Assembly: GCF_017464355.1 (NCBI RefSeq)
Contig: NZ_JAFUAG010000027.1
Location: forward strand, 152,076-216,075
DNA from: Ruminococcus sp.
Lineage (GTDB): Bacteria > Bacillota > Clostridia > Oscillospirales > Ruminococcaceae
Direction of reading: 5' to 3'
DNA: 64,000 nt
The translations under genes and the position numbers were made by a program. The notes beneath the pieces were generated by a model. That model did not search any database and had not been told where the DNA came from. It was given only the letters and a program-made list of their open reading frames with translations. Below are positions 1 through 64,000 of the stretch, in pieces (positions within the stretch are counted from its first letter, which is position 1; the number at the start of each line of letters is the position of its first letter).

Positions 1-3000
1 TGCTGTCGGGGGTACTGAGCTCCAGTTTGCCTACAGTTACTTCCTCGCCCTCAAAGTCATAGTTGACTATGCTCGCCCCAGAGAACACCAGATATGCACG
101 GGTGCCTGCGGCTGTCCAGCTGCCGTCCGCCTGCCTGGTGCGGCTGCTTATATCCTCACGGTAGAAGTAGTAGAAGAACCCTGCGTCCTCAGCCTGACCC
201 TTGTACCAGCCTATCTTGGTAAGCTTGCCTATGAGAGAAAGGCTGTTCAGCTCTATGCCGTCAAAACGCAGTATCTCCGTGGACTTGCGCTCCTCATCGG
301 TCATGCGGAAGATCCTTCTGTCAAGCTGCGGGAAGGGCTGGGTGATCTCGTAGTCTTCCAGCTGCTCCTTCCAGGCGGATATCTGTTCCGCTGTCAGCTC
401 CAGCGGGTGAACAAGACCTATCTTTGCGTTATCGGGAATTGTCAGCTCATCGTCATCTACCGAGTTGAAGCTGCCCTCCTCGGTGTAGCGGAAGGTGTCT
501 GTCAGCTTGCCGCTGTCATCGTACAGCCCCCAGATGAGCCCCATGGCGAAGCCGTGCATAACTGCGTTCTTCACGAAAAGCTCCTTCCAGCCCTCAGCTG
601 TCCAGCGGCGGTCGTTCATAAGCACGCTCTCGAGTCTGGCGGACTGGTTGGCTGCTACGGTCTTCAGCTGCTTTTTCATCTCCTTGAAGTCAGCTGTTGC
701 TGCTGCGGCTTTTTCTGCATCATCGCCGGCTGCGGGCTTGGGCAGATTTTTTACCTGCTTATCCCCGTTGAATATCTGCAGGACATTGCCTGCACCCAGG
801 TATACCTTGAACTGCCTGGGGCCGAAGTCGAATTCACGGCACATATTCTCATCAAAGCCCAGGTCGGGTACTATCTTGTCGGCCAGCTCGTCGGTGGTCA
901 GCCCCAGTTCCTCGGCGGCATTCCTCAAAGCGTCGGCCGCTGCACCGCGCACCATTTTGTTCTTGAACTTGCGGGACATACCGTCCACGTTCATAAGGGC
1001 GGTCTTGCTGCCGCTGAGCGCCATGGCCCGTACAGCCTCGGAAGCTATAGCCCCACGGGAATTCTCGCCCCAGAACTTTATGTAGTGCATGAAGCTTTCC
1101 TCCACAGCGCTGCCCCCGTGGAGAGCCGTAAAGTACAGCACCCACTTGGTCTTGGCCTGCGCCCCTGCGTCTACCCATTTAGCGAAGACATCTGCGGCAA
1201 AGGCGGCCAGCTCGCGCTTGTTGAGTTTTTCTGCCAGCACGTTTGCAGTGGGGCTCGCCCCGAATTCTGTCATGCCTGCGTAGCACATCATCAGGGCTTC
1301 GAGGTACTTGCGCTCACACTCGCTGCCGTCGGCATTGTGTACGGTCTTGGTGGAGCCGTCAAAGGCAAAGGCGACTTTTCTGGCCTTGCCGCCCTTGGTC
1401 AGCTCCTCCACAGGGTCAACAGCCGAGGGCTTTGTGCTGTCCTCGGGTGCCGCGGGAGCAGCGCCCAGCAGCAGGGCAGCCTTATCCTTTATCTTGGCAG
1501 ACTTTTCCTTTTCATACAGCGCTTCAAGCTCAGTCCTGTAATCGGCAGCACCCTGCTTCTCGATGATAGCCAGTGCCAGTTCACGGGCGGAGGCTTTCTT
1601 CCTGGTCAGCAGTGCAGCTATGTCATCGTGCCAGATGTTCATGCCTGCCATGCACTTTGTAAGCTCGGTCTTGACAGCCTTGCTGGTATCCTCAGCCATA
1701 GCGAAAAGCTGTGCTTTGTAGCGCTCGGGGTCACGGCTGTAGGCCATGGCTGATATCTGTCTGCCCAGGGCGGGAAGCTCTGCATGGTCAACTTTGTCCA
1801 GCGCCTCCTTATGGTCAGTGCCGAAAGCGGCAGCTATCTTCATGGCAGTGGACTCCTTATGAGAGTAGAGAGTATCGATGTAATTGCTGAGGGTCTTCAG
1901 TATAGTAGTGGGGTGCAGCCCTGTTCTCAGCAGCATTTCCACGGACTTGTCAGGTTCATCGGTGAACTCGAAGCCTGTGGCTCTATTTATGATGAAGTCC
2001 TTGCTCCAGCCCATATCCGCCATTACCAGCACCGCATAGTAGCGGCAGAAGAAATCCTCCGACCCAACAGATGAGTAACAAGTGCATACAGGACGCTCAC
2101 GGGTCGTCCATTTCAGGTCGGTCAGGGTGGGAAGTACCTCTTCAAGGGTCTTTCTGCCGTTGATGTAATCCACCATTTCATCTGCGGCGGGCTTATCAAA
2201 GCCTGTCCTTATAATATCGGCAGCCTGCTCTCTTATGGCAGCGTTAATATCGGGGCAGGGAAGTCCCAGCTCTTTCAGGGTGTCGGCAAGGGTCCTCATG
2301 ACTATGGGGTCATCGGTATTCAGCACGGCCTCTGTGAAAGCTTCGGTGTGATTTTTCGCCATTTTTCTGAGGTGAGCATTGACGAGCTCATGATCCGTTT
2401 CGGGGTATCTTAGGTAGAATGCCACATATATGGCAGCGTACTTGGTGCAGAGCAGGGGCTCCTCCTCGATGACATCAAGGGCTTTGTAGCAGAAATTCTT
2501 CATGACCACATTTGTAAGCTTTTTGGTGTCATGCTTGGCATACATCACGGCCTTTGCCCTGGCGGTGCTGTCAAATCTGCCCAGCTCTGTCATCAGCAGG
2601 TAAAAACTGAAGTTCGTGTCATCGGGGGTGCCTGCGGTACCGTTTGGCTGAATGTCAGCAGCGTACTTTGCTATGTGCTTTACGATATTGTCAGCCTTGT
2701 CGGTGTGTTCGAGCGCAAGGGCATATATGGAGTTGGCCATACGTCTGTTGGTCTGGGCGATGATATCGCCCATCTGCATATATTCCTCGGCAGACCTGCC
2801 CTTGTAGATGTAATCTCTGTTCCTCAGTATATTGCCTGTACACCACACACAGGTAAAGGCCTCGGCGCAGAGCCTTGCCTTTTCTCTGCCCAGCCAGCCT
2901 GTCAGGGCTCTTTCGAAAAGTGCGCTGCATTTTTGGGGAGAATTGTTGTCGGTGACTATGCTGTCTACCAGCCCCACACAGCTGACCCCGACGGCTGCCC

Positions 3001-3265
3001 ACAGAAAGCAGAGGAAACGGTCGGTCAGCTCATTGTTATTTGCCCTTACTATCTCCAGGTTGACAGCCTTTTCGTACTTGCCCTTGTCTGTGATGGGTCT
3101 GCCGTAGACAGCACACAGGGTAACATTGGAAAGTATCCCGTAGTCCACAGGCTTGCTCATATCCATGAATTCCTCGAAAAACGGGCGGTTCTCCTCCAGC
3201 ATACCCTGCTTTACCAGCAGCTCGCCCAGGCTGCTGCCCTTCATTGGTTGTTGTGCGTAGATCAT
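1..3265 (-). CDS. DUF4132 domain protein, C-terminus off window
   Basis: Reading the minus strand from ATG at 3265 gives an open frame to the window edge, about 1088 codons with no stop, so the gene is cut at its 3' end. The start follows AAAGGAGA by 7 nt and begins MIYAQQPMKGSSLGEL. The N-terminal two thirds are helical and repeat-like. Near the window edge the motif GLVHPLELT, followed by W and a QPF-QLDR stretch, is typical of the DUF4132 domain (E. coli MolR/YehI family). Function is unknown. It is the last visible gene of the MoxR-DUF5682-VWA-SWIM operon, 19 nt after the SWIM gene. The domain call is by motif memory, not by search. Confidence 0.85.
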   Translation of the reverse strand, partial: MIYAQQPMKGSSLGELLVKQGMLEENRPFFEEFMDMSKPVDYGILSNVTLCAVYGRPITDKGKYEKAVNLEIVRANNNELTDRFLCFLWAAVGVSCVGLVDSIVTDNNSPQKCSALFERALTGWLGREKARLCAEAFTCVWCTGNILRNRDYIYKGRSAEEYMQMGDIIAQTNRRMANSIYALALEHTDKADNIVKHIAKYAADIQPNGTAGTPDDTNFSFYLLMTELGRFDSTARAKAVMYAKHDTKKLTNVVMKNFCYKALDVIEEEPLLCTKYAAIYVAFYLRYPETDHELVNAHLRKMAKNHTEAFTEAVLNTDDPIVMRTLADTLKELGLPCPDINAAIREQAADIIRTGFDKPAADEMVDYINGRKTLEEVLPTLTDLKWTTRERPVCTCYSSVGSEDFFCRYYAVLVMADMGWSKDFIINRATGFEFTDEPDKSVEMLLRTGLHPTTILKTLSNYIDTLYSHKESTAMKIAAAFGTDHKEALDKVDHAELPALGRQISAMAYSRDPERYKAQLFAMAEDTSKAVKTELTKCMAGMNIWHDDIAALLTRKKASARELALAIIEKQGAADYRTELEALYEKEKSAKIKDKAALLLGAAPAAPEDSTKPSAVDPVEELTKGGKARKVAFAFDGSTKTVHNADGSECERKYLEALMMCYAGMTEFGASPTANVLAEKLNKRELAAFAADVFAKWVDAGAQAKTKWVLYFTALHGGSAVEESFMHYIKFWGENSRGAIASEAVRAMALSGSKTALMNVDGMSRKFKNKMVRGAAADALRNAAEELGLTTDELADKIVPDLGFDENMCREFDFGPRQFKVYLGAGNVLQIFNGDKQVKNLPKPAAGDDAEKAAAATADFKEMKKQLKTVAANQSARLESVLMNDRRWTAEGWKELFVKNAVMHGFAMGLIWGLYDDSGKLTDTFRYTEEGSFNSVDDDELTIPDNAKIGLVHPLELTAEQISAWKEQLEDYEITQPFPQLDRRIFRMTDEERKSTEILRFDGIELNSLSLIGKLTKIGWYKGQAEDAGFFYYFYREDISSRTRQADGSWTAAGTRAYLVFSGASIVNYDFEGEEVTVGKLELSTPDS

Positions 3266-3284
3266 TTTTTTATCTCCTTTCGTA

Positions 3285-5075
3285 TCATTCATGCTCAGGC
3301 TGCATTTTTGCCAGGGCACTTATTGTCTGAAGTCTTTTTTCACCTGCACGGATATAATCGTACAGCACCGTCATCTTCTGCATGATGTCCGCAGTGCTGC
3401 CCCCCGTGCTGTGACGGTAGGCGCCTGCCAGCGCAAGAAGCTCCTCCGTCATTGCCGCAAGATTTCCCATGCCGCAGTTTTTTGCCTGCCGTGCCAGCTT
3501 GTCCTCGTCCCGTATCTGAGAACGAAGTCCGCAGTGTACGATAAAATAAAGGGTCTCACGAAGCTTTGCGAAGAGTTTCAGCAGTTCCTCCGCATACACC
3601 GCCTGCCCCTCGGCACCGTCGTACTTCTCGGGCAGAAAATACTGCTTGTCATCAAAGGGGGTTATGAAGTCGTATATCTCCACGGGGAACAGCACCAGCT
3701 CGCCTTCCTCGATGCTTGCTATCCCTAAGAAGGTAAAGCGCTTTTCGTCCTTTTCCCTGAGCATACGAGTGGCTATCTTTTCCAGCTGGTCGATGAAATC
3801 TTTGGTCTCCGCCTGATATTTCGCCCGCACCTTCATGCGGCAGCCCCGCCAGTCCTCGATCTCCATGATGAACTGCTGGCTGTATTTATCGAACCTGTGA
3901 TATCGGCAGCCCGCCGCTGTCACGAAGAACAGCCTGTCCGTTTCAAGGGGGCCTGCCTCGTCAAGGGCAGCGGCTATCTCACGGAAATCATCTTTGATAA
4001 GTTGAAGCACCGCAGGGCAGTTCAGCCCTGCATTTGACTGGCTGATGACCCTTGTGCTTCCCGAGGAGGAAAGCTTCTCGCCGCTGACCTTAGCTCCCGT
4101 AAGCACCATGCGACTCTTCATGACATTGCGTATGGGTACGCCTAAGTCCCAGGGGGTGGTGACAGCATACCTCATACGGGAGTTTTTCTCATAGTAGGCA
4201 GGCCGCAGCTCTGACATTGTGAGGAAGGTCTGTCCCGTGACCTTGTTCTCGTCCAGAAAATAGAAGATATCTCCCTCGAACTCACCGCCCCGCACCTGTC
4301 TGCCGCCTATGGGCAAAAGGGTCAGGGCGCCTTTGACCTCGGTGTAGCTTTTGCGGAACTCACCCAGCTCCGTAACGGGTATGCCATCTCTTTCAAGGCG
4401 GGCAAGCTTCTTGTCCGTGCGGCAGAGTTTTTCTGCAAAAGCCTGCCCGTCAAAGGCCGCGCGTCTGCCCAGGTGCTGGCTGAGTTTTCCGCCTATGTCA
4501 CGCATCATTCGCTCGGCATCGGCGGCACGGACAGCGTGGCAGCGCACCGCAGCGGCTTCGATACGAGCGGGCATATCCTCGGGCACCCGCACCAGACCGC
4601 TTTCAAGTATCTCCCGCAGCAGCCCCCTGCAAAGGGCAGCGCACTCATGCACCTTGGCTTCGTCCCTGGGTGGAAGCTTTTCTGCCTCGGGCTCGGCTTT
4701 CGCTGCCGCCGAAGTTACTCCCGCCCCGGGAGCTTCTTCCTGTTTCACCTCAGCATTGTCTTCCGCCGCGGGGGCCTGTGCGGGGACTTCCGCAGGGGGC
4801 AGAGTATTCTTCAGCAGCACCAGCGCCCCGACTATATGCCTGCACACCGCCCGTGAGGGGCAGCTGCAGCTGCTTTGTTCAAGGGGGTCTTTCAGGGTAA
4901 CGGTCTCGCCGCCGAAGGGGATAGTTATGCTGTCCTCGTTCTCGGTGAACTCACAGGGAGCGCCCTCGGCGTCCTTGCAGGCACGCTTGTAGGTGCCCTT
5001 GTTGGCCAGCCCGATGAGATAGTCCTCGTCCGCCAGAGAAATTTTCTGTCTTAATTTTTGTACAGTTTCTGTCAC
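3285..5075 (-). CDS. SWIM zinc-finger protein
   Basis: A 596-residue protein starting at GTG (5075), with GGGAGGTGAG 7 nt upstream. The N-terminal motif CSCPSRAVCRH at about residue 70 is a CxC...CxH SWIM zinc finger. An Ala/Glu/Pro-rich linker (about residues 95-135) and a long domain with no recognised motif follow. SWIM fingers bind DNA or protein partners. In the E. coli yeh cluster a SWIM protein also sits between a VWA and a DUF4132 protein, so it is probably a co-factor of the MoxR/VWA complex (inference). There are 13 nt to the VWA gene upstream. Confidence 0.85.
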   Translation of the reverse strand: MTETVQKLRQKISLADEDYLIGLANKGTYKRACKDAEGAPCEFTENEDSITIPFGGETVTLKDPLEQSSCSCPSRAVCRHIVGALVLLKNTLPPAEVPAQAPAAEDNAEVKQEEAPGAGVTSAAAKAEPEAEKLPPRDEAKVHECAALCRGLLREILESGLVRVPEDMPARIEAAAVRCHAVRAADAERMMRDIGGKLSQHLGRRAAFDGQAFAEKLCRTDKKLARLERDGIPVTELGEFRKSYTEVKGALTLLPIGGRQVRGGEFEGDIFYFLDENKVTGQTFLTMSELRPAYYEKNSRMRYAVTTPWDLGVPIRNVMKSRMVLTGAKVSGEKLSSSGSTRVISQSNAGLNCPAVLQLIKDDFREIAAALDEAGPLETDRLFFVTAAGCRYHRFDKYSQQFIMEIEDWRGCRMKVRAKYQAETKDFIDQLEKIATRMLREKDEKRFTFLGIASIEEGELVLFPVEIYDFITPFDDKQYFLPEKYDGAEGQAVYAEELLKLFAKLRETLYFIVHCGLRSQIRDEDKLARQAKNCGMGNLAAMTEELLALAGAYRHSTGGSTADIMQKMTVLYDYIRAGEKRLQTISALAKMQPEHE

Positions 5076-5088
5076 TATCTCACCTCCC

Positions 5089-6234
5089 TCAGCTCAATAT
5101 GCTGCCTATGTGTTCCCCTAACTGCTCGGGGGTCATGGCACCGACGAATGCGCCCATATCTGCCAGCTTCTGACCCAGCACCCTGTCAAAGGCCGCATTT
5201 GCGTTCTCATCAAGGGCGGTCAGGTAGCTGAGCTTTGCGCCGCTTGTGATTATGTTTCTGCTTACGTTCATCAGGCGGTCTTCTCTTCCGCCCTCATACA
5301 GGTCGGTGACACATATGACCGCCGTCTGTGAGGGTGTGGTGATAAGGCTCTCGCAGTAGGTCATGGCCTTGCCGATGTCAGTTCCGCCCCCCAGCTGCAC
5401 GCTCATCAGCACCTCCGCAGGCTCTTCCGCCCGGCCGCTGAGGTCTACCACATTGGTATCGAAGATGACCAGCTTGACCTCTGCAAAGGGCAGTTTGGAG
5501 ATGATCTGCGCCATGACCGCACTGTAGATAATGGAGCTTGACATGGAACCGCTTTCGTCCACGGCGATGATGACAGTCTTGTTGTTGAAGCGCTTTACCC
5601 TGTTGGAAAAATATATCTCTTTCAGCATGAGCTGTTCGCTGTCACTGTCGTAGTTTTTCAGGTTGCGGCGGATAGTCTTTTTTATATCAAGATTTCTCGC
5701 TGAATGTATGGGGCTCGAGCTGTTGCGGTCAAGCCTGCCCATTACCGAGCGCCGCACCGAGTTCTCCAGCTTTGCACGCAGCTCCTCGGCCACCTGTGCC
5801 GCCACCCGCTTGGCAGTTTCCAGCACCTCGCCCCGCATAAGGTGCCGCAGGGAAAGTATGGTCTTTAAAAGCTCCATGTTCGGGGTCATCTTTTCAAGAA
5901 CTTCCTTGTCGGTCAGCAGCTCTGTCAGCCCGAATTCATCGAGGGCGTGCCTTTCCAGCACCTCTGCGGTCTGTCTGGGGAAAAGCTCACGCACCCTGGT
6001 TATCCACCTGGCGGCGGTTATCCTTGACTCACCTGTGCCCCCCGTCCTTGACTCGTTCTCGCGGACATCATCGCCACCCGAACGGCTGTAGAGGTAATCG
6101 AGCAGCTGCTCCATGTCCGCAAAGCTTTTCAGCTCCTCGCTACTGCCCGAAAACTCCAGGTCACGGTCGGACTGGCTGCCAAGCACCAGCCGCCAGCGGT
6201 TCACCGAAAGGGCTTTCTGTTCAGCCTCTGTCAA
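5089..6234 (-). CDS. VWA domain protein, MoxR partner
   Basis: A 381-residue protein. The start is TTG at 6234 and overlaps the TGA of the upstream gene (TTGA), with AAGGAGG about 9 nt before it, so translation is probably coupled. The C-terminal half is a von Willebrand A domain: IIAVDESGSM supplies the DxSxS of the MIDAS metal site, GGGTDIG the threonine, and VTDLYEGG the last aspartate. The N-terminal half is helical and charged. VWA proteins of this size next to a MoxR AAA+ ATPase usually act as substrate-binding or metal-dependent partners of the ATPase. The size is close to YehP of E. coli. Confidence 0.9.
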   Translation of the reverse strand: MTEAEQKALSVNRWRLVLGSQSDRDLEFSGSSEELKSFADMEQLLDYLYSRSGGDDVRENESRTGGTGESRITAARWITRVRELFPRQTAEVLERHALDEFGLTELLTDKEVLEKMTPNMELLKTILSLRHLMRGEVLETAKRVAAQVAEELRAKLENSVRRSVMGRLDRNSSSPIHSARNLDIKKTIRRNLKNYDSDSEQLMLKEIYFSNRVKRFNNKTVIIAVDESGSMSSSIIYSAVMAQIISKLPFAEVKLVIFDTNVVDLSGRAEEPAEVLMSVQLGGGTDIGKAMTYCESLITTPSQTAVICVTDLYEGGREDRLMNVSRNIITSGAKLSYLTALDENANAAFDRVLGQKLADMGAFVGAMTPEQLGEHIGSILS

Positions 6235-8648
6235 AACTGCTCACCTCCTTCAAGCTGCGCCGTGATAAGGCTGTCCAGCTTTCTTCCGAAATCGTAAAGT
6301 CCCTCATCTATCATGTCGCCGTCCAGCACATCTTTTTCCTTAGCCCCGTGAAGTGCGGCGGCCACACCTGCTATCTCCTGTATCTCAGAGGGTGTGAAGT
6401 AGGAGAATGCCAGCCTCATGGAAGGCAGTATCTCCATAAAATCCTCAGTGCCGAAGCCTGTGAGCAGGGAGTCTGTCAAGTGCAGAAAAGAGTCGTCTGC
6501 CAGCACGATATCTCCCGCAGTGCTGAAAAGCCCCCGCAGGTAGTCAGCCCCCTGCTTGCGTACCTCGGAGGAACCGCTGAGGTAGCCCCGCATGGCATTT
6601 TCCGCATCGGTGCGGCGCTCAGCTTCAATAGCATACAAAAGCCCCATTACCGCCCCGTAGACCGTGGGTTCCTTATCCTTTGCACCTGCCATGGTAAGCA
6701 GGGCATCTTCCAGGGAATCCCGCCACATGGCCAGCACGCCTCCTGTCAGGCTGAACATTATTTTAAGTATGCTCACCACCTCGTCCGCCTTATCCGAGGG
6801 TGTGTTCGCCATGGCGGGCAGGGAGGATATCAGCTTTGCCATGCACCTGTTCATGTATTCAAGGGAAGAACTGTCCTCAAATTCGTACAGCTTGCGCAGG
6901 TCGTAAAGTCTGCCGAAGCACCTGAGCCCCTCGCCCACCGAGAAGAAGTCGCCGTCATTGGTGACAGCATCTTCAAGCAGTGCCAGCTGGTTCTTGTCAA
7001 GGGCAATGCCCATGAGGAAGCAGTTTATGGCAGTGTGGGCGCCGTCCGCACAGCGCCTGCGGTCAGCAAGTACTCTCGTGGCCGCCGTGGTGCAGGCCTC
7101 CTCAATGGTGAAGCCGTCAGTGGTGCGGTCGATGAGGGCAGCATCGACGTTGGGTGTGCGGCGGTATGTCCACAGCTCGTGTACACGGCTGCGGTCCCGT
7201 CCATGGTGTAGGTCGGGACCCTTGGCAAGCTTGCAGAAGCCTGTTTTCAGGTATTCCATGCGGTGGAAAAATCTGCTGAGCGCCAGCCCCTTTCCTCCGC
7301 CGAAAAGTGCCACGTCCGACTCCATGGGCACACCTATCTGGTATTTCAGCCTGAAGCTCTCGCACTGCTTTTCAAAGTCAGCCACCAGGGGCGGGACATG
7401 GCTTTTGTCGCCGATACGGCCTACACCTTCACCCGTAGCTATGCGCTGCATGATAGCCAGCGGCATGGAGGAGGACAGATTTTTCTCGCCCTTGATAAAC
7501 GCTGAAGTAACACCGTCCATGACCTCGGCGAGGCCTGTCTGGCTCACGTTCCTCAGCGCCGCCAGACCTGTCATCACACTTTGGGCAGAGGTTATGTCCG
7601 CTATGGAAACGGGTATGTCCTTTTTTGAACTTTCCCTTGCTGTTCTTATCAGCAGTTCAAGGCAGGCATCGTTGTACACATTCCCGGGGTCATCGCCCTT
7701 TTCAAGACGGGTGGTTATGCCGTCGTAGAACCCGGGGCACATCATGCCCGAGGCATAGCCGTGCAGGGCATCAGCAGCCTGATAGGAGTAGGCTGTGGGG
7801 AAACACCCCTGCTGGTCCGCGGGTATCCTGTGCAGCTTTTCAGCCTTGAACTTGCCCTCATGCAGCAGCCTTGCCAGACCCAGGCTGTGCAGTCCCCCTG
7901 TGACCACCAGCACCTTTTCGCCGCTGTCGAGGGCTTCCTTTATGCGCAGCGCCATGTGCCTTTCACGGGCGAGGGTGCCATCGGCTTCAAGCTCGGCTGG
8001 GTCTTCATCATTTCGGGTCAGCACGCAGTAGGTGTGCATATTTTCGCAGAATTCTCCCGGGGTAAGCTTAAGTCCCTCTATCTCAAAATACTTCTCCCAG
8101 AATTCCTCAAAGCTGCGCATGCCTGTTTTCTCACAGAGCCTGCTGTAGAACTTTGAGCGCACCAGACGGCTGTCATCGGTGTAGCTGTGCTTGTCCGCCG
8201 CCTTTCTCAGACCCTTGCTCTGGGCGGTATTTATCAGTATCTCGCAGTAGGGCAGGTCGATGAAGCGGGCGGGTATGCCCCGCTTTGCACCCTCTGCAAT
8301 GGCATTGTACTCAGGCGAAGAAAGCAGGAAAGGATAGTAGCACTTGTAGTCCTCCCCGTCTTCGCTGACCAGCTTTTTCTTGTCCTTGTAGTAGTAATAT
8401 ATGGCCGCAGGAAGCTCTGTCTGCTCATCAGTCAGCACGGGTATGAGCTCGTTGGCATTTTCAGGTCCCTCGATGAGTATGACCGTGGGCGAAAATTCCT
8501 CCACCGCCCGCCGCAGCTGAAAAGCGCACACAGGGCTGTGGTGCCTTACGGGGAAAAGCAGCAGCTTTCCCAGGGGGTCATACCTCAGCAGCTGACCCGC
8601 AGCGCCTGCTATCTCAGCAATGCGGCTGTCTCTGAATAAGCCTTCCAT
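6231..8648 (-). CDS. DUF5682 family protein
   Basis: An 805-residue protein with ATG at 8648 and AAAAGGAA about 10 nt upstream. It overlaps the end of the MoxR gene by 40 nt and the VWA start by 4 nt. Near the N-terminus VRHHSP, ILIEGPENA and a later RFIDLPY motif fit DUF5682, which has the look of an Erf/TraB-like alpha/beta domain. The remainder is helical. Its enzymatic role is not known. The fixed position between MoxR and VWA genes suggests it belongs to the same complex or pathway. E. coli YehM is the likely counterpart (from memory). Confidence 0.8.
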   Translation of the reverse strand: MEGLFRDSRIAEIAGAAGQLLRYDPLGKLLLFPVRHHSPVCAFQLRRAVEEFSPTVILIEGPENANELIPVLTDEQTELPAAIYYYYKDKKKLVSEDGEDYKCYYPFLLSSPEYNAIAEGAKRGIPARFIDLPYCEILINTAQSKGLRKAADKHSYTDDSRLVRSKFYSRLCEKTGMRSFEEFWEKYFEIEGLKLTPGEFCENMHTYCVLTRNDEDPAELEADGTLARERHMALRIKEALDSGEKVLVVTGGLHSLGLARLLHEGKFKAEKLHRIPADQQGCFPTAYSYQAADALHGYASGMMCPGFYDGITTRLEKGDDPGNVYNDACLELLIRTARESSKKDIPVSIADITSAQSVMTGLAALRNVSQTGLAEVMDGVTSAFIKGEKNLSSSMPLAIMQRIATGEGVGRIGDKSHVPPLVADFEKQCESFRLKYQIGVPMESDVALFGGGKGLALSRFFHRMEYLKTGFCKLAKGPDLHHGRDRSRVHELWTYRRTPNVDAALIDRTTDGFTIEEACTTAATRVLADRRRCADGAHTAINCFLMGIALDKNQLALLEDAVTNDGDFFSVGEGLRCFGRLYDLRKLYEFEDSSSLEYMNRCMAKLISSLPAMANTPSDKADEVVSILKIMFSLTGGVLAMWRDSLEDALLTMAGAKDKEPTVYGAVMGLLYAIEAERRTDAENAMRGYLSGSSEVRKQGADYLRGLFSTAGDIVLADDSFLHLTDSLLTGFGTEDFMEILPSMRLAFSYFTPSEIQEIAGVAAALHGAKEKDVLDGDMIDEGLYDFGRKLDSLITAQLEGGEQF

Positions 8649-9703
8649 GCGCCACCGTTCCTTTTCGCCTTCTCGTTGACAGATGTCCTGAAATAAGCTT
8701 TCAGCTTTTCAAGGTCGTCCTTGTTCTCCTTGCATACCGCCCCCAATAAGTTCTGGGTCAGCACCCGCAGATCGGCTCTGCCGTCACCGTAGTACCAGCT
8801 GTGGCTGATAGTCTGGTAGAATACCGATACAGCTTCTGCCGTACTCATGACCGCCGCAGGCTTTTCGACTATAGTACCCTCAGCGGTCTTGCCCTCACGA
8901 AGCTCATGGTAGGTAACAGCCAGCAGCTCGGCCACATCAGTATCAACAGGACAATCGATATGCCCCGCCTTTGCCATGTTCTCGGCCTCACGGATTATTA
9001 TCTCCTTTTCAAGACGGACATCTGCGATAGGCTCAACGGTCTCAAAATTAAAACGTCGTTTCAGCGCCCCCGACATTTCGTTTACGCCCTTGTCACGGGT
9101 GTTGGCGGTGCCTATGATATTGAAGCCCGGCTTTGCCAGCACAAGCCCCTCATCGCCCAGCTCGGGGATATTCAGTATCTGGTCACTCATAACAGAGATG
9201 AGGCTGTCCTGTATCTCGGCGGGGGTACGGGTGATCTCTTCAAATCGTGCGAAGACACCTTTCTCCATACCTATCAGCAGGGGAGAGGGCACCAGCGCTT
9301 CACGGCAGGGTCCTTTTGAAAGCAGCAGCGCATAGTTCCAGCTGTACTTTATCATATCCTCGGTTGTGCCTGCGGTACCCTGGACAGTATTGGTGCTTAC
9401 CCCGCAGCAGGCCGCTGACAGCAGCTCGGAAAGCATGGTCTTGGCAGTGCCGGGTTCGCCCACCAGCATAAGGCCGCGGCTGCCCGCAAGGGTGATTATG
9501 CACCTTTCCACCAGGGCGTCATTGCCGTAGAATTTTCTGGGGATATCCATATCACCCGCCTTGCCGCCCAGAATGAACGTGCGCACAGCTTTAGGCGAGA
9601 GCCGCCAGTTTTCGGGCTTTCTGCCTGTATCATTTTCTTCCAGCGCCCTGAGCTGGTCGGCATACCTGACCTCAACGGGGGGCTTGATAAAATTCTGTTC
9701 CAT
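8609..9703 (-). CDS. MoxR-family AAA+ ATPase
   Basis: A 364-residue protein when started at ATG 9703, which has AAGGAGG 5 nt upstream. A longer frame reaches 9889, but its extra leader is AT-rich, lacks a ribosome site and overlaps the promoter. Walker A is GEPGTAKT at about residue 85. The Walker B and sensor region reads FARFEEITR then GTANTRDKGVNEMSGALKRR, which is typical of MoxR. MoxR ATPases are chaperone-like and act with VWA proteins encoded next door. It is the first gene of the operon and drives the NTP-dependent step. The nearest known arrangement is E. coli yehL. Confidence 0.92.
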   Translation of the reverse strand: MEQNFIKPPVEVRYADQLRALEENDTGRKPENWRLSPKAVRTFILGGKAGDMDIPRKFYGNDALVERCIITLAGSRGLMLVGEPGTAKTMLSELLSAACCGVSTNTVQGTAGTTEDMIKYSWNYALLLSKGPCREALVPSPLLIGMEKGVFARFEEITRTPAEIQDSLISVMSDQILNIPELGDEGLVLAKPGFNIIGTANTRDKGVNEMSGALKRRFNFETVEPIADVRLEKEIIIREAENMAKAGHIDCPVDTDVAELLAVTYHELREGKTAEGTIVEKPAAVMSTAEAVSVFYQTISHSWYYGDGRADLRVLTQNLLGAVCKENKDDLEKLKAYFRTSVNEKAKRNGGAWKAYSETAALLR

Positions 9704-9799
9704 GAGAACCTCCTTATCAAATACAAAATTGCACGGCAGGCCATGCGCGTTCTTGTCCGCTGAAAAACCTGCCCACATTTTTTTCACATCTATGAAAAG

Positions 9800-9828
9800 A
9801 TTATAACATATCTGTTTATAAATAGCAA
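9800..9828 (-). promoter_or_regulatory. Promoter of the MoxR operon
   Basis: On the minus strand, TTGCTA (9823-9828) and TATAAT (9800-9805) are 17 bp apart, about 95 bp before the MoxR start codon. No other promoter was seen within the operon, so all five genes are probably transcribed from here. Confidence 0.75.
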
Positions 9829-9840
9829 TACATTTTTCGA

Positions 9841-9877
9841 GAAAAAAAAGGCAGCTGTACAGAAAACAGTACAGCTG
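9841..9877 (-). terminator. Terminator of the alarmone synthetase gene
   Basis: A 9-bp perfect stem CAGCTGTAC (9852-9860) / GTACAGCTG (9869-9877) is followed on the minus strand by eight T residues. It lies between the synthetase stop (9893) and the MoxR promoter, separating the two transcripts. Confidence 0.9.
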
Positions 9878-9892
9878 TCCGAAACACAAAAG

Positions 9893-10687
9893 TCAGTATA
9901 TGGGTACATCGAAATTCTTCATCTTCTCGAAGAGTATGTCGTCCTCCGAGGGAATGTCCGCAGCCTGCTCTATCTCGCTGCGTATGCTCAGCATCTCGCG
10001 GTCGGTGGAGGATATGACCTCGGCACAGGCACGAAGACGGTCAACTATCTCCTGCTCGTTTTCCACCGCCTGCTTGTATTTCAGCTGATGTTCCAGACTT
10101 GCCCAGAAATCCATGGCTATGGTGCGTATCTGGACTTCCACCCGCATATCACGCTTTTCTTCCGCAAAAAACACAGGCACACTGACTATCAGGTGCAGGC
10201 TGCGGTAGCCGTTGGGTTTGGGGGAAGCTATGTAGTCCTTGCGGGCGATAAGGGTGATGTCGTCCTGCTGTATGAGGGCATCAGCAATGGAATATATGTC
10301 ATCTATATAAGCGCAGATGACCCGCACGCCAGCCACGTCGCTGAGGTTCTCCTCGATGGTCTGCGGGTTCATGGGCAGGCCTTTCTTCGCCAGCTTCTCG
10401 GCTATGCTGGAGGTACGCTTCAGCCTGGTGCTTATGAACTCAATGGGGTTGCGGCGGTAGCGCACGTTGAACTCGGTGTTCAGCACATCGAACTTTGTCT
10501 TGACCTCCTTGATAGCACAGGTGTACATCATCATAAGCTCCTTGTACTCCACCATGGTGCCCAGTATCTGCTTGGTCTGGCTATATACGAACTGCACCTC
10601 GTCATTGCTCAGTGCAGGCAGGGCGAGGTCGCTGCTGTTTATCACATCGTTGAAAAGCTCTCCGAAATTCTGTTCTCTGTCACTCAT
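9893..10687 (-). CDS. Small alarmone synthetase ((p)ppGpp synthetase, RelP/RelQ type)
   Basis: A 264-residue single-domain RelA/SpoT synthetase. Visible motifs are RLKRTSSIAEKLAKKG (substrate loop), DVAGVRVIC, RKDYIASPKPNGYRSLHL (G-loop) and EVQIRTIAMDFWASLEH (active-site glutamate). There is no HD hydrolase domain, TGS or ACT domain, so it makes but does not degrade alarmone. It would transfer pyrophosphate from ATP to GDP or GTP in the cytosol under stress. It has its own promoter and terminator. Length and motifs fit YjbM/RelQ; RelP is not excluded. Confidence 0.92.
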   Translation of the reverse strand: MSDREQNFGELFNDVINSSDLALPALSNDEVQFVYSQTKQILGTMVEYKELMMMYTCAIKEVKTKFDVLNTEFNVRYRRNPIEFISTRLKRTSSIAEKLAKKGLPMNPQTIEENLSDVAGVRVICAYIDDIYSIADALIQQDDITLIARKDYIASPKPNGYRSLHLIVSVPVFFAEEKRDMRVEVQIRTIAMDFWASLEHQLKYKQAVENEQEIVDRLRACAEVISSTDREMLSIRSEIEQAADIPSEDDILFEKMKNFDVPIY

Positions 10688-10729
10688 GTTATCCTCCTTG
10701 TTCCGTCACAGGGTCGTCTTTATCCTGAT

Positions 10730-10758
10730 AGTATACCACCCTTTTGGAATGACTGCAA
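10730..10758 (-). promoter_or_regulatory. Promoter of the alarmone synthetase gene
   Basis: On the minus strand, TTGCAG (10753-10758) and TATACT (10730-10735) are 17 bp apart, 43 bp before the ATG. AAGGAGG precedes the start codon. Confidence 0.75.
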
Positions 10759-10796
10759 GGTGTTTTTATGTTGGGCTTGTGAAAACTTGCTGCCTG

Positions 10797-11765
10797 TCAC
10801 TGTTCGCCCTTATTCATCATCAGCCCGAACTGCCTCATCACCCTCTCCCGTGCCTTTGCCCGCATATGGAGCGGGCCTGTTATCTCCAGAGTGGGGCCGT
10901 AGCCCAGCAGACGTATGAGCAGCTCGGTCTCGTCGTTGCGGTCGTACCACAGCCTGACTTTCACGGTGCCTTCCTCACTGCGCTCGGTGCGCTTTTCGTA
11001 GGCTGCAAATTCCATGAGAAAACGCTCGTCGGCGCCCCTTTCATTTTTCACTGTTATCTCCAGAGGCTCGCTGCACCGCAGGGTGCTTTCGTCCAGTGCT
11101 GCGGGCTTAGCCTTGCTGCTGCTTTTGCTTACCTCCTCTACCCTCGCCAGATTTATGACGGAAGTGCCGTGCCTTACCGAGGTGCAGTGTACCCTGAATT
11201 TGTCGTCCTTTTTCGAGTATTCTAATTTGCAGGGTAAAAAATCACCCTCTATCACCTTGCCGTAGCGGCTTATGAACCTTATGCAGATAAGCTCTTCAGC
11301 TTTCAGCGCTTTAAGCACCATGCGGAAATTTCTGCGGTAAACGGGGTCGGTGTAAGGGTCGCCGTCGCTGTACCTGTCGGGACACCGCATATCCTCTGCC
11401 GAGTAAAGGGGCGGTATCTCACCCAGCCTTTCCCAAAGCAATGCCAGCTCCCTGTCATCAAGAAAAAGCCATGCCCTGGGGTCGTCAAGCTGGGTGCGCA
11501 GCCAGCGCTTCTGCAAAGTGGTCAGGACTTTCGGGGGTTCTATGACGGTAACGGGGTGCAGTACCCCTGCCTTGTCGCGGGAAAGCAGACCCCAGTCGCT
11601 GCCGTCCTCCTGCGGTATAAGCTTTTTGTCCAAAAAAAGACCCGTTTCCCCGAAGCCCTCCTCGGCTATCAGCTTGCGCAGTTCGCTTTCGGTCATGGAA
11701 TGCTCGCTCAGCACATGGGTGATTATGCGGAAGTATGTCCCGTAAAGCTCACTGAATATCTTCAT
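10797..11765 (-). CDS. WYL-domain transcriptional regulator (second of pair)
   Basis: About 322 residues from ATG 11765, which is chosen because GGGGG lies 8 nt upstream; ATG at 11771 or 11789 in the same frame is possible. The start overlaps the end of the upstream gene by about 17 nt, so the pair is co-translated. The middle (ICIRFISRYGKVIEGDFLPCKLEY) and C-terminal parts resemble a WYL effector-binding domain with its following conserved extension. The N-terminal helix-turn-helix is weak. WYL regulators often sense nucleotides or nucleic acid. The target is unknown; the neighbouring operons are candidates. Confidence 0.75.
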   Translation of the reverse strand: MKIFSELYGTYFRIITHVLSEHSMTESELRKLIAEEGFGETGLFLDKKLIPQEDGSDWGLLSRDKAGVLHPVTVIEPPKVLTTLQKRWLRTQLDDPRAWLFLDDRELALLWERLGEIPPLYSAEDMRCPDRYSDGDPYTDPVYRRNFRMVLKALKAEELICIRFISRYGKVIEGDFLPCKLEYSKKDDKFRVHCTSVRHGTSVINLARVEEVSKSSSKAKPAALDESTLRCSEPLEITVKNERGADERFLMEFAAYEKRTERSEEGTVKVRLWYDRNDETELLIRLLGYGPTLEITGPLHMRAKARERVMRQFGLMMNKGEQ

Positions 11766-12984
11766 CGTCATCGCCCCCGTACATTTCATACATTCGCTTT
11801 ATGTCGCTGTAAAACCGCTTCCGCAGACTTTCGGTGCCGCCCTCCAGCCTCTTTATCCTCCCTATGAAAGTCTTGACCCACTTCATGGCTTCGGTGGGGT
11901 CGCAGATATCCAGCGTTAACGTAAATTCGTTCTCGCCTGTCTTTTCAAGAGTCCCGCAGCGCTTCTCCCGTTTCAGCCTGTCGATGATGTACTGCTCTTT
12001 CACTTCATCTGCATAAATGACTATGACCAGCGGCTCAACGTCTTTTGTTTCTGCAAATGAGACCCCGAAGGAGCGTGCGCAAAGCTCATCGTAGCGGGTT
12101 TTTATCTCATCGTAGTTGTCGAAGACAGCCCCTGCCTTCGGCCTGGGCATATAGTCAAGCCTGAAAGTCATATACTTGTCACCTCCTGGGGAATATGCTG
12201 CCAGGAACCGCCTGCCTGTCTGCACCGAGGTGATGACCTGCATGGGCAGTACATTGTGGGTCACATCGTTTTTGAAGCTGCCCACCGTCAGCAGGCGGTG
12301 CTGTGCCATGGCCTCGGTAATGATAAGCATGACCTCATCTTCAAGCACATGGACTATGTAGTTGTGCTTTATGCAAAAATGCTCGTTCTTCTGCTCGGTC
12401 AGCCTGAGTATGCTGTTGCCCGCCACCCCGAAAACTGCGGCCTCGGAGAAGAATTTAACCATATCGTACATACCCTCGCTGTCAAGGATATTCTCTGCCA
12501 GGTCGGGGCTGAGCCTGTACAAAACGGACTTGCCCTGCTTTCTGCTGAGGACTATTCCTTCCTCTGCATACTCTTTCAGCTTAAGTCGGAGGGTCTGTTC
12601 TTCGGGGGAAAAACCAAAGGCCTCCCCCAGCAGGGAACAGAGTTCCCCTGCGGTGTGTTCCTCGCCGTCACAAAGAATATCCAGCGTGAGAAAATGCATA
12701 CGCACATCGTTCTCAGTAAAGCTGCGGGTGTAGAAAGCCTGATACAGCGGGTTTTCGGTGATGTGGGCAGAGTCCACCGAGATAGCCACCTGCTTGCCCC
12801 TGACCGAGTCATCATACACCAGATGTTCCCCCAGCCAGCTTTCCACACGGCGCTTTTCGTCATCGTAGGTGCGTGCGCTTTTCTTATTGAAATCGCCACG
12901 CACCTTGTAGCCGTAGATAAAAAAGTCACGCACATAATCACGGGTCTTGTCGAAATTCTTTATAAGCTCGGAAAAACCTGCCAT
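11749..12984 (-). CDS. WYL-domain transcriptional regulator (first of pair)
   Basis: 411 residues from ATG 12984, with AAAGGAGG 6 nt before it. Ten further in-frame codons upstream have no ribosome site. A winged-HTH-like segment (about residues 95-160, FLTLDILCDGEEHTAGELC) is followed by a WYL-type region around RRFLAAYSPGGDKY and a C-terminal extension. It ends in an acidic tail (GGDDDEDIQ). It forms a two-gene operon with the WYL gene downstream and is divergent from carA. Paired WYL genes may act as a heteromer (inference). Confidence 0.78.
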   Translation of the reverse strand: MAGFSELIKNFDKTRDYVRDFFIYGYKVRGDFNKKSARTYDDEKRRVESWLGEHLVYDDSVRGKQVAISVDSAHITENPLYQAFYTRSFTENDVRMHFLTLDILCDGEEHTAGELCSLLGEAFGFSPEEQTLRLKLKEYAEEGIVLSRKQGKSVLYRLSPDLAENILDSEGMYDMVKFFSEAAVFGVAGNSILRLTEQKNEHFCIKHNYIVHVLEDEVMLIITEAMAQHRLLTVGSFKNDVTHNVLPMQVITSVQTGRRFLAAYSPGGDKYMTFRLDYMPRPKAGAVFDNYDEIKTRYDELCARSFGVSFAETKDVEPLVIVIYADEVKEQYIIDRLKREKRCGTLEKTGENEFTLTLDICDPTEAMKWVKTFIGRIKRLEGGTESLRKRFYSDIKRMYEMYGGDDDEDIQ

Positions 12985-13044
12985 AGTCACCCTCCTTTTT
13001 GCAGACATAGTCAAACTGTACTGCCATTCGTTTTGTTAACTATA

Positions 13045-13073
13045 AATATACCATAATTTTCAGGGATTTGCAA
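13045..13073 (-). promoter_or_regulatory. Promoter of the WYL pair
   Basis: On the minus strand, TTGCAA (13068-13073) and TATATT (13045-13050) are 17 bp apart. It points away from the carA promoter. Confidence 0.75.
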
Positions 13074-13126
13074 GAAAAAAAGCGAACGTCAAAAGATCAG
13101 AGTAATTTTTTTTGAATTTTGTACGA

Positions 13127-13163
13127 ACGTCCCCTTTACAAATCTGCGGGGACGTGGTATAAT
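13127..13163 (+). promoter_or_regulatory. carA promoter with inverted-repeat operator
   Basis: TTTACA (13135-13140) and TATAAT (13158-13163) have a 17-bp spacer. A perfect 8-bp inverted repeat ACGTCCCC (13127-13134) / GGGGACGT (13148-13155) brackets the -35 and reaches into the spacer, a typical repressor position. The element CGAACGTC occurs at 13083-13090 and again at 13124-13131, 41 bp apart. The regulator is not known; it does not resemble an ArgR box. Confidence 0.7.
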
Positions 13164-13194
13164 ATCTTGAAGAATGTTTAAAGGAGGATTTAAA

Positions 13195-14286
13195 GTGCAG
13201 AAGGCATACCTTATTCTGGAGAACGGTACCGTGTTCGAGGGCAAAAGCTTCGGCGCTGAGGGAGAGGCTGTCGGTGAGATAGTTTTTACTACTGCTATGA
13301 CAGGCTATCTTGAAACACTTACCGATCCCAGCTATTATGGACAGATCGTTGTTCAGACATTTCCGCTGATCGGCAACTATGGTGTTATCCCCGAGGATTT
13401 TGAGTCGGGTCAGCCCCACGTTAAAGCTTATATCGTAAGACAATGGTGTCAAGAGCCCAGCAACTTCCGCTGCCAGGGTGATCTTGACATTTTTTTGCGC
13501 AAAAACGGCATTGTCGGACTTTACGGCATAGATACCAGACACCTGACCCGCATAGTCAGGGAACACGGTGTCATGAACGGCAAGATAGTTACTTCCACCG
13601 ACGGCACCGTGCCCGAGGAAGTGAAGGATTACAAGATAATCGACGCAGTGAAGAATACCACCTGCGACAAGGAAGAGGTGTTCAGCCCCGAGGGCGAGGT
13701 AAAGCGCAGGGTGGTGCTTTACGATTTCGGCGCCAAGGCAAATATCTGCCGCTGCCTTGTAAAGCGCGGCTGTGAGGTCACGGTGGTGCCTGCCTATACA
13801 AAGACCGAGCGTGTGAAGGAGCTTGCCCCTGACGGCATAATGCTTTCAAACGGCCCCGGCGACCCTGCGGAGAATACCGAGATAATCGCTGAGCTGAAAA
13901 AGCTGGGCGGACTGGGTCTGCCTACCTTCGGCATATGCCTGGGTCATCAGCTGCTGGCGCTGGCTCACGGTGCCAAGACAGAAAAGCTCAAATACGGCCA
14001 CAGAGGCGCTAATCAGCCCTGTAAGGAACTGGCTACGGGCAGGGTGTATATCACCTCCCAGAACCACGGCTATGCTGTGGTCAACGACTCTCTCCCCGAG
14101 GGGGCTGAGGTCAGCTTCGTAAACGCCAATGACGGCACCTGCGAGGGCGTATGCTATACCGATGAACCTGCTTTCTCGGTGCAGTTCCACCCCGAGGCCT
14201 GCGGCGGTCCGCTTGATACGGGATTTTTGTTCGACCGCTTCGTTCAGCTTATGGACGAGTACAAAAATTCTCCCGCAAAGAATTGA
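13195..14286 (+). CDS. carA: Carbamoyl-phosphate synthase small subunit
   Basis: 363 residues from GTG 13195, which has AAGGAGG (13181-13187) 7 nt upstream. An in-frame ATG at 13174 lies in front of that ribosome site and is rejected. It is the glutaminase subunit, supplying ammonia to CarB for carbamoyl phosphate in arginine and pyrimidine synthesis. The N-terminal CPSase domain (GEIVFTTAMTGYLETLTDPSY) is followed by a class I amidotransferase with FGICLGHQL (catalytic Cys about residue 248) and a C-terminal FHPEA histidine/glutamate motif. Length is normal. It is the first gene of carA-carB/dapF, 27 nt from carB. Confidence 0.97.
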   Translation: MQKAYLILENGTVFEGKSFGAEGEAVGEIVFTTAMTGYLETLTDPSYYGQIVVQTFPLIGNYGVIPEDFESGQPHVKAYIVRQWCQEPSNFRCQGDLDIFLRKNGIVGLYGIDTRHLTRIVREHGVMNGKIVTSTDGTVPEEVKDYKIIDAVKNTTCDKEEVFSPEGEVKRRVVLYDFGAKANICRCLVKRGCEVTVVPAYTKTERVKELAPDGIMLSNGPGDPAENTEIIAELKKLGGLGLPTFGICLGHQLLALAHGAKTEKLKYGHRGANQPCKELATGRVYITSQNHGYAVVNDSLPEGAEVSFVNANDGTCEGVCYTDEPAFSVQFHPEACGGPLDTGFLFDRFVQLMDEYKNSPAKN

Positions 14287-14313
14287 GAATGGTTTAGAAA
14301 GGACAGATAAGAT

Positions 14314-17300
14314 ATGCCTTTGAATAATGATATACGCCGTGTACTGGTCATCGGCTCGGGCCCTATCGTCATAGGTCAGGCAGCTGAGTTCGACTATGCA
14401 GGCACCCAGGCCTGTCGTGCGCTGAAACAGCAGGGTCTTGAGGTAATACTCATAAACTCCAACCCCGCAACTATCATGACCGACAACGCTATGGCGGATA
14501 AGATATATATCGAGCCCCTTACCCTTGAAACGGTGAAGAGGGTCATCATCAAGGAGCGCCCTGACAGTCTGCTCTCCACACTGGGCGGACAGACAGGCCT
14601 TACCATCTCCATGCAGCTGGCAAAGGAGGGCTTCCTTGAAAAGCACAACGTAAAGCTGCTGGGCGCCAATCCCGAAACTATCGACAAGGCCGAGGACAGA
14701 CAGCTGTTCAAGGACACTATGGAGTCTATCGGCCAGCCCTGCATACCCTCCAAGGTGGTAAATACTGTGGAGGACGCTATGGCCTTCGCCAATGAGGAGG
14801 GCATAGGCTACCCCCTGATAATACGCCCCGCATTCACCCTGGGCGGCACAGGCGGCGGCATAGTAAACAACGAGGAAGAACTCATCGAGATAACCAGGAA
14901 CGGCCTTTACCTCTCGCCTATAACCCAGGTGCTGGTGGAAAAGTGCATAGCAGGCTGGAAGGAGATAGAGTTCGAGGTAATGCGTGACTCAAAGGGCAAC
15001 GTGATAACCGTATGCTCCATGGAGAACTTTGACCCCGTGGGCGTTCATACAGGCGACTCGATCGTTATCGCTCCTGCTGTCACACTGGCAGATAAGGAGT
15101 ACCAGATGCTCCGTTCTGCTGCACTTAAGATCATAGAAACACTTAAAGTCGAGGGCGGCTGCAACTGCCAGTTCGCACTGAACCCCGAGACCTTTGAGTA
15201 TGCGGTCATCGAGGTAAACCCCAGAGTTTCCCGTTCTTCCGCACTGGCTTCAAAGGCTACGGGCTACCCCATAGCCAAGGTGGCTGCACAGATAGCTATC
15301 GGCTATACCCTTGATGAGATAAAGAACGCTGTAACAGGCAAGACCTATGCCTGCTTCGAGCCTGCGCTGGACTATGTGGTAGTAAAGCTGCCCAAGTGGC
15401 CTTTCGACAAGTTCGTTTATGCTAAGCGTGAGCTGGGCACCCAGATGAAGGCTACAGGTGAAGTAATGGCCATAGGCACCACCTTCGAGCAGGCTATAAT
15501 GAAGGCTGTGCGCGGCGCCGAGATAGGCCATGACTGTCTTATCTCGCCCAAGATGGCAGACCTTACCCTTGAAGAGATAAAGGACAAGCTGAGCAAGCCC
15601 AGCGATGAGCGTATCTTCCTGGTATACGAGGCACTGCGCCGCGGCATGAGCGTTGATGAGATACACGCTGAGACCATGATAGACGAGTGGTTCCTCTATA
15701 AGCTGACCAAGCTGATAGATATGGAAAAGGAACTGGCGAAGGGCAATGTTTCCAAGGATACTTACCTTGAAGCCAAGCGCCTGGGCTACCCCGACAAGGT
15801 CATCGAGCGCATAAGCGGCGAGGCTGTGAAAGAGCCTGCCCATGCGGTATTCAAAATGGTCGATACCTGTGCGGCTGAGTTCGCTGCGAACACACCTTAC
15901 TTCTATTCGACCTACGATGATGAGGACGAGGCTGAGGAGTTCATAGAGGAGCAGAAGCAGAAAAAGGAAACGGTCATAGTTTTCGGTTCGGGTCCTATCC
16001 GCATAGGCCAGGGCATCGAGTTCGACTATGCTTCGGTACACTGCGTATGGGCGCTGAAGGAACACGGCTACGATGTGGTCATAGTAAACAACAATCCCGA
16101 AACAGTTTCCACTGACTTCGATACGGCAGACAGGCTGTACTTTGAGCCACTGACCGATGAAGATGTAATGAACATCATCAGGATAGAAAAGCCTGTGGGC
16201 GTAGTTGTTGCTTTCGGCGGACAGACCGCTATAAAGCTCACCAAGCACTTGAACGAGAACGGTGTGAAGATACTCGGCACACCTCCCGATTCCATAGATG
16301 CCGCCGAGGACAGAGAGCGTTTTGATGAACTGCTGGAGGACCTGCACATCAAGCGCCCCGAGGGCTTTACTGTTATGACCTGCGAGGAGGCGCTGGAGGT
16401 GGCTGACAGGATAGGCTACCCTGTGCTGATGAGGCCTTCCTATGTGCTGGGCGGCCAGAACATGATAATCGCTTTCAACGAGGCAGATATCAGGGAATAC
16501 ATGGCCATAATCCTGGATCAGGGTATCGAGAACCCTGTGCTGATAGACAAGTACCTCATGGGTATCGAGCTGGAGATAGACGCTATCTGTGACGGCGAGG
16601 AGATACTTATCCCCGGTATCATGGAGCATATCGAGAGAACAGGTATACATTCGGGCGACTCCATAGCTGTGTACCCAGCATGGAACGTTTCCGACAGGCT
16701 CATAGACAAGGTGGTAGACTGCTCAAAGAGGCTGGCGCTTTCCCTGAAGACAAAGGGTCTTGTTAATATACAGTACCTTATCTACGATGATGAGCTTTAT
16801 GTCATCGAGGTCAATCCCCGTTCTTCAAGGACCATACCCTACATTTCCAAGGTAACGGGTGTGCCTATGGTAGACCTGGCTACAAAGGCCATGCTGGGCG
16901 AAAAGCTGCGTGATATGGGCTACGGTGTGGGTCTGCACCCCAATTCGCCCTATGTGGCTGTAAAGGTGCCTGTGTTCAGCTTTGAGAAGCTGATAGGCGT
17001 TGACAACCATCTGGGACCTGAGATGAAGTCCACAGGCGAAGTGCTGGCAGTTTCAAGCTCGCTGGAGGAGTCGCTGTACAAGGGACTTACTGCGGCAGGC
17101 TATAAGCTGGAGCAGAAGGGCGGCGTGTTCATCACCGTGCGTGACTCCGACAAGAAGGAGATACCCCAGACCGCCAAGATGTTTGCTGACCTGGGCTTCA
17201 AGATATATGCCACCGAGGGCACTGCAAGAGTCCTCCATGACCACGGCATAAAGGCTGAAGCTGTCAAGAAGATACACGAGAGCGACGTCAACACCCTGAC

Positions 17301-18369
17301 CCTTATCGAAAGCGGCAAGGTAAACTACGTTATCTCCACATCTTCCAAGGGACGCATACCTTCCAGAGATTCAGTAAAGATAAGAAGAAAGACCGTTGAG
17401 TGGAACATACCCTGCCTGACCTCCATAGATACCGCCAATGCCATTGCGGCTTCTATCAGGAGCAAGTACAACGAGTCCAACACCGAGATAGTCGATATAA
17501 ACAATATGCGCCGTGAGAAGACCACACTGCACTTCACTAAAATGCATGGCTGCGGCAACGACTACGTTTACTTCAACTGCTTCGACCGCATGATAGACAA
17601 CCCCGAGGGCTTTGCGCTGAATCTGTCCGACAGACATTTCGGCGTGGGCGGCGACGGTGTCATACTGGTATGCCGTTCAAAGATAGCCGACGGCAAGATG
17701 AGAATGTTCAACCTGGACGGCTCCGAGGGCAAAATGTGCGGCAACGGCATACGCTGTGTGGCCAAGTTCATGCGTGACAACGGCCTTGTTGACCGCGACA
17801 GGATGACCATAGAAACACTTTCGGGCATAATCAAGGTCAGCCTGAGCAGGCATTACGGCGAGGTCAACGGCGCAACTGTTGATATGGGCGCAGCTATCCT
17901 CGACCCTGAAAAGATACCCTGCACACTGCCCGCTGATGAGAATGGCAGAGTAGTTGACAGGGAGGTCGAGATAGCAGGCGAGAAGCACCGTGTCACCTGC
18001 GTTTCCATGGGCAATCCCCACTGCATAGTCTTTATGAACAATATAGACGATATGGATATAGAAAAGATCGGCCCCAAGTTTGAGAACGACCCCATTTTCC
18101 CTGAAAGAGTGAACACCGAGTTCATCAAGGTCATCGACAGCCACACCCTGAAAATGCGTGTGTGGGAAAGAGGTTCGGGTGAGACCTTTGCCTGCGGCAC
18201 AGGTGCCTGCGCTGCGGTAGTTGCGGCGGCACTGAACGGCTTCTGCCCTATGAATGAGGAAGTCACAGTAATGCTCCGCGGCGGCAACCTGAAGATACGC
18301 TACACAGAAGACACTGTTTACATGACAGGTGAAGCTGTTACCGTATTCGAGGGCGATATAAGAGTATAA
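14314..18369 (+). CDS. carB-dapF: CarB-DapF fusion: carbamoyl-phosphate synthase large subunit plus diaminopimelate epimerase
   Basis: One uninterrupted frame of 1351 codons. Residues 1 to about 1060 are a full CarB: two ATP-grasp halves (the second begins near VIVFGSGPIRIGQGIEFDY) and an MGS-like regulatory domain (FITVRDSDKKEIPQ to AIAASIRSKY). Residues from about 1065 are a full DapF: MHGCGNDYVYF, FGVGGDGVI, MCGNGIRC (catalytic Cys 1142), GNPHC, and ETFACGTGACA (catalytic Cys 1294). Both enzyme parts look active. CarB makes carbamoyl phosphate; DapF converts LL- to meso-diaminopimelate for lysine and peptidoglycan. A possible internal ATG at 17506 has no clear ribosome site, so a fused product is the simplest reading. 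Confidence 0.93.
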   Translation: MPLNNDIRRVLVIGSGPIVIGQAAEFDYAGTQACRALKQQGLEVILINSNPATIMTDNAMADKIYIEPLTLETVKRVIIKERPDSLLSTLGGQTGLTISMQLAKEGFLEKHNVKLLGANPETIDKAEDRQLFKDTMESIGQPCIPSKVVNTVEDAMAFANEEGIGYPLIIRPAFTLGGTGGGIVNNEEELIEITRNGLYLSPITQVLVEKCIAGWKEIEFEVMRDSKGNVITVCSMENFDPVGVHTGDSIVIAPAVTLADKEYQMLRSAALKIIETLKVEGGCNCQFALNPETFEYAVIEVNPRVSRSSALASKATGYPIAKVAAQIAIGYTLDEIKNAVTGKTYACFEPALDYVVVKLPKWPFDKFVYAKRELGTQMKATGEVMAIGTTFEQAIMKAVRGAEIGHDCLISPKMADLTLEEIKDKLSKPSDERIFLVYEALRRGMSVDEIHAETMIDEWFLYKLTKLIDMEKELAKGNVSKDTYLEAKRLGYPDKVIERISGEAVKEPAHAVFKMVDTCAAEFAANTPYFYSTYDDEDEAEEFIEEQKQKKETVIVFGSGPIRIGQGIEFDYASVHCVWALKEHGYDVVIVNNNPETVSTDFDTADRLYFEPLTDEDVMNIIRIEKPVGVVVAFGGQTAIKLTKHLNENGVKILGTPPDSIDAAEDRERFDELLEDLHIKRPEGFTVMTCEEALEVADRIGYPVLMRPSYVLGGQNMIIAFNEADIREYMAIILDQGIENPVLIDKYLMGIELEIDAICDGEEILIPGIMEHIERTGIHSGDSIAVYPAWNVSDRLIDKVVDCSKRLALSLKTKGLVNIQYLIYDDELYVIEVNPRSSRTIPYISKVTGVPMVDLATKAMLGEKLRDMGYGVGLHPNSPYVAVKVPVFSFEKLIGVDNHLGPEMKSTGEVLAVSSSLEESLYKGLTAAGYKLEQKGGVFITVRDSDKKEIPQTAKMFADLGFKIYATEGTARVLHDHGIKAEAVKKIHESDVNTLTLIESGKVNYVISTSSKGRIPSRDSVKIRRKTVEWNIPCLTSIDTANAIAASIRSKYNESNTEIVDINNMRREKTTLHFTKMHGCGNDYVYFNCFDRMIDNPEGFALNLSDRHFGVGGDGVILVCRSKIADGKMRMFNLDGSEGKMCGNGIRCVAKFMRDNGLVDRDRMTIETLSGIIKVSLSRHYGEVNGATVDMGAAILDPEKIPCTLPADENGRVVDREVEIAGEKHRVTCVSMGNPHCIVFMNNIDDMDIEKIGPKFENDPIFPERVNTEFIKVIDSHTLKMRVWERGSGETFACGTGACAAVVAAALNGFCPMNEEVTVMLRGGNLKIRYTEDTVYMTGEAVTVFEGDIRV

Positions 18370-18440
18370 TTTTGGACGGCTTGCCTAGGTCGGCTCGATG
18401 ATATGTGTGAGAAAAACTCTCGGACAGGAGAAAACGTGAT

Positions 18441-18767
18441 ATGGACAAAACAGCACTTGAATGGCTGGTAGCAGGACTTCTGCCCGGGATACCCGGGGCG
18501 GCAATGATGATACTGAATTACCATGTGATATACCTTGGCTACAAGAATTCAAAGCTCCCCGAAAATGAGCGCCGTCGGGTAGCTTCGGGGGCGCCGCTGC
18601 TGGGCGGTGTGCTTGTGGCACTGGGTCTGCTTATCGGTTTCCGCGGGAAGCACATCTGGCTGGCGGCCATACCACTTCTCCTTGACCCGGGTGGGATATC
18701 GGGTCTTGCCTATAGTTACTTCTGCGGATACAGAGATATGAAAAAGGCGGAAAAGGAAAAGAAATAG
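18441..18767 (+). CDS. Small membrane protein, unknown function
   Basis: 108 residues from ATG 18441, with GGACAGGAG about 9 nt upstream. Hydrophobic segments at about residues 7-30, 53-68 and 72-90 suggest two or three membrane spans, and the tail is strongly basic (KKAEKEKK). It follows dapF by about 70 nt and ends before a good terminator, so it may be the last gene of the carA transcript. No family was recognised. Confidence 0.65.
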   Translation: MDKTALEWLVAGLLPGIPGAAMMILNYHVIYLGYKNSKLPENERRRVASGAPLLGGVLVALGLLIGFRGKHIWLAAIPLLLDPGGISGLAYSYFCGYRDMKKAEKEKK

Positions 18768-18810
18768 TCCGAAAAATTACCCGTGTTTTATGCGCGGAGA
18801 TAGTTCTTTA

Positions 18811-18843
18811 AGCGTGAGCGAGATGATCGTTCACGCTTTTTTG
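18811..18843 (+). terminator. Rho-independent terminator after the car operon
   Basis: Stem AGCGTGA (18811-18817) / TCACGCT (18831-18837) is followed by a T-rich run. It lies 44 nt after the small membrane protein gene. Confidence 0.85.
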
Positions 18844-19091
18844 TTTTTTGATATGGATATTTCGGGCATGGTAACGGCTGTGCAGTTTTGCGCATGGGCG
18901 TGTTTTCAGAGGCCTGTCTGTAATGAGGGAAATGACAGCTGCGGGGCAGACAACTTTCTGCACAGGCCGTTTATCTCAGCGCAACAGCAGGAAGGATTTC
19001 TCAAGGTCGGTGCGCAACTAAAAATCCCATGTTTTGATATTGTTGTGATAAATGCACAATTCTATTTGCAAAAGTTGGTAAAAAACAGCTA
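18844..19091. other. Intergenic stretch without a convincing gene
   Basis: About 250 bp between the car terminator and the galactan promoter. Short open frames here have no ribosome site and no recognisable protein signature. It contains half-operator-like words (TGCGCAACTA near 19011), but nothing further could be supported. Confidence 0.5.
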
Positions 19092-19144
19092 TTGACACCA
19101 AGATGAAAATGTGATATCTTTTAGTAAAGCGCAACCACTTGCGC
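19092..19144 (+). promoter_or_regulatory. Galactan operon promoter with LacI-type operator
   Basis: TTGACA (19092-19097) and TATCTT (19115-19120) are 17 bp apart. The perfect palindrome GCGCAA-CCAC-TTGCGC (19129-19144) sits over the expected transcription start. The same promoter geometry and operator recur before the secreted galactanase, so the LacI protein encoded in this locus is the likely repressor. Confidence 0.85.
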
Positions 19145-19248
19145 AAGTTGTACGGTGAACAGCAGGGCGCATATTTCAGGGAGGGAGGTCCCCGAAATGC
19201 ATAACAAGCTTTGCTGTCTGCCGCAATATCATCGAAGGAGTGGATAGT

Positions 19249-21081
19249 TTGGAAGAGAAGTTCATTCTCAATCTTATCCACCGCCCCGAGCTGGCGCCAG
19301 AGTACGCCGAAACTGTCATGGGGCAGGGTAAGAAGAAGGATATCACCCGCACTGACCTGCGGGACGAGTCGCTGGATATTTTTATCTTCCAGCAGGACGT
19401 GGCTCACCGAAACGGTTTGAAGACCACTATCGAGATGACCTACGCTTCGCTGTTTTCAGATGAAGCTGTCAGGCTGGCCAAGGAACATCACGAAAAGTAC
19501 GGCGATGAGATAGGCCTGAGCCTGCTGGGTCTGCCCTGCAAGGAGTTCAGGGACAAATACAAGACCAAGGATTTCTGTATCTGGATGTTCTCAAGCGAGG
19601 ACAAGCGGGCTATCGTTGATGATGTTTTCGGAAAGTTCCGCGAGAAGTTCGGGTTCTACCCCGCATCGACGGGTTCATATTATATGGACGCTGAACTGAC
19701 CAACTACATCAAGGAGAAGTACCCCACGGTAGTGTGCGCAGTGGCTACCTGCTGGGAGGAGGGTCCCAAGGCCTACCACACCTGCAACAACAGCTGGTAC
19801 ACCCTTATGGACGGCGGCCCCTGGGCACCCTGGATACCCTCAAAGCAGAACACCCATGCCCCTGCCGCCAATGAAGCTGAGGACAGCGGTATAGTGGCCA
19901 TACCTCATCTTTCCCGTGACCTGCTGGCCTGCTACGACGGCAACGGCTCAAACTTCGGAACACACCCCCAGAACGTACTTCGCGGCATGATCTACCGTGA
20001 CGGCGAGTACCCTTATCTGTACAATTTAATAGACCAGTACAGACATCTGGGGCGTTACAACAACGGTATCTCCTACAACATGATGTTTGTGGGGCCCGGC
20101 TGGCTCAACAAGCTGGGCAGGTGGGAAAGCCCTTACGAACTTCTCTGCAAAAGCTATGAGGACGGCCTGGGCTACTACGGCAAGCTGAAAAAAGAGGGCA
20201 AACTCATCGACATGACCATGGAGGAATTCGCACATTTCTACCGTGAGAACAAGACCTACGAGCAGCCCGAATGTGCGCTCTGGCGGGATATACTTTACGG
20301 CAGCAACAAGGAAGTCTTCTGGTACTGCGACCCCTATATGAGGGCAGGCATAGACATGAACCAGGGCGGCGCCCTGTTCGACTTAAGACCCTACGTTTCC
20401 AAGCTGGACTGGAAATTCGGCATAGGCACCAAGCGGGTGCAGGACGTTTCCTATCCTTTCCTCATACAGATGAATTACCGTGCAGGCTACTTCACCCATT
20501 ATGCAGGTGAGGGCACTATCCGCAGCTGCAAGATAAGCTGGAAGGGTCAGGAAACTGATATGTGCCTGTGCAGGACAAAGGCACATTTCTCCAGGGAGGG
20601 CAAGGTGAGAAAGCTGACCCTGGATCCAGTGGACATTGTATTTGACGGGCTTTCTGCTAAGATACAGACGGTCATCAGCTTTGAGGAGGGTTCCTCTGAG
20701 ATAGTTTACCGCCGTGAGGTGCTGGAGATATCTGATGAGAATGAAAAGCTGGATATCAACGAGTACATCACCGCCTGTTACGGTACTACCGAATATCCCG
20801 AGGATATGACAGAGGTAAGGCTTACGGCAGAGGGTGCTGAGGGTGTAAAGAACATCGAATATGCTTACAGGAACCGCAGCGAGGAGGTAAGCAAAGTCAA
20901 GTCTGTAAGTGCGGTGATACCCCCTATCGAAACAAAGGTGGTGCTGGGCAGCAGGGAAGAGGCTGAAGGCTATATCACTGAGGGCTACGCATTCTCGCCC
21001 ATGTTCACCCTGGGTATCAAAAAATCTCTCGGGAAAGGAGATGTGCTGACCACATGGCTCAATCTGCAAAAGGAAAACTGA
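19249..21081 (+). CDS. Putative carbohydrate-active enzyme, family not resolved
   Basis: About 610 residues. TTG at 19249 is preferred because AAGGAG (19235-19240) lies 8 nt before it; the GTG at 19240 overlaps that site. There is no signal peptide, so it is cytosolic. The first about 330 residues resemble a deacetylase-like or TIM-barrel catalytic domain: HRNGLKTTIEMTYA, GFYPASTGSYYMDAELTNYI, then a Trp-rich stretch (NNSWYTLMDGGPWAPWIP). The C-terminal 200 residues look like a beta-rich domain. It is first in the galactan operon, so it probably acts on imported galacto-oligosaccharide, but substrate and reaction cannot be read from the sequence. Confidence 0.6.
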   Translation: MEEKFILNLIHRPELAPEYAETVMGQGKKKDITRTDLRDESLDIFIFQQDVAHRNGLKTTIEMTYASLFSDEAVRLAKEHHEKYGDEIGLSLLGLPCKEFRDKYKTKDFCIWMFSSEDKRAIVDDVFGKFREKFGFYPASTGSYYMDAELTNYIKEKYPTVVCAVATCWEEGPKAYHTCNNSWYTLMDGGPWAPWIPSKQNTHAPAANEAEDSGIVAIPHLSRDLLACYDGNGSNFGTHPQNVLRGMIYRDGEYPYLYNLIDQYRHLGRYNNGISYNMMFVGPGWLNKLGRWESPYELLCKSYEDGLGYYGKLKKEGKLIDMTMEEFAHFYRENKTYEQPECALWRDILYGSNKEVFWYCDPYMRAGIDMNQGGALFDLRPYVSKLDWKFGIGTKRVQDVSYPFLIQMNYRAGYFTHYAGEGTIRSCKISWKGQETDMCLCRTKAHFSREGKVRKLTLDPVDIVFDGLSAKIQTVISFEEGSSEIVYRREVLEISDENEKLDINEYITACYGTTEYPEDMTEVRLTAEGAEGVKNIEYAYRNRSEEVSKVKSVSAVIPPIETKVVLGSREEAEGYITEGYAFSPMFTLGIKKSLGKGDVLTTWLNLQKEN

Positions 21082-21275
21082 ATTTCAGGTGTCCCTCGTG
21101 TTTTATGAGAGATATCGATATAGATATGTTCTACGACATGGACAAGAAGGAATATTACTGCATACGCTGCTGCTATCACGGCGATGAAAAGGACGTGCTG
21201 GAGAAGAACGAAATGGCCCGCTTCCGCTACCGTGATATGATGAAGCGGATAACGCTGGAGGATTATGATGACTAA
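21054..21275 (+). CDS. Small zinc-ribbon protein
   Basis: 73 residues, ATG 21054. The gene overlaps the preceding enzyme by 28 nt and the following galactanase by about 8 nt. Two CxxC pairs (CPSC near residue 13 and CIRC near residue 36) form a likely zinc ribbon, followed by a charged helix. The nearest ribosome site (AAAGGAG) is about 13 nt upstream, so translation may be coupled. Function is unknown. The tight overlap on both sides suggests it works with the enzymes. Confidence 0.7.
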   Translation: MAQSAKGKLNFRCPSCFMRDIDIDMFYDMDKKEYYCIRCCYHGDEKDVLEKNEMARFRYRDMMKRITLEDYDD

Positions 21276-22380
21276 GCTTATCATGGGTGCAGACCTTTCG
21301 ACTCTGCCCGAGGCTGAGGCGCAGGGCGCAAGATATTTTGACGGCGAAAGGGAAGGCCTTGCTGATGACATACTTATCTCCCATGGGGTAAGTTCCGTGA
21401 GGATAAGGGTGTGGAACGACCCCTTTGATACCGCAGGCAAGCCCTACGGTGGAGGCACCTGCCATACCGCCAACATGGTCACGCTGGCAAAGCGGCTGAA
21501 GGACAAGGGCATGAGCTTCATGCTTGACCTGCATTACAGCGACTTCTGGTGCGACCCCGCAAGGCAGGGCACACCTAAAGCCTGGCGGGGCATGAGCCTT
21601 GACGAGATGTGCAGCGCACTCCGCGATTTCACGGCGGAAACGGTAAAGGCTTTTATCGCGGCGGGGGCAGCCCCTGAGTATATACAGGTGGGAAATGAGA
21701 TCACCAACGGTATGCTGTGGAATACCGCAAAGCTCGACCGCAGCAGCCCCGTGGCTTTCACTGAAAGCTTTGAAAGGCTGGCTAAGCTGATAAAGGCAGG
21801 AACTGCCGCTGTGCGGGAAGTCAGTGACGCTAAGATCATCATTCATCTGGAGCAGTCGGGAAAGAACGACCTATGGCGGGAATGGTTCGATGAAGCGGCA
21901 AAGCATAACATGGACTATGACATCATCGGGGCAAGCTACTATACCCTCTGGCACGGCACCCTTGAAGAGATGAGGGCGAACCTAGATGACATGGCAAAGC
22001 GGTATGACAAGGACATAATGATAGTCGAAGCTGCCTACCCCTTTACCGCCAAGCACCACGACCCATTCAGTAAAAGGCTGATGATAGATGAGGACTTTAC
22101 TCTGGCTGACGGCAGCAGACCAAAGTGGGCTTTCAGCCCCGAGGGTCAGGCGCAGTTCGTAAGAGAGCTGAAAGCGACCGCCGAAAGCATTGAAAGGTGC
22201 AGGGGTATATACTGGTGGGAGCCTGCATGGCTGCCCACGAAGGGTTCGACCTGGGCAACAAGGGAAGCCCTGCGGGATATAGGCGAAGAAGACAAAGGCA
22301 CAGGCAACGAGTGGGCTAACCAATGCCTGTTCGATTACGAGGGCAGGGCGCTGCCTGCATTGTACGAATACGGGATATGA
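21268..22380 (+). CDS. Intracellular GH53 endo-beta-1,4-galactanase
   Basis: 370 residues from ATG 21268, 6 nt after GGAGG; the adjacent ATG 21265 would leave only 3 nt. GH53 hallmarks are an N-terminal MGADLST, VRIRVWNDP, LHYSDFWCDP, VGNEITNG (acid/base Glu about 144) and MIVEAAYPF (nucleophile Glu about 254). There is no signal peptide or anchor, unlike the second GH53 of the locus, so it should cut galacto-oligosaccharides after import. It is followed by the ABC transporter genes. Family assignment is firm; exact product profile is inferred. Confidence 0.93.
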   Translation: MTKLIMGADLSTLPEAEAQGARYFDGEREGLADDILISHGVSSVRIRVWNDPFDTAGKPYGGGTCHTANMVTLAKRLKDKGMSFMLDLHYSDFWCDPARQGTPKAWRGMSLDEMCSALRDFTAETVKAFIAAGAAPEYIQVGNEITNGMLWNTAKLDRSSPVAFTESFERLAKLIKAGTAAVREVSDAKIIIHLEQSGKNDLWREWFDEAAKHNMDYDIIGASYYTLWHGTLEEMRANLDDMAKRYDKDIMIVEAAYPFTAKHHDPFSKRLMIDEDFTLADGSRPKWAFSPEGQAQFVRELKATAESIERCRGIYWWEPAWLPTKGSTWATREALRDIGEEDKGTGNEWANQCLFDYEGRALPALYEYGI

Positions 22381-22436
22381 AACGTTACCCGCCAAGGTGC
22401 GGGAGGATATATTGAACAGATCAGGAGGATATTATT

Positions 22437-23729
22437 ATGAAACTGAAAAAATTATTGACAGCAGCAGTATCGGTATCACTTATGGCCACCATGGCACTGG
22501 CAGGCTGCGGCAGCAGCGATGAGGGCGGTTCGGCAGCCGAGGGCGGCGAAAAGAAGAACACCGCTAAAAGCGGCGAGGCTCAGGCTGTTACCGTATGGGC
22601 ACCCGAGGAGATATCTGCACTGACCCAGGAAAAGCTGGACAGCTGGGTAAGTTCTTCCGAGTGGGCAGGCCAGTACACCGTTACAGTATCAGCTATGGGT
22701 GAGGGCGAAGCTGCTACCCAGATGCTGACCGACGTTGAGGCAGGCGCTGACGTCTTCGGATTTGCACAGGATCAGCTGGCAAGACTTGTGGCAGCAGGCG
22801 CACTTTCCGCACCGGGCGGAACTTTCCTTGACAACGTAAACAATAACAACGATACAGGCTCTGTAGGCGCTGCTACCCTGGACGGCAAAGTTTATGCTTA
22901 CCCCGAGACCAGCGACAACGGCTTCTTCCTCTACTATGACAAGTCTGTAGTGAAGGACCCCTCTACCCTTGAGGGCATACTGGCTGACTGTGACGCGGCA
23001 GGCAAGAAGTTCTACATGGATATCCAGTCGGGCTGGTACAATGTGGCATTCTTCTTTGCAACAGGTGCTGAATGCTACTACAACTGGGATACCGAGGGCA
23101 ACGTAACAGGCGCTGTCTGCGACTACAGCAGCGACAAGGGTCTTAAGGCATTCAAGGCTATGAACGACATGGCGCAGAACCCCGGCTTTGCTCAGTCCAC
23201 AGGCTCTGATGCAGCACTGTTCGACCCCAACGGCGGTACCGCAGGCGCTATTGTTTCGGGTACCTGGGACAGCTCAACCGTACAGGAGCTGCTGGGCGAC
23301 AACTATGGCGCTGCGAAGCTGCCCAGCTTTACTGTTGACGGCGAGTCCTTCCAGATGAGCGGTTTCGGCGGCTTCAAGCTGGTAGGCGTAAAGCCTCAGA
23401 CAGACTCTGACAAGCTGACCTTCTGCCATGCACTGGCTGACTACCTGACAGGCGAGGATATGCAGACAGCCCGCTTCGAGGCTAACGGCTGGGGTCCCTC
23501 CAACAAGAACGTTCAGGCTTCTGATGCAGTGCAGTCCAACGAAGCTCTTGCAGCACTGGCAGACCAGCTGCAGTATTGCCCCGCACAGGGTCAGTACCCC
23601 AATGCTTACTGGGATCTCTCAACTGCTTTCGGCACCGACATCAACAGCGGCAAGTACGCAGGTGCTTCCGACAGCGACCTGACAGCTGCCCTGACCGAGC
23701 TTGAGAACTCTATCAAGGAAGCTAAGTAA
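22437..23729 (+). CDS. Sugar ABC transporter solute-binding lipoprotein
   Basis: 430 residues with a lipoprotein signal (MKLKKLLTAAVSVSLMAT then LAGC lipobox near residue 23). AGGAGG precedes the ATG. The fold and size match the family 1 (MalE-like) extracellular binding proteins; motifs include DVFGFAQDQLARLVAAGAL and an SGTWDSS stretch. It should capture galacto-oligosaccharides outside the membrane and deliver them to the two permeases encoded downstream. Substrate is inferred from the two GH53 genes on either side. Confidence 0.93.
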   Translation: MKLKKLLTAAVSVSLMATMALAGCGSSDEGGSAAEGGEKKNTAKSGEAQAVTVWAPEEISALTQEKLDSWVSSSEWAGQYTVTVSAMGEGEAATQMLTDVEAGADVFGFAQDQLARLVAAGALSAPGGTFLDNVNNNNDTGSVGAATLDGKVYAYPETSDNGFFLYYDKSVVKDPSTLEGILADCDAAGKKFYMDIQSGWYNVAFFFATGAECYYNWDTEGNVTGAVCDYSSDKGLKAFKAMNDMAQNPGFAQSTGSDAALFDPNGGTAGAIVSGTWDSSTVQELLGDNYGAAKLPSFTVDGESFQMSGFGGFKLVGVKPQTDSDKLTFCHALADYLTGEDMQTARFEANGWGPSNKNVQASDAVQSNEALAALADQLQYCPAQGQYPNAYWDLSTAFGTDINSGKYAGASDSDLTAALTELENSIKEAK

Positions 23730-23774
23730 GCTTTTGGCAGGATAAATACATCTCCTTATTGAATAAATGCGGCA

Positions 23775-23804
23775 GCAGCGGGATAATGCTATGCGTCCCG
23801 CTGC
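23775..23804 (+). promoter_or_regulatory. Intercistronic hairpin after the binding-protein gene
   Basis: A 9-bp perfect stem GCAGCGGGA (23775-23783) / TCCCGCTGC (23796-23804) without a T run. Such hairpins between binding-protein and permease genes usually protect the upstream mRNA end and give more binding protein than permease. Confidence 0.6.
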
Positions 23805-23895
23805 GGTTGACCGCATGATCTTTGTTTCACGCTGCACGAAACTCGCGCATGGTGAAATGAAGACCGAATAAGGCATCGAAAGGAATGGTATACAT

Positions 23896-25410
23896 ATGAA
23901 ACGTCTGGCTGAACTTGAATATCTCGGGCTGCCCCCCGCACGGCAGAAGCTTTACAACTTTCAGCTGTTCTTTGCTGATCTGCCCAAAAAGCTGGCAGGC
24001 GGCTGCAAAAAGATACCTGCTGCTCTCGGCAAATTCTTCGGGGGTATCGGCAGAGGCTTTGCAGGCATAGGCAGCATTTTCAAGGAGGGCGACTTCAAGA
24101 CACGGCTGTCCTTCTTCATCATGGGCTTCGGCCAGTTCTTCCGCAGACAGATAGGAAGGGGCATCATCTTCCTGCTCATGGAAGTGCTTTTCGTGCTGTT
24201 CATGGCGTTCTTCGGGGTGCATTATCTGGCTGATATGCGGAACCTCGGTACCGTGGCCGTGGAGAAGACCCTGAACGACTACGGGCTGGAGATAACCGTC
24301 TACAAGGACAACAGCCTGAAAATACTCCTCTACGGTGTGCTGACTATCTTCATAGTCATAGGCTTTATCTGGACATGGATCATAAACGTCAGGCAGAATG
24401 CCGTTGCCCAGAAGCTCATAGAAGAGGGCATACGCCCCAAGGCATTCAAGGACGACCTTAAATCCATCGCGGACGAGCAGTATTACAAGGCGCTGCTGGC
24501 AGTACCGCTGCTGGGTATAGTGCTTTTCACGGTGATACCCATTTTCTTCATGATACTCATAGCCTTCACCAATTACGATTACTCACATCTTCCCCCCGAG
24601 AACCTGTTCTCATGGGTGGGGCTGGAGAATTTCCACACCATGCTCTCCACGGACGTTTCAGGCTCGGGCAAGTTTGCCTACACCTTCCGTGAGATACTTA
24701 TCTGGACGCTCATCTGGGCGCTGGTGGCAACTTTCTCGAACTACTTCCTGGGAATGTTCGTGGCTATCTGCATAAACAAGAAAGGCATACGCTTCAAGAA
24801 AGGCTTCCGCACCATACTGGTAATGACCATTGCGGTGCCCCAGTTCGTATCGCTGCTGCTGGTCTCAAAAATGTTCGCAGATGAGGGCATAGTCAACAGC
24901 CTGCTGATGAACCTGGGCTGGATAACCGAGAAGATACCTTTCATGACAGGCCCTACTATGGCGAAGATAATGGTGCTGGTCATAAACCTCTGGGTGGGCA
25001 TACCTTATCTTATGCTCATAACCACAGGCGTGCTGATGAACATACCCGCAGACCTCTACGAGAGCGCCAGGATAGACGGCGCCTCGGGCATGAAGCAGTT
25101 CACCAAGATAACACTGCCCTATATGCTTTTTGTGACAGGCCCCTACCTGCTCACCAGCTTTACGGCTAACATCAACAACTTCAACGTTATTTACCTGCTC
25201 ACCGCAGGCGCACCCAAGACCATGGAGTACGAGGGCGGCGCAGGCAAGACCGACCTGCTCATCACCTGGCTGTATACCCTGACCATTACCAATAACGACT
25301 ACAAAATGGCAGCGGTCATAGGCATACTGGTGTTCCTGGTGGTAGCGGTGATCTCATTGTTCGTTTACAACCTTTCGCCTGCAATGAAGAATGAGGAGGA
25401 TTTCCAGTAA
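23896..25410 (+). CDS. ABC sugar permease, MalF type
   Basis: 504 residues, longer than most because of an N-terminal extension of roughly 200 residues with its own hydrophobic segments (about residues 90-110 and 150-175). The permease domain carries the EAA loop ESARIDGASGMKQFTKITLP that contacts the ATPase. The stop overlaps the start of the next permease by one base (TAATG), so the two are co-translated. It forms the membrane channel with the MalG-type partner. Confidence 0.93.
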   Translation: MKRLAELEYLGLPPARQKLYNFQLFFADLPKKLAGGCKKIPAALGKFFGGIGRGFAGIGSIFKEGDFKTRLSFFIMGFGQFFRRQIGRGIIFLLMEVLFVLFMAFFGVHYLADMRNLGTVAVEKTLNDYGLEITVYKDNSLKILLYGVLTIFIVIGFIWTWIINVRQNAVAQKLIEEGIRPKAFKDDLKSIADEQYYKALLAVPLLGIVLFTVIPIFFMILIAFTNYDYSHLPPENLFSWVGLENFHTMLSTDVSGSGKFAYTFREILIWTLIWALVATFSNYFLGMFVAICINKKGIRFKKGFRTILVMTIAVPQFVSLLLVSKMFADEGIVNSLLMNLGWITEKIPFMTGPTMAKIMVLVINLWVGIPYLMLITTGVLMNIPADLYESARIDGASGMKQFTKITLPYMLFVTGPYLLTSFTANINNFNVIYLLTAGAPKTMEYEGGAGKTDLLITWLYTLTITNNDYKMAAVIGILVFLVVAVISLFVYNLSPAMKNEEDFQ

Positions 25411-26285
25411 TGAGCGACAATAACAGCAATAAGAAATATGCCAGCAAATCAGGGAAAGAGCGCACTGCCAGAACGCTCATATACATCTTCCTGACAGCAC
25501 TGAGCATCATATGGCTGCTGCCCTTCATCTACCTGATATGTCAGGCTTTCAGGGGCGAGTCAAGGTCCATGGTGACCTACGTTTTCCCGAAAAAGTGGTC
25601 GCTGGAGAATTTCCGCATACTGTTTAAGGAAACTCAGTTCCTCCACTGGTATCTCAACACCCTTATAATAGCACTGTTCAATGCGGTGCTGCAGACGGTC
25701 ATCGTGCTGAGCGTGGCCTATGCCCTTTCAAGAATGCGCTTCAAGGGCAGGAAGCTCATCATGAACCTAATGCTGGTGCTGGGTATGTTCCCGGGATTTC
25801 TCTCCATGATAGCGACCTATTTCATACTCAAGCTCATCGGCCTTACAAGCGAGAATGCCGTACCCGGACTTATACTGGTATACGCTGCAAGCTCGGGCAT
25901 GGGCTACTACATAGCCAAGGGATTTTTTGATACCATACCCAAGTCCCTGGACGAAGCTGCCCGCATAGACGGCGCTTCCCGCAGCAGGGTGTTCTTCAGG
26001 ATAATAATGCCCATGGCAAAGCCCATAATCATCTACACTATCATGATGGCTTTCATTGCCCCCTGGGGCGATTTCATGTATGCTTCGCTGATAACTTTCG
26101 GCCACGAGAAAGCTTACAACGTTGCGGTAGGTCTGTACCGCTGGCTGGATAAGGAGCATATCAACAACTACTTCACCGTGTTCTGTGCAGGCGGACTATT
26201 CGTTTCGGTACCTGTGACTGCACTGTTCATGAGCCTGCAGAGATACTACGTCGAGGGCGTTACAGGCGGCGCGGTAAAGGGTTAA
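25410..26285 (+). CDS. ABC sugar permease, MalG type
   Basis: 291 residues with six predicted membrane spans and the EAA loop EAARIDGASRSRVFFRII. The ATG is part of TAATG overlapping the MalF-type stop. GAGGAGG lies upstream within the preceding gene. Second channel subunit of the galacto-oligosaccharide importer. Confidence 0.93.
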   Translation: MSDNNSNKKYASKSGKERTARTLIYIFLTALSIIWLLPFIYLICQAFRGESRSMVTYVFPKKWSLENFRILFKETQFLHWYLNTLIIALFNAVLQTVIVLSVAYALSRMRFKGRKLIMNLMLVLGMFPGFLSMIATYFILKLIGLTSENAVPGLILVYAASSGMGYYIAKGFFDTIPKSLDEAARIDGASRSRVFFRIIMPMAKPIIIYTIMMAFIAPWGDFMYASLITFGHEKAYNVAVGLYRWLDKEHINNYFTVFCAGGLFVSVPVTALFMSLQRYYVEGVTGGAVKG

Positions 26286-26346
26286 TATACGGGAAACAGT
26301 TGACATTTCCCGTGATCTAGTATACAATATAGCGGAGGAATACATT

Positions 26347-27498
26347 ATGGCAGAGGTTACGCTGAAAAATGTAAAAAAGCAGTACGATAACGGCTTTGTG
26401 GCCGTACACGATTTCAACCTTGATATAAAGCATGAGGAATTCATAGTGTTGGTAGGACCCTCGGGCTGCGGTAAATCCACTACCCTGAGAATGATAGCAG
26501 GCCTTGAAGATATCACAGGGGGCGAGATAGCTATCGACGGCACGGTGGTAAACGATATGGAACCCAAGGACCGCGACATAGCCATGGTCTTCCAGAACTA
26601 TGCGCTTTATCCCCATATGAGCGTTTACGAGAACATAGCCTTCGGCCTGAGGCTTCGCAAAATGCCAAACAAGGAGATACACAAGAAAGTCACCGAGGCC
26701 GCAGAGATACTTGGTATAACCGAGCTTCTGGGCAGAAAGCCCAAGCAGCTTTCGGGCGGACAAAGACAGCGTGTGGCCATAGGCCGTGCTATCGTTCGCG
26801 TGCCCAAGGTCTTCCTTATGGACGAGCCCCTTTCCAACCTGGACGCAAAGCTGAGAAACCAGATGAGAGCAGAGATAATACTGCTCCGTGAAAAGATAAA
26901 GACCACCTTTGTGTATGTTACCCATGACCAGACAGAAGCCATGACCCTCGGTGACCGCATAGTCATCATGAAGGACGGCTATGTTATGCAGGTGGGCACT
27001 CCCCAGGAGCTTTTCAACCACCCCGCAAACCTGTTTGTTGCAGGATTTATCGGAACGCCCCAGATGAATTTCTTCGGGGCAAAGCTGCGTAAGGATAACG
27101 GGGGCTACACCGCCCTGGTGAATAACCTTGAAGTCAAAGTTCCGCAGTACATCTGTGAAGCCCTGAACAAGAGGAGAGAAGTACCCACGGATGTACAGCT
27201 TGGTGTAAGGCCTGAGAACCTTGTGCTGAGCGATGATGACAACATCGGCATAAGGGCTGAGGTAAAGGTCACTGAGATGATGGGCAGTGAGATACATATC
27301 CACGGTGAACTCAGCAACGGCAAAATGGTCATACTCAAAGTCCAGATAGCTGATATGGACGACCTTAAGCAGCGGGAGCTTCTTAATAAGAGGGAAGTAG
27401 TATTCACCATACGCGAGAGGACAATAAACCTCTTTGATGACAAGGACGGAAGAAACCTTGCAGTGGAGGACGCTGTGCCTGTTCCCGAGAAGGAATAA
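26347..27498 (+). CDS. msmX: ABC transporter ATPase, MsmX/UgpC type
   Basis: 383 residues. Walker A GPSGCGKST, signature LSGGQRQR, Walker B VFLMDEP and a H-loop (VTHDQTEAMTL) are intact, followed by a C-terminal TOBE-like regulatory domain (LGVRPENL). AGCGGAGGA precedes the ATG. It energises sugar import. MsmX-type ATPases often serve several transporters in Firmicutes; this copy sits inside the galactan operon, so it may be dedicated. The gene symbol is by family resemblance. Confidence 0.93.
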   Translation: MAEVTLKNVKKQYDNGFVAVHDFNLDIKHEEFIVLVGPSGCGKSTTLRMIAGLEDITGGEIAIDGTVVNDMEPKDRDIAMVFQNYALYPHMSVYENIAFGLRLRKMPNKEIHKKVTEAAEILGITELLGRKPKQLSGGQRQRVAIGRAIVRVPKVFLMDEPLSNLDAKLRNQMRAEIILLREKIKTTFVYVTHDQTEAMTLGDRIVIMKDGYVMQVGTPQELFNHPANLFVAGFIGTPQMNFFGAKLRKDNGGYTALVNNLEVKVPQYICEALNKRREVPTDVQLGVRPENLVLSDDDNIGIRAEVKVTEMMGSEIHIHGELSNGKMVILKVQIADMDDLKQRELLNKREVVFTIRERTINLFDDKDGRNLAVEDAVPVPEKE

Positions 27499-27541
27499 GT
27501 GTCCCAAAAGATGTACAAAATTATATATAGGAAGAGATAAA

Positions 27542-28546
27542 ATGGAAAAAAATAAAAAGACCCAGCTGGAAGATATAGCTGCCGCACTGGGGTTGTCGAA
27601 GTCAACGGTGTCAAGGGCTATATCGGGCAAAGGACGGATAAGCACCGATACCCGTGAAAGGGTATTGCAGTGCATAAAGGAAATGAACTACAGGCCAAAT
27701 ATGATAGCCAAGAGCCTTTCGGAAAACAAGACCTATAACATCGGCACTGTTATCCCCATGGACTCCGCTGAAACGGAAGCGCCTTTCTTCCAGACCTGCC
27801 TTATGGGCATATCGAAGGAGTGCGCTGTGAGGGATCACGACGCTGTTATCATCGGCACCGAGAAGAACGACCTCTCCCAGCTGAAAAGAGTGGTCGATAA
27901 CCGCAAAGTGGACGGCATAATCATCACCCGCCCTGTGGCTGACGGCGGCATGGAAAAAATGCTCCGTGAAAACGGTATGCCCTTTGTTGTCATAGGCCAG
28001 AGCGTGGATAAAGACGTTGTCACCGTGGACAGTGACCACACTGCGGGGTGCAGGGAGCTGACCTCCTACCTGCTCATGTCAAACCCGCCCGAGAGCATAG
28101 GGCTTATTCTGGGGAGCATGGAGCATACCGTCAATAAGAGCCGTCTTTCGGGCTTTGAAGCGGCCTTTGCCGAGGCGGGCAGCAAGCCCTCGGTGCAGCT
28201 GGTGTATACCGATGTGGAGAGCGAACTGCAGTTCTCAAAGGCTATGACAGCCCTGATGAAACAGCAGCCTGCCTGCATTATCTGCGGGGACGATATGCTG
28301 TGTATGCGCCTGCTGGCAGAACTGAGCAATCTTGGGCTTTCAGTGCCTGATGACATCAAGGTAGCTTCATTCTATGACAGCGTTTTTCTGGACAGTTATC
28401 TGCCCCCTATCACTTCCCTTATCTATAATGCCACCGAGCTTGGGGCTACGGCAGTTTCTCAGCTTATGGATATGCTGGAGGGTGAAGAGGTCGAAAAGCA
28501 GAAGCTCATGCACTTTGAAATGCTGGTGCGCAGATCGACAATGTGA
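27542..28546 (+). CDS. LacI-family transcriptional regulator
   Basis: 334 residues from ATG 27542 (AGGAAGAG about 5 nt upstream); a longer frame beginning inside the ATPase gene is rejected. The N-terminal HTH TQLEDIAAALGLSKSTVSRAI and hinge are followed by a periplasmic-binding-protein-like effector domain. It is the likely repressor of the locus, binding GCGCAA-N4-TTGCGC sites at the operon promoter, behind its own gene and before the secreted galactanase. The inducer is probably a galacto-oligosaccharide or galactose (inference). Confidence 0.92.
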   Translation: MEKNKKTQLEDIAAALGLSKSTVSRAISGKGRISTDTRERVLQCIKEMNYRPNMIAKSLSENKTYNIGTVIPMDSAETEAPFFQTCLMGISKECAVRDHDAVIIGTEKNDLSQLKRVVDNRKVDGIIITRPVADGGMEKMLRENGMPFVVIGQSVDKDVVTVDSDHTAGCRELTSYLLMSNPPESIGLILGSMEHTVNKSRLSGFEAAFAEAGSKPSVQLVYTDVESELQFSKAMTALMKQQPACIICGDDMLCMRLLAELSNLGLSVPDDIKVASFYDSVFLDSYLPPITSLIYNATELGATAVSQLMDMLEGEEVEKQKLMHFEMLVRRSTM

Positions 28547-28580
28547 CTTTTTTGAGGATATTATATACTTGCAGTTCTTT

Positions 28581-28596
28581 GCGCAACTGTTTGCGC
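28581..28596. promoter_or_regulatory. LacI-type operator (auxiliary site)
   Basis: A perfect palindrome GCGCAA-CTGT-TTGCGC, 35 nt after the LacI stop codon and about 140 bp before the galactanase operators. This spacing would allow looping. Confidence 0.75.
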
Positions 28597-28683
28597 CGAG
28601 GGCTGCTTTTTATTTTGGAAAGATATATCTCTAATTATAAGAAATAGCTAATTTTACCCAACAAAGATTGATTAATCTGTTTA

Positions 28684-28747
28684 TTGACTACATGGCTAAA
28701 ATCTGGTATCATATTATTAGAGCAACCGCTTGCGCAAATAGTTGCGC
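28684..28747 (+). promoter_or_regulatory. Galactanase promoter with two overlapping operators
   Basis: TTGACT (28684-28689) and TATCAT (28707-28712) are 17 bp apart. Downstream lie GAGCAA-CCGC-TTGCGC (28720-28735, one mismatch) and GCGCAA-ATAG-TTGCGC (28732-28747, perfect), sharing the word GCGC. The layout copies the 19.1-kb promoter. Confidence 0.85.
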
Positions 28748-28846
28748 AGGGTGGAAAAGGCGAAAAAGGCTCGCTGTACAGGGCAGGCTTGCGGTGGAAA
28801 GAGCATTCCCGAAAGGCGGGCAGACGGAATACTAAGGAGGATATCT

Positions 28847-31684
28847 ATGAAAATGCAAAGATTTTGCGCTGCTGCAGCGGCGCTGGCTATGGCGGCAGGG
28901 TGTGCTGTCATAGGGGCTGGGGCTGAAACAGTTTCTCAGGACGGCATAAAAGTCACCCTGACCGCTGAGGGCGTCGAAGCCACGCTTTCGGTAAAAAACG
29001 AAAACTCAGCGGATATCACAGGGGCTTCCGCTGAGATACAGGCACCCGAGGGCTGGGAGTTTGAGGGTGAACACAGCCTGCCCGCGGGCAGTCTGGCGGC
29101 GGGGGAGAGCGTTGAGCTGAAAGCAAAGCTCGTCAAGTCCCCGACAGCAGCCCCCGAGGACAGCAGCGAAAGTCAGGCAGATGATGACAGCTCTGAAAAG
29201 CCCGCACCTGGCGATGAGAGCATTACTTCCCAAAAGGCTGAGGACAGTTCTTCAAAGGCTGTCCCTGCAGAAGACAGCAGTTCCTCCCGAACAGGGGCAG
29301 ACGCCGAAAGCAGCAAGCCCGAGGAGAGCAGTTCTTCGACATCAGGTGCTGAAAGTACATCTAAGGCAGATAGTTCTTCTTCTAAGGCCGACAGTTCTTC
29401 AAAGTCTGCGGCGGCAGCTGCTGCAAATTCCAACCCCAACACAGGTGCACACACGACAGCTTATCTGCTGGCGGCTGCTGCACTGGCAGGCATGGTGCTG
29501 AGCGTGAGAAAGGGCAAGGGCAGACAGCTGCTGTCTGTGGCGGTCTGCGGTACTATGTGCATAGGCCTTCTGGGAGACGGCCATTTCATCGTCAGTCATG
29601 CCCAGCAGAACGAACAGGGAAGCATAACCGTCACCTGCGGCATTGAGACCGATGAGGGCGAGCTGGAGATAACTGCGGTAGTAAACTATGATATCCCCGC
29701 CGCAGAAGCCCCCGCTGAGGACGAACAGCCCACCGATGAGGAGACCACAGCCGATGAGGAAACGACCTCCGAAAACGAAACGACTGCTCCCGAAACTAGC
29801 GAATACCCCGCCGATGACACACCTGTCATTGAGCTGATAAAAAGCAGCGACAGCCTTTATGTAAAGCAGGTTGAGGGCCTTGATGAAGACTTCTTCATGG
29901 GCGCTGATATCTCCAGCATACTGGCGCTGGAAAAGTCGGGGGTAAAATTCTATGACTATGACGGCAGCGAAAGGGATATCTTTGAGGTGCTGGCTGAAAG
30001 CGGTGTGAACTGCATACGCGTCAGGATCTGGGTAGACCCCTATGATGCCGAGGGTAACAGCTACGGCGGAGGTGCCTGCGATATCGACACCGCCGTGGAG
30101 ATAGCAAAGCGGTGCAAGCGCTGCGGTCTTGGTATGCTGGCTGATTTCCATTATTCGGATTTCTGGTGCGACCCCGGCAAGCAGAAAGCTCCCAAGGCAT
30201 GGGCTGATATGGATATCGACACCAAGGCGGAGGCACTGCATGAGTTCACAGCGGAAAGCCTTGAAAAGCTGAAAGCCACAGGTGTGGCACTTGAAATGGT
30301 CCAGGTGGGCAACGAGACCAACGGCGCTATGTGCGGCGAGAAAACCTGGGAAAACATTGCACGACTTATGAACGCAGGCTCCTCTGCGGTGCGTGAGATA
30401 TCTCCCGAAACCCTTGTGGCTGTCCATTTCACCAACCCTGAAAAGAGCGATAATATCCTCTGGTATGCTTCACAGCTTGACACTCTTGAAGTGGATTACG
30501 ATGTCTTCGGCACATCATATTATCCCTTCTGGCACGGCACCACCGAGAACCTGACCTACGTTCTCAGCACCGTGAAGGAGCGCTACGGCAAGGAGGTCAT
30601 GGTGGCTGAGACTTCCTATGCTTACACCCTTGAAGACGGCGACGGCCACGAGAACAGCGTGCGTGCAGGTTCGGCAGGGGATAAGCCCTACCCCTACACC
30701 GTGCAGGGGCAGTCCCGTGAGCTGGCTGATGTTATTGACGCTGTAGCCGCAGCTGAGGGCATAGGCGTGTTCTACTGGGAACCCGCATGGCTTCCCGTAG
30801 CAGGGGAAAGCTTTGAAGAGCGCTCTGCCCTCTGGGAGAAGAACGGCGCAGGCTGGGCTTCAAGCTATTCATCGGAATATGACCCCGACGACGCAGGCAA
30901 ATACTTCGGCGGCAGCAGCTGGGATAATCAGGCTATGTTCGACTTTGGCGGCAGACCTCTGGAGTCCCTGAAGACCTTTGCGCTGGTGCGCACAGGCAAC
31001 GAGCTTGAACCAAAGGCTGACGCAGTTGAAGATTTTGAGGTAACGGTGCTGACAGGGGAGAGCCCCGAACTTTCCGAAACGGTGGAAGCTGTCTTCACAG
31101 ACGGCAGCGTGCAGAACGTAGCTGTGACCTGGAACGAACTTGACCTTGCAGCCATAGATACCTCAGCCCCCGCAGTTTACCTTGTGGGCGGCAAGGCAGA
31201 AGGCTTCGATGTGGTATGCACCCTGCGTGTGAAGAGCGCAAACTATGTCCCCGACGGCAGCTTTGAAAGCGGCAGCCTCGACGGCTGGGATATAGACAAC
31301 GTGGACAATGCCACCTCACAGATAGACTGCCAGTGGAGCACCTCAGACTCTCACAGCGGCAACTATGCTCTGCACTTCTGGGGCGAGAACGGCACTAAGT
31401 TCACAGCCTCCCGCAGCCTGACAGGTCTGGCGGCAGGCAGCTATTCCATGAGCGCTTTTGCACAGGGCGGCTGGGACGAGAACCAGAATGTCTACATATT
31501 CTGTAAGGTAAACGGCGAGGAATACACCGCCTCCGTCACCCTTAACGGCTGGTGCGAATGGGACGAGTCCGTCATAGATAACATCGAGATACCCGAAAAT
31601 GCAGAGGTGGTCATCGGTGTTTACGTTGAGGCAGGCGCAGGCTCCTGGGGCACGGTAGATGACTTTACGTTCTCGGCAAAATAA
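28847..31684 (+). CDS. Secreted or surface GH53 beta-1,4-galactanase with CBM61 and internal sorting-like segment
   Basis: 945 residues from ATG 28847 (AAGGAGG 6 nt upstream). Order: signal peptide (about 1-26); small beta domain; Ser-rich linker (about 105-190); NPNTG (196-200) followed by a hydrophobic span, RKGKGR and a second hydrophobic span (about 205-250); a second small beta domain; Thr/Glu linker; GH53 domain (about 345-710) with VGNE acid/base Glu 490 and VAE nucleophile Glu 588; Ig-like Big_4-type domain; and a C-terminal galactan-binding module resembling CBM61. It should cut galactan outside the cell and feed oligomers to the importer. An anchor in the middle of the chain is unusual. 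Confidence 0.9.
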   Translation: MKMQRFCAAAAALAMAAGCAVIGAGAETVSQDGIKVTLTAEGVEATLSVKNENSADITGASAEIQAPEGWEFEGEHSLPAGSLAAGESVELKAKLVKSPTAAPEDSSESQADDDSSEKPAPGDESITSQKAEDSSSKAVPAEDSSSSRTGADAESSKPEESSSSTSGAESTSKADSSSSKADSSSKSAAAAAANSNPNTGAHTTAYLLAAAALAGMVLSVRKGKGRQLLSVAVCGTMCIGLLGDGHFIVSHAQQNEQGSITVTCGIETDEGELEITAVVNYDIPAAEAPAEDEQPTDEETTADEETTSENETTAPETSEYPADDTPVIELIKSSDSLYVKQVEGLDEDFFMGADISSILALEKSGVKFYDYDGSERDIFEVLAESGVNCIRVRIWVDPYDAEGNSYGGGACDIDTAVEIAKRCKRCGLGMLADFHYSDFWCDPGKQKAPKAWADMDIDTKAEALHEFTAESLEKLKATGVALEMVQVGNETNGAMCGEKTWENIARLMNAGSSAVREISPETLVAVHFTNPEKSDNILWYASQLDTLEVDYDVFGTSYYPFWHGTTENLTYVLSTVKERYGKEVMVAETSYAYTLEDGDGHENSVRAGSAGDKPYPYTVQGQSRELADVIDAVAAAEGIGVFYWEPAWLPVAGESFEERSALWEKNGAGWASSYSSEYDPDDAGKYFGGSSWDNQAMFDFGGRPLESLKTFALVRTGNELEPKADAVEDFEVTVLTGESPELSETVEAVFTDGSVQNVAVTWNELDLAAIDTSAPAVYLVGGKAEGFDVVCTLRVKSANYVPDGSFESGSLDGWDIDNVDNATSQIDCQWSTSDSHSGNYALHFWGENGTKFTASRSLTGLAAGSYSMSAFAQGGWDENQNVYIFCKVNGEEYTASVTLNGWCEWDESVIDNIEIPENAEVVIGVYVEAGAGSWGTVDDFTFSAK

Positions 31685-31736
31685 TATCACATAACAGGGC
31701 TGCCCTTAAAGGGCGGCGCTGATAAAGAAAATCAGT

Positions 31737-31775
31737 GCCATAGTATTTCTGATTTACAGTCAGAAATACTATGGC
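31737..31775. repeat. Perfect 16-bp inverted repeat
   Basis: GCCATAGTATTTCTGA (31737-31752) / reverse complement (31760-31775), loop of 7. There is no T run. It lies between the galactanase stop and the next promoter; it may be a terminator-like mRNA end or an operator. Confidence 0.7.
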
Positions 31776-31782
31776 ATTCCTA

Positions 31783-31812
31783 TTGACAGTGCAGCTATTG
31801 ATGTGCTATAAT
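31783..31812 (+). promoter_or_regulatory. Promoter of the PanE-like gene
   Basis: TTGACA (31783-31788) and TATAAT (31807-31812) with an 18-bp spacer, directly after the 16-bp inverted repeat. Confidence 0.8.
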
Positions 31813-31850
31813 TGTTATTAACAAAAATCGAATTTTATAAGGGTGATAAC

Positions 31851-32810
31851 ATGAGAATAGCAGTTTTGGGGATCGGTGTTATTGGAACAACATATGCCTA
31901 TGCGTTTCAAAAGGCAGGACATGATACTTATCATATATTGAGGGAAGGGAAAAAAGATATTCCGACTGAAATAGCTGTTCATATTTTAGATGGCAGGTAC
32001 AACTCGAAGGGCGAAGAAAAAGATGATGTATATAAGGTCACGGCAGCAGAGGATGATTCTGAATATGATTTCATTATCGTAAGTGTTGCAAGCGGAAAGC
32101 TGGAATGTGCAATGGATACTATAAAAAAGAGGAATATCAAGGGAACGATAGTCCTTTTCTGTAATTTCTGGGATGAAAGAAATGATATAAAAAGAATGGT
32201 AGGTGACTATGAATACATCACTGCTTTTCCGACAGCAGGCGGTCATATGAGCAAGGATCATGAGCTCAATTGCGTACTGTTTGATCATGTAATGCTTGAG
32301 GGCGAAGCCAAGGCTGATATATCTAATTATGCTGAAATATTAGATCTGCTGAGATCAGCAGATCTGAAGTGGGAAATACCATATGATATGTATGAATGGA
32401 TCTGGATCCATATGGCTATCAATGCCGGGGTAACATCTACCGCAGGCAGAGGTGGTGCAATTGATGATCCGAATAAGTTGGCAAGGGAACTTATGGCTGA
32501 TGCCAAAGCATTGAAACTGGCAGTAAAAACTATTCGTGAAACACTTCAGGCTGTTAAAGCCAGAGGTGTTGATCTTAAACTATATAAAAATGAGTTGCTG
32601 CCATACAAGATACCGGCAGGTATAGCCGGTATTGCAATGAAAAAACTGTTTTCGTCTAATGAGCTGACTTCCAGGATCATGACGCTGCATAATGATATCA
32701 GCGATATTTTATATGGGTGTAAATGTGTATATGATGAAGGCAAGAGACATGGGATAAATATGCCGTTGTACTATAAAAATATAGAAAAGATCCTGGAGCA
32801 GATCGGGTAG
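31851..32810 (+). CDS. Ketopantoate reductase-like (PanE/ApbA) oxidoreductase
   Basis: 319 residues from ATG 31851 (AAGGGTGAT upstream). The N-terminus MRIAVLGIGVIGTTYA is an NAD(P)-binding Rossmann motif, and FIIVSVASGKLECAMDTIK fits the PanE/ApbA family. A conserved C-terminal helical domain follows. True PanE makes pantoate for coenzyme A; many relatives have other substrates, and no pantothenate genes are nearby. The gene is visibly more AT-rich than its neighbours and stands alone between hairpins, which suggests acquisition by transfer. Confidence 0.75.
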   Translation: MRIAVLGIGVIGTTYAYAFQKAGHDTYHILREGKKDIPTEIAVHILDGRYNSKGEEKDDVYKVTAAEDDSEYDFIIVSVASGKLECAMDTIKKRNIKGTIVLFCNFWDERNDIKRMVGDYEYITAFPTAGGHMSKDHELNCVLFDHVMLEGEAKADISNYAEILDLLRSADLKWEIPYDMYEWIWIHMAINAGVTSTAGRGGAIDDPNKLARELMADAKALKLAVKTIRETLQAVKARGVDLKLYKNELLPYKIPAGIAGIAMKKLFSSNELTSRIMTLHNDISDILYGCKCVYDEGKRHGINMPLYYKNIEKILEQIG

Positions 32811-32872
32811 CAATATTCTTTTTTATTTGCATACAAATTCCGGTTAGGCTTAGCAACTGTATAAAATACAAT

Positions 32873-32902
32873 GCCCCGAAGTACTTTGAAGTGCTTCGGG
32901 GC
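32873..32902. terminator. Hairpin terminator after the PanE-like gene
   Basis: A 12-bp stem GCCCCGAAGTAC / GTGCTTCGGGGC with one G-T pair and a 6-nt loop. T-runs are weak on both sides. Confidence 0.6.
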
Positions 32903-33021
32903 AAAACATATATAAGAGTATCTTTTTTTTGGGGCGGCCTTTTTTGCCATGATATGCCCTGTTTTGATTATAATACACAAAACAACGGTTAGGCTGACAA
33001 AACTATTTTAACTGGTGCGCA

Positions 33022-33050
33022 TTGTAATTTTCAGAGAAATGTGGTATAAT
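33022..33050 (+). promoter_or_regulatory. Promoter of pepF
   Basis: TTGTAA (33022-33027) and TATAAT (33045-33050) with 17-bp spacing, 54 bp before the ATG. Confidence 0.7.
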
Positions 33051-33103
33051 AGCTTATATATTATTTTTTCACGCTTTTTTTGACATAGAAAAGGAGAATC
33101 ATT

Positions 33104-34903
33104 ATGAGCGAAGAAAGAATCCCTAAGAGAAGTGAAGTCGCTAAGGAAAATACCTGGGCGCTGGAAGATATCTTTCCTACAGATGAAGCCTGGGAGCAGG
33201 CGCTGGAAAATTTCAGGAAATACCCCGAAAAGACCGCTGCCTTCAAGGGCAGGCTGGGGGAGAGCGCTGATACGCTGCTGGAGTTTTTAAAACTCAGCGA
33301 TGAGATATCCGTGGCCGCTGATGCCCTCGGCAACTATGCCCAGCGAAAGTCCGATGAGGATACGGCTGTGGCTAAGTATCAGGGCTATGTGGGTCAGCTG
33401 ATGAGCGCCTATGTGGAACTGAATGCCGCAGGCAGCTTTGAGACCCCCGAGCTTATCGCCATACCCGAGGATAAGCTGAACGGTTTCTACAAGGATAACA
33501 AAGACCTTGAACTCTACCGCCGTCACCTGGACCGCATAAGGCTGAAAAAAGACCATGTGCTTTCCGAAAACGAGGAAAAGCTCATAGCCATGACAGGTGA
33601 GATGGGCAATTCTGCCGAGAACATCTACTCCATGTTCTCTGATGCAGACCTTAAATTCGATGACGCTGTGGATAAGGACGGCAAGGCACACCAGGTAACT
33701 CACGGCAGCTATATCCCCCTTGTGAAAAACAGCGACCGTGTGCTGAGAAAGTCAGCCTTTGAGTCCATGTACAAGGGCTACGGCAGCTTCCGCAATACCT
33801 GCGCTGCCACCCTGAATGCCCAGATAAAGGCAGTGAACTTCTACTCTCAGGCAAGAAAGTATGACTCTTCGCTGGAGGCTGCGCTGAGCGCTAATGAAGT
33901 TCCCGTTGAGGTCTACAAGAACCTCATCAAGGCCGTACACGACAATATGAACTATATGTACGACTATGTGGCACTGCGCAAAAAGCTGCTGGGTGTTGAT
34001 GAGCTGCATTACTACGACCTCTACACTCCCATGGTAGCAGACTTTGAGATGAAAGTCACCTTTGAAGAGGCCAAGGAAACTGTTCTGAAAGCACTGGCAC
34101 CCATGGGCGAGGACTACCTTGCTATCCTTAAGGAGGGCTTTGAGAACCGCTGGATAGATGTCTATGAAAACGAGGGCAAGACCAGCGGCGCTTATTCCGC
34201 AGGGGCAAGGGTACACCCTTATGTTCTGCTGAACCACAAGGAGACCCTTGATTGTATGTTCACGCTGGCACATGAGATGGGTCACGCTATCCATTCATAC
34301 CTTTCCAACAAGAACCAGCCTGTGGTGTACAGCGACTATGTCATCTTCGTGGCGGAAGTGGCTTCCACCTGCAACGAGGCACTGCTCATGCAGTACCTGC
34401 TGGCGCATACCGATGACAAGAAGGAAAAGGCTTACCTCATCAACTATTTCCTGGAGCAGTTCCGCACCACCCTGTACAGACAGACCATGTTCGCGGAATT
34501 TGAACTTAAGTGCAATGAGATATGCGCCGCAGGGGGCACCCTTACCGCAGATGAACTCTGTGAGATATACGGCGAACTCAATAAGCTCTATTTCGGTGAC
34601 GGTGTAGTGCTTGATGAAGATATCAAGATGGAATGGGCAAGAATACCCCACTTCTACTACAACTACTATGTTTACCAGTATGCAACAGGATATTCGGCGG
34701 CTATAGCACTTTCACAGCGTATCCTGAAAGAGGGCGCACCTGCTGTAGCGGACTATATCGGCGGCTTCCTCAGCGGAGGCTGTTCGGCAGACCCCATATC
34801 TCTGCTGAAAAAAGCGGGTGTTGATATGAGTACCACCAAGCCTGTTACCGAGGCACTTGCACTGTTCGGCGATCTCATTTCTCAGATGGAGAGCCTCTTC
34901 TGA
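33104..34903 (+). CDS. pepF: Oligoendopeptidase F (M3B metallopeptidase)
   Basis: 599 residues, ATG after AAAAGGAG. The zinc motif HEMGH (390-394) with a downstream glutamate region (ASTCNEALLMQYLL) and the C-terminal FYYNYYVYQYATGYSAA identify the M3B PepF family. It cleaves short peptides in the cytosol and recycles amino acids. Length is normal and there is no signal peptide. It is a single-gene unit with its own promoter; the ABC exporter downstream is 211 bp away. Confidence 0.95.
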   Translation: MSEERIPKRSEVAKENTWALEDIFPTDEAWEQALENFRKYPEKTAAFKGRLGESADTLLEFLKLSDEISVAADALGNYAQRKSDEDTAVAKYQGYVGQLMSAYVELNAAGSFETPELIAIPEDKLNGFYKDNKDLELYRRHLDRIRLKKDHVLSENEEKLIAMTGEMGNSAENIYSMFSDADLKFDDAVDKDGKAHQVTHGSYIPLVKNSDRVLRKSAFESMYKGYGSFRNTCAATLNAQIKAVNFYSQARKYDSSLEAALSANEVPVEVYKNLIKAVHDNMNYMYDYVALRKKLLGVDELHYYDLYTPMVADFEMKVTFEEAKETVLKALAPMGEDYLAILKEGFENRWIDVYENEGKTSGAYSAGARVHPYVLLNHKETLDCMFTLAHEMGHAIHSYLSNKNQPVVYSDYVIFVAEVASTCNEALLMQYLLAHTDDKKEKAYLINYFLEQFRTTLYRQTMFAEFELKCNEICAAGGTLTADELCEIYGELNKLYFGDGVVLDEDIKMEWARIPHFYYNYYVYQYATGYSAAIALSQRILKEGAPAVADYIGGFLSGGCSADPISLLKKAGVDMSTTKPVTEALALFGDLISQMESLF

Positions 34904-35000
34904 AAACATTCGCACAGCGAAAAAAAGCAAACAAATGGCGCAGACAGATAAAAAGACAGCATAACAGATCATCGTGGCAGACGAACTGAAGACCCTGAAA

Positions 35001-35068
35001 AAACACCACCTATCCGCCAGGTGTTTGCGTGTGAACGGAGAACGATATCTGTCCCGAAAACGGGACAG
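35001..35068 (+). promoter_or_regulatory. Two leader hairpins before the ABC exporter
   Basis: AAACACC/GGTGTTT (35001-35007 / 35020-35026) and CTGTCCCG/CGGGACAG with an AAAA loop (35049-35056 / 35061-35068). No clear T run follows. They lie in the probable 5' leader and could be a transcription or translation control element. Confidence 0.45.
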
Positions 35069-35114
35069 CAGTAAAAAAGTAAGGAACCAGAGTGAATTAA
35101 AAAGGAAGTGTGAT

Positions 35115-38100
35115 ATGCTAAGTTTAAAGGAGATAACCAAAGACTATGTCGTGGGCGACACGACGGTCAGGGCGCTGAAAGGTGTCAGCATTGATTTCCG
35201 TGAGAACGAGTTCGTTTCCATACTGGGACAGTCGGGCTGCGGTAAAACTACACTGCTGAACATCATCGGCGGCCTTGACAGATACACCAGCGGCGATCTG
35301 AACATCGGCGGAAAGTCCACCAAGGATTTCAAGGATGCCGACTGGGACAGCTACCGCAACCACTCCATAGGCTTCGTTTTTCAGAGCTATAACCTTATCC
35401 CCCACCAGACCGTACTTGCAAACGTAGAGCTGGCGCTGACCCTCTCGGGTGTGCCTAAGGCGGAAAGAAGAAAGCGTGCTGTCGATGCGCTTACTCAGGT
35501 GGGTCTGGGCGACCAGCTCAATAAAAAGCCCAACCAGATGTCAGGCGGACAGATGCAGCGTGTGGCCATAGCGAGAGCCCTCGTGAATGACCCCGATATT
35601 CTGCTGGCCGATGAGCCTACTGGCGCCCTCGATACCGAGACCAGCGTGCAGATAATGGAGATACTCAAAAAGATCTCCAAGGATAAGCTCATCATCATGG
35701 TAACACATAACCCCGAACTGGCAGAGAAGTATTCTTCAAGGATAATCCGTCTGCTGGACGGCAAGGTCATAGATGACTCAGACCCCTACAAGGCCGAGAT
35801 AAAGAAGCAGGAGAAGACCAAGGCTGAAAAGAAGGCCGAGCGCAAAAAGCTCAGGACTTCCATGAGCTTTCTCACTGCTCTCAGCCTTAGCCGCAATAAC
35901 CTCATGACCAAAAAGGCCAGAACTCTGCTGACCTCCTTTGCGGGTTCTATCGGTATCATCGGTATCGCCCTGATACTTTCAATTTCAAACGGCGTTCAGG
36001 TATACATCGACCAGGTGCAGTCTGATACCCTTTCTACCTACCCCCTCACTATCGAACAGACCACCGCAAGCATCGGTGAGATAATGAACATGATGGCTGA
36101 GGACAGAAAGGCTGAGATAAAGCACGACAAGAACAAGGTCTATTCCCAGAACCAAATGGCCAAGATGATAAATACCCTCATGCAGGAAACCAAGGTCAAC
36201 GACCTGAAAAGCTTCAAGACCTTCCTTGATGACAACAAGGAGATACAGGATCTTACAACCGATATCAAGTATGGCTACTCAACTACCCTTAACGTCTTCA
36301 AGGCAGATACCTCTGACGGAGTTTATCAGGTAAATCCCTCTCAGGTGCTGTTGGATATGGGCTACCTCAGCGACACCCAGATGATGGGTATGTCCATGGG
36401 GAACTCCATGGGCGGTATGGACGTATGGACCGAGATGATAGACAACGATGAACTGCTTAAGTCCCAGTATGACATAGTTGCAGGCCGTATGCCCGAGAAG
36501 TACAGCGAGACCGTGCTTATCATCGACAAGAACAATGAGATGAACGACTATATCCTCTACTCACTGGGTCTTATGGATCCTTCCGAGTTAAACGGCATTG
36601 TCCGCAGGGCTGTTATGGGTGAGGACGTTCAGCTGAAGAACGAACAGCAGACTTTTACTTATGACGAACTTCTAGACCTGAAATTCAAGGTCGTGCCCAC
36701 CACAGATTTCTACCGCAATAAGGACGGCCTGTGGGAGGATATGCGCGAAGATGAGAACTACATGACCGATGTGGTGGATAAGGGTCTGGAGGTCAGCGTG
36801 GTCGGCATAATAAGGCCTAACGACGACGCGGCAGCAACTTCACTCAACGGCGGTATCGCTTATAAGCATGAGCTTATGGAGTACCTTGTCAATGAGGTAA
36901 AGAACAGCGAGATAGTAAAAGAACAGCAGGATAACCCCGATATCGACGTGTTCAGCGGACTTAAATTCAAGACCGACGAAGACAGCGATGACGAGGAGCC
37001 TGAGGAAGAGGCTGAGCCTACACCCGCTGAAACAGAAGAACTCTCCGAGGCGGTCAAGGCTGAGAACGCAGCGCCCGCTGCTCCCGCAGCAGAACTCACA
37101 GAAGAGCAGATGGCAGCCCTGGCAGCAGGGGAGAAGCCTGAGGGCATGACCGATGAAGAGTTTGCAGCCCTCATGTCCCGGAGCCCCGCAAATGTTCCTG
37201 CGGATATGCCTCAGCTTTCCGATGAGCAGCTGGCAGCCCTCATGGCAGGGCAGATACCCGAGGGCATGACCGAGGAAGAGGTCGCAGCTTACATGGCACA
37301 GGGCGGCGATCAGCAGCAGATGTCCGACCTGACAAACATGGGCATGGACGCAGCCGCGGGAGTTGATATGAGTGGCCTGATGAGCGGCACCGGTGATCTC
37401 ATGGGCGGCCTTACCGATCAGCAGAAAGCTTTCCTGGGCAGCCTGACCGAGGAGCAGATAGAGCTTATGCAGGGCATGATAACCGAGTCTGCCGAGCAGA
37501 ACCTTGACACCCTGAAAAACAGCGGCAGATATTCAAGCTCTACCTACGACACCAACATGGCGACACTGGGCTACGCTACCCTTGAGGAGCCCAGCTCCAT
37601 AAACATCTACCCCAAGGATTTTGCTTCCAAGGAACGCATAATCGAACTGATAGACGAATACAACGATAAGGCCGAGGAGTCCTCGAAGATAGAGTACACC
37701 GACCTGGTCGGTGTAATGATGTCCTCCGTGACATCTATCATCAATGCGATAAGCTATGTGCTGATAGCTTTCGTGGCTATCTCGCTGGTGGTATCCTCTA
37801 TCATGATAGGCATAATCACCTACATCTCCGTACTTGAAAGAACTAAGGAGATAGGTATACTGCGAAGCATAGGCGCTTCCAAGAGAGATATCTCCCGTGT
37901 TTTCAATGCCGAAACTGTCATCGTGGGATTTGTGGCTGGTCTGCTGGGCGTAGGGCTTTCCTACCTGCTGACTATACCGATAAATGCAATTATCGCCCAC
38001 CTGACCACCGTTCCCATGCGGGCAGCTATACCTTTTGCTGCGGCAGGCATACTGGTGCTGATAAGCATTCTGCTGACACTGGTGGCTGGTCTGTTCCCCT

Positions 38101-38150
38101 CCAGGATAGCGGCAAAGAAAGACCCTGTTATCGCACTGAGAACAGAATAA
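35115..38150 (+). CDS. MacB-like ABC transporter, ATPase fused to FtsX-type permease
   Basis: 1011 residues from ATG 35115 (AAGGAAG 6 nt upstream); a longer frame from 34974 covers the leader hairpins and is rejected. The ATPase (1 to about 235) has GQSGCGKTT, MSGGQMQRVAIA and LLADEPTGALD. A first membrane span follows at about 270-300, then a very large outside domain, then three spans in an FtsX-like C-terminus with ERTKEIGILRSIGASKRDI. The outside domain contains an acidic Ala/Met-rich stretch with repeated units of the form EEQMAALAAGEKPEGMTDEE. Such proteins export peptides or drugs or transmit force across the membrane; the substrate is unknown. Confidence 0.88.
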   Translation: MLSLKEITKDYVVGDTTVRALKGVSIDFRENEFVSILGQSGCGKTTLLNIIGGLDRYTSGDLNIGGKSTKDFKDADWDSYRNHSIGFVFQSYNLIPHQTVLANVELALTLSGVPKAERRKRAVDALTQVGLGDQLNKKPNQMSGGQMQRVAIARALVNDPDILLADEPTGALDTETSVQIMEILKKISKDKLIIMVTHNPELAEKYSSRIIRLLDGKVIDDSDPYKAEIKKQEKTKAEKKAERKKLRTSMSFLTALSLSRNNLMTKKARTLLTSFAGSIGIIGIALILSISNGVQVYIDQVQSDTLSTYPLTIEQTTASIGEIMNMMAEDRKAEIKHDKNKVYSQNQMAKMINTLMQETKVNDLKSFKTFLDDNKEIQDLTTDIKYGYSTTLNVFKADTSDGVYQVNPSQVLLDMGYLSDTQMMGMSMGNSMGGMDVWTEMIDNDELLKSQYDIVAGRMPEKYSETVLIIDKNNEMNDYILYSLGLMDPSELNGIVRRAVMGEDVQLKNEQQTFTYDELLDLKFKVVPTTDFYRNKDGLWEDMREDENYMTDVVDKGLEVSVVGIIRPNDDAAATSLNGGIAYKHELMEYLVNEVKNSEIVKEQQDNPDIDVFSGLKFKTDEDSDDEEPEEEAEPTPAETEELSEAVKAENAAPAAPAAELTEEQMAALAAGEKPEGMTDEEFAALMSRSPANVPADMPQLSDEQLAALMAGQIPEGMTEEEVAAYMAQGGDQQQMSDLTNMGMDAAAGVDMSGLMSGTGDLMGGLTDQQKAFLGSLTEEQIELMQGMITESAEQNLDTLKNSGRYSSSTYDTNMATLGYATLEEPSSINIYPKDFASKERIIELIDEYNDKAEESSKIEYTDLVGVMMSSVTSIINAISYVLIAFVAISLVVSSIMIGIITYISVLERTKEIGILRSIGASKRDISRVFNAETVIVGFVAGLLGVGLSYLLTIPINAIIAHLTTVPMRAAIPFAAAGILVLISILLTLVAGLFPSRIAAKKDPVIALRTE

Positions 38151-38185
38151 ACTATATTTTCGTAAGATATTTTTTCAGTCGAAAC

Positions 38186-38220
38186 GAGCGTGGACGTTTG
38201 TGCGTTCACGCTCATTTTGT
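38186..38220 (+). terminator. Terminator after the ABC exporter
   Basis: An 11-bp stem GAGCGTGGACG / CGTTCACGCTC (38186-38213, one G-T pair) followed by ATTTTGTTTTTG. Confidence 0.88.
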
Positions 38221-38292
38221 TTTTGCGGCATTTTGCCTCTTTCGGAAGTGATATTTAAAAATGAACTTTCTGTTAAATCGAAGATATCACTC

Positions 38293-38321
38293 TTGACAGT
38301 TTACTCCCTATATGATATAAT
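38293..38321 (+). promoter_or_regulatory. tRNA-Arg promoter
   Basis: Consensus TTGACA (38293-38298), 17 bp, TATAAT (38316-38321). An 8-bp inverted repeat AGTGATAT/ATATCACT (38247-38254 / 38284-38291) lies just upstream. Confidence 0.88.
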
Positions 38322-38336
38322 ATTAGAGTTGAATGA

Positions 38337-38410
38337 GCGCCAGTAGCTCAGCTGGATAGAGTGACTGGCTACGAACCAGTAGGTCGGGGGTTCGAGTCCC
38401 TCCTGGCGCA
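38337..38410 (+). tRNA. tRNA-Arg (anticodon ACG)
   Basis: 74 nt with all arms paired: acceptor GCGCCAG/CTGGCGC, anticodon stem ACTGG/CCAGT around loop CTACGAA (anticodon ACG), and a T arm with TTCGAGT. The CCA end is not encoded. It has its own promoter and terminator. Confidence 0.96.
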
Positions 38411-38419
38411 CTCAGCATT

Positions 38420-38447
38420 GCACCTTGTTTATACAGGGTGCTTTTTT
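38420..38447 (+). terminator. Terminator of tRNA-Arg
   Basis: GCACCTTG (38420-38427) / CAGGGTGC (38434-38441) followed by TTTTTT. Confidence 0.9.
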
Positions 38448-38472
38448 GTCTGATCTAATTTCGATTATGATA

Positions 38473-38506
38473 AAAAGCGTGGGCGATCATCAGAACGTCC
38501 ACGCTT
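38473..38506 (-). terminator. Terminator of the HAD/DUF4261 operon
   Basis: Stem AAGCGTGG (38475-38482) / CCACGCTT (38499-38506); on the minus strand it is followed by a short T run. It shares the AGCGTG core with the terminators at 18811 and 38186. Confidence 0.75.
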
Positions 38507-38525
38507 ATTCTGTATATCATAGTTT

Positions 38526-39173
38526 TCACATAAGTTCCCGATAGCTTTCAAAGTGCATATCCGACTCAGCTATCAGGGCTTCCTTGTCGGCGGAATAATG
38601 CTCGTTCAGGCAGGCAGCCGCCTTGAAGCCCCCGAGCTTCGCACCCCGTATGCCCTCGATGATGTCTTCAAAAACTATGGAATTCTCAGGTGCCGCCCCG
38701 AGATTTTCGCAGGCCAGTTCGTACACATCGGGGAAGCCCTTGCCCCTCTCCACCTGTTCGGTGGTTACAAAGGTGTCAAACAGCTCGTAGACCCCCAGCC
38801 GCTTCAGCACAGGGGCATACAGCGCCGCTGAGTTTGCAGTGGCAAGCCCCAGCTTTAGCCCCTTTCCGTGGAGATACCGCAGATAATCCCCAGCACCCTC
38901 CACCTCGCCGATGAGATAGGTGTATTCGTAAACTGCCATATCCTGCCATTCCTGCATTATATCCTCAACGCTGTCAGGCAGATCAAAAAGCTCCTTGGTG
39001 TAAACTGCAGCTGTGCGGAAATTCTTGGTGGACACCGCCTTGTAGTAGTCCGCAGGGACTTCCAGCCCGCGCTTGCCCATGAACTTGCGGTCTATCTCGC
39101 TCCACACACCGTTCGATCTTATGAGAGTGCCGTCCAGGTCGAAGATAGCTGCCTTAAAGTCAGTGACCCTCAT
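38526..39173 (-). CDS. HAD-superfamily hydrolase (phosphatase or phosphoglucomutase-like)
   Basis: 215 residues. HAD motif I is FDLDGTL near the N-terminus (nucleophile Asp and acid/base Asp); motif III/IV is FEDIIEGIRGAKLGG. The helical cap domain matches the beta-phosphoglucomutase/phosphoglycolate group. Substrate cannot be told from sequence. The start lies 1 nt from the stop of the DUF4261 gene, so the two are one transcript. No ribosome site of its own was seen. Confidence 0.87.
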   Translation of the reverse strand: MRVTDFKAAIFDLDGTLIRSNGVWSEIDRKFMGKRGLEVPADYYKAVSTKNFRTAAVYTKELFDLPDSVEDIMQEWQDMAVYEYTYLIGEVEGAGDYLRYLHGKGLKLGLATANSAALYAPVLKRLGVYELFDTFVTTEQVERGKGFPDVYELACENLGAAPENSIVFEDIIEGIRGAKLGGFKAAACLNEHYSADKEALIAESDMHFESYRELM

Positions 39174-39174
39174 A

Positions 39175-39942
39175 TCAGAAACCGATCTTGCAGGTGGTGC
39201 CCTTTACGCTGACACCATCGCCCACGCTGATAGGCAGCTTCTGCTCCTCGGAGAAACCAATGGTCTCGCCGTCTTTCAGCTCAACATTTTCGGTGAGGAC
39301 ATATTCCTCGATAGAGAACATGAAGCTCAGCACCTGGTCGGGCTGCTGCTTGCTGTCGATGACTTCAAGCTCGTTCTTCCCGAAGAAAGTCATGCCCGAG
39401 GAGAAAGCGCACAGGCCGTCCTTAGCCAGGTACATACCTGTGTAAACGAGGATAGGCACAGGCATCTCGCCCTGCTTTAAAGTTTCGGCGAACTGGAGAT
39501 AGAACTTCTTCTCGTAAACGGTGGGGTTCTTGTAAATGCCGATGGCGTTGTCAAGCTTGAGCAGGCTATAGGCTATCTTAGCGAAAAGCACAGCCTGCTC
39601 CATGGCATCGAACTTGTTCATTACCGCCAGCATGACATGAGCCTGATGCTTTGCGACCTCCGCAGCACCGTCTTTCCACATGATGTTGTTCTTGGCGCAC
39701 TCCTCAGCCTCCTTGTTGGGGACAGGGTTTGGCATGAGCGAGCAGGCTACCACCATGCCCTCAGTGCGGAAAACCAGCGCATTGTCCTTGACCTCGTCTT
39801 CGGCCTCAATGTTCCAGTCTTCTTTCAGGGACTTCTTGAATCTTGGCCAATCCATATTAGCGTCCGTAAAGAGAACGAATCCCGCCAGGACATTGCCCTC
39901 TTTCTTTCCGGTATTTTCAGTGTTATTGGTGTTTTCAGACAT
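39175..39942 (-). CDS. DUF4261 domain protein
   Basis: 255 residues with a short polar leader (MSENTNNTENTGKKEGN), then a conserved pattern: AGFVLF, MPNPVPNKEAE, HQAHVMLAVM, VYTGMYLAKDGLCAFSSGM, and a C-terminal TIGFSEEQKLPI. This fits DUF4261, whose function is unknown; other copies occur next to polymorphic toxin or immunity genes. It is first in a two-gene operon with the HAD gene. Confidence 0.8.
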   Translation of the reverse strand: MSENTNNTENTGKKEGNVLAGFVLFTDANMDWPRFKKSLKEDWNIEAEDEVKDNALVFRTEGMVVACSLMPNPVPNKEAEECAKNNIMWKDGAAEVAKHQAHVMLAVMNKFDAMEQAVLFAKIAYSLLKLDNAIGIYKNPTVYEKKFYLQFAETLKQGEMPVPILVYTGMYLAKDGLCAFSSGMTFFGKNELEVIDSKQQPDQVLSFMFSIEEYVLTENVELKDGETIGFSEEQKLPISVGDGVSVKGTTCKIGF

Positions 39943-40028
39943 TTGTATACCTCCGTTGACGGCAGGCGCCGTGATTATCAGAAAGCTTCGGCAAACACAG
40001 CATATGCTGCATTGAGCCTTATCGTCTT

Positions 40029-40057
40029 ATTATATCACGTCACGGCAGATATGTCAA
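40029..40057 (-). promoter_or_regulatory. Promoter of the DUF4261/HAD operon
   Basis: Consensus TTGACA (40052-40057), 17 bp, TATAAT (40029-40034) on the minus strand. Confidence 0.85.
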
Positions 40058-40157
40058 CAGCCATTTTCGGCTATATCACCTGTGAGCGCAGGGGCGAAGT
40101 CTTCTGATATATGTACAATAATGTGGACTTAAACTTCTCCCGCACATTATGTTCATG

Positions 40158-40186
40158 TTGACATTTGGATCTCATCATGCTATAAT
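40158..40186 (+). promoter_or_regulatory. Promoter of the frameshifted GNAT gene
   Basis: Full consensus TTGACA (40158-40163), 17 bp, TATAAT (40181-40186). Confidence 0.85.
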
Positions 40187-40209
40187 GTGAAAAAAATCGG
40201 GAGGATAGC

Positions 40210-40648
40210 ATGAGAGAAATAATGTCAGATGAAGTATATAAACTGGAAGAATGCCTTACTGCACTGGCAGCGCACCACAACAAGTTCTCGGTGAACTTTA
40301 AGGGCTGTTACCCCAAGAAGCCTGTTGAAGAAACTTTGGAGAATTTTGTTAATGACCTGATTCAGGGAAAGTCGTGCATAGCTGTAATTGAGAAAGCCGA
40401 AAAAAATCGCAGGTTTCTGCAAGGTCGATACCGATAAAAGTGTCGGTGTGCTGGAATATCTTGTGGTGCTTGAAGAGTTCCGCGGAATAGGTTACGGCGG
40501 TGAACTGATAGAATGGGCGCTTAGCAAGTTTGCGGAGCTTGGAATTCATGACATAGATGTAAAAGTAGCCGACGGCAATAAAGCTGTCACGCTTTACGAA
40601 AAATATGGTTTTAAAATGAATGCGCATATCCTGCGGCTGAGCAGGTGA
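40210..40648 (+). pseudogene. GNAT acetyltransferase with a frameshift
   Basis: Two frames together make one GNAT protein of about 145 residues. Frame 1 (40210-40437, MREIMSDEVYKLEECL) gives the N-terminus. The second frame (to 40648) gives the acetyl-CoA site LEEFRGIGYGGELIEWAL and the C-terminal YEKYGFKMNA. The shift falls at a run of seven A (40400-40406); six A would restore one frame. Promoter and ribosome site (GGGAGG, 5 nt before ATG) are intact. It may be a recent pseudogene, a sequencing error, or a slippage-controlled gene. Confidence 0.8.
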
Positions 40649-40663
40649 CTTATAGTAAACGAC

Positions 40664-40698
40664 AAAAAGCCCCCGAGCGCTTGCTAACGCTCGGGGGC
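40664..40698 (-). terminator. Terminator of the PAP2 gene
   Basis: An 11-bp perfect stem GCCCCCGAGCG (40669-40679) / CGCTCGGGGGC (40688-40698), followed on the minus strand by TTTTT. It can also end the convergent GNAT transcript. Confidence 0.9.
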
Positions 40699-40724
40699 AG
40701 TGAATTTATGTACAATTTCTTGGA

Positions 40725-41282
40725 CTATCTGTGCAGCCTTGAAGGTTCATGGGAGATATATTTGTGGTAGATGACGCAGGTCATTATCCCGTAGAAGGTA
40801 CCTGTTATTATACCTGCAAGAACGTCTGTGGGATAATGGACACCCACATAAAGCCTTGAAAGCGCTATGGACAGCGCCAGCAGAAGTACGGGTATACCGA
40901 TACGCAGGCGGCATTCGCGGAAGATGACTGAAGCTACGCAAAAACTGCCCGATGAATGTCCCGACGGGAAAGAGGCATCTCGCTGCTTGCCGATCATGGC
41001 ATGAAGTTCGTTTATCGCTTCGTAAGGCCTTGTGCGGTCAACTGCGTTTTTCAGTATGACGTTATTGAGCAGCACATTTATCACCAGCGCCGCCCCGCAA
41101 AGCAGTCCCAGCCGACGGGTCCTGGGGATTATAAAAAGTACCAGCACTGCCGCTATCATTATTACGCCCGCATCTCCCATATGGGTAACGGCCTTGACGA
41201 TGGGGTCAAGCACATCACTGCGGACATTTTCCTGTATCCACAGCAGTATTTGTCCGTCTGTTTCAAGAAGTTTATCTATCAT
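40725..41282 (-). CDS. PAP2-family membrane phosphatase
   Basis: 185 residues with about five membrane spans. The three PAP2 motifs are present: KNAVDRTRP, PSGHSSG and SRLYVGVHYPTDVLAG. It likely dephosphorylates a lipid phosphate such as undecaprenyl pyrophosphate or phosphatidate at the outer membrane face. Single gene with its own terminator. Confidence 0.92.
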   Translation of the reverse strand: MIDKLLETDGQILLWIQENVRSDVLDPIVKAVTHMGDAGVIMIAAVLVLFIIPRTRRLGLLCGAALVINVLLNNVILKNAVDRTRPYEAINELHAMIGKQRDASFPSGHSSGSFCVASVIFRECRLRIGIPVLLLALSIALSRLYVGVHYPTDVLAGIITGTFYGIMTCVIYHKYISHEPSRLHR

Positions 41283-41620
41283 TTAAACGTCCTCCATTTA
41301 ATCTTAAGGCAACAAATATATAAGAATATTGATTTATACAACCTTATTGCTGGGAATTTCTTACAATATTTCTGACGGATATGTAAAAACCCGCAGCCGT
41401 TAACTGTGCATAAAAATATGAGTTAATAATTTAGTAAAAATCTGAAACTTTAAGTTGATAATTAAGTCGAAAATGGTACAAATAAAAGGTGTATGTTTTT
41501 ATTAATTAACAAAAGTTTTGCAAACTTCCCGGTATAACATCGTAAAAATGAGGAAGAACGTTCTACGTACTTCCTCTGCTGTCTTTTTATTTTTGCGACA
41601 CCCGCAATTTTTAGCAAATA
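41283..41620. other. AT-rich intergenic region with a bidirectional terminator
   Basis: No gene seen. GAGGAAG (41550-41556) / CTTCCTC (41570-41576), with an inner ACGT/ACGT pair, has T runs on both sides. It ends the minus-strand gene at 41621 and could end a plus-strand RNA, but no plus-strand gene is visible. Confidence 0.6.
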
Positions 41621-41911
41621 TCAGATGTCCCATTCCGTGCTGACACTGTACCTTGCAGGAAAGCGCAGCTTAGATATCTCATGCAGAAAAGCGATCGTGC
41701 CGTTGTATTTGAAATCAACTATCAGCACCTTGCTTTTTTCAAGACTCTTTGTCGCCAGATCCCAGGCGCCGTTCTCGCCCAGGGCCTGCATATAGATCTC
41801 GCTTATGCCTTTTAGCTCCTCTGACTTTTCTGCGTGTATGCGCAGTTTGCCTCGTCTGTAACAGCTGGGATCAACACCCGGGTGCTTCATCATTACCTCA
41901 TTTTTGATCAT
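41621..41911 (-). CDS. Hypothetical 96-residue protein
   Basis: ATG 41911 follows AAGGAGAG by about 6 nt. The sequence (MIKNEVMMKHPGVDPSCY...) has no signal peptide, span or known motif. A good promoter lies 100 bp upstream and a terminator downstream, so it is probably real. No family was recognised. Confidence 0.65.
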   Translation of the reverse strand: MIKNEVMMKHPGVDPSCYRRGKLRIHAEKSEELKGISEIYMQALGENGAWDLATKSLEKSKVLIVDFKYNGTIAFLHEISKLRFPARYSVSTEWDI

Positions 41912-41980
41912 GTGAATCTCTCCTTTTCTCTCTCTTCTGTCACTATCTGCCCCATGGCAGATATCAGTTCACATCTTTGA

Positions 41981-42093
41981 AAATTAACTTAAACTATCCT
42001 TATGTCAAAGTATTGTAGCACAAAAATTCTCTCTCGTCAAGTGGTATTGCCCAATTTTGTAAATTTAAACAAATGTCAAGAAATTAACTTAAA
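41981..42093. repeat. 13-bp direct repeats around a promoter
   Basis: AAATTAACTTAAA occurs at 41981-41993 and 42081-42093, exactly 100 bp apart, on either side of the minus-strand promoter at 42012-42040. Possible regulator sites. Confidence 0.5.
42012..42040 (-). promoter_or_regulatory. Promoter of the 96-residue gene
   Basis: TTGACG (42035-42040), 17 bp, TACAAT (42012-42017) on the minus strand. Confidence 0.7.
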
Positions 42094-42277
42094 GAATTAT
42101 AGCCATTATCCGTGGCACGGCTGAAAAATATGTGAAAAGGACCCGAAGAATGTGTGTTTAAATAGTAACTGTCTGTTTTTGCGGACGGACTTTTCCGAAA
42201 TACAGAAAAATACAACTCAACTGCCCATTAATTGCGGCACATATATCAATGCTATAATAATTATTAATAATAACCTA

Positions 42278-42306
42278 TTGACTTTACTGAATATTTCTGG
42301 TAAAAT
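42278..42306 (+). promoter_or_regulatory. Promoter of the EAL gene
   Basis: TTGACT (42278-42283), 17 bp, TAAAAT (42301-42306), 45 bp before the GTG start. No riboswitch-like fold was recognised in between. Confidence 0.7.
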
Positions 42307-42351
42307 ATAATAAATCAGTACTGCTATTTTCAATAGAGGGGAGGAAATAGG

Positions 42352-44433
42352 GTGAATAAGAAAGACATTTCTGCCTTGACCGATTTGTGTGAAAAACTCA
42401 CCAAGGTCAGGAGCGAGGAGGAGCTTGCAAAGGTCATCGAGAACTTTACATCTGCCATGGACGGCAAAGATGTTGCTATGCTGAAAGTTGCACTGTTCCG
42501 CCTTGGGGGCAGGATGCTTGTGGTCGATGCGGAGGATAAAGATGCTATTCGCACAAGACGTATCGCCTGCCTGACCGATGAGGAAAAGGTTGAGCTTAAA
42601 AAGGTCGAGGAGATAATCGACGGCAATCTGCTGAAATACTATTTCCAGCCTATCGTCAGCGCCTGGGACGGTGAGATATTCTCCTATGAAGCACTCATGC
42701 GCTCGGCTGCCGACCCGCAGATAACCCCGTTCCATATACTTAAGTATGCTGAACTCAGCGACAGGCTTGACGATATAGAAAGGGCTACGTTCCTGAACGT
42801 GCTGGAGATTATCGAGAGGGAAAAGGGCAGGCTTGGCGGAAAGGCTGTCTTTATAAATAGTATACCCAATGTTCGTCTTGGGGAGAACGACACCGAGAGG
42901 ATAAGTGAGCTGCTGGAGAAAAATTCCGATGCGGCAGTGGTGGAGCTTACCGAGAACGCTGAGGCAGATGATAGCCAGCTGTCCATTTTAAAGGACAGAT
43001 ACCGCAGCATGAACGTGCGTATTGCAGTTGATGACTACGGCACGGGATATTCAAACGTGAAAAATCTGCTGAGGTATACGCCTAACTTTGTAAAGATAGA
43101 CCGTTCGCTGCTGACCGAGATAAACAGCGACCCCAGAAAGCGCCATTTTGTGCGGGATATAATCGAGTTCTGCCATGACAACGGCATACTTGCCCTGGCG
43201 GAGGGAGTTGAGACCAGCCTTGAGATGAAGACAGTAATTCTCATGGGTATCGACCTGATACAGGGCTTTTACACCGCAAGACCCGCCCCTGAACTGGTAA
43301 CGGAGATACCCTACGAGATAAAGCAGGAGATCAGGCGCTACCAGATACAGCGCATGGACGGCAAGCAGACCCATGTCTACAGCTGCCAGGGCACCGAGAG
43401 GGTGCTGTTGGAGAAGCTGAAAAAGCACGGCTACAAGTGCCTGAGGGTCATGTCTTCAGAGCAGGACGGGGATATCACCCTTGTGGGTGATCCGTCCCTT
43501 GATACACGGATCTATGTTGAGGTGGACAACGGCTTCAGAGGCAGGCTGACCCTTGAAAGCGCCCACCTTTCCAATTCCAAGAACAGACCCTGCATTATCG
43601 TTGGCGACAATGCTGTGCTTGAACTGGCTATATATGGAAGCTGCAGGCTGCATAAGGGCGGCATTTATGTACCCGAGAGTGCCAGTGTGAATTTCACGGG
43701 CATTGGCGCTTTGGATATAGATGTGGATTCTTCGGACTTTTTTGCCATCGGCGGATATTCTGCCATGCGCCACGGCAGACTTAGCTTTGGTGCCAACGTG
43801 GAGTTTTCCATTGAAGCCAAGGGACAGACAGGCTGCTGCATAGGTTCGGGTCTGGGCGGAGAGATAGATATCCACCAGGGCGTGTTCACACTGGCCCTCA
43901 ACGGAAATCACTGCGTCTGCATAGGTGCCCTTTCGGGCAGCACTGACCTTGACCTGCGCAACTGCGGTATCAGTGCTGATGTGACCCTGTCCAGGGGAGT
44001 AGTCATAGGCAGCCGTGACGGTGATGCTGAACTCAGGCTCCATGCCATGAGCCTCAGCACCATTGTGGGCGGTAAGGAAACTGCCTGCATAGGCTCGGTG
44101 GACGGCAATGCCAGAGTTGAGATGTTCAACTCAAACTTTGTGGCAGATGTCAGGTCTGACAAGCTGACAGTGGTGGGTTCACTGTACAAGGACAGTGATG
44201 TGGAGATGAAAAATCTTTCCATGAACATAAAGGCGGGCGGAGTCGAGGGCTATGCTTTCGGCGGACTAAAAGGCCGCACGGTGCTTGAACTTGCCAATGC
44301 CGATACTCATCTTGAACTTAATTCAAAGCTTGGGGGCATAACCCGTGCCGCAGGAGAAGACCTGCATTTTGGCGATGGCAGATACCGTGTCACCCTTAAC
44401 GGGGAAGAATATATAATGAATGCAGAAGACTAG
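42352..44433 (+). CDS. EAL-domain c-di-GMP phosphodiesterase with beta-helix-like C-terminal half
   Basis: 693 residues from GTG 42352 with GGGGAGG about 8 nt upstream. A short N-terminal helical part is followed by an EAL domain (about 75-325) with the key pieces in place: YEALMR, INSIP, ELTEN, DDYGTGYSN, FVKIDRSLL, LAEGVET and LIQGFY. It should therefore hydrolyse cyclic di-GMP. The remaining 350 residues are short repeating units (for example CCIGSGLGGEIDIHQGVF, CVCIGALSGSTDLDLRNC), each with a Gly pair and a short strand, like a right-handed beta-helix or the Cthe_2159 carbohydrate-binding fold. There is no signal peptide or membrane span, so the repeat domain is in the cytosol. Confidence 0.85.
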   Translation: MNKKDISALTDLCEKLTKVRSEEELAKVIENFTSAMDGKDVAMLKVALFRLGGRMLVVDAEDKDAIRTRRIACLTDEEKVELKKVEEIIDGNLLKYYFQPIVSAWDGEIFSYEALMRSAADPQITPFHILKYAELSDRLDDIERATFLNVLEIIEREKGRLGGKAVFINSIPNVRLGENDTERISELLEKNSDAAVVELTENAEADDSQLSILKDRYRSMNVRIAVDDYGTGYSNVKNLLRYTPNFVKIDRSLLTEINSDPRKRHFVRDIIEFCHDNGILALAEGVETSLEMKTVILMGIDLIQGFYTARPAPELVTEIPYEIKQEIRRYQIQRMDGKQTHVYSCQGTERVLLEKLKKHGYKCLRVMSSEQDGDITLVGDPSLDTRIYVEVDNGFRGRLTLESAHLSNSKNRPCIIVGDNAVLELAIYGSCRLHKGGIYVPESASVNFTGIGALDIDVDSSDFFAIGGYSAMRHGRLSFGANVEFSIEAKGQTGCCIGSGLGGEIDIHQGVFTLALNGNHCVCIGALSGSTDLDLRNCGISADVTLSRGVVIGSRDGDAELRLHAMSLSTIVGGKETACIGSVDGNARVEMFNSNFVADVRSDKLTVVGSLYKDSDVEMKNLSMNIKAGGVEGYAFGGLKGRTVLELANADTHLELNSKLGGITRAAGEDLHFGDGRYRVTLNGEEYIMNAED

Positions 44434-44461
44434 GTTCTTCCGCCGCAGGGGAGGTATGACT

Positions 44462-44797
44462 TTGCTGAATATAGAAAAGACCGACAGTATCGACAGCGTT
44501 GCTTATGACGCGGATAAAAAAATGCTGGCAGTAATGCTGGTAGACGGCATGGACTGGGAGGACGAGGAGATACATCTTCAGCTGCTCAAGGACAAGCTCA
44601 ACAACTACCTGCTTTATATCGACACCAGACAGTTTGATGAAAAATACCCCGATACACAGCGCATAGAGCTGCGGGCGGCTTTCCTCTATGAACTGCCTGA
44701 AAGGGCCATGTTCATGGTGCGCAGGGCAGGGGAGGTGCTGGAAACGCTTTTCGAGAACTCTATCCTCGTGGTGGACATAGGCCCTGCCGAAGAATAG
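44462..44797 (+). CDS. DUF6572-like small protein
   Basis: About 111 residues. TTG 44462 is preferred, being 7 nt after GGGGAGG (44448-44454); ATG 44456 would leave only 1 nt. The pattern (IDSVAYD...MLVDGMDWEDEEIHLQLLKDKLNNYLLYID) fits a small family of unknown function seen beside immunity or signalling genes. It starts 28 nt after the EAL gene and is probably co-transcribed. Confidence 0.65.
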   Translation: MLNIEKTDSIDSVAYDADKKMLAVMLVDGMDWEDEEIHLQLLKDKLNNYLLYIDTRQFDEKYPDTQRIELRAAFLYELPERAMFMVRRAGEVLETLFENSILVVDIGPAEE

Positions 44798-44943
44798 CGG
44801 GTTGTTTCGTCCGAAAACGGAAACGATTACAATTCTTTATAGGATATGTTAAATAAATGATAGCATACTGTATTCAAAAAACGCGGAAAGTATGCTATCA
44901 TTTTATTGTTCCTGAGAAATGTGATAAAAGGAGATGTTTTGAA

Positions 44944-45939
44944 ATGTATATTGCTGATGAACACAGATATGACAAGATGGTCTATAACCGCTGCGGCAAA
45001 AGCGGTCTGAAGCTTCCTGCGGTATCCCTGGGACTTTGGCAGAATTTCGGGTACGGGGCAGTGTTCTCCAATGTGGAGAATATGTGCCGCACCGCCTTTG
45101 ACCTGGGTATAACCCACTTCGACCTTGCCAACAACTACGGCCACCCCTACAATGGTTCGGCGGAGGAAAATTTCGGCCGTGTGCTGGACAGAGGTCTGCG
45201 GGCTTACCGTGATGAGCTTGTCATCTCCACCAAGGCAGGCTACGAGATGTGGGAAGGCCCCTACGGCGACAGAAACGGCAGCCGCAAGTACCTCACAGCT
45301 TCCCTTGACCAGAGCCTTAAGCGCATGGGTCTGGAATATGTTGATATTTTTTACCACCATGTTTTCGACCCAAACACCCCTCTGGAGGAAACTGCCCTCG
45401 CCCTTGACAATGCGGTAAAGCAGGGCAAGACGCTGTATGTGGGCATCTCAAACTACAACAAAGCCCAGACAGCGGAGATACAGGCTATCTTCCGTGAGCT
45501 GAAAACACCCTTTATAGTAAATCAGCCCAGCTTCTCCATGCTCAACCGCTGGGTAGAGGAGGACGGCCTTGACGGGTACTGTGTTGAAAACGGTGTGGGA
45601 CTTGCTGTGTTCTCGCCGCTGTATCAGGGCTTCCTGACTGACCGCTATCTTAAGGGTGTCCCCGAGGATAGCCGTGTAGGCAGGGGCAATACCTGGATAG
45701 GCAGCCAGCTGACCCCCGAAATGGTGGCTAAGCTCAATAAGCTGAACGACATAGCTTCCGCCCGCGGCCAGAAGCTTTCCCAGATGGCAGTGGCATGGCT
45801 GCTCCACAACAAGGCCGTTGCTACCGTGCTTTGCGGCGCCAGCAGACCCAGCCAGATCATCGACAATGTGAAGGCTGTTGAAAATCTTGAATTCTCTGAG
45901 GAAGAACTGGCGCAGATCGAAGAGGTCCTGCGCTCATAA
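44944..45939 (+). CDS. Aldo/keto reductase (YghZ-like)
   Basis: 331 residues from ATG 44944 (AAAAGGAG upstream). TIM-barrel AKR motifs are FDLANNYG (catalytic Asp/Tyr), ISTKAGY (Lys), FYHHVF (His) and an NADP-binding C-terminus (VLCGASRPSQIIDN). It resembles YghZ/Kv-beta-type reductases that act on L-glyceraldehyde 3-phosphate or methylglyoxal. Substrate is inferred. Single gene with its own terminator. Confidence 0.92.
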   Translation: MYIADEHRYDKMVYNRCGKSGLKLPAVSLGLWQNFGYGAVFSNVENMCRTAFDLGITHFDLANNYGHPYNGSAEENFGRVLDRGLRAYRDELVISTKAGYEMWEGPYGDRNGSRKYLTASLDQSLKRMGLEYVDIFYHHVFDPNTPLEETALALDNAVKQGKTLYVGISNYNKAQTAEIQAIFRELKTPFIVNQPSFSMLNRWVEEDGLDGYCVENGVGLAVFSPLYQGFLTDRYLKGVPEDSRVGRGNTWIGSQLTPEMVAKLNKLNDIASARGQKLSQMAVAWLLHNKAVATVLCGASRPSQIIDNVKAVENLEFSEEELAQIEEVLRS

Positions 45940-45961
45940 AAATGCAGTAATATTGCCATTT

Positions 45962-45989
45962 TGCGGACAAAGCCTGCCCTTTGTCCGCA
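45962..45989 (+). terminator. Terminator of the aldo/keto reductase gene
   Basis: An 11-bp perfect stem TGCGGACAAAG (45962-45972) / CTTTGTCCGCA (45979-45989), loop 6, followed by TATTCTTTC. Confidence 0.8.
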
Positions 45990-46043
45990 TATTCTTTCGT
46001 ATACAGAATTATTATCCTCCGCTTGACTAATTGGATTAAGTTT

Positions 46044-46073
46044 TTAACACAAAGATTTCAAATGTGATATAAT
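46044..46073 (+). promoter_or_regulatory. Promoter of the GH16 gene
   Basis: TTAACA (46044-46049), 18 bp, TATAAT (46068-46073), 73 bp before the ATG. Confidence 0.7.
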
Positions 46074-46146
46074 TTGTAATGTAAAAGTTGTATTATTATC
46101 TCAAGGTAAAACAAATGAAGTTCGTAGGTCATAAGGAGGATATTTT

Positions 46147-46953
46147 ATGAAAAGGATACTTGCACTTGCACTCGCTGTTCTGTCTGTTACTGCTTTTGCG
46201 GCCTGCGGAGATACTTCTGCTGAGGAAAGCAGGGCGGATAGCACCACTACCACAGCTCAGACAGAAGCTGCCCCCGAGGCTGAGGAAGAAGCTCCCGCTG
46301 AGGAGGACAACGGTGATTACACCCTGTTGGCTGATTTTACCAAGGGTGAGTCGGATAAATTCATGTGCTCCGACGGCTGGTCAAACGGCAATATGTTCAA
46401 CTGCACCTGGAAGAAAGCTAATGTAGCTTTCGAGGACGAGGTCATGAAGCTGAGCATAGACAGCATTATCCCCGATGAATACAATGCCGCCGAGTACCGT
46501 TCCAACGATTTCTACGGCTACGGCCTCTATGAGGTCAGCATGAAGCCTATCAAGAATGTGGGCGTAGTTTCCTCATTCTTCACCTACACAGGCCCCTCGG
46601 ACAGCAACCCCTGGGACGAGATCGATATCGAATTCCTGGGCAAGGATACAACTATAGTTCAGTTCAATTACTTCACCAACGGCACAGGCAACCACGAGTT
46701 CGTTTACGACCTGGGCTTTGATGCCGCAGAGGATTTCCACACCTACGGCTTTGAATGGGCGGAAGATCACATAACCTGGTACGTTGACGGCGAAGCGGTA
46801 CACACCGCTGAGGAGAACCTGCCTGTCACACCCAGCAAGATAATGATGAACACCTGGAACGGCAAGGGCGTTGACGGCTGGCTGGGCAAATACGACGGCA
46901 CCACCCCCCTCACCGCAGAGTACAAGTTTGTCCGCTTTACAGCCGCAGAATAA
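46147..46953 (+). CDS. GH16 beta-glucanase (lichenase-like) lipoprotein
   Basis: 268 residues, ATG after AAGGAGGA. A lipoprotein signal ends at FAAC (Cys about residue 19), followed by a Thr/Glu-rich spacer and a GH16 domain. The catalytic motif DEIDIEFLG carries both active-site glutamates. WKKANV, YRSNDFYGYGLYEV and TWYVDGE match bacterial 1,3-1,4-beta-glucanases (lichenases). It would be tethered to the outer membrane face and cut mixed-linkage glucan. It stands alone with a promoter and terminator. Confidence 0.93.
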   Translation: MKRILALALAVLSVTAFAACGDTSAEESRADSTTTTAQTEAAPEAEEEAPAEEDNGDYTLLADFTKGESDKFMCSDGWSNGNMFNCTWKKANVAFEDEVMKLSIDSIIPDEYNAAEYRSNDFYGYGLYEVSMKPIKNVGVVSSFFTYTGPSDSNPWDEIDIEFLGKDTTIVQFNYFTNGTGNHEFVYDLGFDAAEDFHTYGFEWAEDHITWYVDGEAVHTAEENLPVTPSKIMMNTWNGKGVDGWLGKYDGTTPLTAEYKFVRFTAAE

Positions 46954-47021
46954 ACAAGCCTTCTTCATTACCCAACCATATCCATATATCCGCCGAGCGT
47001 TACCCGCGTTCGGCAAAGACT

Positions 47022-47050
47022 AAGACCTTCGTCCGAAGGTCTTTTTCTTT
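47022..47050 (+). terminator. Terminator of the GH16 gene
   Basis: AAGACCTTCG (47022-47031) / CGAAGGTCTT (47034-47043) followed by TTTCTTT. Confidence 0.9.
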
Positions 47051-47072
47051 GGTTAAAAAAGATGTCAGATAC

Positions 47073-47101
47073 TTGACAATCAGGGTCGGTTATGATATAA
47101 T
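47073..47101 (+). promoter_or_regulatory. Host tRNA-Leu promoter
   Basis: Full consensus TTGACA (47073-47078), 17 bp, TATAAT (47096-47101), 9 bp before the tRNA-Leu 5' half. It may now drive the intron-bearing tRNA at 47414 by read-through. Confidence 0.88.
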
Positions 47102-47110
47102 AATATGGTA

Positions 47111-47153
47111 GGCCGCTGTGGTGGAATTGGCAGACACAAGGGACTTAAAATCC
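47111..47153 (+). pseudogene. tRNA-Leu(UAA) 5' half, cut by the element (left junction)
   Basis: The sequence matches tRNA-Leu from the acceptor (GCCGCTG) through the D arm to ACTTAAAATCC in the anticodon arm, then breaks off into unrelated sequence. No intron is present. The matching 3' half (same core word, ACTTAAAATCCC) is at 55524-55577 on the other strand. The last shared bases are the likely crossover core. Confidence 0.85.
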
Positions 47154-47246
47154 TCAGAGGATTTTGTAACAGATAAATTTTTCTGTCAACTCCCTCAGCG
47201 ATGATTATCACGTATCTACGGCTTTTAACTTAGATTTAGTAAACTG

Positions 47247-47361
47247 TTTGGTAGAAAAGTCTCTTGCGTATTGACACTGTTCTACCAAGTTGTCTACCAA
47301 AATCGACTTATTTACCTTCAAACTGATCTCAACCCGGTTTTGAAAATGGTGTTCTACCAAG
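47247..47361. repeat. Integrase arm-type sites, left end
   Basis: TTTGGTAGAAAAG (47247-47259), TTCTACCAAG (47280-47289), TCTACCAAAA (47293-47302) and TTCTACCAAG (47352-47361). The same word, in either strand sense, recurs at the right end (55729-55820) and upstream of the integrase gene (49155-49197). Confidence 0.65.
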
Positions 47362-47413
47362 GGACTTTTGAGATTATCGCACAAGGTAAATTCACAAAAA
47401 TTTAATAGAATAT

Positions 47414-47737
47414 GCCGCTGTGGTGGAATAGGCAGACACAAGGGACTTTGATGTTTGTACTCATAGAAATATGAGTCTGCGGGTTATCCGCAGAGAGTGC
47501 CTATGGAGAAATCCATAGAGTAGAAGTCGGCTAAAACGGTGAAGGCACAAACAGAACGCCGTGCTAACCCTTTCGGGTGAGTGTAGAGACTTTACACCGA
47601 CTACCTAAGTCCGTAAGGATATGGTAAAGACCAAGTCCAGACTACAACATACATTTGTGTGGCTATGGTAACATAGAGTAGTACGAAAATCCCTCGGAGT
47701 AAAATCCGTACCGGTTCAAGTCCGGTCAGCGGCACCA
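47414..47737 (+). tRNA. tRNA-Leu (anticodon UAA) interrupted by a group I intron
   Basis: Exon 1 is 47414-47448 (acceptor, D arm, to CTT at positions 32-34) and exon 2 is 47686-47737 (AAAATCCCT, variable arm CGGA/TCCG, T arm, acceptor, encoded CCA). Joined they give an 87-nt class II tRNA-Leu with GCCGCTG/CAGCGGC acceptor and anticodon UAA. The intron splits U34 from A35. The D-loop differs from the host 5' half by one base (AATAGG against AATTGG). No good promoter lies directly in front, so transcription may come from the host promoter at 47073. Confidence 0.88.
47449..47685 (+). ncRNA. Group I self-splicing intron in tRNA-Leu(UAA)
   Basis: 237 nt, ending in G before exon 2 as group I introns do. 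Core elements: GTGTAGAGACTTTACACCG with GACTACCTAAG (R/P7 region) and GACCAAGTCC (S/P7 partner; GACTT pairs with AAGTC), plus stem pairs such as GGCAC/GTGCT and ACCC/GGGT. Size, site (U34-A35) and core resemble the cyanobacterial tRNA-Leu introns. No open frame for a homing endonuclease. P1 pairing was not resolved. Confidence 0.82.
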
Positions 47738-47740
47738 TTA

Positions 47741-47774
47741 AAGCAAGTTCTCATTTGAGAGCTTGCTTTTTTTC
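47741..47774 (+). terminator. Terminator of the intron-bearing tRNA-Leu
   Basis: A 12-bp stem AAGCAAGTTCTC / GAGAGCTTGCTT (47741-47768, one G-T pair) followed by a long T run. Confidence 0.9.
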
Positions 47775-47784
47775 ATGCCCTCGT

Positions 47785-49065
47785 TTATTTCCTCCTCTTC
47801 TTTTCCCTGTCTTCTGCTTCTTCCGTGTTCTCTCCGCCAAGCACTTTTGCTATGGTCTCAGCGGATTCAATCTTCGACTTGTATTCGAGATGACTGTAGA
47901 AATTTGCTGTAACATTGAATGTCGAATGCCCCAGCCATTCCTGAATAGCCTTCATCGAAACACCGTTGGCAAGCAAAAGGCTCGCACAGCTATGTCTCAG
48001 ATCGTGAAAACGGATCTTCTTCAGATCGTTTCTCTTCATCACATAATGAAAATGACTGGTCACGAAATTCGGACTTATGAGCTTCCCTGTATTATCTCTG
48101 CATACGAAGCCGTCAAACTCCCTGTCGAAGTCAGGCCCCAGAAGCTTTGAATAGTAATCTTCAAGATACTTTCTCTCCTTCAGCATCTTTTCTATATGCG
48201 GGATCAGAGGAAAAGTCCTGACACTCGCCCTGGTCTTGAGCTGATTTTCCACGATTATCTCTTCCTTGCCGTTTCCGTATGAATTTGAGATCTTACGTCT
48301 TACGGTTATGGTTTTCGCATCGAAGTCGATTGAATCCCACTTCAGACCAAGGATCTCACTCTTACGAAGCCCGTAATAAGCTGCTATGTGAACAACAAGC
48401 TCCAGCCTGTCGCCCTTGAACAGCTCAAAAAGCTTGTCAAGCTCCTCCTTGGAGTAGAAATTCGCTTCAAACTTCTCCATCTTCGGAAGATCGACCTTAT
48501 CTGCTACATTGACATTGAGAAAATCGACCTTGACCGCATATCTGAGAGCCTTATGGATATTAGCGTGATAATGCTTTACCGTACTCGCAGAAGCTCCGCT
48601 GTTGTACTTTTCATTATAGTACTGCTGCAGGTGCAACGGAGTCAGTTCACTAAGCAGAAGTCCCGGATAGTACTTGTCGAAGTACTCCGTTATTCTTGTC
48701 ACCACGCCTCTGTAACCGATAAAGGTGTTGTTAGAGATAGAAGGTTTTACGATATCGAGCCATTTGAGAAGAAAAGCTCTGAACTCGATCTCATTTTCAC
48801 TGTTCGGGCTGCTTTCAGCTTTCACAGTTTTAGGCTTTTTAGCAGGATCAACCTTAGTAAGGCTGCCTGTCAGGTATTCTTCGTAGAACGCCGTAACGAT
48901 CTCCTTAGTCATTGCTGTCAGAGCCTTATTCGAGCAACCCACGCTGAGATTAGTGCAAACCCACTTTCTCTTTCTTTTTCCTTCGTCATCCCTGAAATCA
49001 AAGATAACATAATGCTTACCATTCTTTTCAGAAGTGATGTACTTAAAAGGCAGACTTGCTTTCAT
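47785..49065 (-). CDS. int: Tyrosine integrase of the element
   Basis: 426 residues, ATG 49065 after AAGGAGG. An N-terminal arm-binding-like domain (KNGKHYVIFDFRDDEGKRKRKW) and SAM-like core-binding domain precede the catalytic domain: GLRKSEILGLKW (Arg), HDLRHSCASLL (HxxR), WLGHST (His) and a Tyr in NFYSHL. All catalytic residues are present. It probably integrates the element at the tRNA-Leu anticodon arm. Its stop is about 48 bp from the intron-bearing tRNA, and arm-type repeats flank it. Confidence 0.95.
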   Translation of the reverse strand: MKASLPFKYITSEKNGKHYVIFDFRDDEGKRKRKWVCTNLSVGCSNKALTAMTKEIVTAFYEEYLTGSLTKVDPAKKPKTVKAESSPNSENEIEFRAFLLKWLDIVKPSISNNTFIGYRGVVTRITEYFDKYYPGLLLSELTPLHLQQYYNEKYNSGASASTVKHYHANIHKALRYAVKVDFLNVNVADKVDLPKMEKFEANFYSKEELDKLFELFKGDRLELVVHIAAYYGLRKSEILGLKWDSIDFDAKTITVRRKISNSYGNGKEEIIVENQLKTRASVRTFPLIPHIEKMLKERKYLEDYYSKLLGPDFDREFDGFVCRDNTGKLISPNFVTSHFHYVMKRNDLKKIRFHDLRHSCASLLLANGVSMKAIQEWLGHSTFNVTANFYSHLEYKSKIESAETIAKVLGGENTEEAEDREKKRRK

Positions 49066-49199
49066 TTGAAATTTCCTCCTTGTGATTGAAAGCGACAGTC
49101 TGCGCTGCTGACTATCTTATTGTAGCGCGCATTGCTGCCATTTTCAATACCTTTTCTACCAGTTCTACAAATGTATTACACAAAAGACTTTTCTACCTA

Positions 49200-49418
49200 T
49201 CATTTTTGTGCGCATTGTAGGACGAACTCGATAACTGACGCTTTGGCGACCTTTATCTTTCTACCACAAGGAATCCTTTTTATTTGCCCTTCATTAATAA
49301 GCCGATAGATTTTTTTTCTTTCGTAGCCGAGCATTCGGCATAAGTCCTTCACTTCGAGAAGCTCAGGATATCCGGAATACACCTTATGATACATACTTTC
49401 AATAAGCATCATATCCAT
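49200..49418 (-). CDS. xis: Excisionase-like small HTH protein
   Basis: 72 residues, AGGAGG before the ATG. An HTH_17/MerR-like motif LEVKDLCRMLGYERKKIYRLI followed by the IKRIPCGRKIKVAKASVIEF wing is typical of excisionases of tyrosine-integrase elements. It precedes int on the same strand, separated by 134 bp that contain arm-like repeats. Confidence 0.82.
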   Translation of the reverse strand: MDMMLIESMYHKVYSGYPELLEVKDLCRMLGYERKKIYRLINEGQIKRIPCGRKIKVAKASVIEFVLQCAQK

Positions 49419-49442
49419 AGAATTTACCTCCTCCCTGTTTCT

Positions 49443-49956
49443 GAAAAAGTCTTTCCCCGGAAAAGCGTTGATGTTCCATATTCAATTGTCAAGATTCTAA
49501 AACACCCGACTTTTGGTCGGGTGCAGGCACATCGTTATCAGTTGTTTTTATGCCTGAAAGTGATGTACTGTTGGCAGCTTCCCGTCCGAAAACAGGAAGC
49601 TCCCGACAGCATATCGCTGTCATTTGAATAGGAGAATCCAAACATGAAGACGCTGTTGGCAATGCCCGAGCCCCTCATTCAGGCACTGCCGACAACATCT
49701 CTGCTGCCGTTAAAATAGAAAGGACGATTTACGATAAGGAACGGAACATGATCTTCGGAGCAACCACGTCCGTTCCCTCGTTGAATATATATAACCCCTC
49801 CAAAGAAAAGAAAGGAGACAACCAGAAGGATTCAGCCGCCGTCTGCCTAAAAACGACTGACCCTTCTCACTAATATACCGAAAAAACGGGATTTTTAACG
49901 CCCCGGGCGCCGAATTTTCCTGTGTGCAGACTTAAATTTGGAAAAACGAACAAGCC
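49443..49956. other. Hairpin-rich stretch with one 24-residue frame
   Basis: Contains three stems: CACCCGAC/GTCGGGTG (49503-49523, with T run on the minus strand, the likely terminator of the regulator operon), AGCTTCC/GGAAGCT (49576-49601), and GGAACGGA/TCCGTTCC (49738-49776). A plus-strand frame at 49644-49718 (MKTLLAMPEPLIQALPTTSL...) follows TAGGAGAA. No other gene is seen. Confidence 0.5.
49644..49718 (+). CDS. Possible 24-residue peptide
   Basis: ATG with GGAG 9 nt upstream, stop TAG. A hydrophobic, Leu/Pro-rich short peptide between two hairpins. The word CTGTTGGCA inside it also occurs just upstream (49568). It could be a leader peptide or chance. Confidence 0.3.
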   Translation: MKTLLAMPEPLIQALPTTSLLPLK

Positions 49957-50391
49957 TCACCCTGTTTTTTCGTGCCTGATTATGTAATTACGCAGATAAC
50001 GTGATCCTCTTCTCAGCGTTCTCGTAATCGACATGGCAGAAACACCGTATTCGCCGGCAAGCTGCATGAGTGTCATCTTTTCATTGTTCCTGCCAAAATA
50101 ATAGGCCCGTATCATCTCATACTCATAGCTGTAATGCGTTTTCAGCCATTCAAGAGCAGAAGGCAGAAGCTCTCTCCGCCTCTCCCACTCCATCTCTATT
50201 TCCAGTTCAAGCTTATACTCTTCGGTTGTTGTCGGATCGACGATCTCAGGAAGATTTCCGTAGCTATAGCTCAGAAGACCATTATCCTTGTCCCGTTCTT
50301 CGAGATAGTACTCACGTCTTCCCAGGCGGTTGTATTCCTTCTCCACATTATCCGGTACACCGTCGAAGTGCTGATAGATATATCCTCCCAT
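49957..50391 (-). CDS. Sigma-70 region 4-like regulator of the element
   Basis: 144 residues; GGAG 7 nt before the ATG. Highly charged. The C-terminal MTLMQLAGEYGVSAMSITRTLRRG is an HTH like sigma region 4. Similar short proteins occur in integrative elements of Clostridia, where they control transfer genes. Second gene of a pair, 4 nt after the next protein. Exact role is unknown. Confidence 0.65.
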   Translation of the reverse strand: MGGYIYQHFDGVPDNVEKEYNRLGRREYYLEERDKDNGLLSYSYGNLPEIVDPTTTEEYKLELEIEMEWERRRELLPSALEWLKTHYSYEYEMIRAYYFGRNNEKMTLMQLAGEYGVSAMSITRTLRRGSRYLRNYIIRHEKTG

Positions 50392-50395
50392 GGCA

Positions 50396-50863
50396 TTACT
50401 CCATCAGTCCCAGTGAGGTTAGCGGTCTGAAACCTCTGCTCTGAAGTTCTCTGTTGCAGGCACTGAGACTGTATTCGCTGCTGAACGCACAGCCATAAAG
50501 GTAATGCAGGATAATAATATCACGCTGGATATTGTAATTGAGACTTATATGCGTCAGAGAAAAAAGATATCTGCTTCTCATCGGGTGAAGTCTCAGCCCT
50601 ATACAGATAGCCGCAGTATGTTCCAGACTAATTTCACCGTCATAGCGCTGATACCTGTAGACCGAAGCGACGCTAATCCCTGTTATTTCGGACAGCTTGT
50701 ATGAATTCGTAGCTGTATCGCTCATATACCGAAGCAGTACTTCGCAGAAGCTTTCTCCGGTTTTATGAGTCACAAATCCTATATCCTTATATCTGCTGGT
50801 CTCACGCTGTGAAAGCGGGTGAACTAACGGTAACGGTTTGATGCCATACTTTTTCTTTCCCAT
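50396..50863 (-). CDS. HTH regulator, paralogue A
   Basis: 155 residues. Central HTH YKLSEITGISVASVYRYQRY, then LRLHPMRSRYLF and LYGCAFSS...RGFRPL. It is clearly related to the protein at 51315 (shared TGxSxASxYRY, GLRL, LxGCAF, RGF). Probably an element-borne transcription factor; the regulator downstream is co-transcribed. Confidence 0.6.
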   Translation of the reverse strand: MGKKKYGIKPLPLVHPLSQRETSRYKDIGFVTHKTGESFCEVLLRYMSDTATNSYKLSEITGISVASVYRYQRYDGEISLEHTAAICIGLRLHPMRSRYLFSLTHISLNYNIQRDIIILHYLYGCAFSSEYSLSACNRELQSRGFRPLTSLGLME

Positions 50864-51167
50864 AATGATCCTTTCCCAGACATCAGGGTGCAGAAAGTCA
50901 GAGTCTGACTATCGCACACTTATGCCCGACGATCAGACCCCGGCAGATATGATCGGTAATCTTCCACGGAAGCCGGAAACTCCTGCGCAGTGAGCTTTCC
51001 GTGGTGTTTATTTCTGAACTATCACCATTATACTTTATATGCACTGTGAAGTCCATTTCAGGCGGTGAGAATTTTTCTTTTTGCGGTAAATGCCGTTTAA
51101 TGCGCTGTATTACGTTATCTGAGAGACTTTATACTAAGTTCTGAACATAACTGCCAGGACGCAAAGA

Positions 51168-51203
51168 AGCCGAAACCTTTAGGAAATCCCAGAGGTTTCG
51201 GCT
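51168..51203. terminator. Hairpin between the two regulator genes
   Basis: An 11-bp stem AGCCGAAACCT (51168-51178) / AGGTTTCGGCT (51193-51203). The 50.9-51.3 kb gap otherwise holds no gene. Confidence 0.55.
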
Positions 51204-51263
51204 CTGTTTATTTTCTCATTGTATGAGAATGTTCATAAAATTTTTACAGTTATACAGATACAA

Positions 51264-51299
51264 AAACGGCACAGGAAATCACTCAGTACTTCCTGTGCC
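51264..51299 (-). terminator. Terminator of HTH regulator B
   Basis: A 10-bp perfect stem GGCACAGGAA (51268-51277) / TTCCTGTGCC (51290-51299), followed on the minus strand by TTTTTG. Confidence 0.82.
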
Positions 51300-51314
51300 G
51301 TCAGCCTATATCAA

Positions 51315-51773
51315 TCATATACTTTTCCCTTTCCCTAAAGTTTCAAAGCCCCGTTCGGCGAGTAACTCGTTCAGTGAATATACGGTCATATCTTCTCTGA
51401 AAGCGCAGCCGTGCAGAAAATATTCGCAGATCCTGTACTTTTCTGTCTGAGAATTCAGCTGTCTTCCTGCAAGATAAAACAGGTACATTGACCGCTGATA
51501 ATACAGCCGAAGGCCTACACAAAGTAAGATAAGCGTATCTGTATCCGGCAGCGTATCATCTTTCAGTGAAATATAACGATAGATAGAAGCTTTTGAAACT
51601 CCGGTAACCAATTCGATTTCTTCCTTGGTTGCACTACTCTCATCGACATATCTTGCAAAAGCCTGGTGAAAAGTTTCATCAACACTTTGTTTGACATATC
51701 CGCTCTGGAATATTCGTTCGTTGTCCCTGTCAGTGAGTAGTGTAATCGTTTTCTCGATAGTGTCCTTACTCAT
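51315..51773 (-). CDS. HTH regulator, paralogue B
   Basis: 152 residues when started at ATG 51773, which matches the length of its paralogue; a TTG at 51827 in frame is possible. HTH EIELVTGVSKASIYRYISL, followed by VGLRLYYQRSMYLFYL and FLHGCAFRED...RGFETL. Probably regulates element genes. The HTH resembles the lambda-repressor type. Confidence 0.6.
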   Translation of the reverse strand: MSKDTIEKTITLLTDRDNERIFQSGYVKQSVDETFHQAFARYVDESSATKEEIELVTGVSKASIYRYISLKDDTLPDTDTLILLCVGLRLYYQRSMYLFYLAGRQLNSQTEKYRICEYFLHGCAFREDMTVYSLNELLAERGFETLGKGKSI

Positions 51774-51827
51774 GATTTCTCTGGTCCAGTTGAATACCTC
51801 ATCGCCTGATACCGTGAGTTGAAACAA

Positions 51828-52540
51828 TGATTATAATGCCACGACCTGTTCGGCTGATGAAGTTATTCATCATAGAGCTAAACAGGCTTATACCATTCCG
51901 GGCATCACAATGAGTATGTGTGCTGTAAAACTTTCCGAATCCGTTCGCAGTAGAATATATGATGAAAGCCTGTCATCTCTATATAGTACCGAACACGGCT
52001 CCTTTCCTATAAAATTAGGATATTCTGTATTAATATCCATAATTATTATATCACAGAATGGCAAATATTTCAATGTGGTTGTTGTCTGTAATAAATCGTT
52101 GTCAAAGAACAGAAAAAGCTCCCTTCTGGCGAAAGTGGGAGCTCAGTTGTTCTGTATACTCTTACGATAAGGCGATACTGTTTGTCCTTTCAGCATTTAT
52201 AATGCTGATCTCCATGCTTTCCTTGTTCTTCCCCGATATGTGAGCACCCAATAAAGCCGAATCATAATTTTTACACGTTATTTTCTTTTCTGCTGTTGTC
52301 ATACAGATTTAGAATTTCTATTGTTTACACTCCAATTGTAGCACTTGCGTTAAGCGAAATCTAATCATTTTGAGCTATATTGCATATTTTATTGTTTTAT
52401 TAAAGAACAATATCTATCAGTATAACCAAACGTCCCACAAGAAAGTACATCAAACCGTTAAAAGTTGTATTTTTTCGGTATATAAGTGAGGGAGCTTTTA
52501 TAAGAGGCATCGTCACTTTTCTTCCTCATACTTTCAGTAA
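51828..52540. other. Gene-poor stretch of the element
   Basis: About 700 bp of AT-rich sequence. Short frames of 60-86 codons occur, but none has a ribosome site or recognisable protein features. Nothing further is supported. Confidence 0.5.
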
Positions 52541-52545
52541 ATTTT

Positions 52546-52676
52546 CTGAGCCGAAGGCTCAGTTTACCGAACGCCCGGAAAGGGCGTTCTCAAAAACAGC
52601 AAGCATGGTACTGGCGCACTACAAATCTGAGATTTGAGTGCTTCAGCACCACAGCTTGTCAGGGGCGAACGCCCCT
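52546..52676 (+). other. oriT-like hairpin cluster
   Basis: Five short stems in 130 bp: CTGAGCC/GGCTCAG (52546-52562), GAACGCCC/GGGCGTTC (52569-52589), CAAATC/GATTTG (52622-52636), GTGCT/AGCAC (near 52638-52649) and AGGGGCG/CGCCCCT (52661-52676). It lies just before a mobC remnant, as transfer origins do in Firmicute mobilizable elements. Function is inferred from position. Confidence 0.5.
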
Positions 52677-52703
52677 AAGACCCCGAAAAGAAAAGGAGGA
52701 GAA

Positions 52704-52865
52704 ATGGAGGAAAATATCAAGAGAACACGCAGTGTTCAGGTAAGACTAACTCAGGAAGAATACGAGTACCTTGAAAAGAAGTTTCTTCTCAGCGGGTACA
52801 AGTCAAAAAGCGAGTTCATGCGCATACTATTGACAGTCAGATTATGCCAATCCGTAAGGAATTGA
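52704..52865 (+). pseudogene. mobC: Truncated MobC-type relaxosome protein
   Basis: 53 residues, ATG 52704 after AAAAGGAGGAG. A ribbon-helix-helix start (RTRSVQVRLTQEEYEYLEKK, then SKSEFMR) is typical of MobC, which normally has about 110-120 residues. The frame then changes to unrelated sequence and stops. No relaxase gene follows, so the mobilization module has been deleted. Confidence 0.7.
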
Positions 52866-53005
52866 GCATTAAGGATACATGGTCTGTTATGACGCTTGTC
52901 GTTGACGATGAAGGCAATTTCAAGGCTGATTATGAGTATGAGAAGATTTCTGATGATTCTATCGGATATTATCAGCGTTGGAAGGAGAAGTATTTGAATC
53001 AATGA
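52844..53005 (+). pseudogene. C-terminal remnant of a YezG/DUF600-like immunity protein
   Basis: In another frame overlapping the mobC end, about 50 codons read MTLVVDDEGNFKADYEYEKI...YYQRWKEKYLNQ and stop. This resembles the end of YezG-type immunity proteins of polymorphic toxins. The deletion joining mobC to this fragment lies near 52845. Confidence 0.5.
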
Positions 53006-53040
53006 AGTAACTAATTGAGCCTTTTTAAGAGAGGTGCATT

Positions 53041-53979
53041 ATGAATAAACAAACTGTAATGAAGTTGATTAGCAAGGGCGAATCATCAACGGTAGAGTTC
53101 AAATCAGGAAAAAGCAAAGAATTCACCAATATATATCGTGTAATGTGTGCTTTTGCTAACTGTAAAGGCGGGTATCTGTTACTTGGTATATACGATAATG
53201 GCGAAATTATAGGTTGTGAAGCCAATTACATTAGTGCTATCAAATCAAGAATTCAAAGGGAAAATGGCAGTTCAAATGCCATCATCCCTAAAATCAGTTT
53301 TCAAATTGAGATAATAAGCATTGATTCGAAAAATGTCCTTTGCATTTCAGTAAATAAAAGTAATCAGATTCATACATATAAAGGAACTGCATTTTACCGT
53401 ATTAATGATATAATTGTTAGCCGTGAAGCAGCTAATGCCTATAAAAGAATCAATAGAAGTGGTGTCTACAATTTTTTAATGCATGATGACAGTTCTCAAA
53501 TTAGTAGCTATCAAGCAGCATTTAGAATCTTAGAACCATTTAAAGACTGGGTTGAAAATCACAAAGGATGGCAAACAATTCGCAATTTACCGGACTCTTC
53601 TAAAGAAAAAGATATACAGCGCCTAATTGATCTAAAGGGAAGAGATTATTGTGAAGATAATAATATTGATATGTCATTTGAAGCCAACGAAGGACCTGGA
53701 GCGTTGGATTTAAAGCTAAGTCGAGGAAATGACAAGACAGTAATAGAAATTAAACTTTCTACAAATAATCAATACTTGCATGGATTTGAAGTTCAAATTG
53801 AAGAATACGCAAGAGCTGAAAACACAAAGAATAGAATCTATGTATACATCCAACTTGGCAATCCAACAAGAACAAAAAGAATAAGAGAGTTGTATGAAAA
53901 AAAGAAAGAAGCAGGAGAGAATCCACCTTTTCTCTATATTATTGATTCACAGGTAAGACAATCTGCGAGTAAAAAATAA
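53041..53979 (+). CDS. AlbA_2 (Schlafen-type) protein with a PD-(D/E)XK-like C-terminal domain
   Basis: 312 residues, ATG after GAGAGG. The first 120 residues match the AlbA_2/Schlafen DNA-binding fold: ESSTVEFKSG, FANCKGGYLLLGIYDNGEIIG, and FYRINDIIVSRE. The C-terminal half has GPGALDLKL about 13 residues before VIEIKLS, the Asp...Glu-x-Lys layout of PD-(D/E)XK nucleases, followed by a HGFEVQIEEYARAE helix. It is markedly AT-rich, with its own strong terminator, in the cargo zone of the element. A defence or nucleic-acid-processing role is likely but inferred. Confidence 0.78.
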   Translation: MNKQTVMKLISKGESSTVEFKSGKSKEFTNIYRVMCAFANCKGGYLLLGIYDNGEIIGCEANYISAIKSRIQRENGSSNAIIPKISFQIEIISIDSKNVLCISVNKSNQIHTYKGTAFYRINDIIVSREAANAYKRINRSGVYNFLMHDDSSQISSYQAAFRILEPFKDWVENHKGWQTIRNLPDSSKEKDIQRLIDLKGRDYCEDNNIDMSFEANEGPGALDLKLSRGNDKTVIEIKLSTNNQYLHGFEVQIEEYARAENTKNRIYVYIQLGNPTRTKRIRELYEKKKEAGENPPFLYIIDSQVRQSASKK

Positions 53980-53994
53980 TCTATTTATAACTAA

Positions 53995-54028
53995 GAACAG
54001 GCAGAGTCAATTCCAACTCTGCCTGTTC
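53995..54028 (+). terminator. Terminator of the AlbA_2 gene
   Basis: A 13-bp perfect stem GAACAGGCAGAGT / ACTCTGCCTGTTC with an 8-nt loop. Confidence 0.85.
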
Positions 54029-54161
54029 TGTTTCATAGCTTGCTGTAAAGGTCTTGTTTATAGTAGCTGTGATAAAACTTCTATATGAGCGCAATCCTTT
54101 TCTTCTGCCCACGCTCTGTTTCTTTTATGTATCAAACTTTCCGCTGACTAAAAATTGCGCT

Positions 54162-55328
54162 TTACTTTGTCAGAGCATCCGCCAGTTCGGCCAGCTTGGC
54201 TTCGCTCTCGCTGTTGAGAGCAGACTTGATCGTCACCACAGGCTCGACCAGAGTGATATCCTTGAACTTCTCCACATAACCCTTGATAACGCGGCCTGCG
54301 CTGGGTGCCCAGGAACCGTTCTCAACTATGGCCACCTTGCGGTTGCGGTAGGTCTTGTCACGCAGGTGCATCAGCAGCTCCTCCATGGGAGGGAAAACTC
54401 CGCCGTCATAGCTTGAAGCCATAAGCACCAGCCTGTCATATCTGAACGCATCTTCCACTGCCTCGGCCTGGTCGTCACGGGTTATGTCAGAAAGGCTGAC
54501 CTTTTCAGCGCCCCTGGCTTCCAGCATTTCCTTGAGCTTTTCTGCGGCCGCAAGGGTGTTGCCGTGTATGGAAGCGCAGGCTATGAAAATGCCCTTGTTC
54601 TCGGGCTCGTAGCTTGACCAGGTGTTGTACAGGCCAAGATAATAGTCCAGATTTTCGGTCAGCATAGGTCCGTGCAGGGGAAGTATCATCCTGATATCAA
54701 GAGCAGCAGCCTTCTTCAGCACAGCCTGCACCTGAGCCCCGTACTTGCCTACGATGTTGAAGTAGTAGCGTCTTGCCTCGCAGGCCCAGTCCTCATCAGT
54801 ATCAAGGGTACCGAACTTGCCGAAAGCGTCCGCCGAGAAGAAAGCCTTTTCGCTTGCCTCATAGGTCATCATTACCTCGGGCCAGTGTACCATGGGTGTC
54901 ATGAAGAATTTCAGTGTATGCTCGCCCAGAGAAAGTTCCTCGCCCTCCTTGACAGCAACAGAACGCTCTGCCAGGTCGAGGATAGCAAAGAACTGGTTCA
55001 GCATAGTGAAGGTCTTGGCATTGCCCACCACCTTCATCTCAGGGAAAGCCTCCATAAGGCGGGCGATGTTTGCTGAGTGATCGGGCTCAACGTGCTGTAC
55101 CACCAGATAATCCACTGTTCTTCCGCCCAGGGCATTTTTCAGGTTCCCGAACCATACATCGCTCACCCGCTTGTCCGCCGTATCCATAACGCAGACCTTT
55201 TCGTCCATGATAACATAGGAATTATATGCCATGCCGTTGGGGACATCGTACTGGCTCTCGAACAGGTCAAGCTCCTTGTCGTCAGCGCCGATGTAGATTA
55301 TTTTATCGGAAAAATTCGTATTTGCCAA
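54162..55328 (-). CDS. fprA: FprA-type flavodiiron protein
   Basis: 388 residues; the start is TTG 55328, 8 nt after AGGAGG. The N-terminal metallo-beta-lactamase-like diiron domain has HVEPDHSAN (HxExDH), MVHWPEVM and SADAFGKFG ligands; the C-terminal flavodoxin domain includes ASIHGNTLAAAEKL and ASSYDGGVFP. It reduces oxygen or nitric oxide to protect an anaerobe. It appears to be a host gene that originally followed the tRNA-Leu and now lies between the two parts of the element. Confidence 0.95.
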   Translation of the reverse strand: MANTNFSDKIIYIGADDKELDLFESQYDVPNGMAYNSYVIMDEKVCVMDTADKRVSDVWFGNLKNALGGRTVDYLVVQHVEPDHSANIARLMEAFPEMKVVGNAKTFTMLNQFFAILDLAERSVAVKEGEELSLGEHTLKFFMTPMVHWPEVMMTYEASEKAFFSADAFGKFGTLDTDEDWACEARRYYFNIVGKYGAQVQAVLKKAAALDIRMILPLHGPMLTENLDYYLGLYNTWSSYEPENKGIFIACASIHGNTLAAAEKLKEMLEARGAEKVSLSDITRDDQAEAVEDAFRYDRLVLMASSYDGGVFPPMEELLMHLRDKTYRNRKVAIVENGSWAPSAGRVIKGYVEKFKDITLVEPVVTIKSALNSESEAKLAELADALTK

Positions 55329-55357
55329 TTTGATTACCTCCTAAAATAGTATAACTT

Positions 55358-55386
55358 ATTTTAACATAAATCGGAAGATATGTCAA
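55358..55386 (-). promoter_or_regulatory. Promoter of fprA
   Basis: TTGACA (55381-55386), 17 bp, TAAAAT (55358-55363) on the minus strand. Confidence 0.82.
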
Positions 55387-55479
55387 TACAGCATCAGTTC
55401 ACTTTCGGCTCACGGCAGACTTTTTTGCCATACGCCAGCCCGAAAATCAGCGCTGAAAAACATTCCGAAATAACAAGAC

Positions 55480-55517
55480 AAAAAAGACCGCACTTTCAAC
55501 GAAGTACGGTCTTTTTT
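55480..55517 (-). terminator. Terminator of the host tRNA-Leu
   Basis: GACCGCACTT (55486-55495) / AAGTACGGTC (55502-55511) with one mismatch and A/T runs on both sides, directly behind the tRNA-Leu 3' half. Confidence 0.88.
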
Positions 55518-55523
55518 CATAAG

Positions 55524-55577
55524 TGCCGCTGACCGGGCTTGAACCGGTACGAACTTTTGGTTCGAGGGATTTTAAGT
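55524..55577 (-). pseudogene. tRNA-Leu(UAA) 3' half (right junction, inverted)
   Basis: On the minus strand: ACTTAAAATCCC, variable arm CGAAC/GTTCG, T arm with GTTCAAG, acceptor CAGCGGC and A73, no CCA. It is complementary to the 5' half at 47111 (acceptor GCCGCTG) and shares the ACTTAAAATCC core. Upstream of it (to the right) the sequence is element DNA. Confidence 0.87.
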
Positions 55578-55589
55578 TTTGTAGTCAAC

Positions 55590-55626
55590 TCGGCAATTCA
55601 CGGCAAGTCACGGCAATTCGTGGTAG
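55590..55626. repeat. Short tandem CGGCAAxTC units at the right end
   Basis: Three consecutive copies of a CGGCAA(T/G)TC unit about 11 bp apart, 13 bp from the junction. Possible excisionase or accessory-factor sites. Confidence 0.5.
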
Positions 55627-55728
55627 TTTATGCCCTTAAAAATCACGCATTTACGGGCATTTTGGAGCTTCAATCACATTTTTCTTCGTGAAATCAAGGA
55701 AACCGAAAAAATCAAAAAAACGGTCGAT

Positions 55729-55820
55729 TTGGTAGAAAGGTGGTAGAAACTCATGCGTATAGACTTGTTTTAGGCTGAAAAGTTGGTAGAAAGTTGGTAG
55801 AAGCGAAAACTTGGTAGAAA
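55729..55820. repeat. Integrase arm-type sites, right end
   Basis: Five copies of GGTAGAA, mostly as TTGGTAGAAA, at 55729-55738, 55742-55748, 55783-55789, 55794-55802 and 55810-55820. Same word as at the left end. Confidence 0.65.
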
Positions 55821-56139
55821 TCAGTTGTTGCGTCCAAAATTCCATTATATTGTAGATTATAGCGTATGGAGCTTGGTAATTGATATTACGGAGCGCTATA
55901 CGCTATTTTTATGCCTGAAAACTGAATAATCCGATAACGCTCCTCAGTAATGAGGGGCGTTTTTTGTTGCCCAAAAACTAATATCCAAGCAGCACAACAA
56001 CTTTATTATTCACTCTTACCAACATATCATCACTACTGCGTTATGTTAGTGATAACGATATTCAGTTTCTAATATTATACCATGTTTGTGCTTTGAAGTC
56101 AATAGATTACCATAAATTACCATATAAAGGAGGATCTCT

Positions 56140-56394
56140 ATGTCTGAACACCCAACGATCACGATGAGCGACGATAAGCTGTCCTGCGAAGCGACTGCTA
56201 TCCTGCTGAGAATGCTCAATTTCCCTGACACAGACTACCACACTGCCGAGGAGCTTTGTCCGTTCTTCGAGAATGACTCGCTGAAAACTATCCGAAACGC
56301 TCTGAACGAGCTGTATGATGCAGGCTACCTCTGGCGTATTGGTGAGACTTATATGGTCAACAACAGAGGAAGAAGTGCTGTTCTCGCAGGCTGA
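56140..56394 (+). CDS. Small winged-helix-like protein of the element
   Basis: 84 residues, ATG after AAAGGAGG. Pattern TAILLRMLNFPDTDYHTAEEL and IRNALNELYDAGYLWRIGETYMVNN is a winged-helix layout. Probably an element regulator. Its 3' end overlaps the next, damaged frame. Confidence 0.6.
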   Translation: MSEHPTITMSDDKLSCEATAILLRMLNFPDTDYHTAEELCPFFENDSLKTIRNALNELYDAGYLWRIGETYMVNNRGRSAVLAG

Positions 56395-57535
56395 GGTTAT
56401 TGGAAACGGCAAAAATCCAATTGACAGTGTGAAGGCTCTTGTTGGTGAATTTGGTATGGAGCGTACTGCGTTTCTTACAGCTTTGAATATTGTCGCTCAC
56501 CCAGGTGACGGCAGGTTTTATCCTGTTGATAAGGAGTGGGCTTGTAAAGTTCTTTCTCCGTATTTAGAAGTTTCGCCCGATGAAGTAATTCATCAAACTC
56601 CTGAAAAAGAGCAGCTTTTTGAGCGTATGATCGACGGTGGTACGCTGTATTCTATCCACAATACACATCTCGCTCAGTTTGCAGAAGCACTTATACCTGA
56701 ATATGAGAAGTATTTGGAAAAGTCACGCTCTGCCGAAAAGACTTCGCCTGAGCTTTCAGTCGGAGATCATCTTGAATATAAGGGCAAGGAATACAAGGTC
56801 GAAAGCATTGATATGGGTGGATTTATCACGCTTGCAGACACAGCACTTGAAGATGCTCCGAGACTTATGTCCCGTGTAACATTCCTTACTGACGAGTTTA
56901 TCCGCAGCGGTGAATATAAGAAAATCACTCCTACGGTCGATGCTCCTGCACCGGAAGTTACTGCACCAGAAAAGGATGATGCTCTCAGCAGTAATAATGC
57001 CGATAGTGAAGAACATACCGATTTTTCTCAACATGACGATCTTCTAAAGAGTATGTTTGCGGTTAATCCTGAATTTTTCAGAGGATTGCTGCCTGACGAA
57101 ATGATTGACGAGCAGGAGCAAGTTATCCAAAATGCTGTTGGTAATATCAGTCATGAGGATAGAATGGCTGTTCTTCATGAAATGATGAATGGTGAAGATA
57201 CTCCAGAAGCTGATGATGAGGGTGAACGGCTGCCGGAAGAAAAAAGCAGTAACTTTGCGATTACAGACGATGCTCTCGGTGAGGGCGGTGCTAAGGCGAA
57301 ATTCCGTGCCAATGTCGATGCGATCAGAACGCTGAAAACGCTTGAAGCAGAAAAGCGTCCTGCAACAGCAGAGGAAAAGGAAACCCTGTCGAAATATGTC
57401 GGTTGGGGAGCTTTGGCAAAGGCTTTCGATAAGGACGATCCGAAGTGGGCGGCTGAATACAAGGAACTTGCAGAGCTTCTTACTCCCGAAGAATACAGAC
57501 AGGCAAGGGCTTCGGTCAACGATATTTGTGCATAA
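56315..57535 (+). pseudogene. Truncated element helicase/methylase N-terminal region
   Basis: About 400 codons. AEVIGNGKNPIDSVKALV...HPGDGRFYPVDKEWA resembles the DUF3849-like part, and FRANVDAIRTLKTLEAEKR...LSKYVGWGALAKAFD...LLTPEEYRQARAS is the start of the very large SNF2-type helicase/methylase proteins of Firmicute integrative elements (over 2000 residues). It stops soon after, so more than 80 percent is gone. The N-terminus is also displaced. Confidence 0.65.
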
Positions 57536-57902
57536 AAGAGATTATTTCAGCTGTGCTTATCGATGAGCAGATTTTATTGGTAATGATATGTAGGAGGGCG
57601 TGATCGCCACGACGAAAACACCCTCCACTATACAACCGAGGATTTTGATGATTTGCACCTGATTTTTGCAAAAGTTTACACTTTGTTCATGGTGGTTCTC
57701 CCTTATGCCTAATTTCAACACCGGATTTCTATTCATAATGCGAACAGTTTACGGCAGTGCTTGAATAAAATACCCTCCATATATACAAGCACAAAAATCA
57801 AAAAACGGGCATGATTTTTTCAAAAATATGCTCCCTAAAATTTTCTCCTATGTGAATTTCAAAATTCCCCATAACAATCTGTCGAACGCAAAACTCTAAT
57901 GA
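57536..57902. other. Deletion scar between element fragments
   Basis: About 370 bp with no gene. Stop codons in all frames; a short segment (AGGAGGGCG near 57591) may be left over from lost genes. Confidence 0.45.
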
Positions 57903-58523
57903 AACAGAAAGTGTTCCACATATTCCTCAGACAAGGACGCTTGTTCCGCGCACTTCATCAGAACTGTTGTACTGAATGAGATCGTATTGAACGAGCTGAA
58001 CAAACTGCTTGCCAGGGTTAAAGAGCATGAGGACGAGTTTGTGCAGGCGGCTATGGACAATTCCGTTCAGAAGCAGTCCTCGGAGCTTACAAAAGCAAAG
58101 AAAGCCCTGAAACAGGCTGAAAAGCGTATCATTGAGCTTGACAGGCTGTTTACAAGGCTTTATGAGGACAATGTATCAGGGAAAATTTCCGATGAGCGAT
58201 TTGCTGTCATGTCAGAAGGATATGAGGACGAGCAGAAGAAACTAAAGGCAAGCGTTACAGAGCTTACTGCCTATATCGAAACCGCCGAACAGAAGTCCGC
58301 CGATGTGACTGCATTCATCAGCGTGGTTCAAAAGTATGAGCGTATCACGGAGCTTACTCCTGATATCATGCACGAACTTATCGAGAAGATCGTTGTTCAT
58401 GCTCCCGATAAGAGCAGCGGTCACCGCACACAGCAAATCGACATTTATTATCGCTTCGATGTTGCCGTAACAACTGCTGTCGCTGACAGTATGAAGTACG
58501 ACAAAAAGAGAAAGGCTGCATAA
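57903..58523 (+). pseudogene. C-terminal remnant of a large serine recombinase
   Basis: About 206 codons with no start; TAA-TGA lie directly in front. It reads KCSTYSSDKDACSAHFIRT (zinc-ribbon end), then a long coiled coil (ELTKAKKALKQAEKRIIELD) and the DUF4368-like end LTPDIMHELIEKIVVHAPD. This is the tail of a TnpX-type recombinase; the catalytic serine domain is missing. Confidence 0.8.
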
Positions 58524-58614
58524 CCGCACAGGTTACGCAACCTTATCTTAAAATCTTAAATACTTCTTTATCGGCGTTCCTCTAATGCACACGCTCTTTT
58601 TGAGTACAAAAAAA

Positions 58615-58688
58615 TACCCGTTGGCGGAGTTGAACCACCGTTTTCCGCCTTAGCAGGGCGGCCGTTCTTTGCGTTGAACTATACGGGC
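58615..58688 (-). tRNA. tRNA-like gene with GCT anticodon and short variable loop
   Basis: 74 nt: acceptor GCCCGTA/AACGGGT (one A-A mismatch, one G-T), D stem GTTC/GAAC, anticodon stem CCGCC/GGCGG around CTGCTAA (anticodon GCT, Ser), variable loop AAAAC, T arm GGTGG/CCGCC with TTCAACT. No CCA. It lacks the D-loop GG pair and the long variable arm of normal tRNA-Ser. A full promoter is upstream and a T run downstream. Confidence 0.6.
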
Positions 58689-58755
58689 TGTCGGACGGCA
58701 AAGCCGCTTCTTCTTCGTGAGGAAAGAGATTTTAACATAAACTACCGACACAATT

Positions 58756-58784
58756 ATTATATCACAGAACATCAGATATGTCAA
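58756..58784 (-). promoter_or_regulatory. Promoter of the tRNA-like gene
   Basis: Full consensus TTGACA (58779-58784), 17 bp, TATAAT (58756-58761) on the minus strand. Confidence 0.85.
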
Positions 58785-58785
58785 C

Positions 58786-58814
58786 TTGCAATATGTGCAG
58801 AAATGTGGTATCAT
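58786..58814 (+). promoter_or_regulatory. Promoter of the LRR gene
   Basis: TTGCAA (58786-58791), 17 bp, TATCAT (58809-58814), back to back with the tRNA-like promoter. Confidence 0.7.
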
Positions 58815-58832
58815 GGTAGCGGAGGTGAGAAA

Positions 58833-60509
58833 ATGTCGATAATAGACAAGCTTTTTGGAAAGGCTGAAAATCCCGAAATTGCCCAGCCTGAACGGGCAGA
58901 GGGAAAGGAATGTCCCGCAAAAAACGGTAAGCCGATGTATAGGGTAAAATTTTATGAGCCCGAGTTTGTGGAGGTGCCGCACATCTCCATGACCGAAAAA
59001 GAGGCTCAGCAGGCGGGGTATTCATATCGTAAAAAGTCCCGTAACAAGGCGAAAATAACGAAGTATAGGGGCGCTGAAACGGAGGTCATCGTGCCTGCTG
59101 AGATAGGCGGCATGACAGTTAACGAGATCGGAGCAAATGCTTTCAGAAACACGCAGATACGGGAAATTCGGTTGCCCGGGACAGTTAAGAATATTTGCGC
59201 TATGGCTTTTCGTGACTCCCAGGTGAAGCGGGTGGTGTCTGCTGACGGTCTTTTATTTATCGGATATTGCTCTTTCTACAATTGCCGAAAATTGCGGGAG
59301 ATAGTCCTGCCAAACACCCTGAAAACCATAGGCAAGGCTTGTTTCATGCTGTGTACAGCGCTGGAAGAGATACGCATTCCCAACAGCTGTTGGAACATTG
59401 GCGATGACGCTTTCAGGAACACACCTCTTAGAGAAATATACGTTGGTATAATGAACCGAGGTTATAGTCTGAGAAACGGAAATGCCTTCAAAGAGTGCAA
59501 GCTTGAACGAGATTATTCGGCAATATTAACCTCCAATAATCGCGTGCTGCTTGTAAGCAAGGGTGCAGATATAGCTTTCTCGGGTGACAGGATAGAGTTC
59601 GTAAAAGGTGCGCTGCTTGATAGTAATTCGCCCCGTGCAAAACGCATTGACCTCTCAAAGTGCCGATATGTTCAGCTTAACGGAGATGAGAAATGGACAG
59701 GCTACAAGGGAAAGGACAAAACTGAGTTCATCGTGCCCGAGGGCTGTCTGGGCTATTTCTATTCTGATATGCTGTACACAAGAACGGCAAGCGGTAAAAG
59801 TTCTGAATTCTGTAACAATATTAGCATGGAAAATAACGGGGAGATCGTGCGTATCGGCAGGGTGACAGGCTCGGGTCTGCCGTCCAATTTTCTGGATTGC
59901 AAGGAAGCTCGCAAACTTATATTTTCCGATAATATCTTTGTTATCCATGACAGATGTATCAGCGGAAGAGCGTTGGAAAGCATAGTTTTTGAAAACCGAC
60001 AGCTCCCTCAGATATACGGAAGACTTCTCAATAATGCGCCGAATGTGCGCAAAATTTGCTGGGTCTGGACAAATAAGCATATTAGTAATGCAAAGTATAT
60101 ACCGGGACAAAAATTGGCTATATATCTTCCGTCTGCTGAACTCATCGGCTACAGGCTGAGGTCAGAGCTTGAAAATGCACTTACGGGTCGTATCATCGAT
60201 GAACCAAGAATATACGGAAAACAGCGGCATTCTCACATATACAGGTTCTTCGACAAGGAAGTTGTGATGAGGGTGTTTAAGTCCAATAAAAAGGACAGGA
60301 TTTCAAGCGATAAGGTAACAGCCAATACCAGACAGAAAATTCTCATCGCTATCGACGTTCTGAGATCTGTGGACTATCTGTATGGTGATGACAGGGAAGT
60401 GTACAAAAAATATCTCTCAAATCACAGCAGATATGCCAAGCTTGTATGTGCAGAATTGCCCGAAAAATACAGCGATTACAGCAAAGCGCTCGATGATCTG
60501 CTTAAATAG
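58833..60509 (+). CDS. BspA-type leucine-rich repeat protein, no signal peptide
   Basis: 558 residues from ATG 58833 (GGAGGTGAG 4-5 nt upstream); the open frame extends to 58674 but covers the promoter. Repeats of the LRR_5 type start near residue 90 (AFRNTQIREIRLPGTVKNI, CSFYNCRKLREIVLPNTLKTI, CFMLCTALEEIRIPNS). The C-terminal 200 residues are different and basic. No signal, span or anchor is seen, so it is probably cytosolic. Function unknown. Confidence 0.8.
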   Translation: MSIIDKLFGKAENPEIAQPERAEGKECPAKNGKPMYRVKFYEPEFVEVPHISMTEKEAQQAGYSYRKKSRNKAKITKYRGAETEVIVPAEIGGMTVNEIGANAFRNTQIREIRLPGTVKNICAMAFRDSQVKRVVSADGLLFIGYCSFYNCRKLREIVLPNTLKTIGKACFMLCTALEEIRIPNSCWNIGDDAFRNTPLREIYVGIMNRGYSLRNGNAFKECKLERDYSAILTSNNRVLLVSKGADIAFSGDRIEFVKGALLDSNSPRAKRIDLSKCRYVQLNGDEKWTGYKGKDKTEFIVPEGCLGYFYSDMLYTRTASGKSSEFCNNISMENNGEIVRIGRVTGSGLPSNFLDCKEARKLIFSDNIFVIHDRCISGRALESIVFENRQLPQIYGRLLNNAPNVRKICWVWTNKHISNAKYIPGQKLAIYLPSAELIGYRLRSELENALTGRIIDEPRIYGKQRHSHIYRFFDKEVVMRVFKSNKKDRISSDKVTANTRQKILIAIDVLRSVDYLYGDDREVYKKYLSNHSRYAKLVCAELPEKYSDYSKALDDLLK

Positions 60510-60565
60510 ACTTCAGGCAGAAAACATACTGCTGCTCGATGAAGAAATATTTATGATATTAAGAT

Positions 60566-60602
60566 AAGGCTGTGTGACCATGCGGTCGCCAGCCTTGTCT
60601 GT
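60566..60602. terminator. Terminator after the LRR gene
   Basis: AAGGCTG (60566-60572) / CAGCCTT (60590-60596) with an inner GACC/GGTC pair; may serve both strands. Confidence 0.7.
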
Positions 60603-60762
60603 TTGCTATGTTTCATTATGTCTGTGACGGAAGTTGTTGCTGCAACAGCGTAAAACGCTGATAGTCAGAAAATAGATAATTCGCCCTTTGACCCGCATAC
60701 TTATCCCGTATAGAAACGTTCGGTGCAGCAGCGCCCAACTCCTGACATCAGCTCGAAGATAT

Positions 60763-61935
60763 TCACCAGCGTACCTTCCAGCGCTCTGACAATTTTTCTG
60801 CGGGTCCGCTGACCCGGTGCTGCTTTTTTGTCTGATTTTCGTCATGACAGAGGGCGGCCAGGTGTTTCTCAAAAAGCTCCTCCGCCAAGGGTATCTCAGC
60901 CCAGTCGTCTGTCCATGACGAAAGGTAAGCGGCATTTGATATCGACAGTGATCTAAGCCCTTCCTCACCGGGCGCAAGCAGGGGTGTGCCGTCAAGGATA
61001 TGGTCAGCGAAATCATTCAGTATCTCGGGGTGACCGTCAGGCGCAGGGGCTGTGAATTCTTCATACTCACATTCAGGCTGAACAAAGCCGTCTTTGCACT
61101 CGGCGCAGATGGTACGCTCATCTTCTTTCAAGCGCCACCATTTCAGTTTCCCGTCTTCAAGCACCAGCTTGCCCTTGGTGCCCGAGATCTCAAGCCTGTT
61201 TGTCCCGGGGGCTTCTCCCGTGGTAGAGATAAATACCGAAGAAGCCCCGTTATCATATTCGCCGTAAATGGTCACATCGTCTTCCACACCGATATCGTGA
61301 TATTTTCCAACAGAACAAAATGCCCGCACACGTTTCGGCATACCGAATATCCATTGCCAAAGATCAATGTTATGCGGTGCCTGGTTCAGCAGAACTCCGC
61401 CGCCCTCACCCTTCCATGTTGCACGCCATGTGCCCGAATCGTAGTAAGCCTGAGTTCTGTACCAGTTTGTGACTATCCACACAAGCCTTTTTGTGTCCCC
61501 AAGCTGACCGCCGCGGACTATCTCCCTCGCCCTTGCGAATAGGGGATCTGTGCGCTGATTGAACATTATGCCAAAGCATTTCCCCGAGCGTTTGGCGGCT
61601 TTGTTCATCCTGCGTACCTGGCTGGTGTATACCCCCGCAGGCTTCTCCGTCAGCACGTGCAGACCGTGTTCAAAAGCATTTATTGCAATAGCAGGGTGAT
61701 CGTAGTGGGGGACTGCTATAAGCACAGCATCGACCATTCCGCTTTCGATAAGCGCATCAGCGCTGTTAAACAGTGCGGCAGAGGGAAGTTTTTCAGCTGC
61801 CTTTTTCAGTTTTTCGGGAACGGTATCTGCAAAAGCCGTTATCTCGATCCTCGGGCATTCGCCGTTAAGATAATATCCCAGATGTCCGCTGCCCATGTTT
61901 CCCATGCCGATAATGCCAAGTCTTATCTTATCCAT
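60763..61935 (-). CDS. Gfo/Idh/MocA-family oxidoreductase
   Basis: 390 residues. N-terminal Rossmann motif GIIGMGNMGSGH, then the family EKP motif (VLTEKPAG) and the C-terminal sheet domain with GGGVLLNQAPHNIDLW (catalytic His region). It probably oxidises or reduces a sugar, inositol or sugar acid with NAD(P). It overlaps the isomerase gene by 8 nt, so both are co-translated. The exact substrate is not readable. Confidence 0.92.
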   Translation of the reverse strand: MDKIRLGIIGMGNMGSGHLGYYLNGECPRIEITAFADTVPEKLKKAAEKLPSAALFNSADALIESGMVDAVLIAVPHYDHPAIAINAFEHGLHVLTEKPAGVYTSQVRRMNKAAKRSGKCFGIMFNQRTDPLFARAREIVRGGQLGDTKRLVWIVTNWYRTQAYYDSGTWRATWKGEGGGVLLNQAPHNIDLWQWIFGMPKRVRAFCSVGKYHDIGVEDDVTIYGEYDNGASSVFISTTGEAPGTNRLEISGTKGKLVLEDGKLKWWRLKEDERTICAECKDGFVQPECEYEEFTAPAPDGHPEILNDFADHILDGTPLLAPGEEGLRSLSISNAAYLSSWTDDWAEIPLAEELFEKHLAALCHDENQTKKQHRVSGPAEKLSERWKVRW

Positions 61936-62749
61936 TCCCGATCCCTCCTGTCAATTCTTTGAGTGCGTTTACCGCCGCTGTGAATGCTGTACGTGAGTCA
62001 GGGTAGGTAAATGGCATTTGGGTCTTCTGCTCACTTTCCAGCTTGTCAAAGCCCTCAAATACCGACAAATGCGGTTCTACGGTAAGCACCTCGCCCTTAT
62101 AATGAGCAAGAAGATAAGGCAGTTCGCCCGCACCTTTTCCTGCAGGAACTACCGAGCCGTCGGGAAGTGCGTCCTTTATGTGCATATATTCAACATAGGG
62201 CGAAAGCATTTCCCAGGCTTCTTTGGTATCCTGGCCGCACTGAATGAAGTTTGCGGGATCGAACACCGCCCTCAGCTGCGGCAGAGCCTTGTGTATCTCC
62301 AGGCACTTGTCCGCCTTGTCGCCGTAGATGCCCTTTTCATTCTCATGGCAGAGTACGATCCCCGAACCCTCAGCTGCTTCTGCAAAGGCATTGAGCCGTT
62401 CCAGAACAGGCTCGATATCCGAAGTACCATAAAAGCTGAACAGACGTATATGTTCAGCTCCCAGGATATACGCGATCTCCAGGCTGCGCTTGAAGCTGTC
62501 AAGGTGGGGAGCAAAGCTGCCGCCTATGCCTATCTTTCCGTAAGGTGAGCCCAGCGACCATACACCAAGCCCTGCTTCATCGAGCATATTACGTATGTGC
62601 TTTGCCTTTGCTGCGGATATACTGTCGATGTTCTCACCGTCAACACCTCTTATTTCCAGAAGTTCGATATCGTTTTCACGCATAGCTTTTATTTGTCCCG
62701 TGAGGTCTGCGGCTGCTTCGTCTGCGAATGCTGCAAGTCTGTATCTCAT
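61928..62749 (-). CDS. Sugar phosphate isomerase/epimerase (AP-endonuclease-2-like TIM barrel)
   Basis: 273 residues. Motifs LLEIRGVDGENI, HIRLFSFYG, LCHENEKGIYGD (metal-binding Glu), AVFDPANFIQCG, YMHIKDAL and LTVEPHL fit the xylose isomerase-like barrel family. Together with the Gfo/Idh gene it forms a typical sugar or inositol catabolic pair, controlled from the divergent AraC gene. Substrate unknown. Confidence 0.9.
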   Translation of the reverse strand: MRYRLAAFADEAAADLTGQIKAMRENDIELLEIRGVDGENIDSISAAKAKHIRNMLDEAGLGVWSLGSPYGKIGIGGSFAPHLDSFKRSLEIAYILGAEHIRLFSFYGTSDIEPVLERLNAFAEAAEGSGIVLCHENEKGIYGDKADKCLEIHKALPQLRAVFDPANFIQCGQDTKEAWEMLSPYVEYMHIKDALPDGSVVPAGKGAGELPYLLAHYKGEVLTVEPHLSVFEGFDKLESEQKTQMPFTYPDSRTAFTAAVNALKELTGGIGNG

Positions 62750-62781
62750 ACTGATCTCCTCCGATCTGTTTTGTTGTGACT

Positions 62782-62861
62782 ATGATATCACATACTGATT
62801 TTCATTACAATTGCAAAAATCATCAAGATACATTGCAATTTCGCGCATAGTGTGTTATAAT
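62782..62861. promoter_or_regulatory. Divergent promoters of the isomerase operon and araC-type gene
   Basis: Minus: TTGTAA (62805-62810), 17 bp, TATCAT (62782-62787). Plus: TTGCAA (62833-62838), 17 bp, TATAAT (62856-62861). The gap between the -35 boxes carries repeated ATTGCAA/TTGCAAT words, likely sites of the AraC-type regulator. Confidence 0.75.
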
Positions 62862-62881
62862 AACAACAGGGAGGTGAGCGC

Positions 62882-63676
62882 ATGGATCTACTGAAAGAGC
62901 GCGACAGCGGCGGCTTGTGCGTCCGCCACGCTGTAAACGAAAAGCCAAACAACAATGGTGTGGCGCCCCACATCCACGAAAGGTGCGAGGTCTTTTACTT
63001 TATCTCGGGAAATGCAGGGTATCTCGTAGAGGGCACGGTGTATCCGCTTGAAAAGTACAGCGTGATGATAATGCGTCCCGGTGAGGCGCACTGTATACGC
63101 TTTTTGAGCGATGAGCGTTATGAGCGGTATGCAGTGAATTTCCCCCTGAGCCTATTTGACAGCTTCGACCCCCAGCGGCGTCTTATGCAGCCTTTTACTG
63201 ACAGACCGCTTGGGCGGCATAATCTTTACAGTTTACCCGGACTTGAAGATGACCTGCGTGAGCTTGCATACTATGAAGGCGACGATTACGGCAGGAGAAT
63301 TCTGTTTATCACAAAACTCGCTGATATCATGGATAAGCTGGGAAGGCATACCTGCCAGATGCCGTCCGCCGCACCGGTTTTTTCCGAACAGCTTGTACGT
63401 TATGTCAACGATATGCTCTATGAGGAAATTACAGTGGAGCGCCTGGCAGAGCATTTTTTCTTAAGCACCTCTCAGTTCTCCCGCCTGTTCAGGGAGGCGA
63501 CAGGTGCGTCGCCGTGGGCTTACATAACTGCCAAGCGGCTGATAAGAGCGAGAGAACTTCTGCAAGGGGGAGAAAGAGCCAAAATAACCGCAGAACTCTG
63601 CGGTTTCAGGGATTATTCGGTTTTCTACAAAGCTTATGTAAAGCGGTTCGGCGAGAAGCCGAGTGGGAATACATGA
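62882..63676 (+). CDS. AraC-family regulator with cupin domain
   Basis: 264 residues, ATG after GGGAGGTGAG. The N-terminal cupin-like ligand domain (APHIHERCEVFYFISG, MIMRPGEAHCI) is followed by two HTH motifs of the AraC type (ITVERLAEHFFLSTSQFSRLFRE and ITAELCGFRDYSVFYKAYVKRFG). It likely activates the divergent isomerase/oxidoreductase pair in response to their sugar. Confidence 0.92.
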   Translation: MDLLKERDSGGLCVRHAVNEKPNNNGVAPHIHERCEVFYFISGNAGYLVEGTVYPLEKYSVMIMRPGEAHCIRFLSDERYERYAVNFPLSLFDSFDPQRRLMQPFTDRPLGRHNLYSLPGLEDDLRELAYYEGDDYGRRILFITKLADIMDKLGRHTCQMPSAAPVFSEQLVRYVNDMLYEEITVERLAEHFFLSTSQFSRLFREATGASPWAYITAKRLIRARELLQGGERAKITAELCGFRDYSVFYKAYVKRFGEKPSGNT

Positions 63677-63751
63677 GGCGTCCTTTGCTCGCACTATGAA
63701 GCTTTACGAGAAAAAAGCAGATGCTTTGAACCGCCCCAGTAAAAACGTACA

Positions 63752-63795
63752 ATGACAAAAAGAGCCTCCTATGGTATAATAGAAACCATAGGAGG
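63752..63795 (+). promoter_or_regulatory. Insertion-sequence end: promoter with ribosome-site hairpin
   Basis: ATGACA (63752-63757), 17 bp, TATAAT (63775-63780). A perfect 10-bp inverted repeat CCTCCTATGG (63765-63774) / CCATAGGAGG (63786-63795) has the -10 in its loop and the AGGAGG ribosome site in its right arm. TGACAAAAAGAGCC may be the terminal repeat. Confidence 0.65.
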
Positions 63796-63802
63796 TTTTG
63801 TT

Positions 63803-64000
63803 ATGGCAAGAAGTTACAGACACATACAGAAGTATGAAAAAGAGATCTTAATATTGAAGGAACAAGGATTGACCCTTCGAGAGATAGGAGAACGTTTAGG
63901 ATTCACATATAAACAACTACATAATTTTATTACAAGGCATAATGCTAATCAAAGAAAAATAGCATCAGGAATAGTGATCAAACCGAAAGGCAGACCGCGA
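63803..64000 (+). CDS. Insertion-sequence transposase subunit (IS3-like OrfA), cut by window end
   Basis: 66 codons are visible from ATG 63803, with AGGAGG 7 nt upstream. HTH pattern EKEILILKEQGLTLREIGERL and a basic tail (KPKGRPR) resemble OrfA of IS3/IS150-type elements. The sequence is AT-rich compared with the AraC gene. The family is a best guess from the HTH alone. Confidence 0.6.
   Translation, partial: MARSYRHIQKYEKEILILKEQGLTLREIGERLGFTYKQLHNFITRHNANQRKIASGIVIKPKGRPR

Follow-up and report, generated by a model that had tools for sequence, protein, structure and literature searches.

The window, i.e., the whole 64,000-nucleotide stretch of Ruminococcus sp. DNA considered here, contains a tRNA-Leu(UAA) gene interrupted in its anticodon by a small intron. 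This gene lies on an element that sits between the two halves of another tRNA-Leu(UAA) gene, the intronless gene of the host, and it is followed by a tyrosine integrase gene. The features of the locus are listed below.

47073..47101, plus strand: promoter-like site of the broken host tRNA-Leu gene (TTGACA, 17 nt, TATAAT; 12/12 in a consensus scan)
47112..47146, plus strand: 5' half of the intronless host tRNA-Leu(UAA), severed by integration (joins the 3' half)
47143..47153, plus strand: attachment core ACTTAAAATCC of the left junction, the longest stretch common to both junctions
47154..47413, plus strand: left attachment arm, with CTACCA/TGGTAG repeats at 47249, 47282, 47294, and 47354 (repeat search)
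47414..47448, plus strand: 5' exon of the element-borne tRNA-Leu(UAA) (match breaks, tRNA reading of the joined exons)
47449..47685, plus strand: group I intron of 237 nt, between U34 and A35 (fold and covariation)
47686..47737, plus strand: 3' exon of the element-borne tRNA-Leu(UAA), CCA encoded (match breaks, reading of the joined exons)
47740..47769, plus strand: terminator-like hairpin and T run after the element-borne tRNA (sequence scan)
47785..49065, minus strand: tyrosine integrase, 426 aa (Pfam Phage_integrase, 81.7 bits, cut-off 27.1)
49957-50391, 50396-50863, and 51315-51827, minus strand: three small element ORFs, no Pfam match
55523..55577, minus strand: right junction, where the core and the host tRNA-Leu(UAA) 3' half lie on the strand opposite to the 5' half
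55620..55850, minus strand: right-junction attachment arm with six CTACCA repeats (similar arm in genome G023, locus L030)

The limits of the interrupted gene were obtained by comparing it with its intronless relatives in 100 genomes (its own and 99 others). The matches stop at query positions 35 and 273, many of them because tRNA-Leu(UAA) is intronless in those genomes, and the intron is thus 237 nt long. The coordinates 47414..47737 and the insertion length that a first-pass annotation had given for this gene are therefore exact. The exon junction reads CUU|AAAA, and the joined exons are recognized by ARAGORN as tRNA-Leu (taa) in five of five copies, that of the window included. This agrees with the insertion point proposed earlier, between U34 and A35, which we take to be the insertion position of the cyanobacterial tRNA-Leu introns. 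We thus confirm that an intron splits a tRNA-Leu(UAA) gene at 47414-47737.

Run plainly on the window, ARAGORN did not report the interrupted gene. Its intron mode returned a tRNA-Phe (gaa) with a 237-nt intron shifted by one base, a reading that we rejected since the intron would end in C and the split host halves read CTTAAAA.

Fold and covariation of the intron

The whole 324-nt gene folds at -115 kcal/mol (z -5.46), and none of 100 shuffles was equally low. The Rfam group I model RF00028, with which the first-pass annotation had proposed to check the intron, gave no match on the window copy, neither at the gathering cut-off nor at E values up to 10; across the whole window genome it found three weak places only, all elsewhere than the intron. 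We named the paired elements by hand (all on the plus strand):

47445-47448/47495-47498: P1
47502-47507/47512-47517: P2
47520-47530/47597-47604: P3
47536-47541/47557-47562: P4
47563-47570/47575-47582: P6
47588-47592/47633-47637: P7
47610-47612/47617-47619: P8
47641-47645/47678-47682: P9
47452..47458: strand UGUUUGU of L1, predicted to pair with ACAAACA at 47547-47553, the usual place of P5
47685: last G of the intron

In P1, exon ACUU pairs with intron GAGU, which leaves a U.G at the 5' splice site in 12/12 sequences. This GAGU, located before P2, is invariant in the same 12 sequences, and the terminal G is present in 13 introns of the window's type (type A, see below). An internal guide sequence at GAGUC of the first hairpin was tried and rejected, G014 and G023 being unable to form it. 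The hand-named structure, composed of P1, P2, P3, P4, P6, P7, P8, and P9, two hairpins in L1, and one long-range helix, has 97.8% of its alignment cells paired in five sequences and 98.9% in 12, where 18 of the 73 pairs are changed on both sides. With both sets, four of five covariation measures lie above every one of 500 shuffles, whereas the count of further pair types was reached in 433/500 and 362/500 shuffles, respectively. P1, P7, P8, and the main P9 stem present no compensatory change among the 12 sequences.

Because RF00028 gave no match for the window copy, a covariance model, R1, was built from five of the copies themselves, leaving out the P1 and P7 pairs. Once 27 sequences were aligned to R1, 36 of 50 core pairs were changed on both sides and 96.9% of the cells were paired, with a covariation score of 0.573 vs. 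0.165 in shuffles and none of 500 shuffles reaching any of the five measures; being fitted to the R1 structure, this alignment favors the R1 pairs, but not P7, which was added afterwards. P7 is paired in 134 of 135 cells (99.3%), with one pair changed on both sides, and the outer part of P3 in only 77.8%. The paired P7 and the terminal G on which the first-pass annotation had based its group I assignment are borne out, together with the U.G at the 5' splice site.

R1 also leads to relatives that the general model recognizes. Among 18 R1-linked relatives, four (L135, L136, L137, and L139) exceed the RF00028 cut-off, two stay below it (L138 with 42 bits, L129 with 26 bits), and 12 have no match at E values up to 0.1; L135 reaches 107 bits with R1. 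Since R1 finds relatives of which some lie above the RF00028 cut-off, the family is, by these model matches, tied to the group I introns.

Two types of intron can be distinguished. In type A, to which the window copy belongs, ACAAACA occupies the place of the P5 hairpin and can form seven base pairs with a UGUUUGU close to the intron's 5' end, and loop L1 holds two extra hairpins. The long-range helix can pair in 12/12 sequences and one of its seven pairs is changed on both sides in two of the 12, which lends this prediction thin support. In type B (e.g., L135), a local P5 hairpin is seemingly present, as judged by eye. The family is presumably similar to the Azoarcus and Anabaena introns. In L134 (1285-1702), an insertion in the L1 region brings a type A intron to 403 nt.

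The tRNA-Leu(UAA) group I introns of cyanobacteria and plastids belong to subgroup IC3. The clostridial intron is like them in its gene, its anticodon-loop location, its small size, its P1 U.G at the splice site, and its last G. It is unlike them in its occurrence in Clostridia, in the location of half of its close copies on an integrative element, in having no RF00028 score, in its P5 strand, which is apparently paired with L1, and in the two extra hairpins of L1. In its accessible part, a 2014 review places most bacterial and plastid tRNA introns at 37/38 and describes bacterial group I tRNA introns from cyanobacteria and from alpha- and beta-proteobacteria (PMC4033280).

The element, the broken host gene, and related integrases

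The intron-bearing gene starts 302 nt past the start of the host 5' half, and the integrase comes next. Rejoining the host halves (47112-47146 and, on the minus strand, 55573-55520) gives a tRNA-Leu (taa) by ARAGORN. In G023, both junctions are likewise present, on two contigs, and the rejoined ends also give a tRNA-Leu (taa). The core common to the junctions measures 11 bp in the window genome (G000) and 12 bp in G023, and at both of these loci, where two junctions are known, the broken host gene is intronless. The order 5' half, arm, intron-bearing tRNA recurs in G023, G1025, G981, and G875, with an adjoining integrase relative in the first three, and arms like 47154..47413 recur in the same place in relatives. 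The carried tRNA is a full replacement because an 11-bp core cannot rebuild the host tRNA. By this comparison of junctions, the tRNA carried by the element stands in for the host tRNA-Leu(UAA) that this same element has broken. We find here the features of tRNA-dependent integration, i.e., a tyrosine integrase, a core too short for rebuilding the host gene, and a complete cognate tRNA carried along. The split host gene and the tyrosine integrase also agree with the earlier view of an element-borne gene with an adjoining integrase. As a whole, the first reading (a group I intron at U34|A35 of a tRNA-Leu(UAA) gene, on an element and with a neighboring integrase) is supported.

Two of the small ORFs are 97-98% alike, and one 59%, beside the related integrase of L035. 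The element of G023 carries a relaxase and, at its right end, a T4SS coupling-protein domain, and that of G875 carries a relaxase; neither a relaxase nor a coupling protein was found among ten window proteins scanned. The two host halves lie on opposite strands of the window, which implies an inversion or a misassembly between them. Indeed, a gene at 54162-55328 (ODP beta-lactamase and flavodoxin-like domains) and the 3' half share the strand opposite to the left junction, and the stretch 53979-55577 points to an inversion or misassembly near 54.0 kb; the genome is a 49-contig draft, 91% complete. Elsewhere in this genome (L004, 1-1140, G000:C43), we noticed a CRISPR-like direct-repeat array, followed by a tRNA T-arm fragment at 1501-1527.

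Relatives of the integrase were found at 27 loci in genome_contigs and two in viral_contigs and, in the genus, in 10 of 29 genomes (E up to 1e-60). The tRNAs that adjoin the integrase are tRNA-Leu(UAA), tRNA-Leu(CAA), tRNA-Ser(CGA), or tRNA-Ala. ARAGORN found no tRNA in 18 of 44 integrase loci, three of which are the intron-bearing ones that it misses. Among seven longer integrase stretches, five were without a tRNA by this program, L098 had a tRNA-Leu(CAA), and L099 had unrelated tRNAs only. Inspection by eye indicates that such relatives break tRNA-Leu(CAA), tRNA-Ser(CGA), or tRNA-Ala and bring along complete intronless replacements (L042, L043, L044, L055, L060, L074, L078, L081, L083, L085, L047, and L057). 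One of these loci (L074, 900-1300) shows two arm-like stretches with part of an anticodon arm (GATTCAAAATCCGC) between them, ahead of its replacement tRNA-Leu(CAA), and this double arm is perhaps the trace of a tandem insertion. In L033 (11340-11720), an intact tRNA-Leu(UAA) is followed by an arm and by a second tRNA-Leu-like 5' half with an altered anticodon stem.

In two related elements (L031 and L040), the intronless replacement tRNA keeps its core intact. A general rule by which replacement tRNAs must lose the core was rejected on this ground, and the two cases imply that the intron is not needed for the persistence of such an element.

A second type of element was encountered in G993 (L170, 4698-11407), where the 5' half of a tRNA-Leu(UAA) precedes a different tyrosine recombinase, whose NCBIfam matches are below their cut-offs, and then a serine recombinase. 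A tRNA-Leu with a type B intron lies 6.4 kb on from this 5' half, and the 3' half of tRNA-Leu(UAA) was not found within the 20 kb read. This is possibly a second, unrelated element using the same trick, to which the intron-bearing gene may belong.

Distribution of the intron and possible dependence on the interrupted gene

In the first sample of 100 genomes, the interrupted gene is present in four (G000, G014, G023, and G024), and within the genus the intron occurs in 4 of 29 genomes. R1 matched 1/394 genomes of an order sample (its own genome only), 11/391 of a class sample, and 20/396 of a family sample; these samples overlap and their stricter filters lose weak matches. Of 295 genomes of the order, five gave RF00028 matches, a single one over the cut-off, and the window genome was not among these five. 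Six weak R1 matches, three from the class sample (G548, G556, and G600) and three from the family sample (G872, G1136, and G1145), were dropped on inspection, no tRNA being interrupted. G1036 (L140, 51.6 bits), with an apparently longer tRNA-Leu intron, was left out of the alignment.

At the class level, nine loci in seven genomes lie in tRNA-Tyr (5), tRNA-Thr (2), and tRNA-Asp (2), as read by ARAGORN with introns allowed. By such a reading, the related introns of L113-L119, L123, and L124 interrupt the anticodon loop of a tRNA-Asp, tRNA-Thr, or tRNA-Tyr in other clostridial families. Related introns are present in tRNA-Leu and, by ARAGORN reading, in tRNA-Tyr, tRNA-Thr, and tRNA-Asp of other Clostridia, and the window copy is not a one-off. 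R1 also matched L120 and L122 weakly, outside tRNA genes; judged by eye, they resemble a different kind of group I intron. The Lak-C1 phage (L064, 1000-1610, MK250029.1) has a tRNA-Leu 3' exon after a similar intron end, at the same site (R1 27 bits, E 3.7e-05). In this megaphage, we also saw by eye a second group I-like core just upstream. Exact-pattern scans for intron words in viral_contigs and a search of the intron against a plasmid collection gave no match.

The window intron has 14 type A copies, itself included (window, L027, L028, L029, L035, L126, L128, L129, L130, L131, L132, L133, L134, and L144; L035 is the same contig as G1051:C256). Seven are element-borne: the split host half is visible at five (window, L027, L126, L130, and L144), and the contig begins inside the arm at the other two (L035 and L128). 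An integrase relative is found at six of these seven, the contig of L144 ending first. At the seven remaining copies, neither an arm (by eye) nor an integrase relative (tblastn, E up to 1e-3) was found in the 1.9 to 20 kb read. The clearest chromosomal case is G024, where the gene that carries the intron is unsplit, although it has the aldo/keto reductase neighbor also found in the window and in G023. The intron also occurs outside elements: half of the close copies are chromosomal, with no element visible. In G875, the intron-bearing replacement tRNA is present twice, on separate contigs (L144 and L145), the second insertion site not being visible.

Between the window and G023, the integrases are 53% identical and the introns 89%. 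Such like introns with unlike integrases, together with the element-free chromosomal copies, suggest that the tRNA-intron cassette moves separately from the integrase. A tree combining two type B introns with 13 of type A (L134 excluded) requires three changes between element and chromosome. In shuffles the number is 5.3, and values as low as three came up in 12 and 19 of 500, so that the two settings are partly clustered. Just one inner branch of this tree is well supported, and it would be compatible with a single origin of the element-borne copies.

An anticodon-arm pattern was searched in the 13 type A genomes, with two mismatches allowed in four of them and one in nine. In 12 of the 13, this search revealed no intact tRNA-Leu(UAA); a divergent copy could have escaped it, and most of these genomes are drafts. 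The tRNA genes at the matches read CAA, apart from one intact tRNA-Leu (taa) in G1051, and the remaining zero-mismatch matches are split halves. G1051 thus possesses an intact intronless tRNA-Leu(UAA) alongside the intron-bearing gene. As no intact copy is found in the 12 others, the intron should be spliced there, and these gene counts are consistent with an intron-bearing tRNA required for survival. UUA codons are rare (12 of 5,075 codons in 13 window ORFs), and another tRNA-Leu(UAA) copy could be missing from the window genome because it is 91% complete.

Origin and possible role of the intron

We propose, with a probability of about 0.87 for the explanation as a whole, that an integrative element carries a replacement tRNA-Leu(UAA) with a small group I intron, the two traveling as a cassette. 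The element would possess a tyrosine integrase and an attP with a core made up of just some 11 bp of the anticodon arm of tRNA-Leu, with a complete tRNA-Leu(UAA) gene between attP and the integrase. Its integration would split the host's apparently sole tRNA-Leu(UAA) gene in the anticodon loop, and since this gene is not rebuilt, the element copy would become the cell's source of tRNA-Leu(UAA). The 237-nt intron between U34 and A35, too short for a homing endonuclease gene, would be opened by guanosine attack at the P1 U.G pair (exon ACUU/intron GAGU), using the guanosine site of P7 and the last G, and the exons would be ligated after its self-excision. It would travel with the tRNA cassette through element-chromosome tRNA-Leu recombination and not by homing. 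Splicing, expression, essentiality, and this route of exchange are what we infer. Finally, the intron parts the integrase core in two, so that the replacement gene should be a poor target, which is perhaps useful to the element; that the intron in this way protects the tRNA from the integrase is our conjecture.

Slightly better than even odds can be given to a view in which the intron is only a passenger, i.e., it entered the tRNA-Leu(UAA) of the family earlier and was captured with the host tRNA by elements, with no role in integration. The seven of 14 close copies that are chromosomal, with no integrase relative in the stretches read, are in line with it, as are the distant relatives in tRNA-Tyr, tRNA-Thr, and tRNA-Asp, which have no integrase relative in the 1.8-3.2 kb read, and the related elements that manage with intronless replacement tRNAs. 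Less expected is the presence of the intron in seven of nine replacement tRNA-Leu(UAA) genes of the integrase family vs. the interrupted gene in 4 of 100 genomes, an excess that is biased because part of the nine came from searches for the intron itself.

Alternatively, and here the odds are somewhat against, the intron would guard both the replacement tRNA and any host tRNA gaining the intron against the integrase family, by cutting the 11-bp core into 4 + 7 bp. The intron indeed lies inside the core common to both junctions, the broken host gene is intronless at both two-junction loci (G000 and G023), and a comparable proposal exists for Rhizobium phages, whose tRNA-Leu without the att motif was proposed to prevent super-integration (PMC8631192, in its accessible part). 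On the other hand, the replacement tRNAs of L031 and L040 keep their core, and the unsplit state of the seven chromosomal intron genes brings no independent support, being partly the criterion by which they were classed. In its most general form, a self-splicing intron acting as an att-site shield, and so permitting a functional copy of the target tRNA beside the element's own attP with no self-attack, deletion, or tandem insertion by relatives, the idea appears doubtful to us.

A degenerate intron in a dead gene, with UUA decoded by another tRNA, is hardly credible: RF00028 gives no score for the window copy and UUA codons are rare, but the core pairs are conserved with compensatory changes and 12 of 13 type A genomes yielded no intact tRNA-Leu(UAA). 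It is equally improbable that the split halves and replacement gene come from a draft-assembly artefact, as the 3' half on the opposite strand in a 49-contig draft might suggest, since the order 5' half, arm, intron-bearing tRNA is repeated in G023, G1025, G981, and G875, and G023 has a matching right junction on another contig.

The preferred reading, an integrative element with an intron-bearing replacement tRNA, has parallels in several known systems, here compared from the accessible parts of the papers. In the tRNA-dependent lysogeny of actinophages (Guerrero-Bustamante and Hatfull 2024, PMC10865867), the common core is 8-17 bp (Table 2 of that work), and, as here, a tyrosine integrase with a short core breaks a host tRNA that is not rebuilt, the cognate tRNA being carried. 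Unlike these phages, the clostridial elements have a relaxase in two relatives and a coupling-protein domain in one, and the carried tRNA holds a group I intron; the word "intron" occurs once only in that article, in a reference title. Rhizobium phages around vTRX32-1 insert in tRNA-Leu and carry their own tRNA-Leu without the 12-bp attachment motif, which their authors suggest prevents super-integration; the motif is absent there, whereas it is interrupted by an intron here (PMC8631192). IStrons (PMC4227781), known from Clostridium difficile, unite an intron and an insertion sequence in one chimeric element, unlike the present intron, which is a cargo inside the tRNA of the element. Lastly, split or intron-bearing tRNA genes have been proposed to hinder integration, or to acquire their introns from att sites (Randau and Soll 2008; Sugahara 2012; cited in PMC4033280 and PMC8371274). 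The likeness lies in interrupted tRNA genes being poor or altered integration targets, and the difference in the introns, which are archaeal and protein-spliced in that proposal, with no group I intron. In a literature search with most subscription journals outside it, no title or opening of an abstract among those listed was about group I introns in clostridial tRNA genes or in the replacement tRNAs of elements.

Two things known apart are thus joined here, the self-splicing tRNA introns and the elements that bring their own tRNA in place of the host tRNA they break. Clostridia have group I tRNA introns, in four kinds of tRNA by ARAGORN reading, and since many of these introns have no RF00028 score, such genomes would seem to lack an essential tRNA. 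The old idea of integration-resistant interrupted tRNA genes becomes testable in bacteria: if the intron does act as a shield, its presence in a chromosomal tRNA-Leu gene would make the host resistant to the whole family of elements. In any case, a very small intron gains a plausible vehicle for horizontal transfer.
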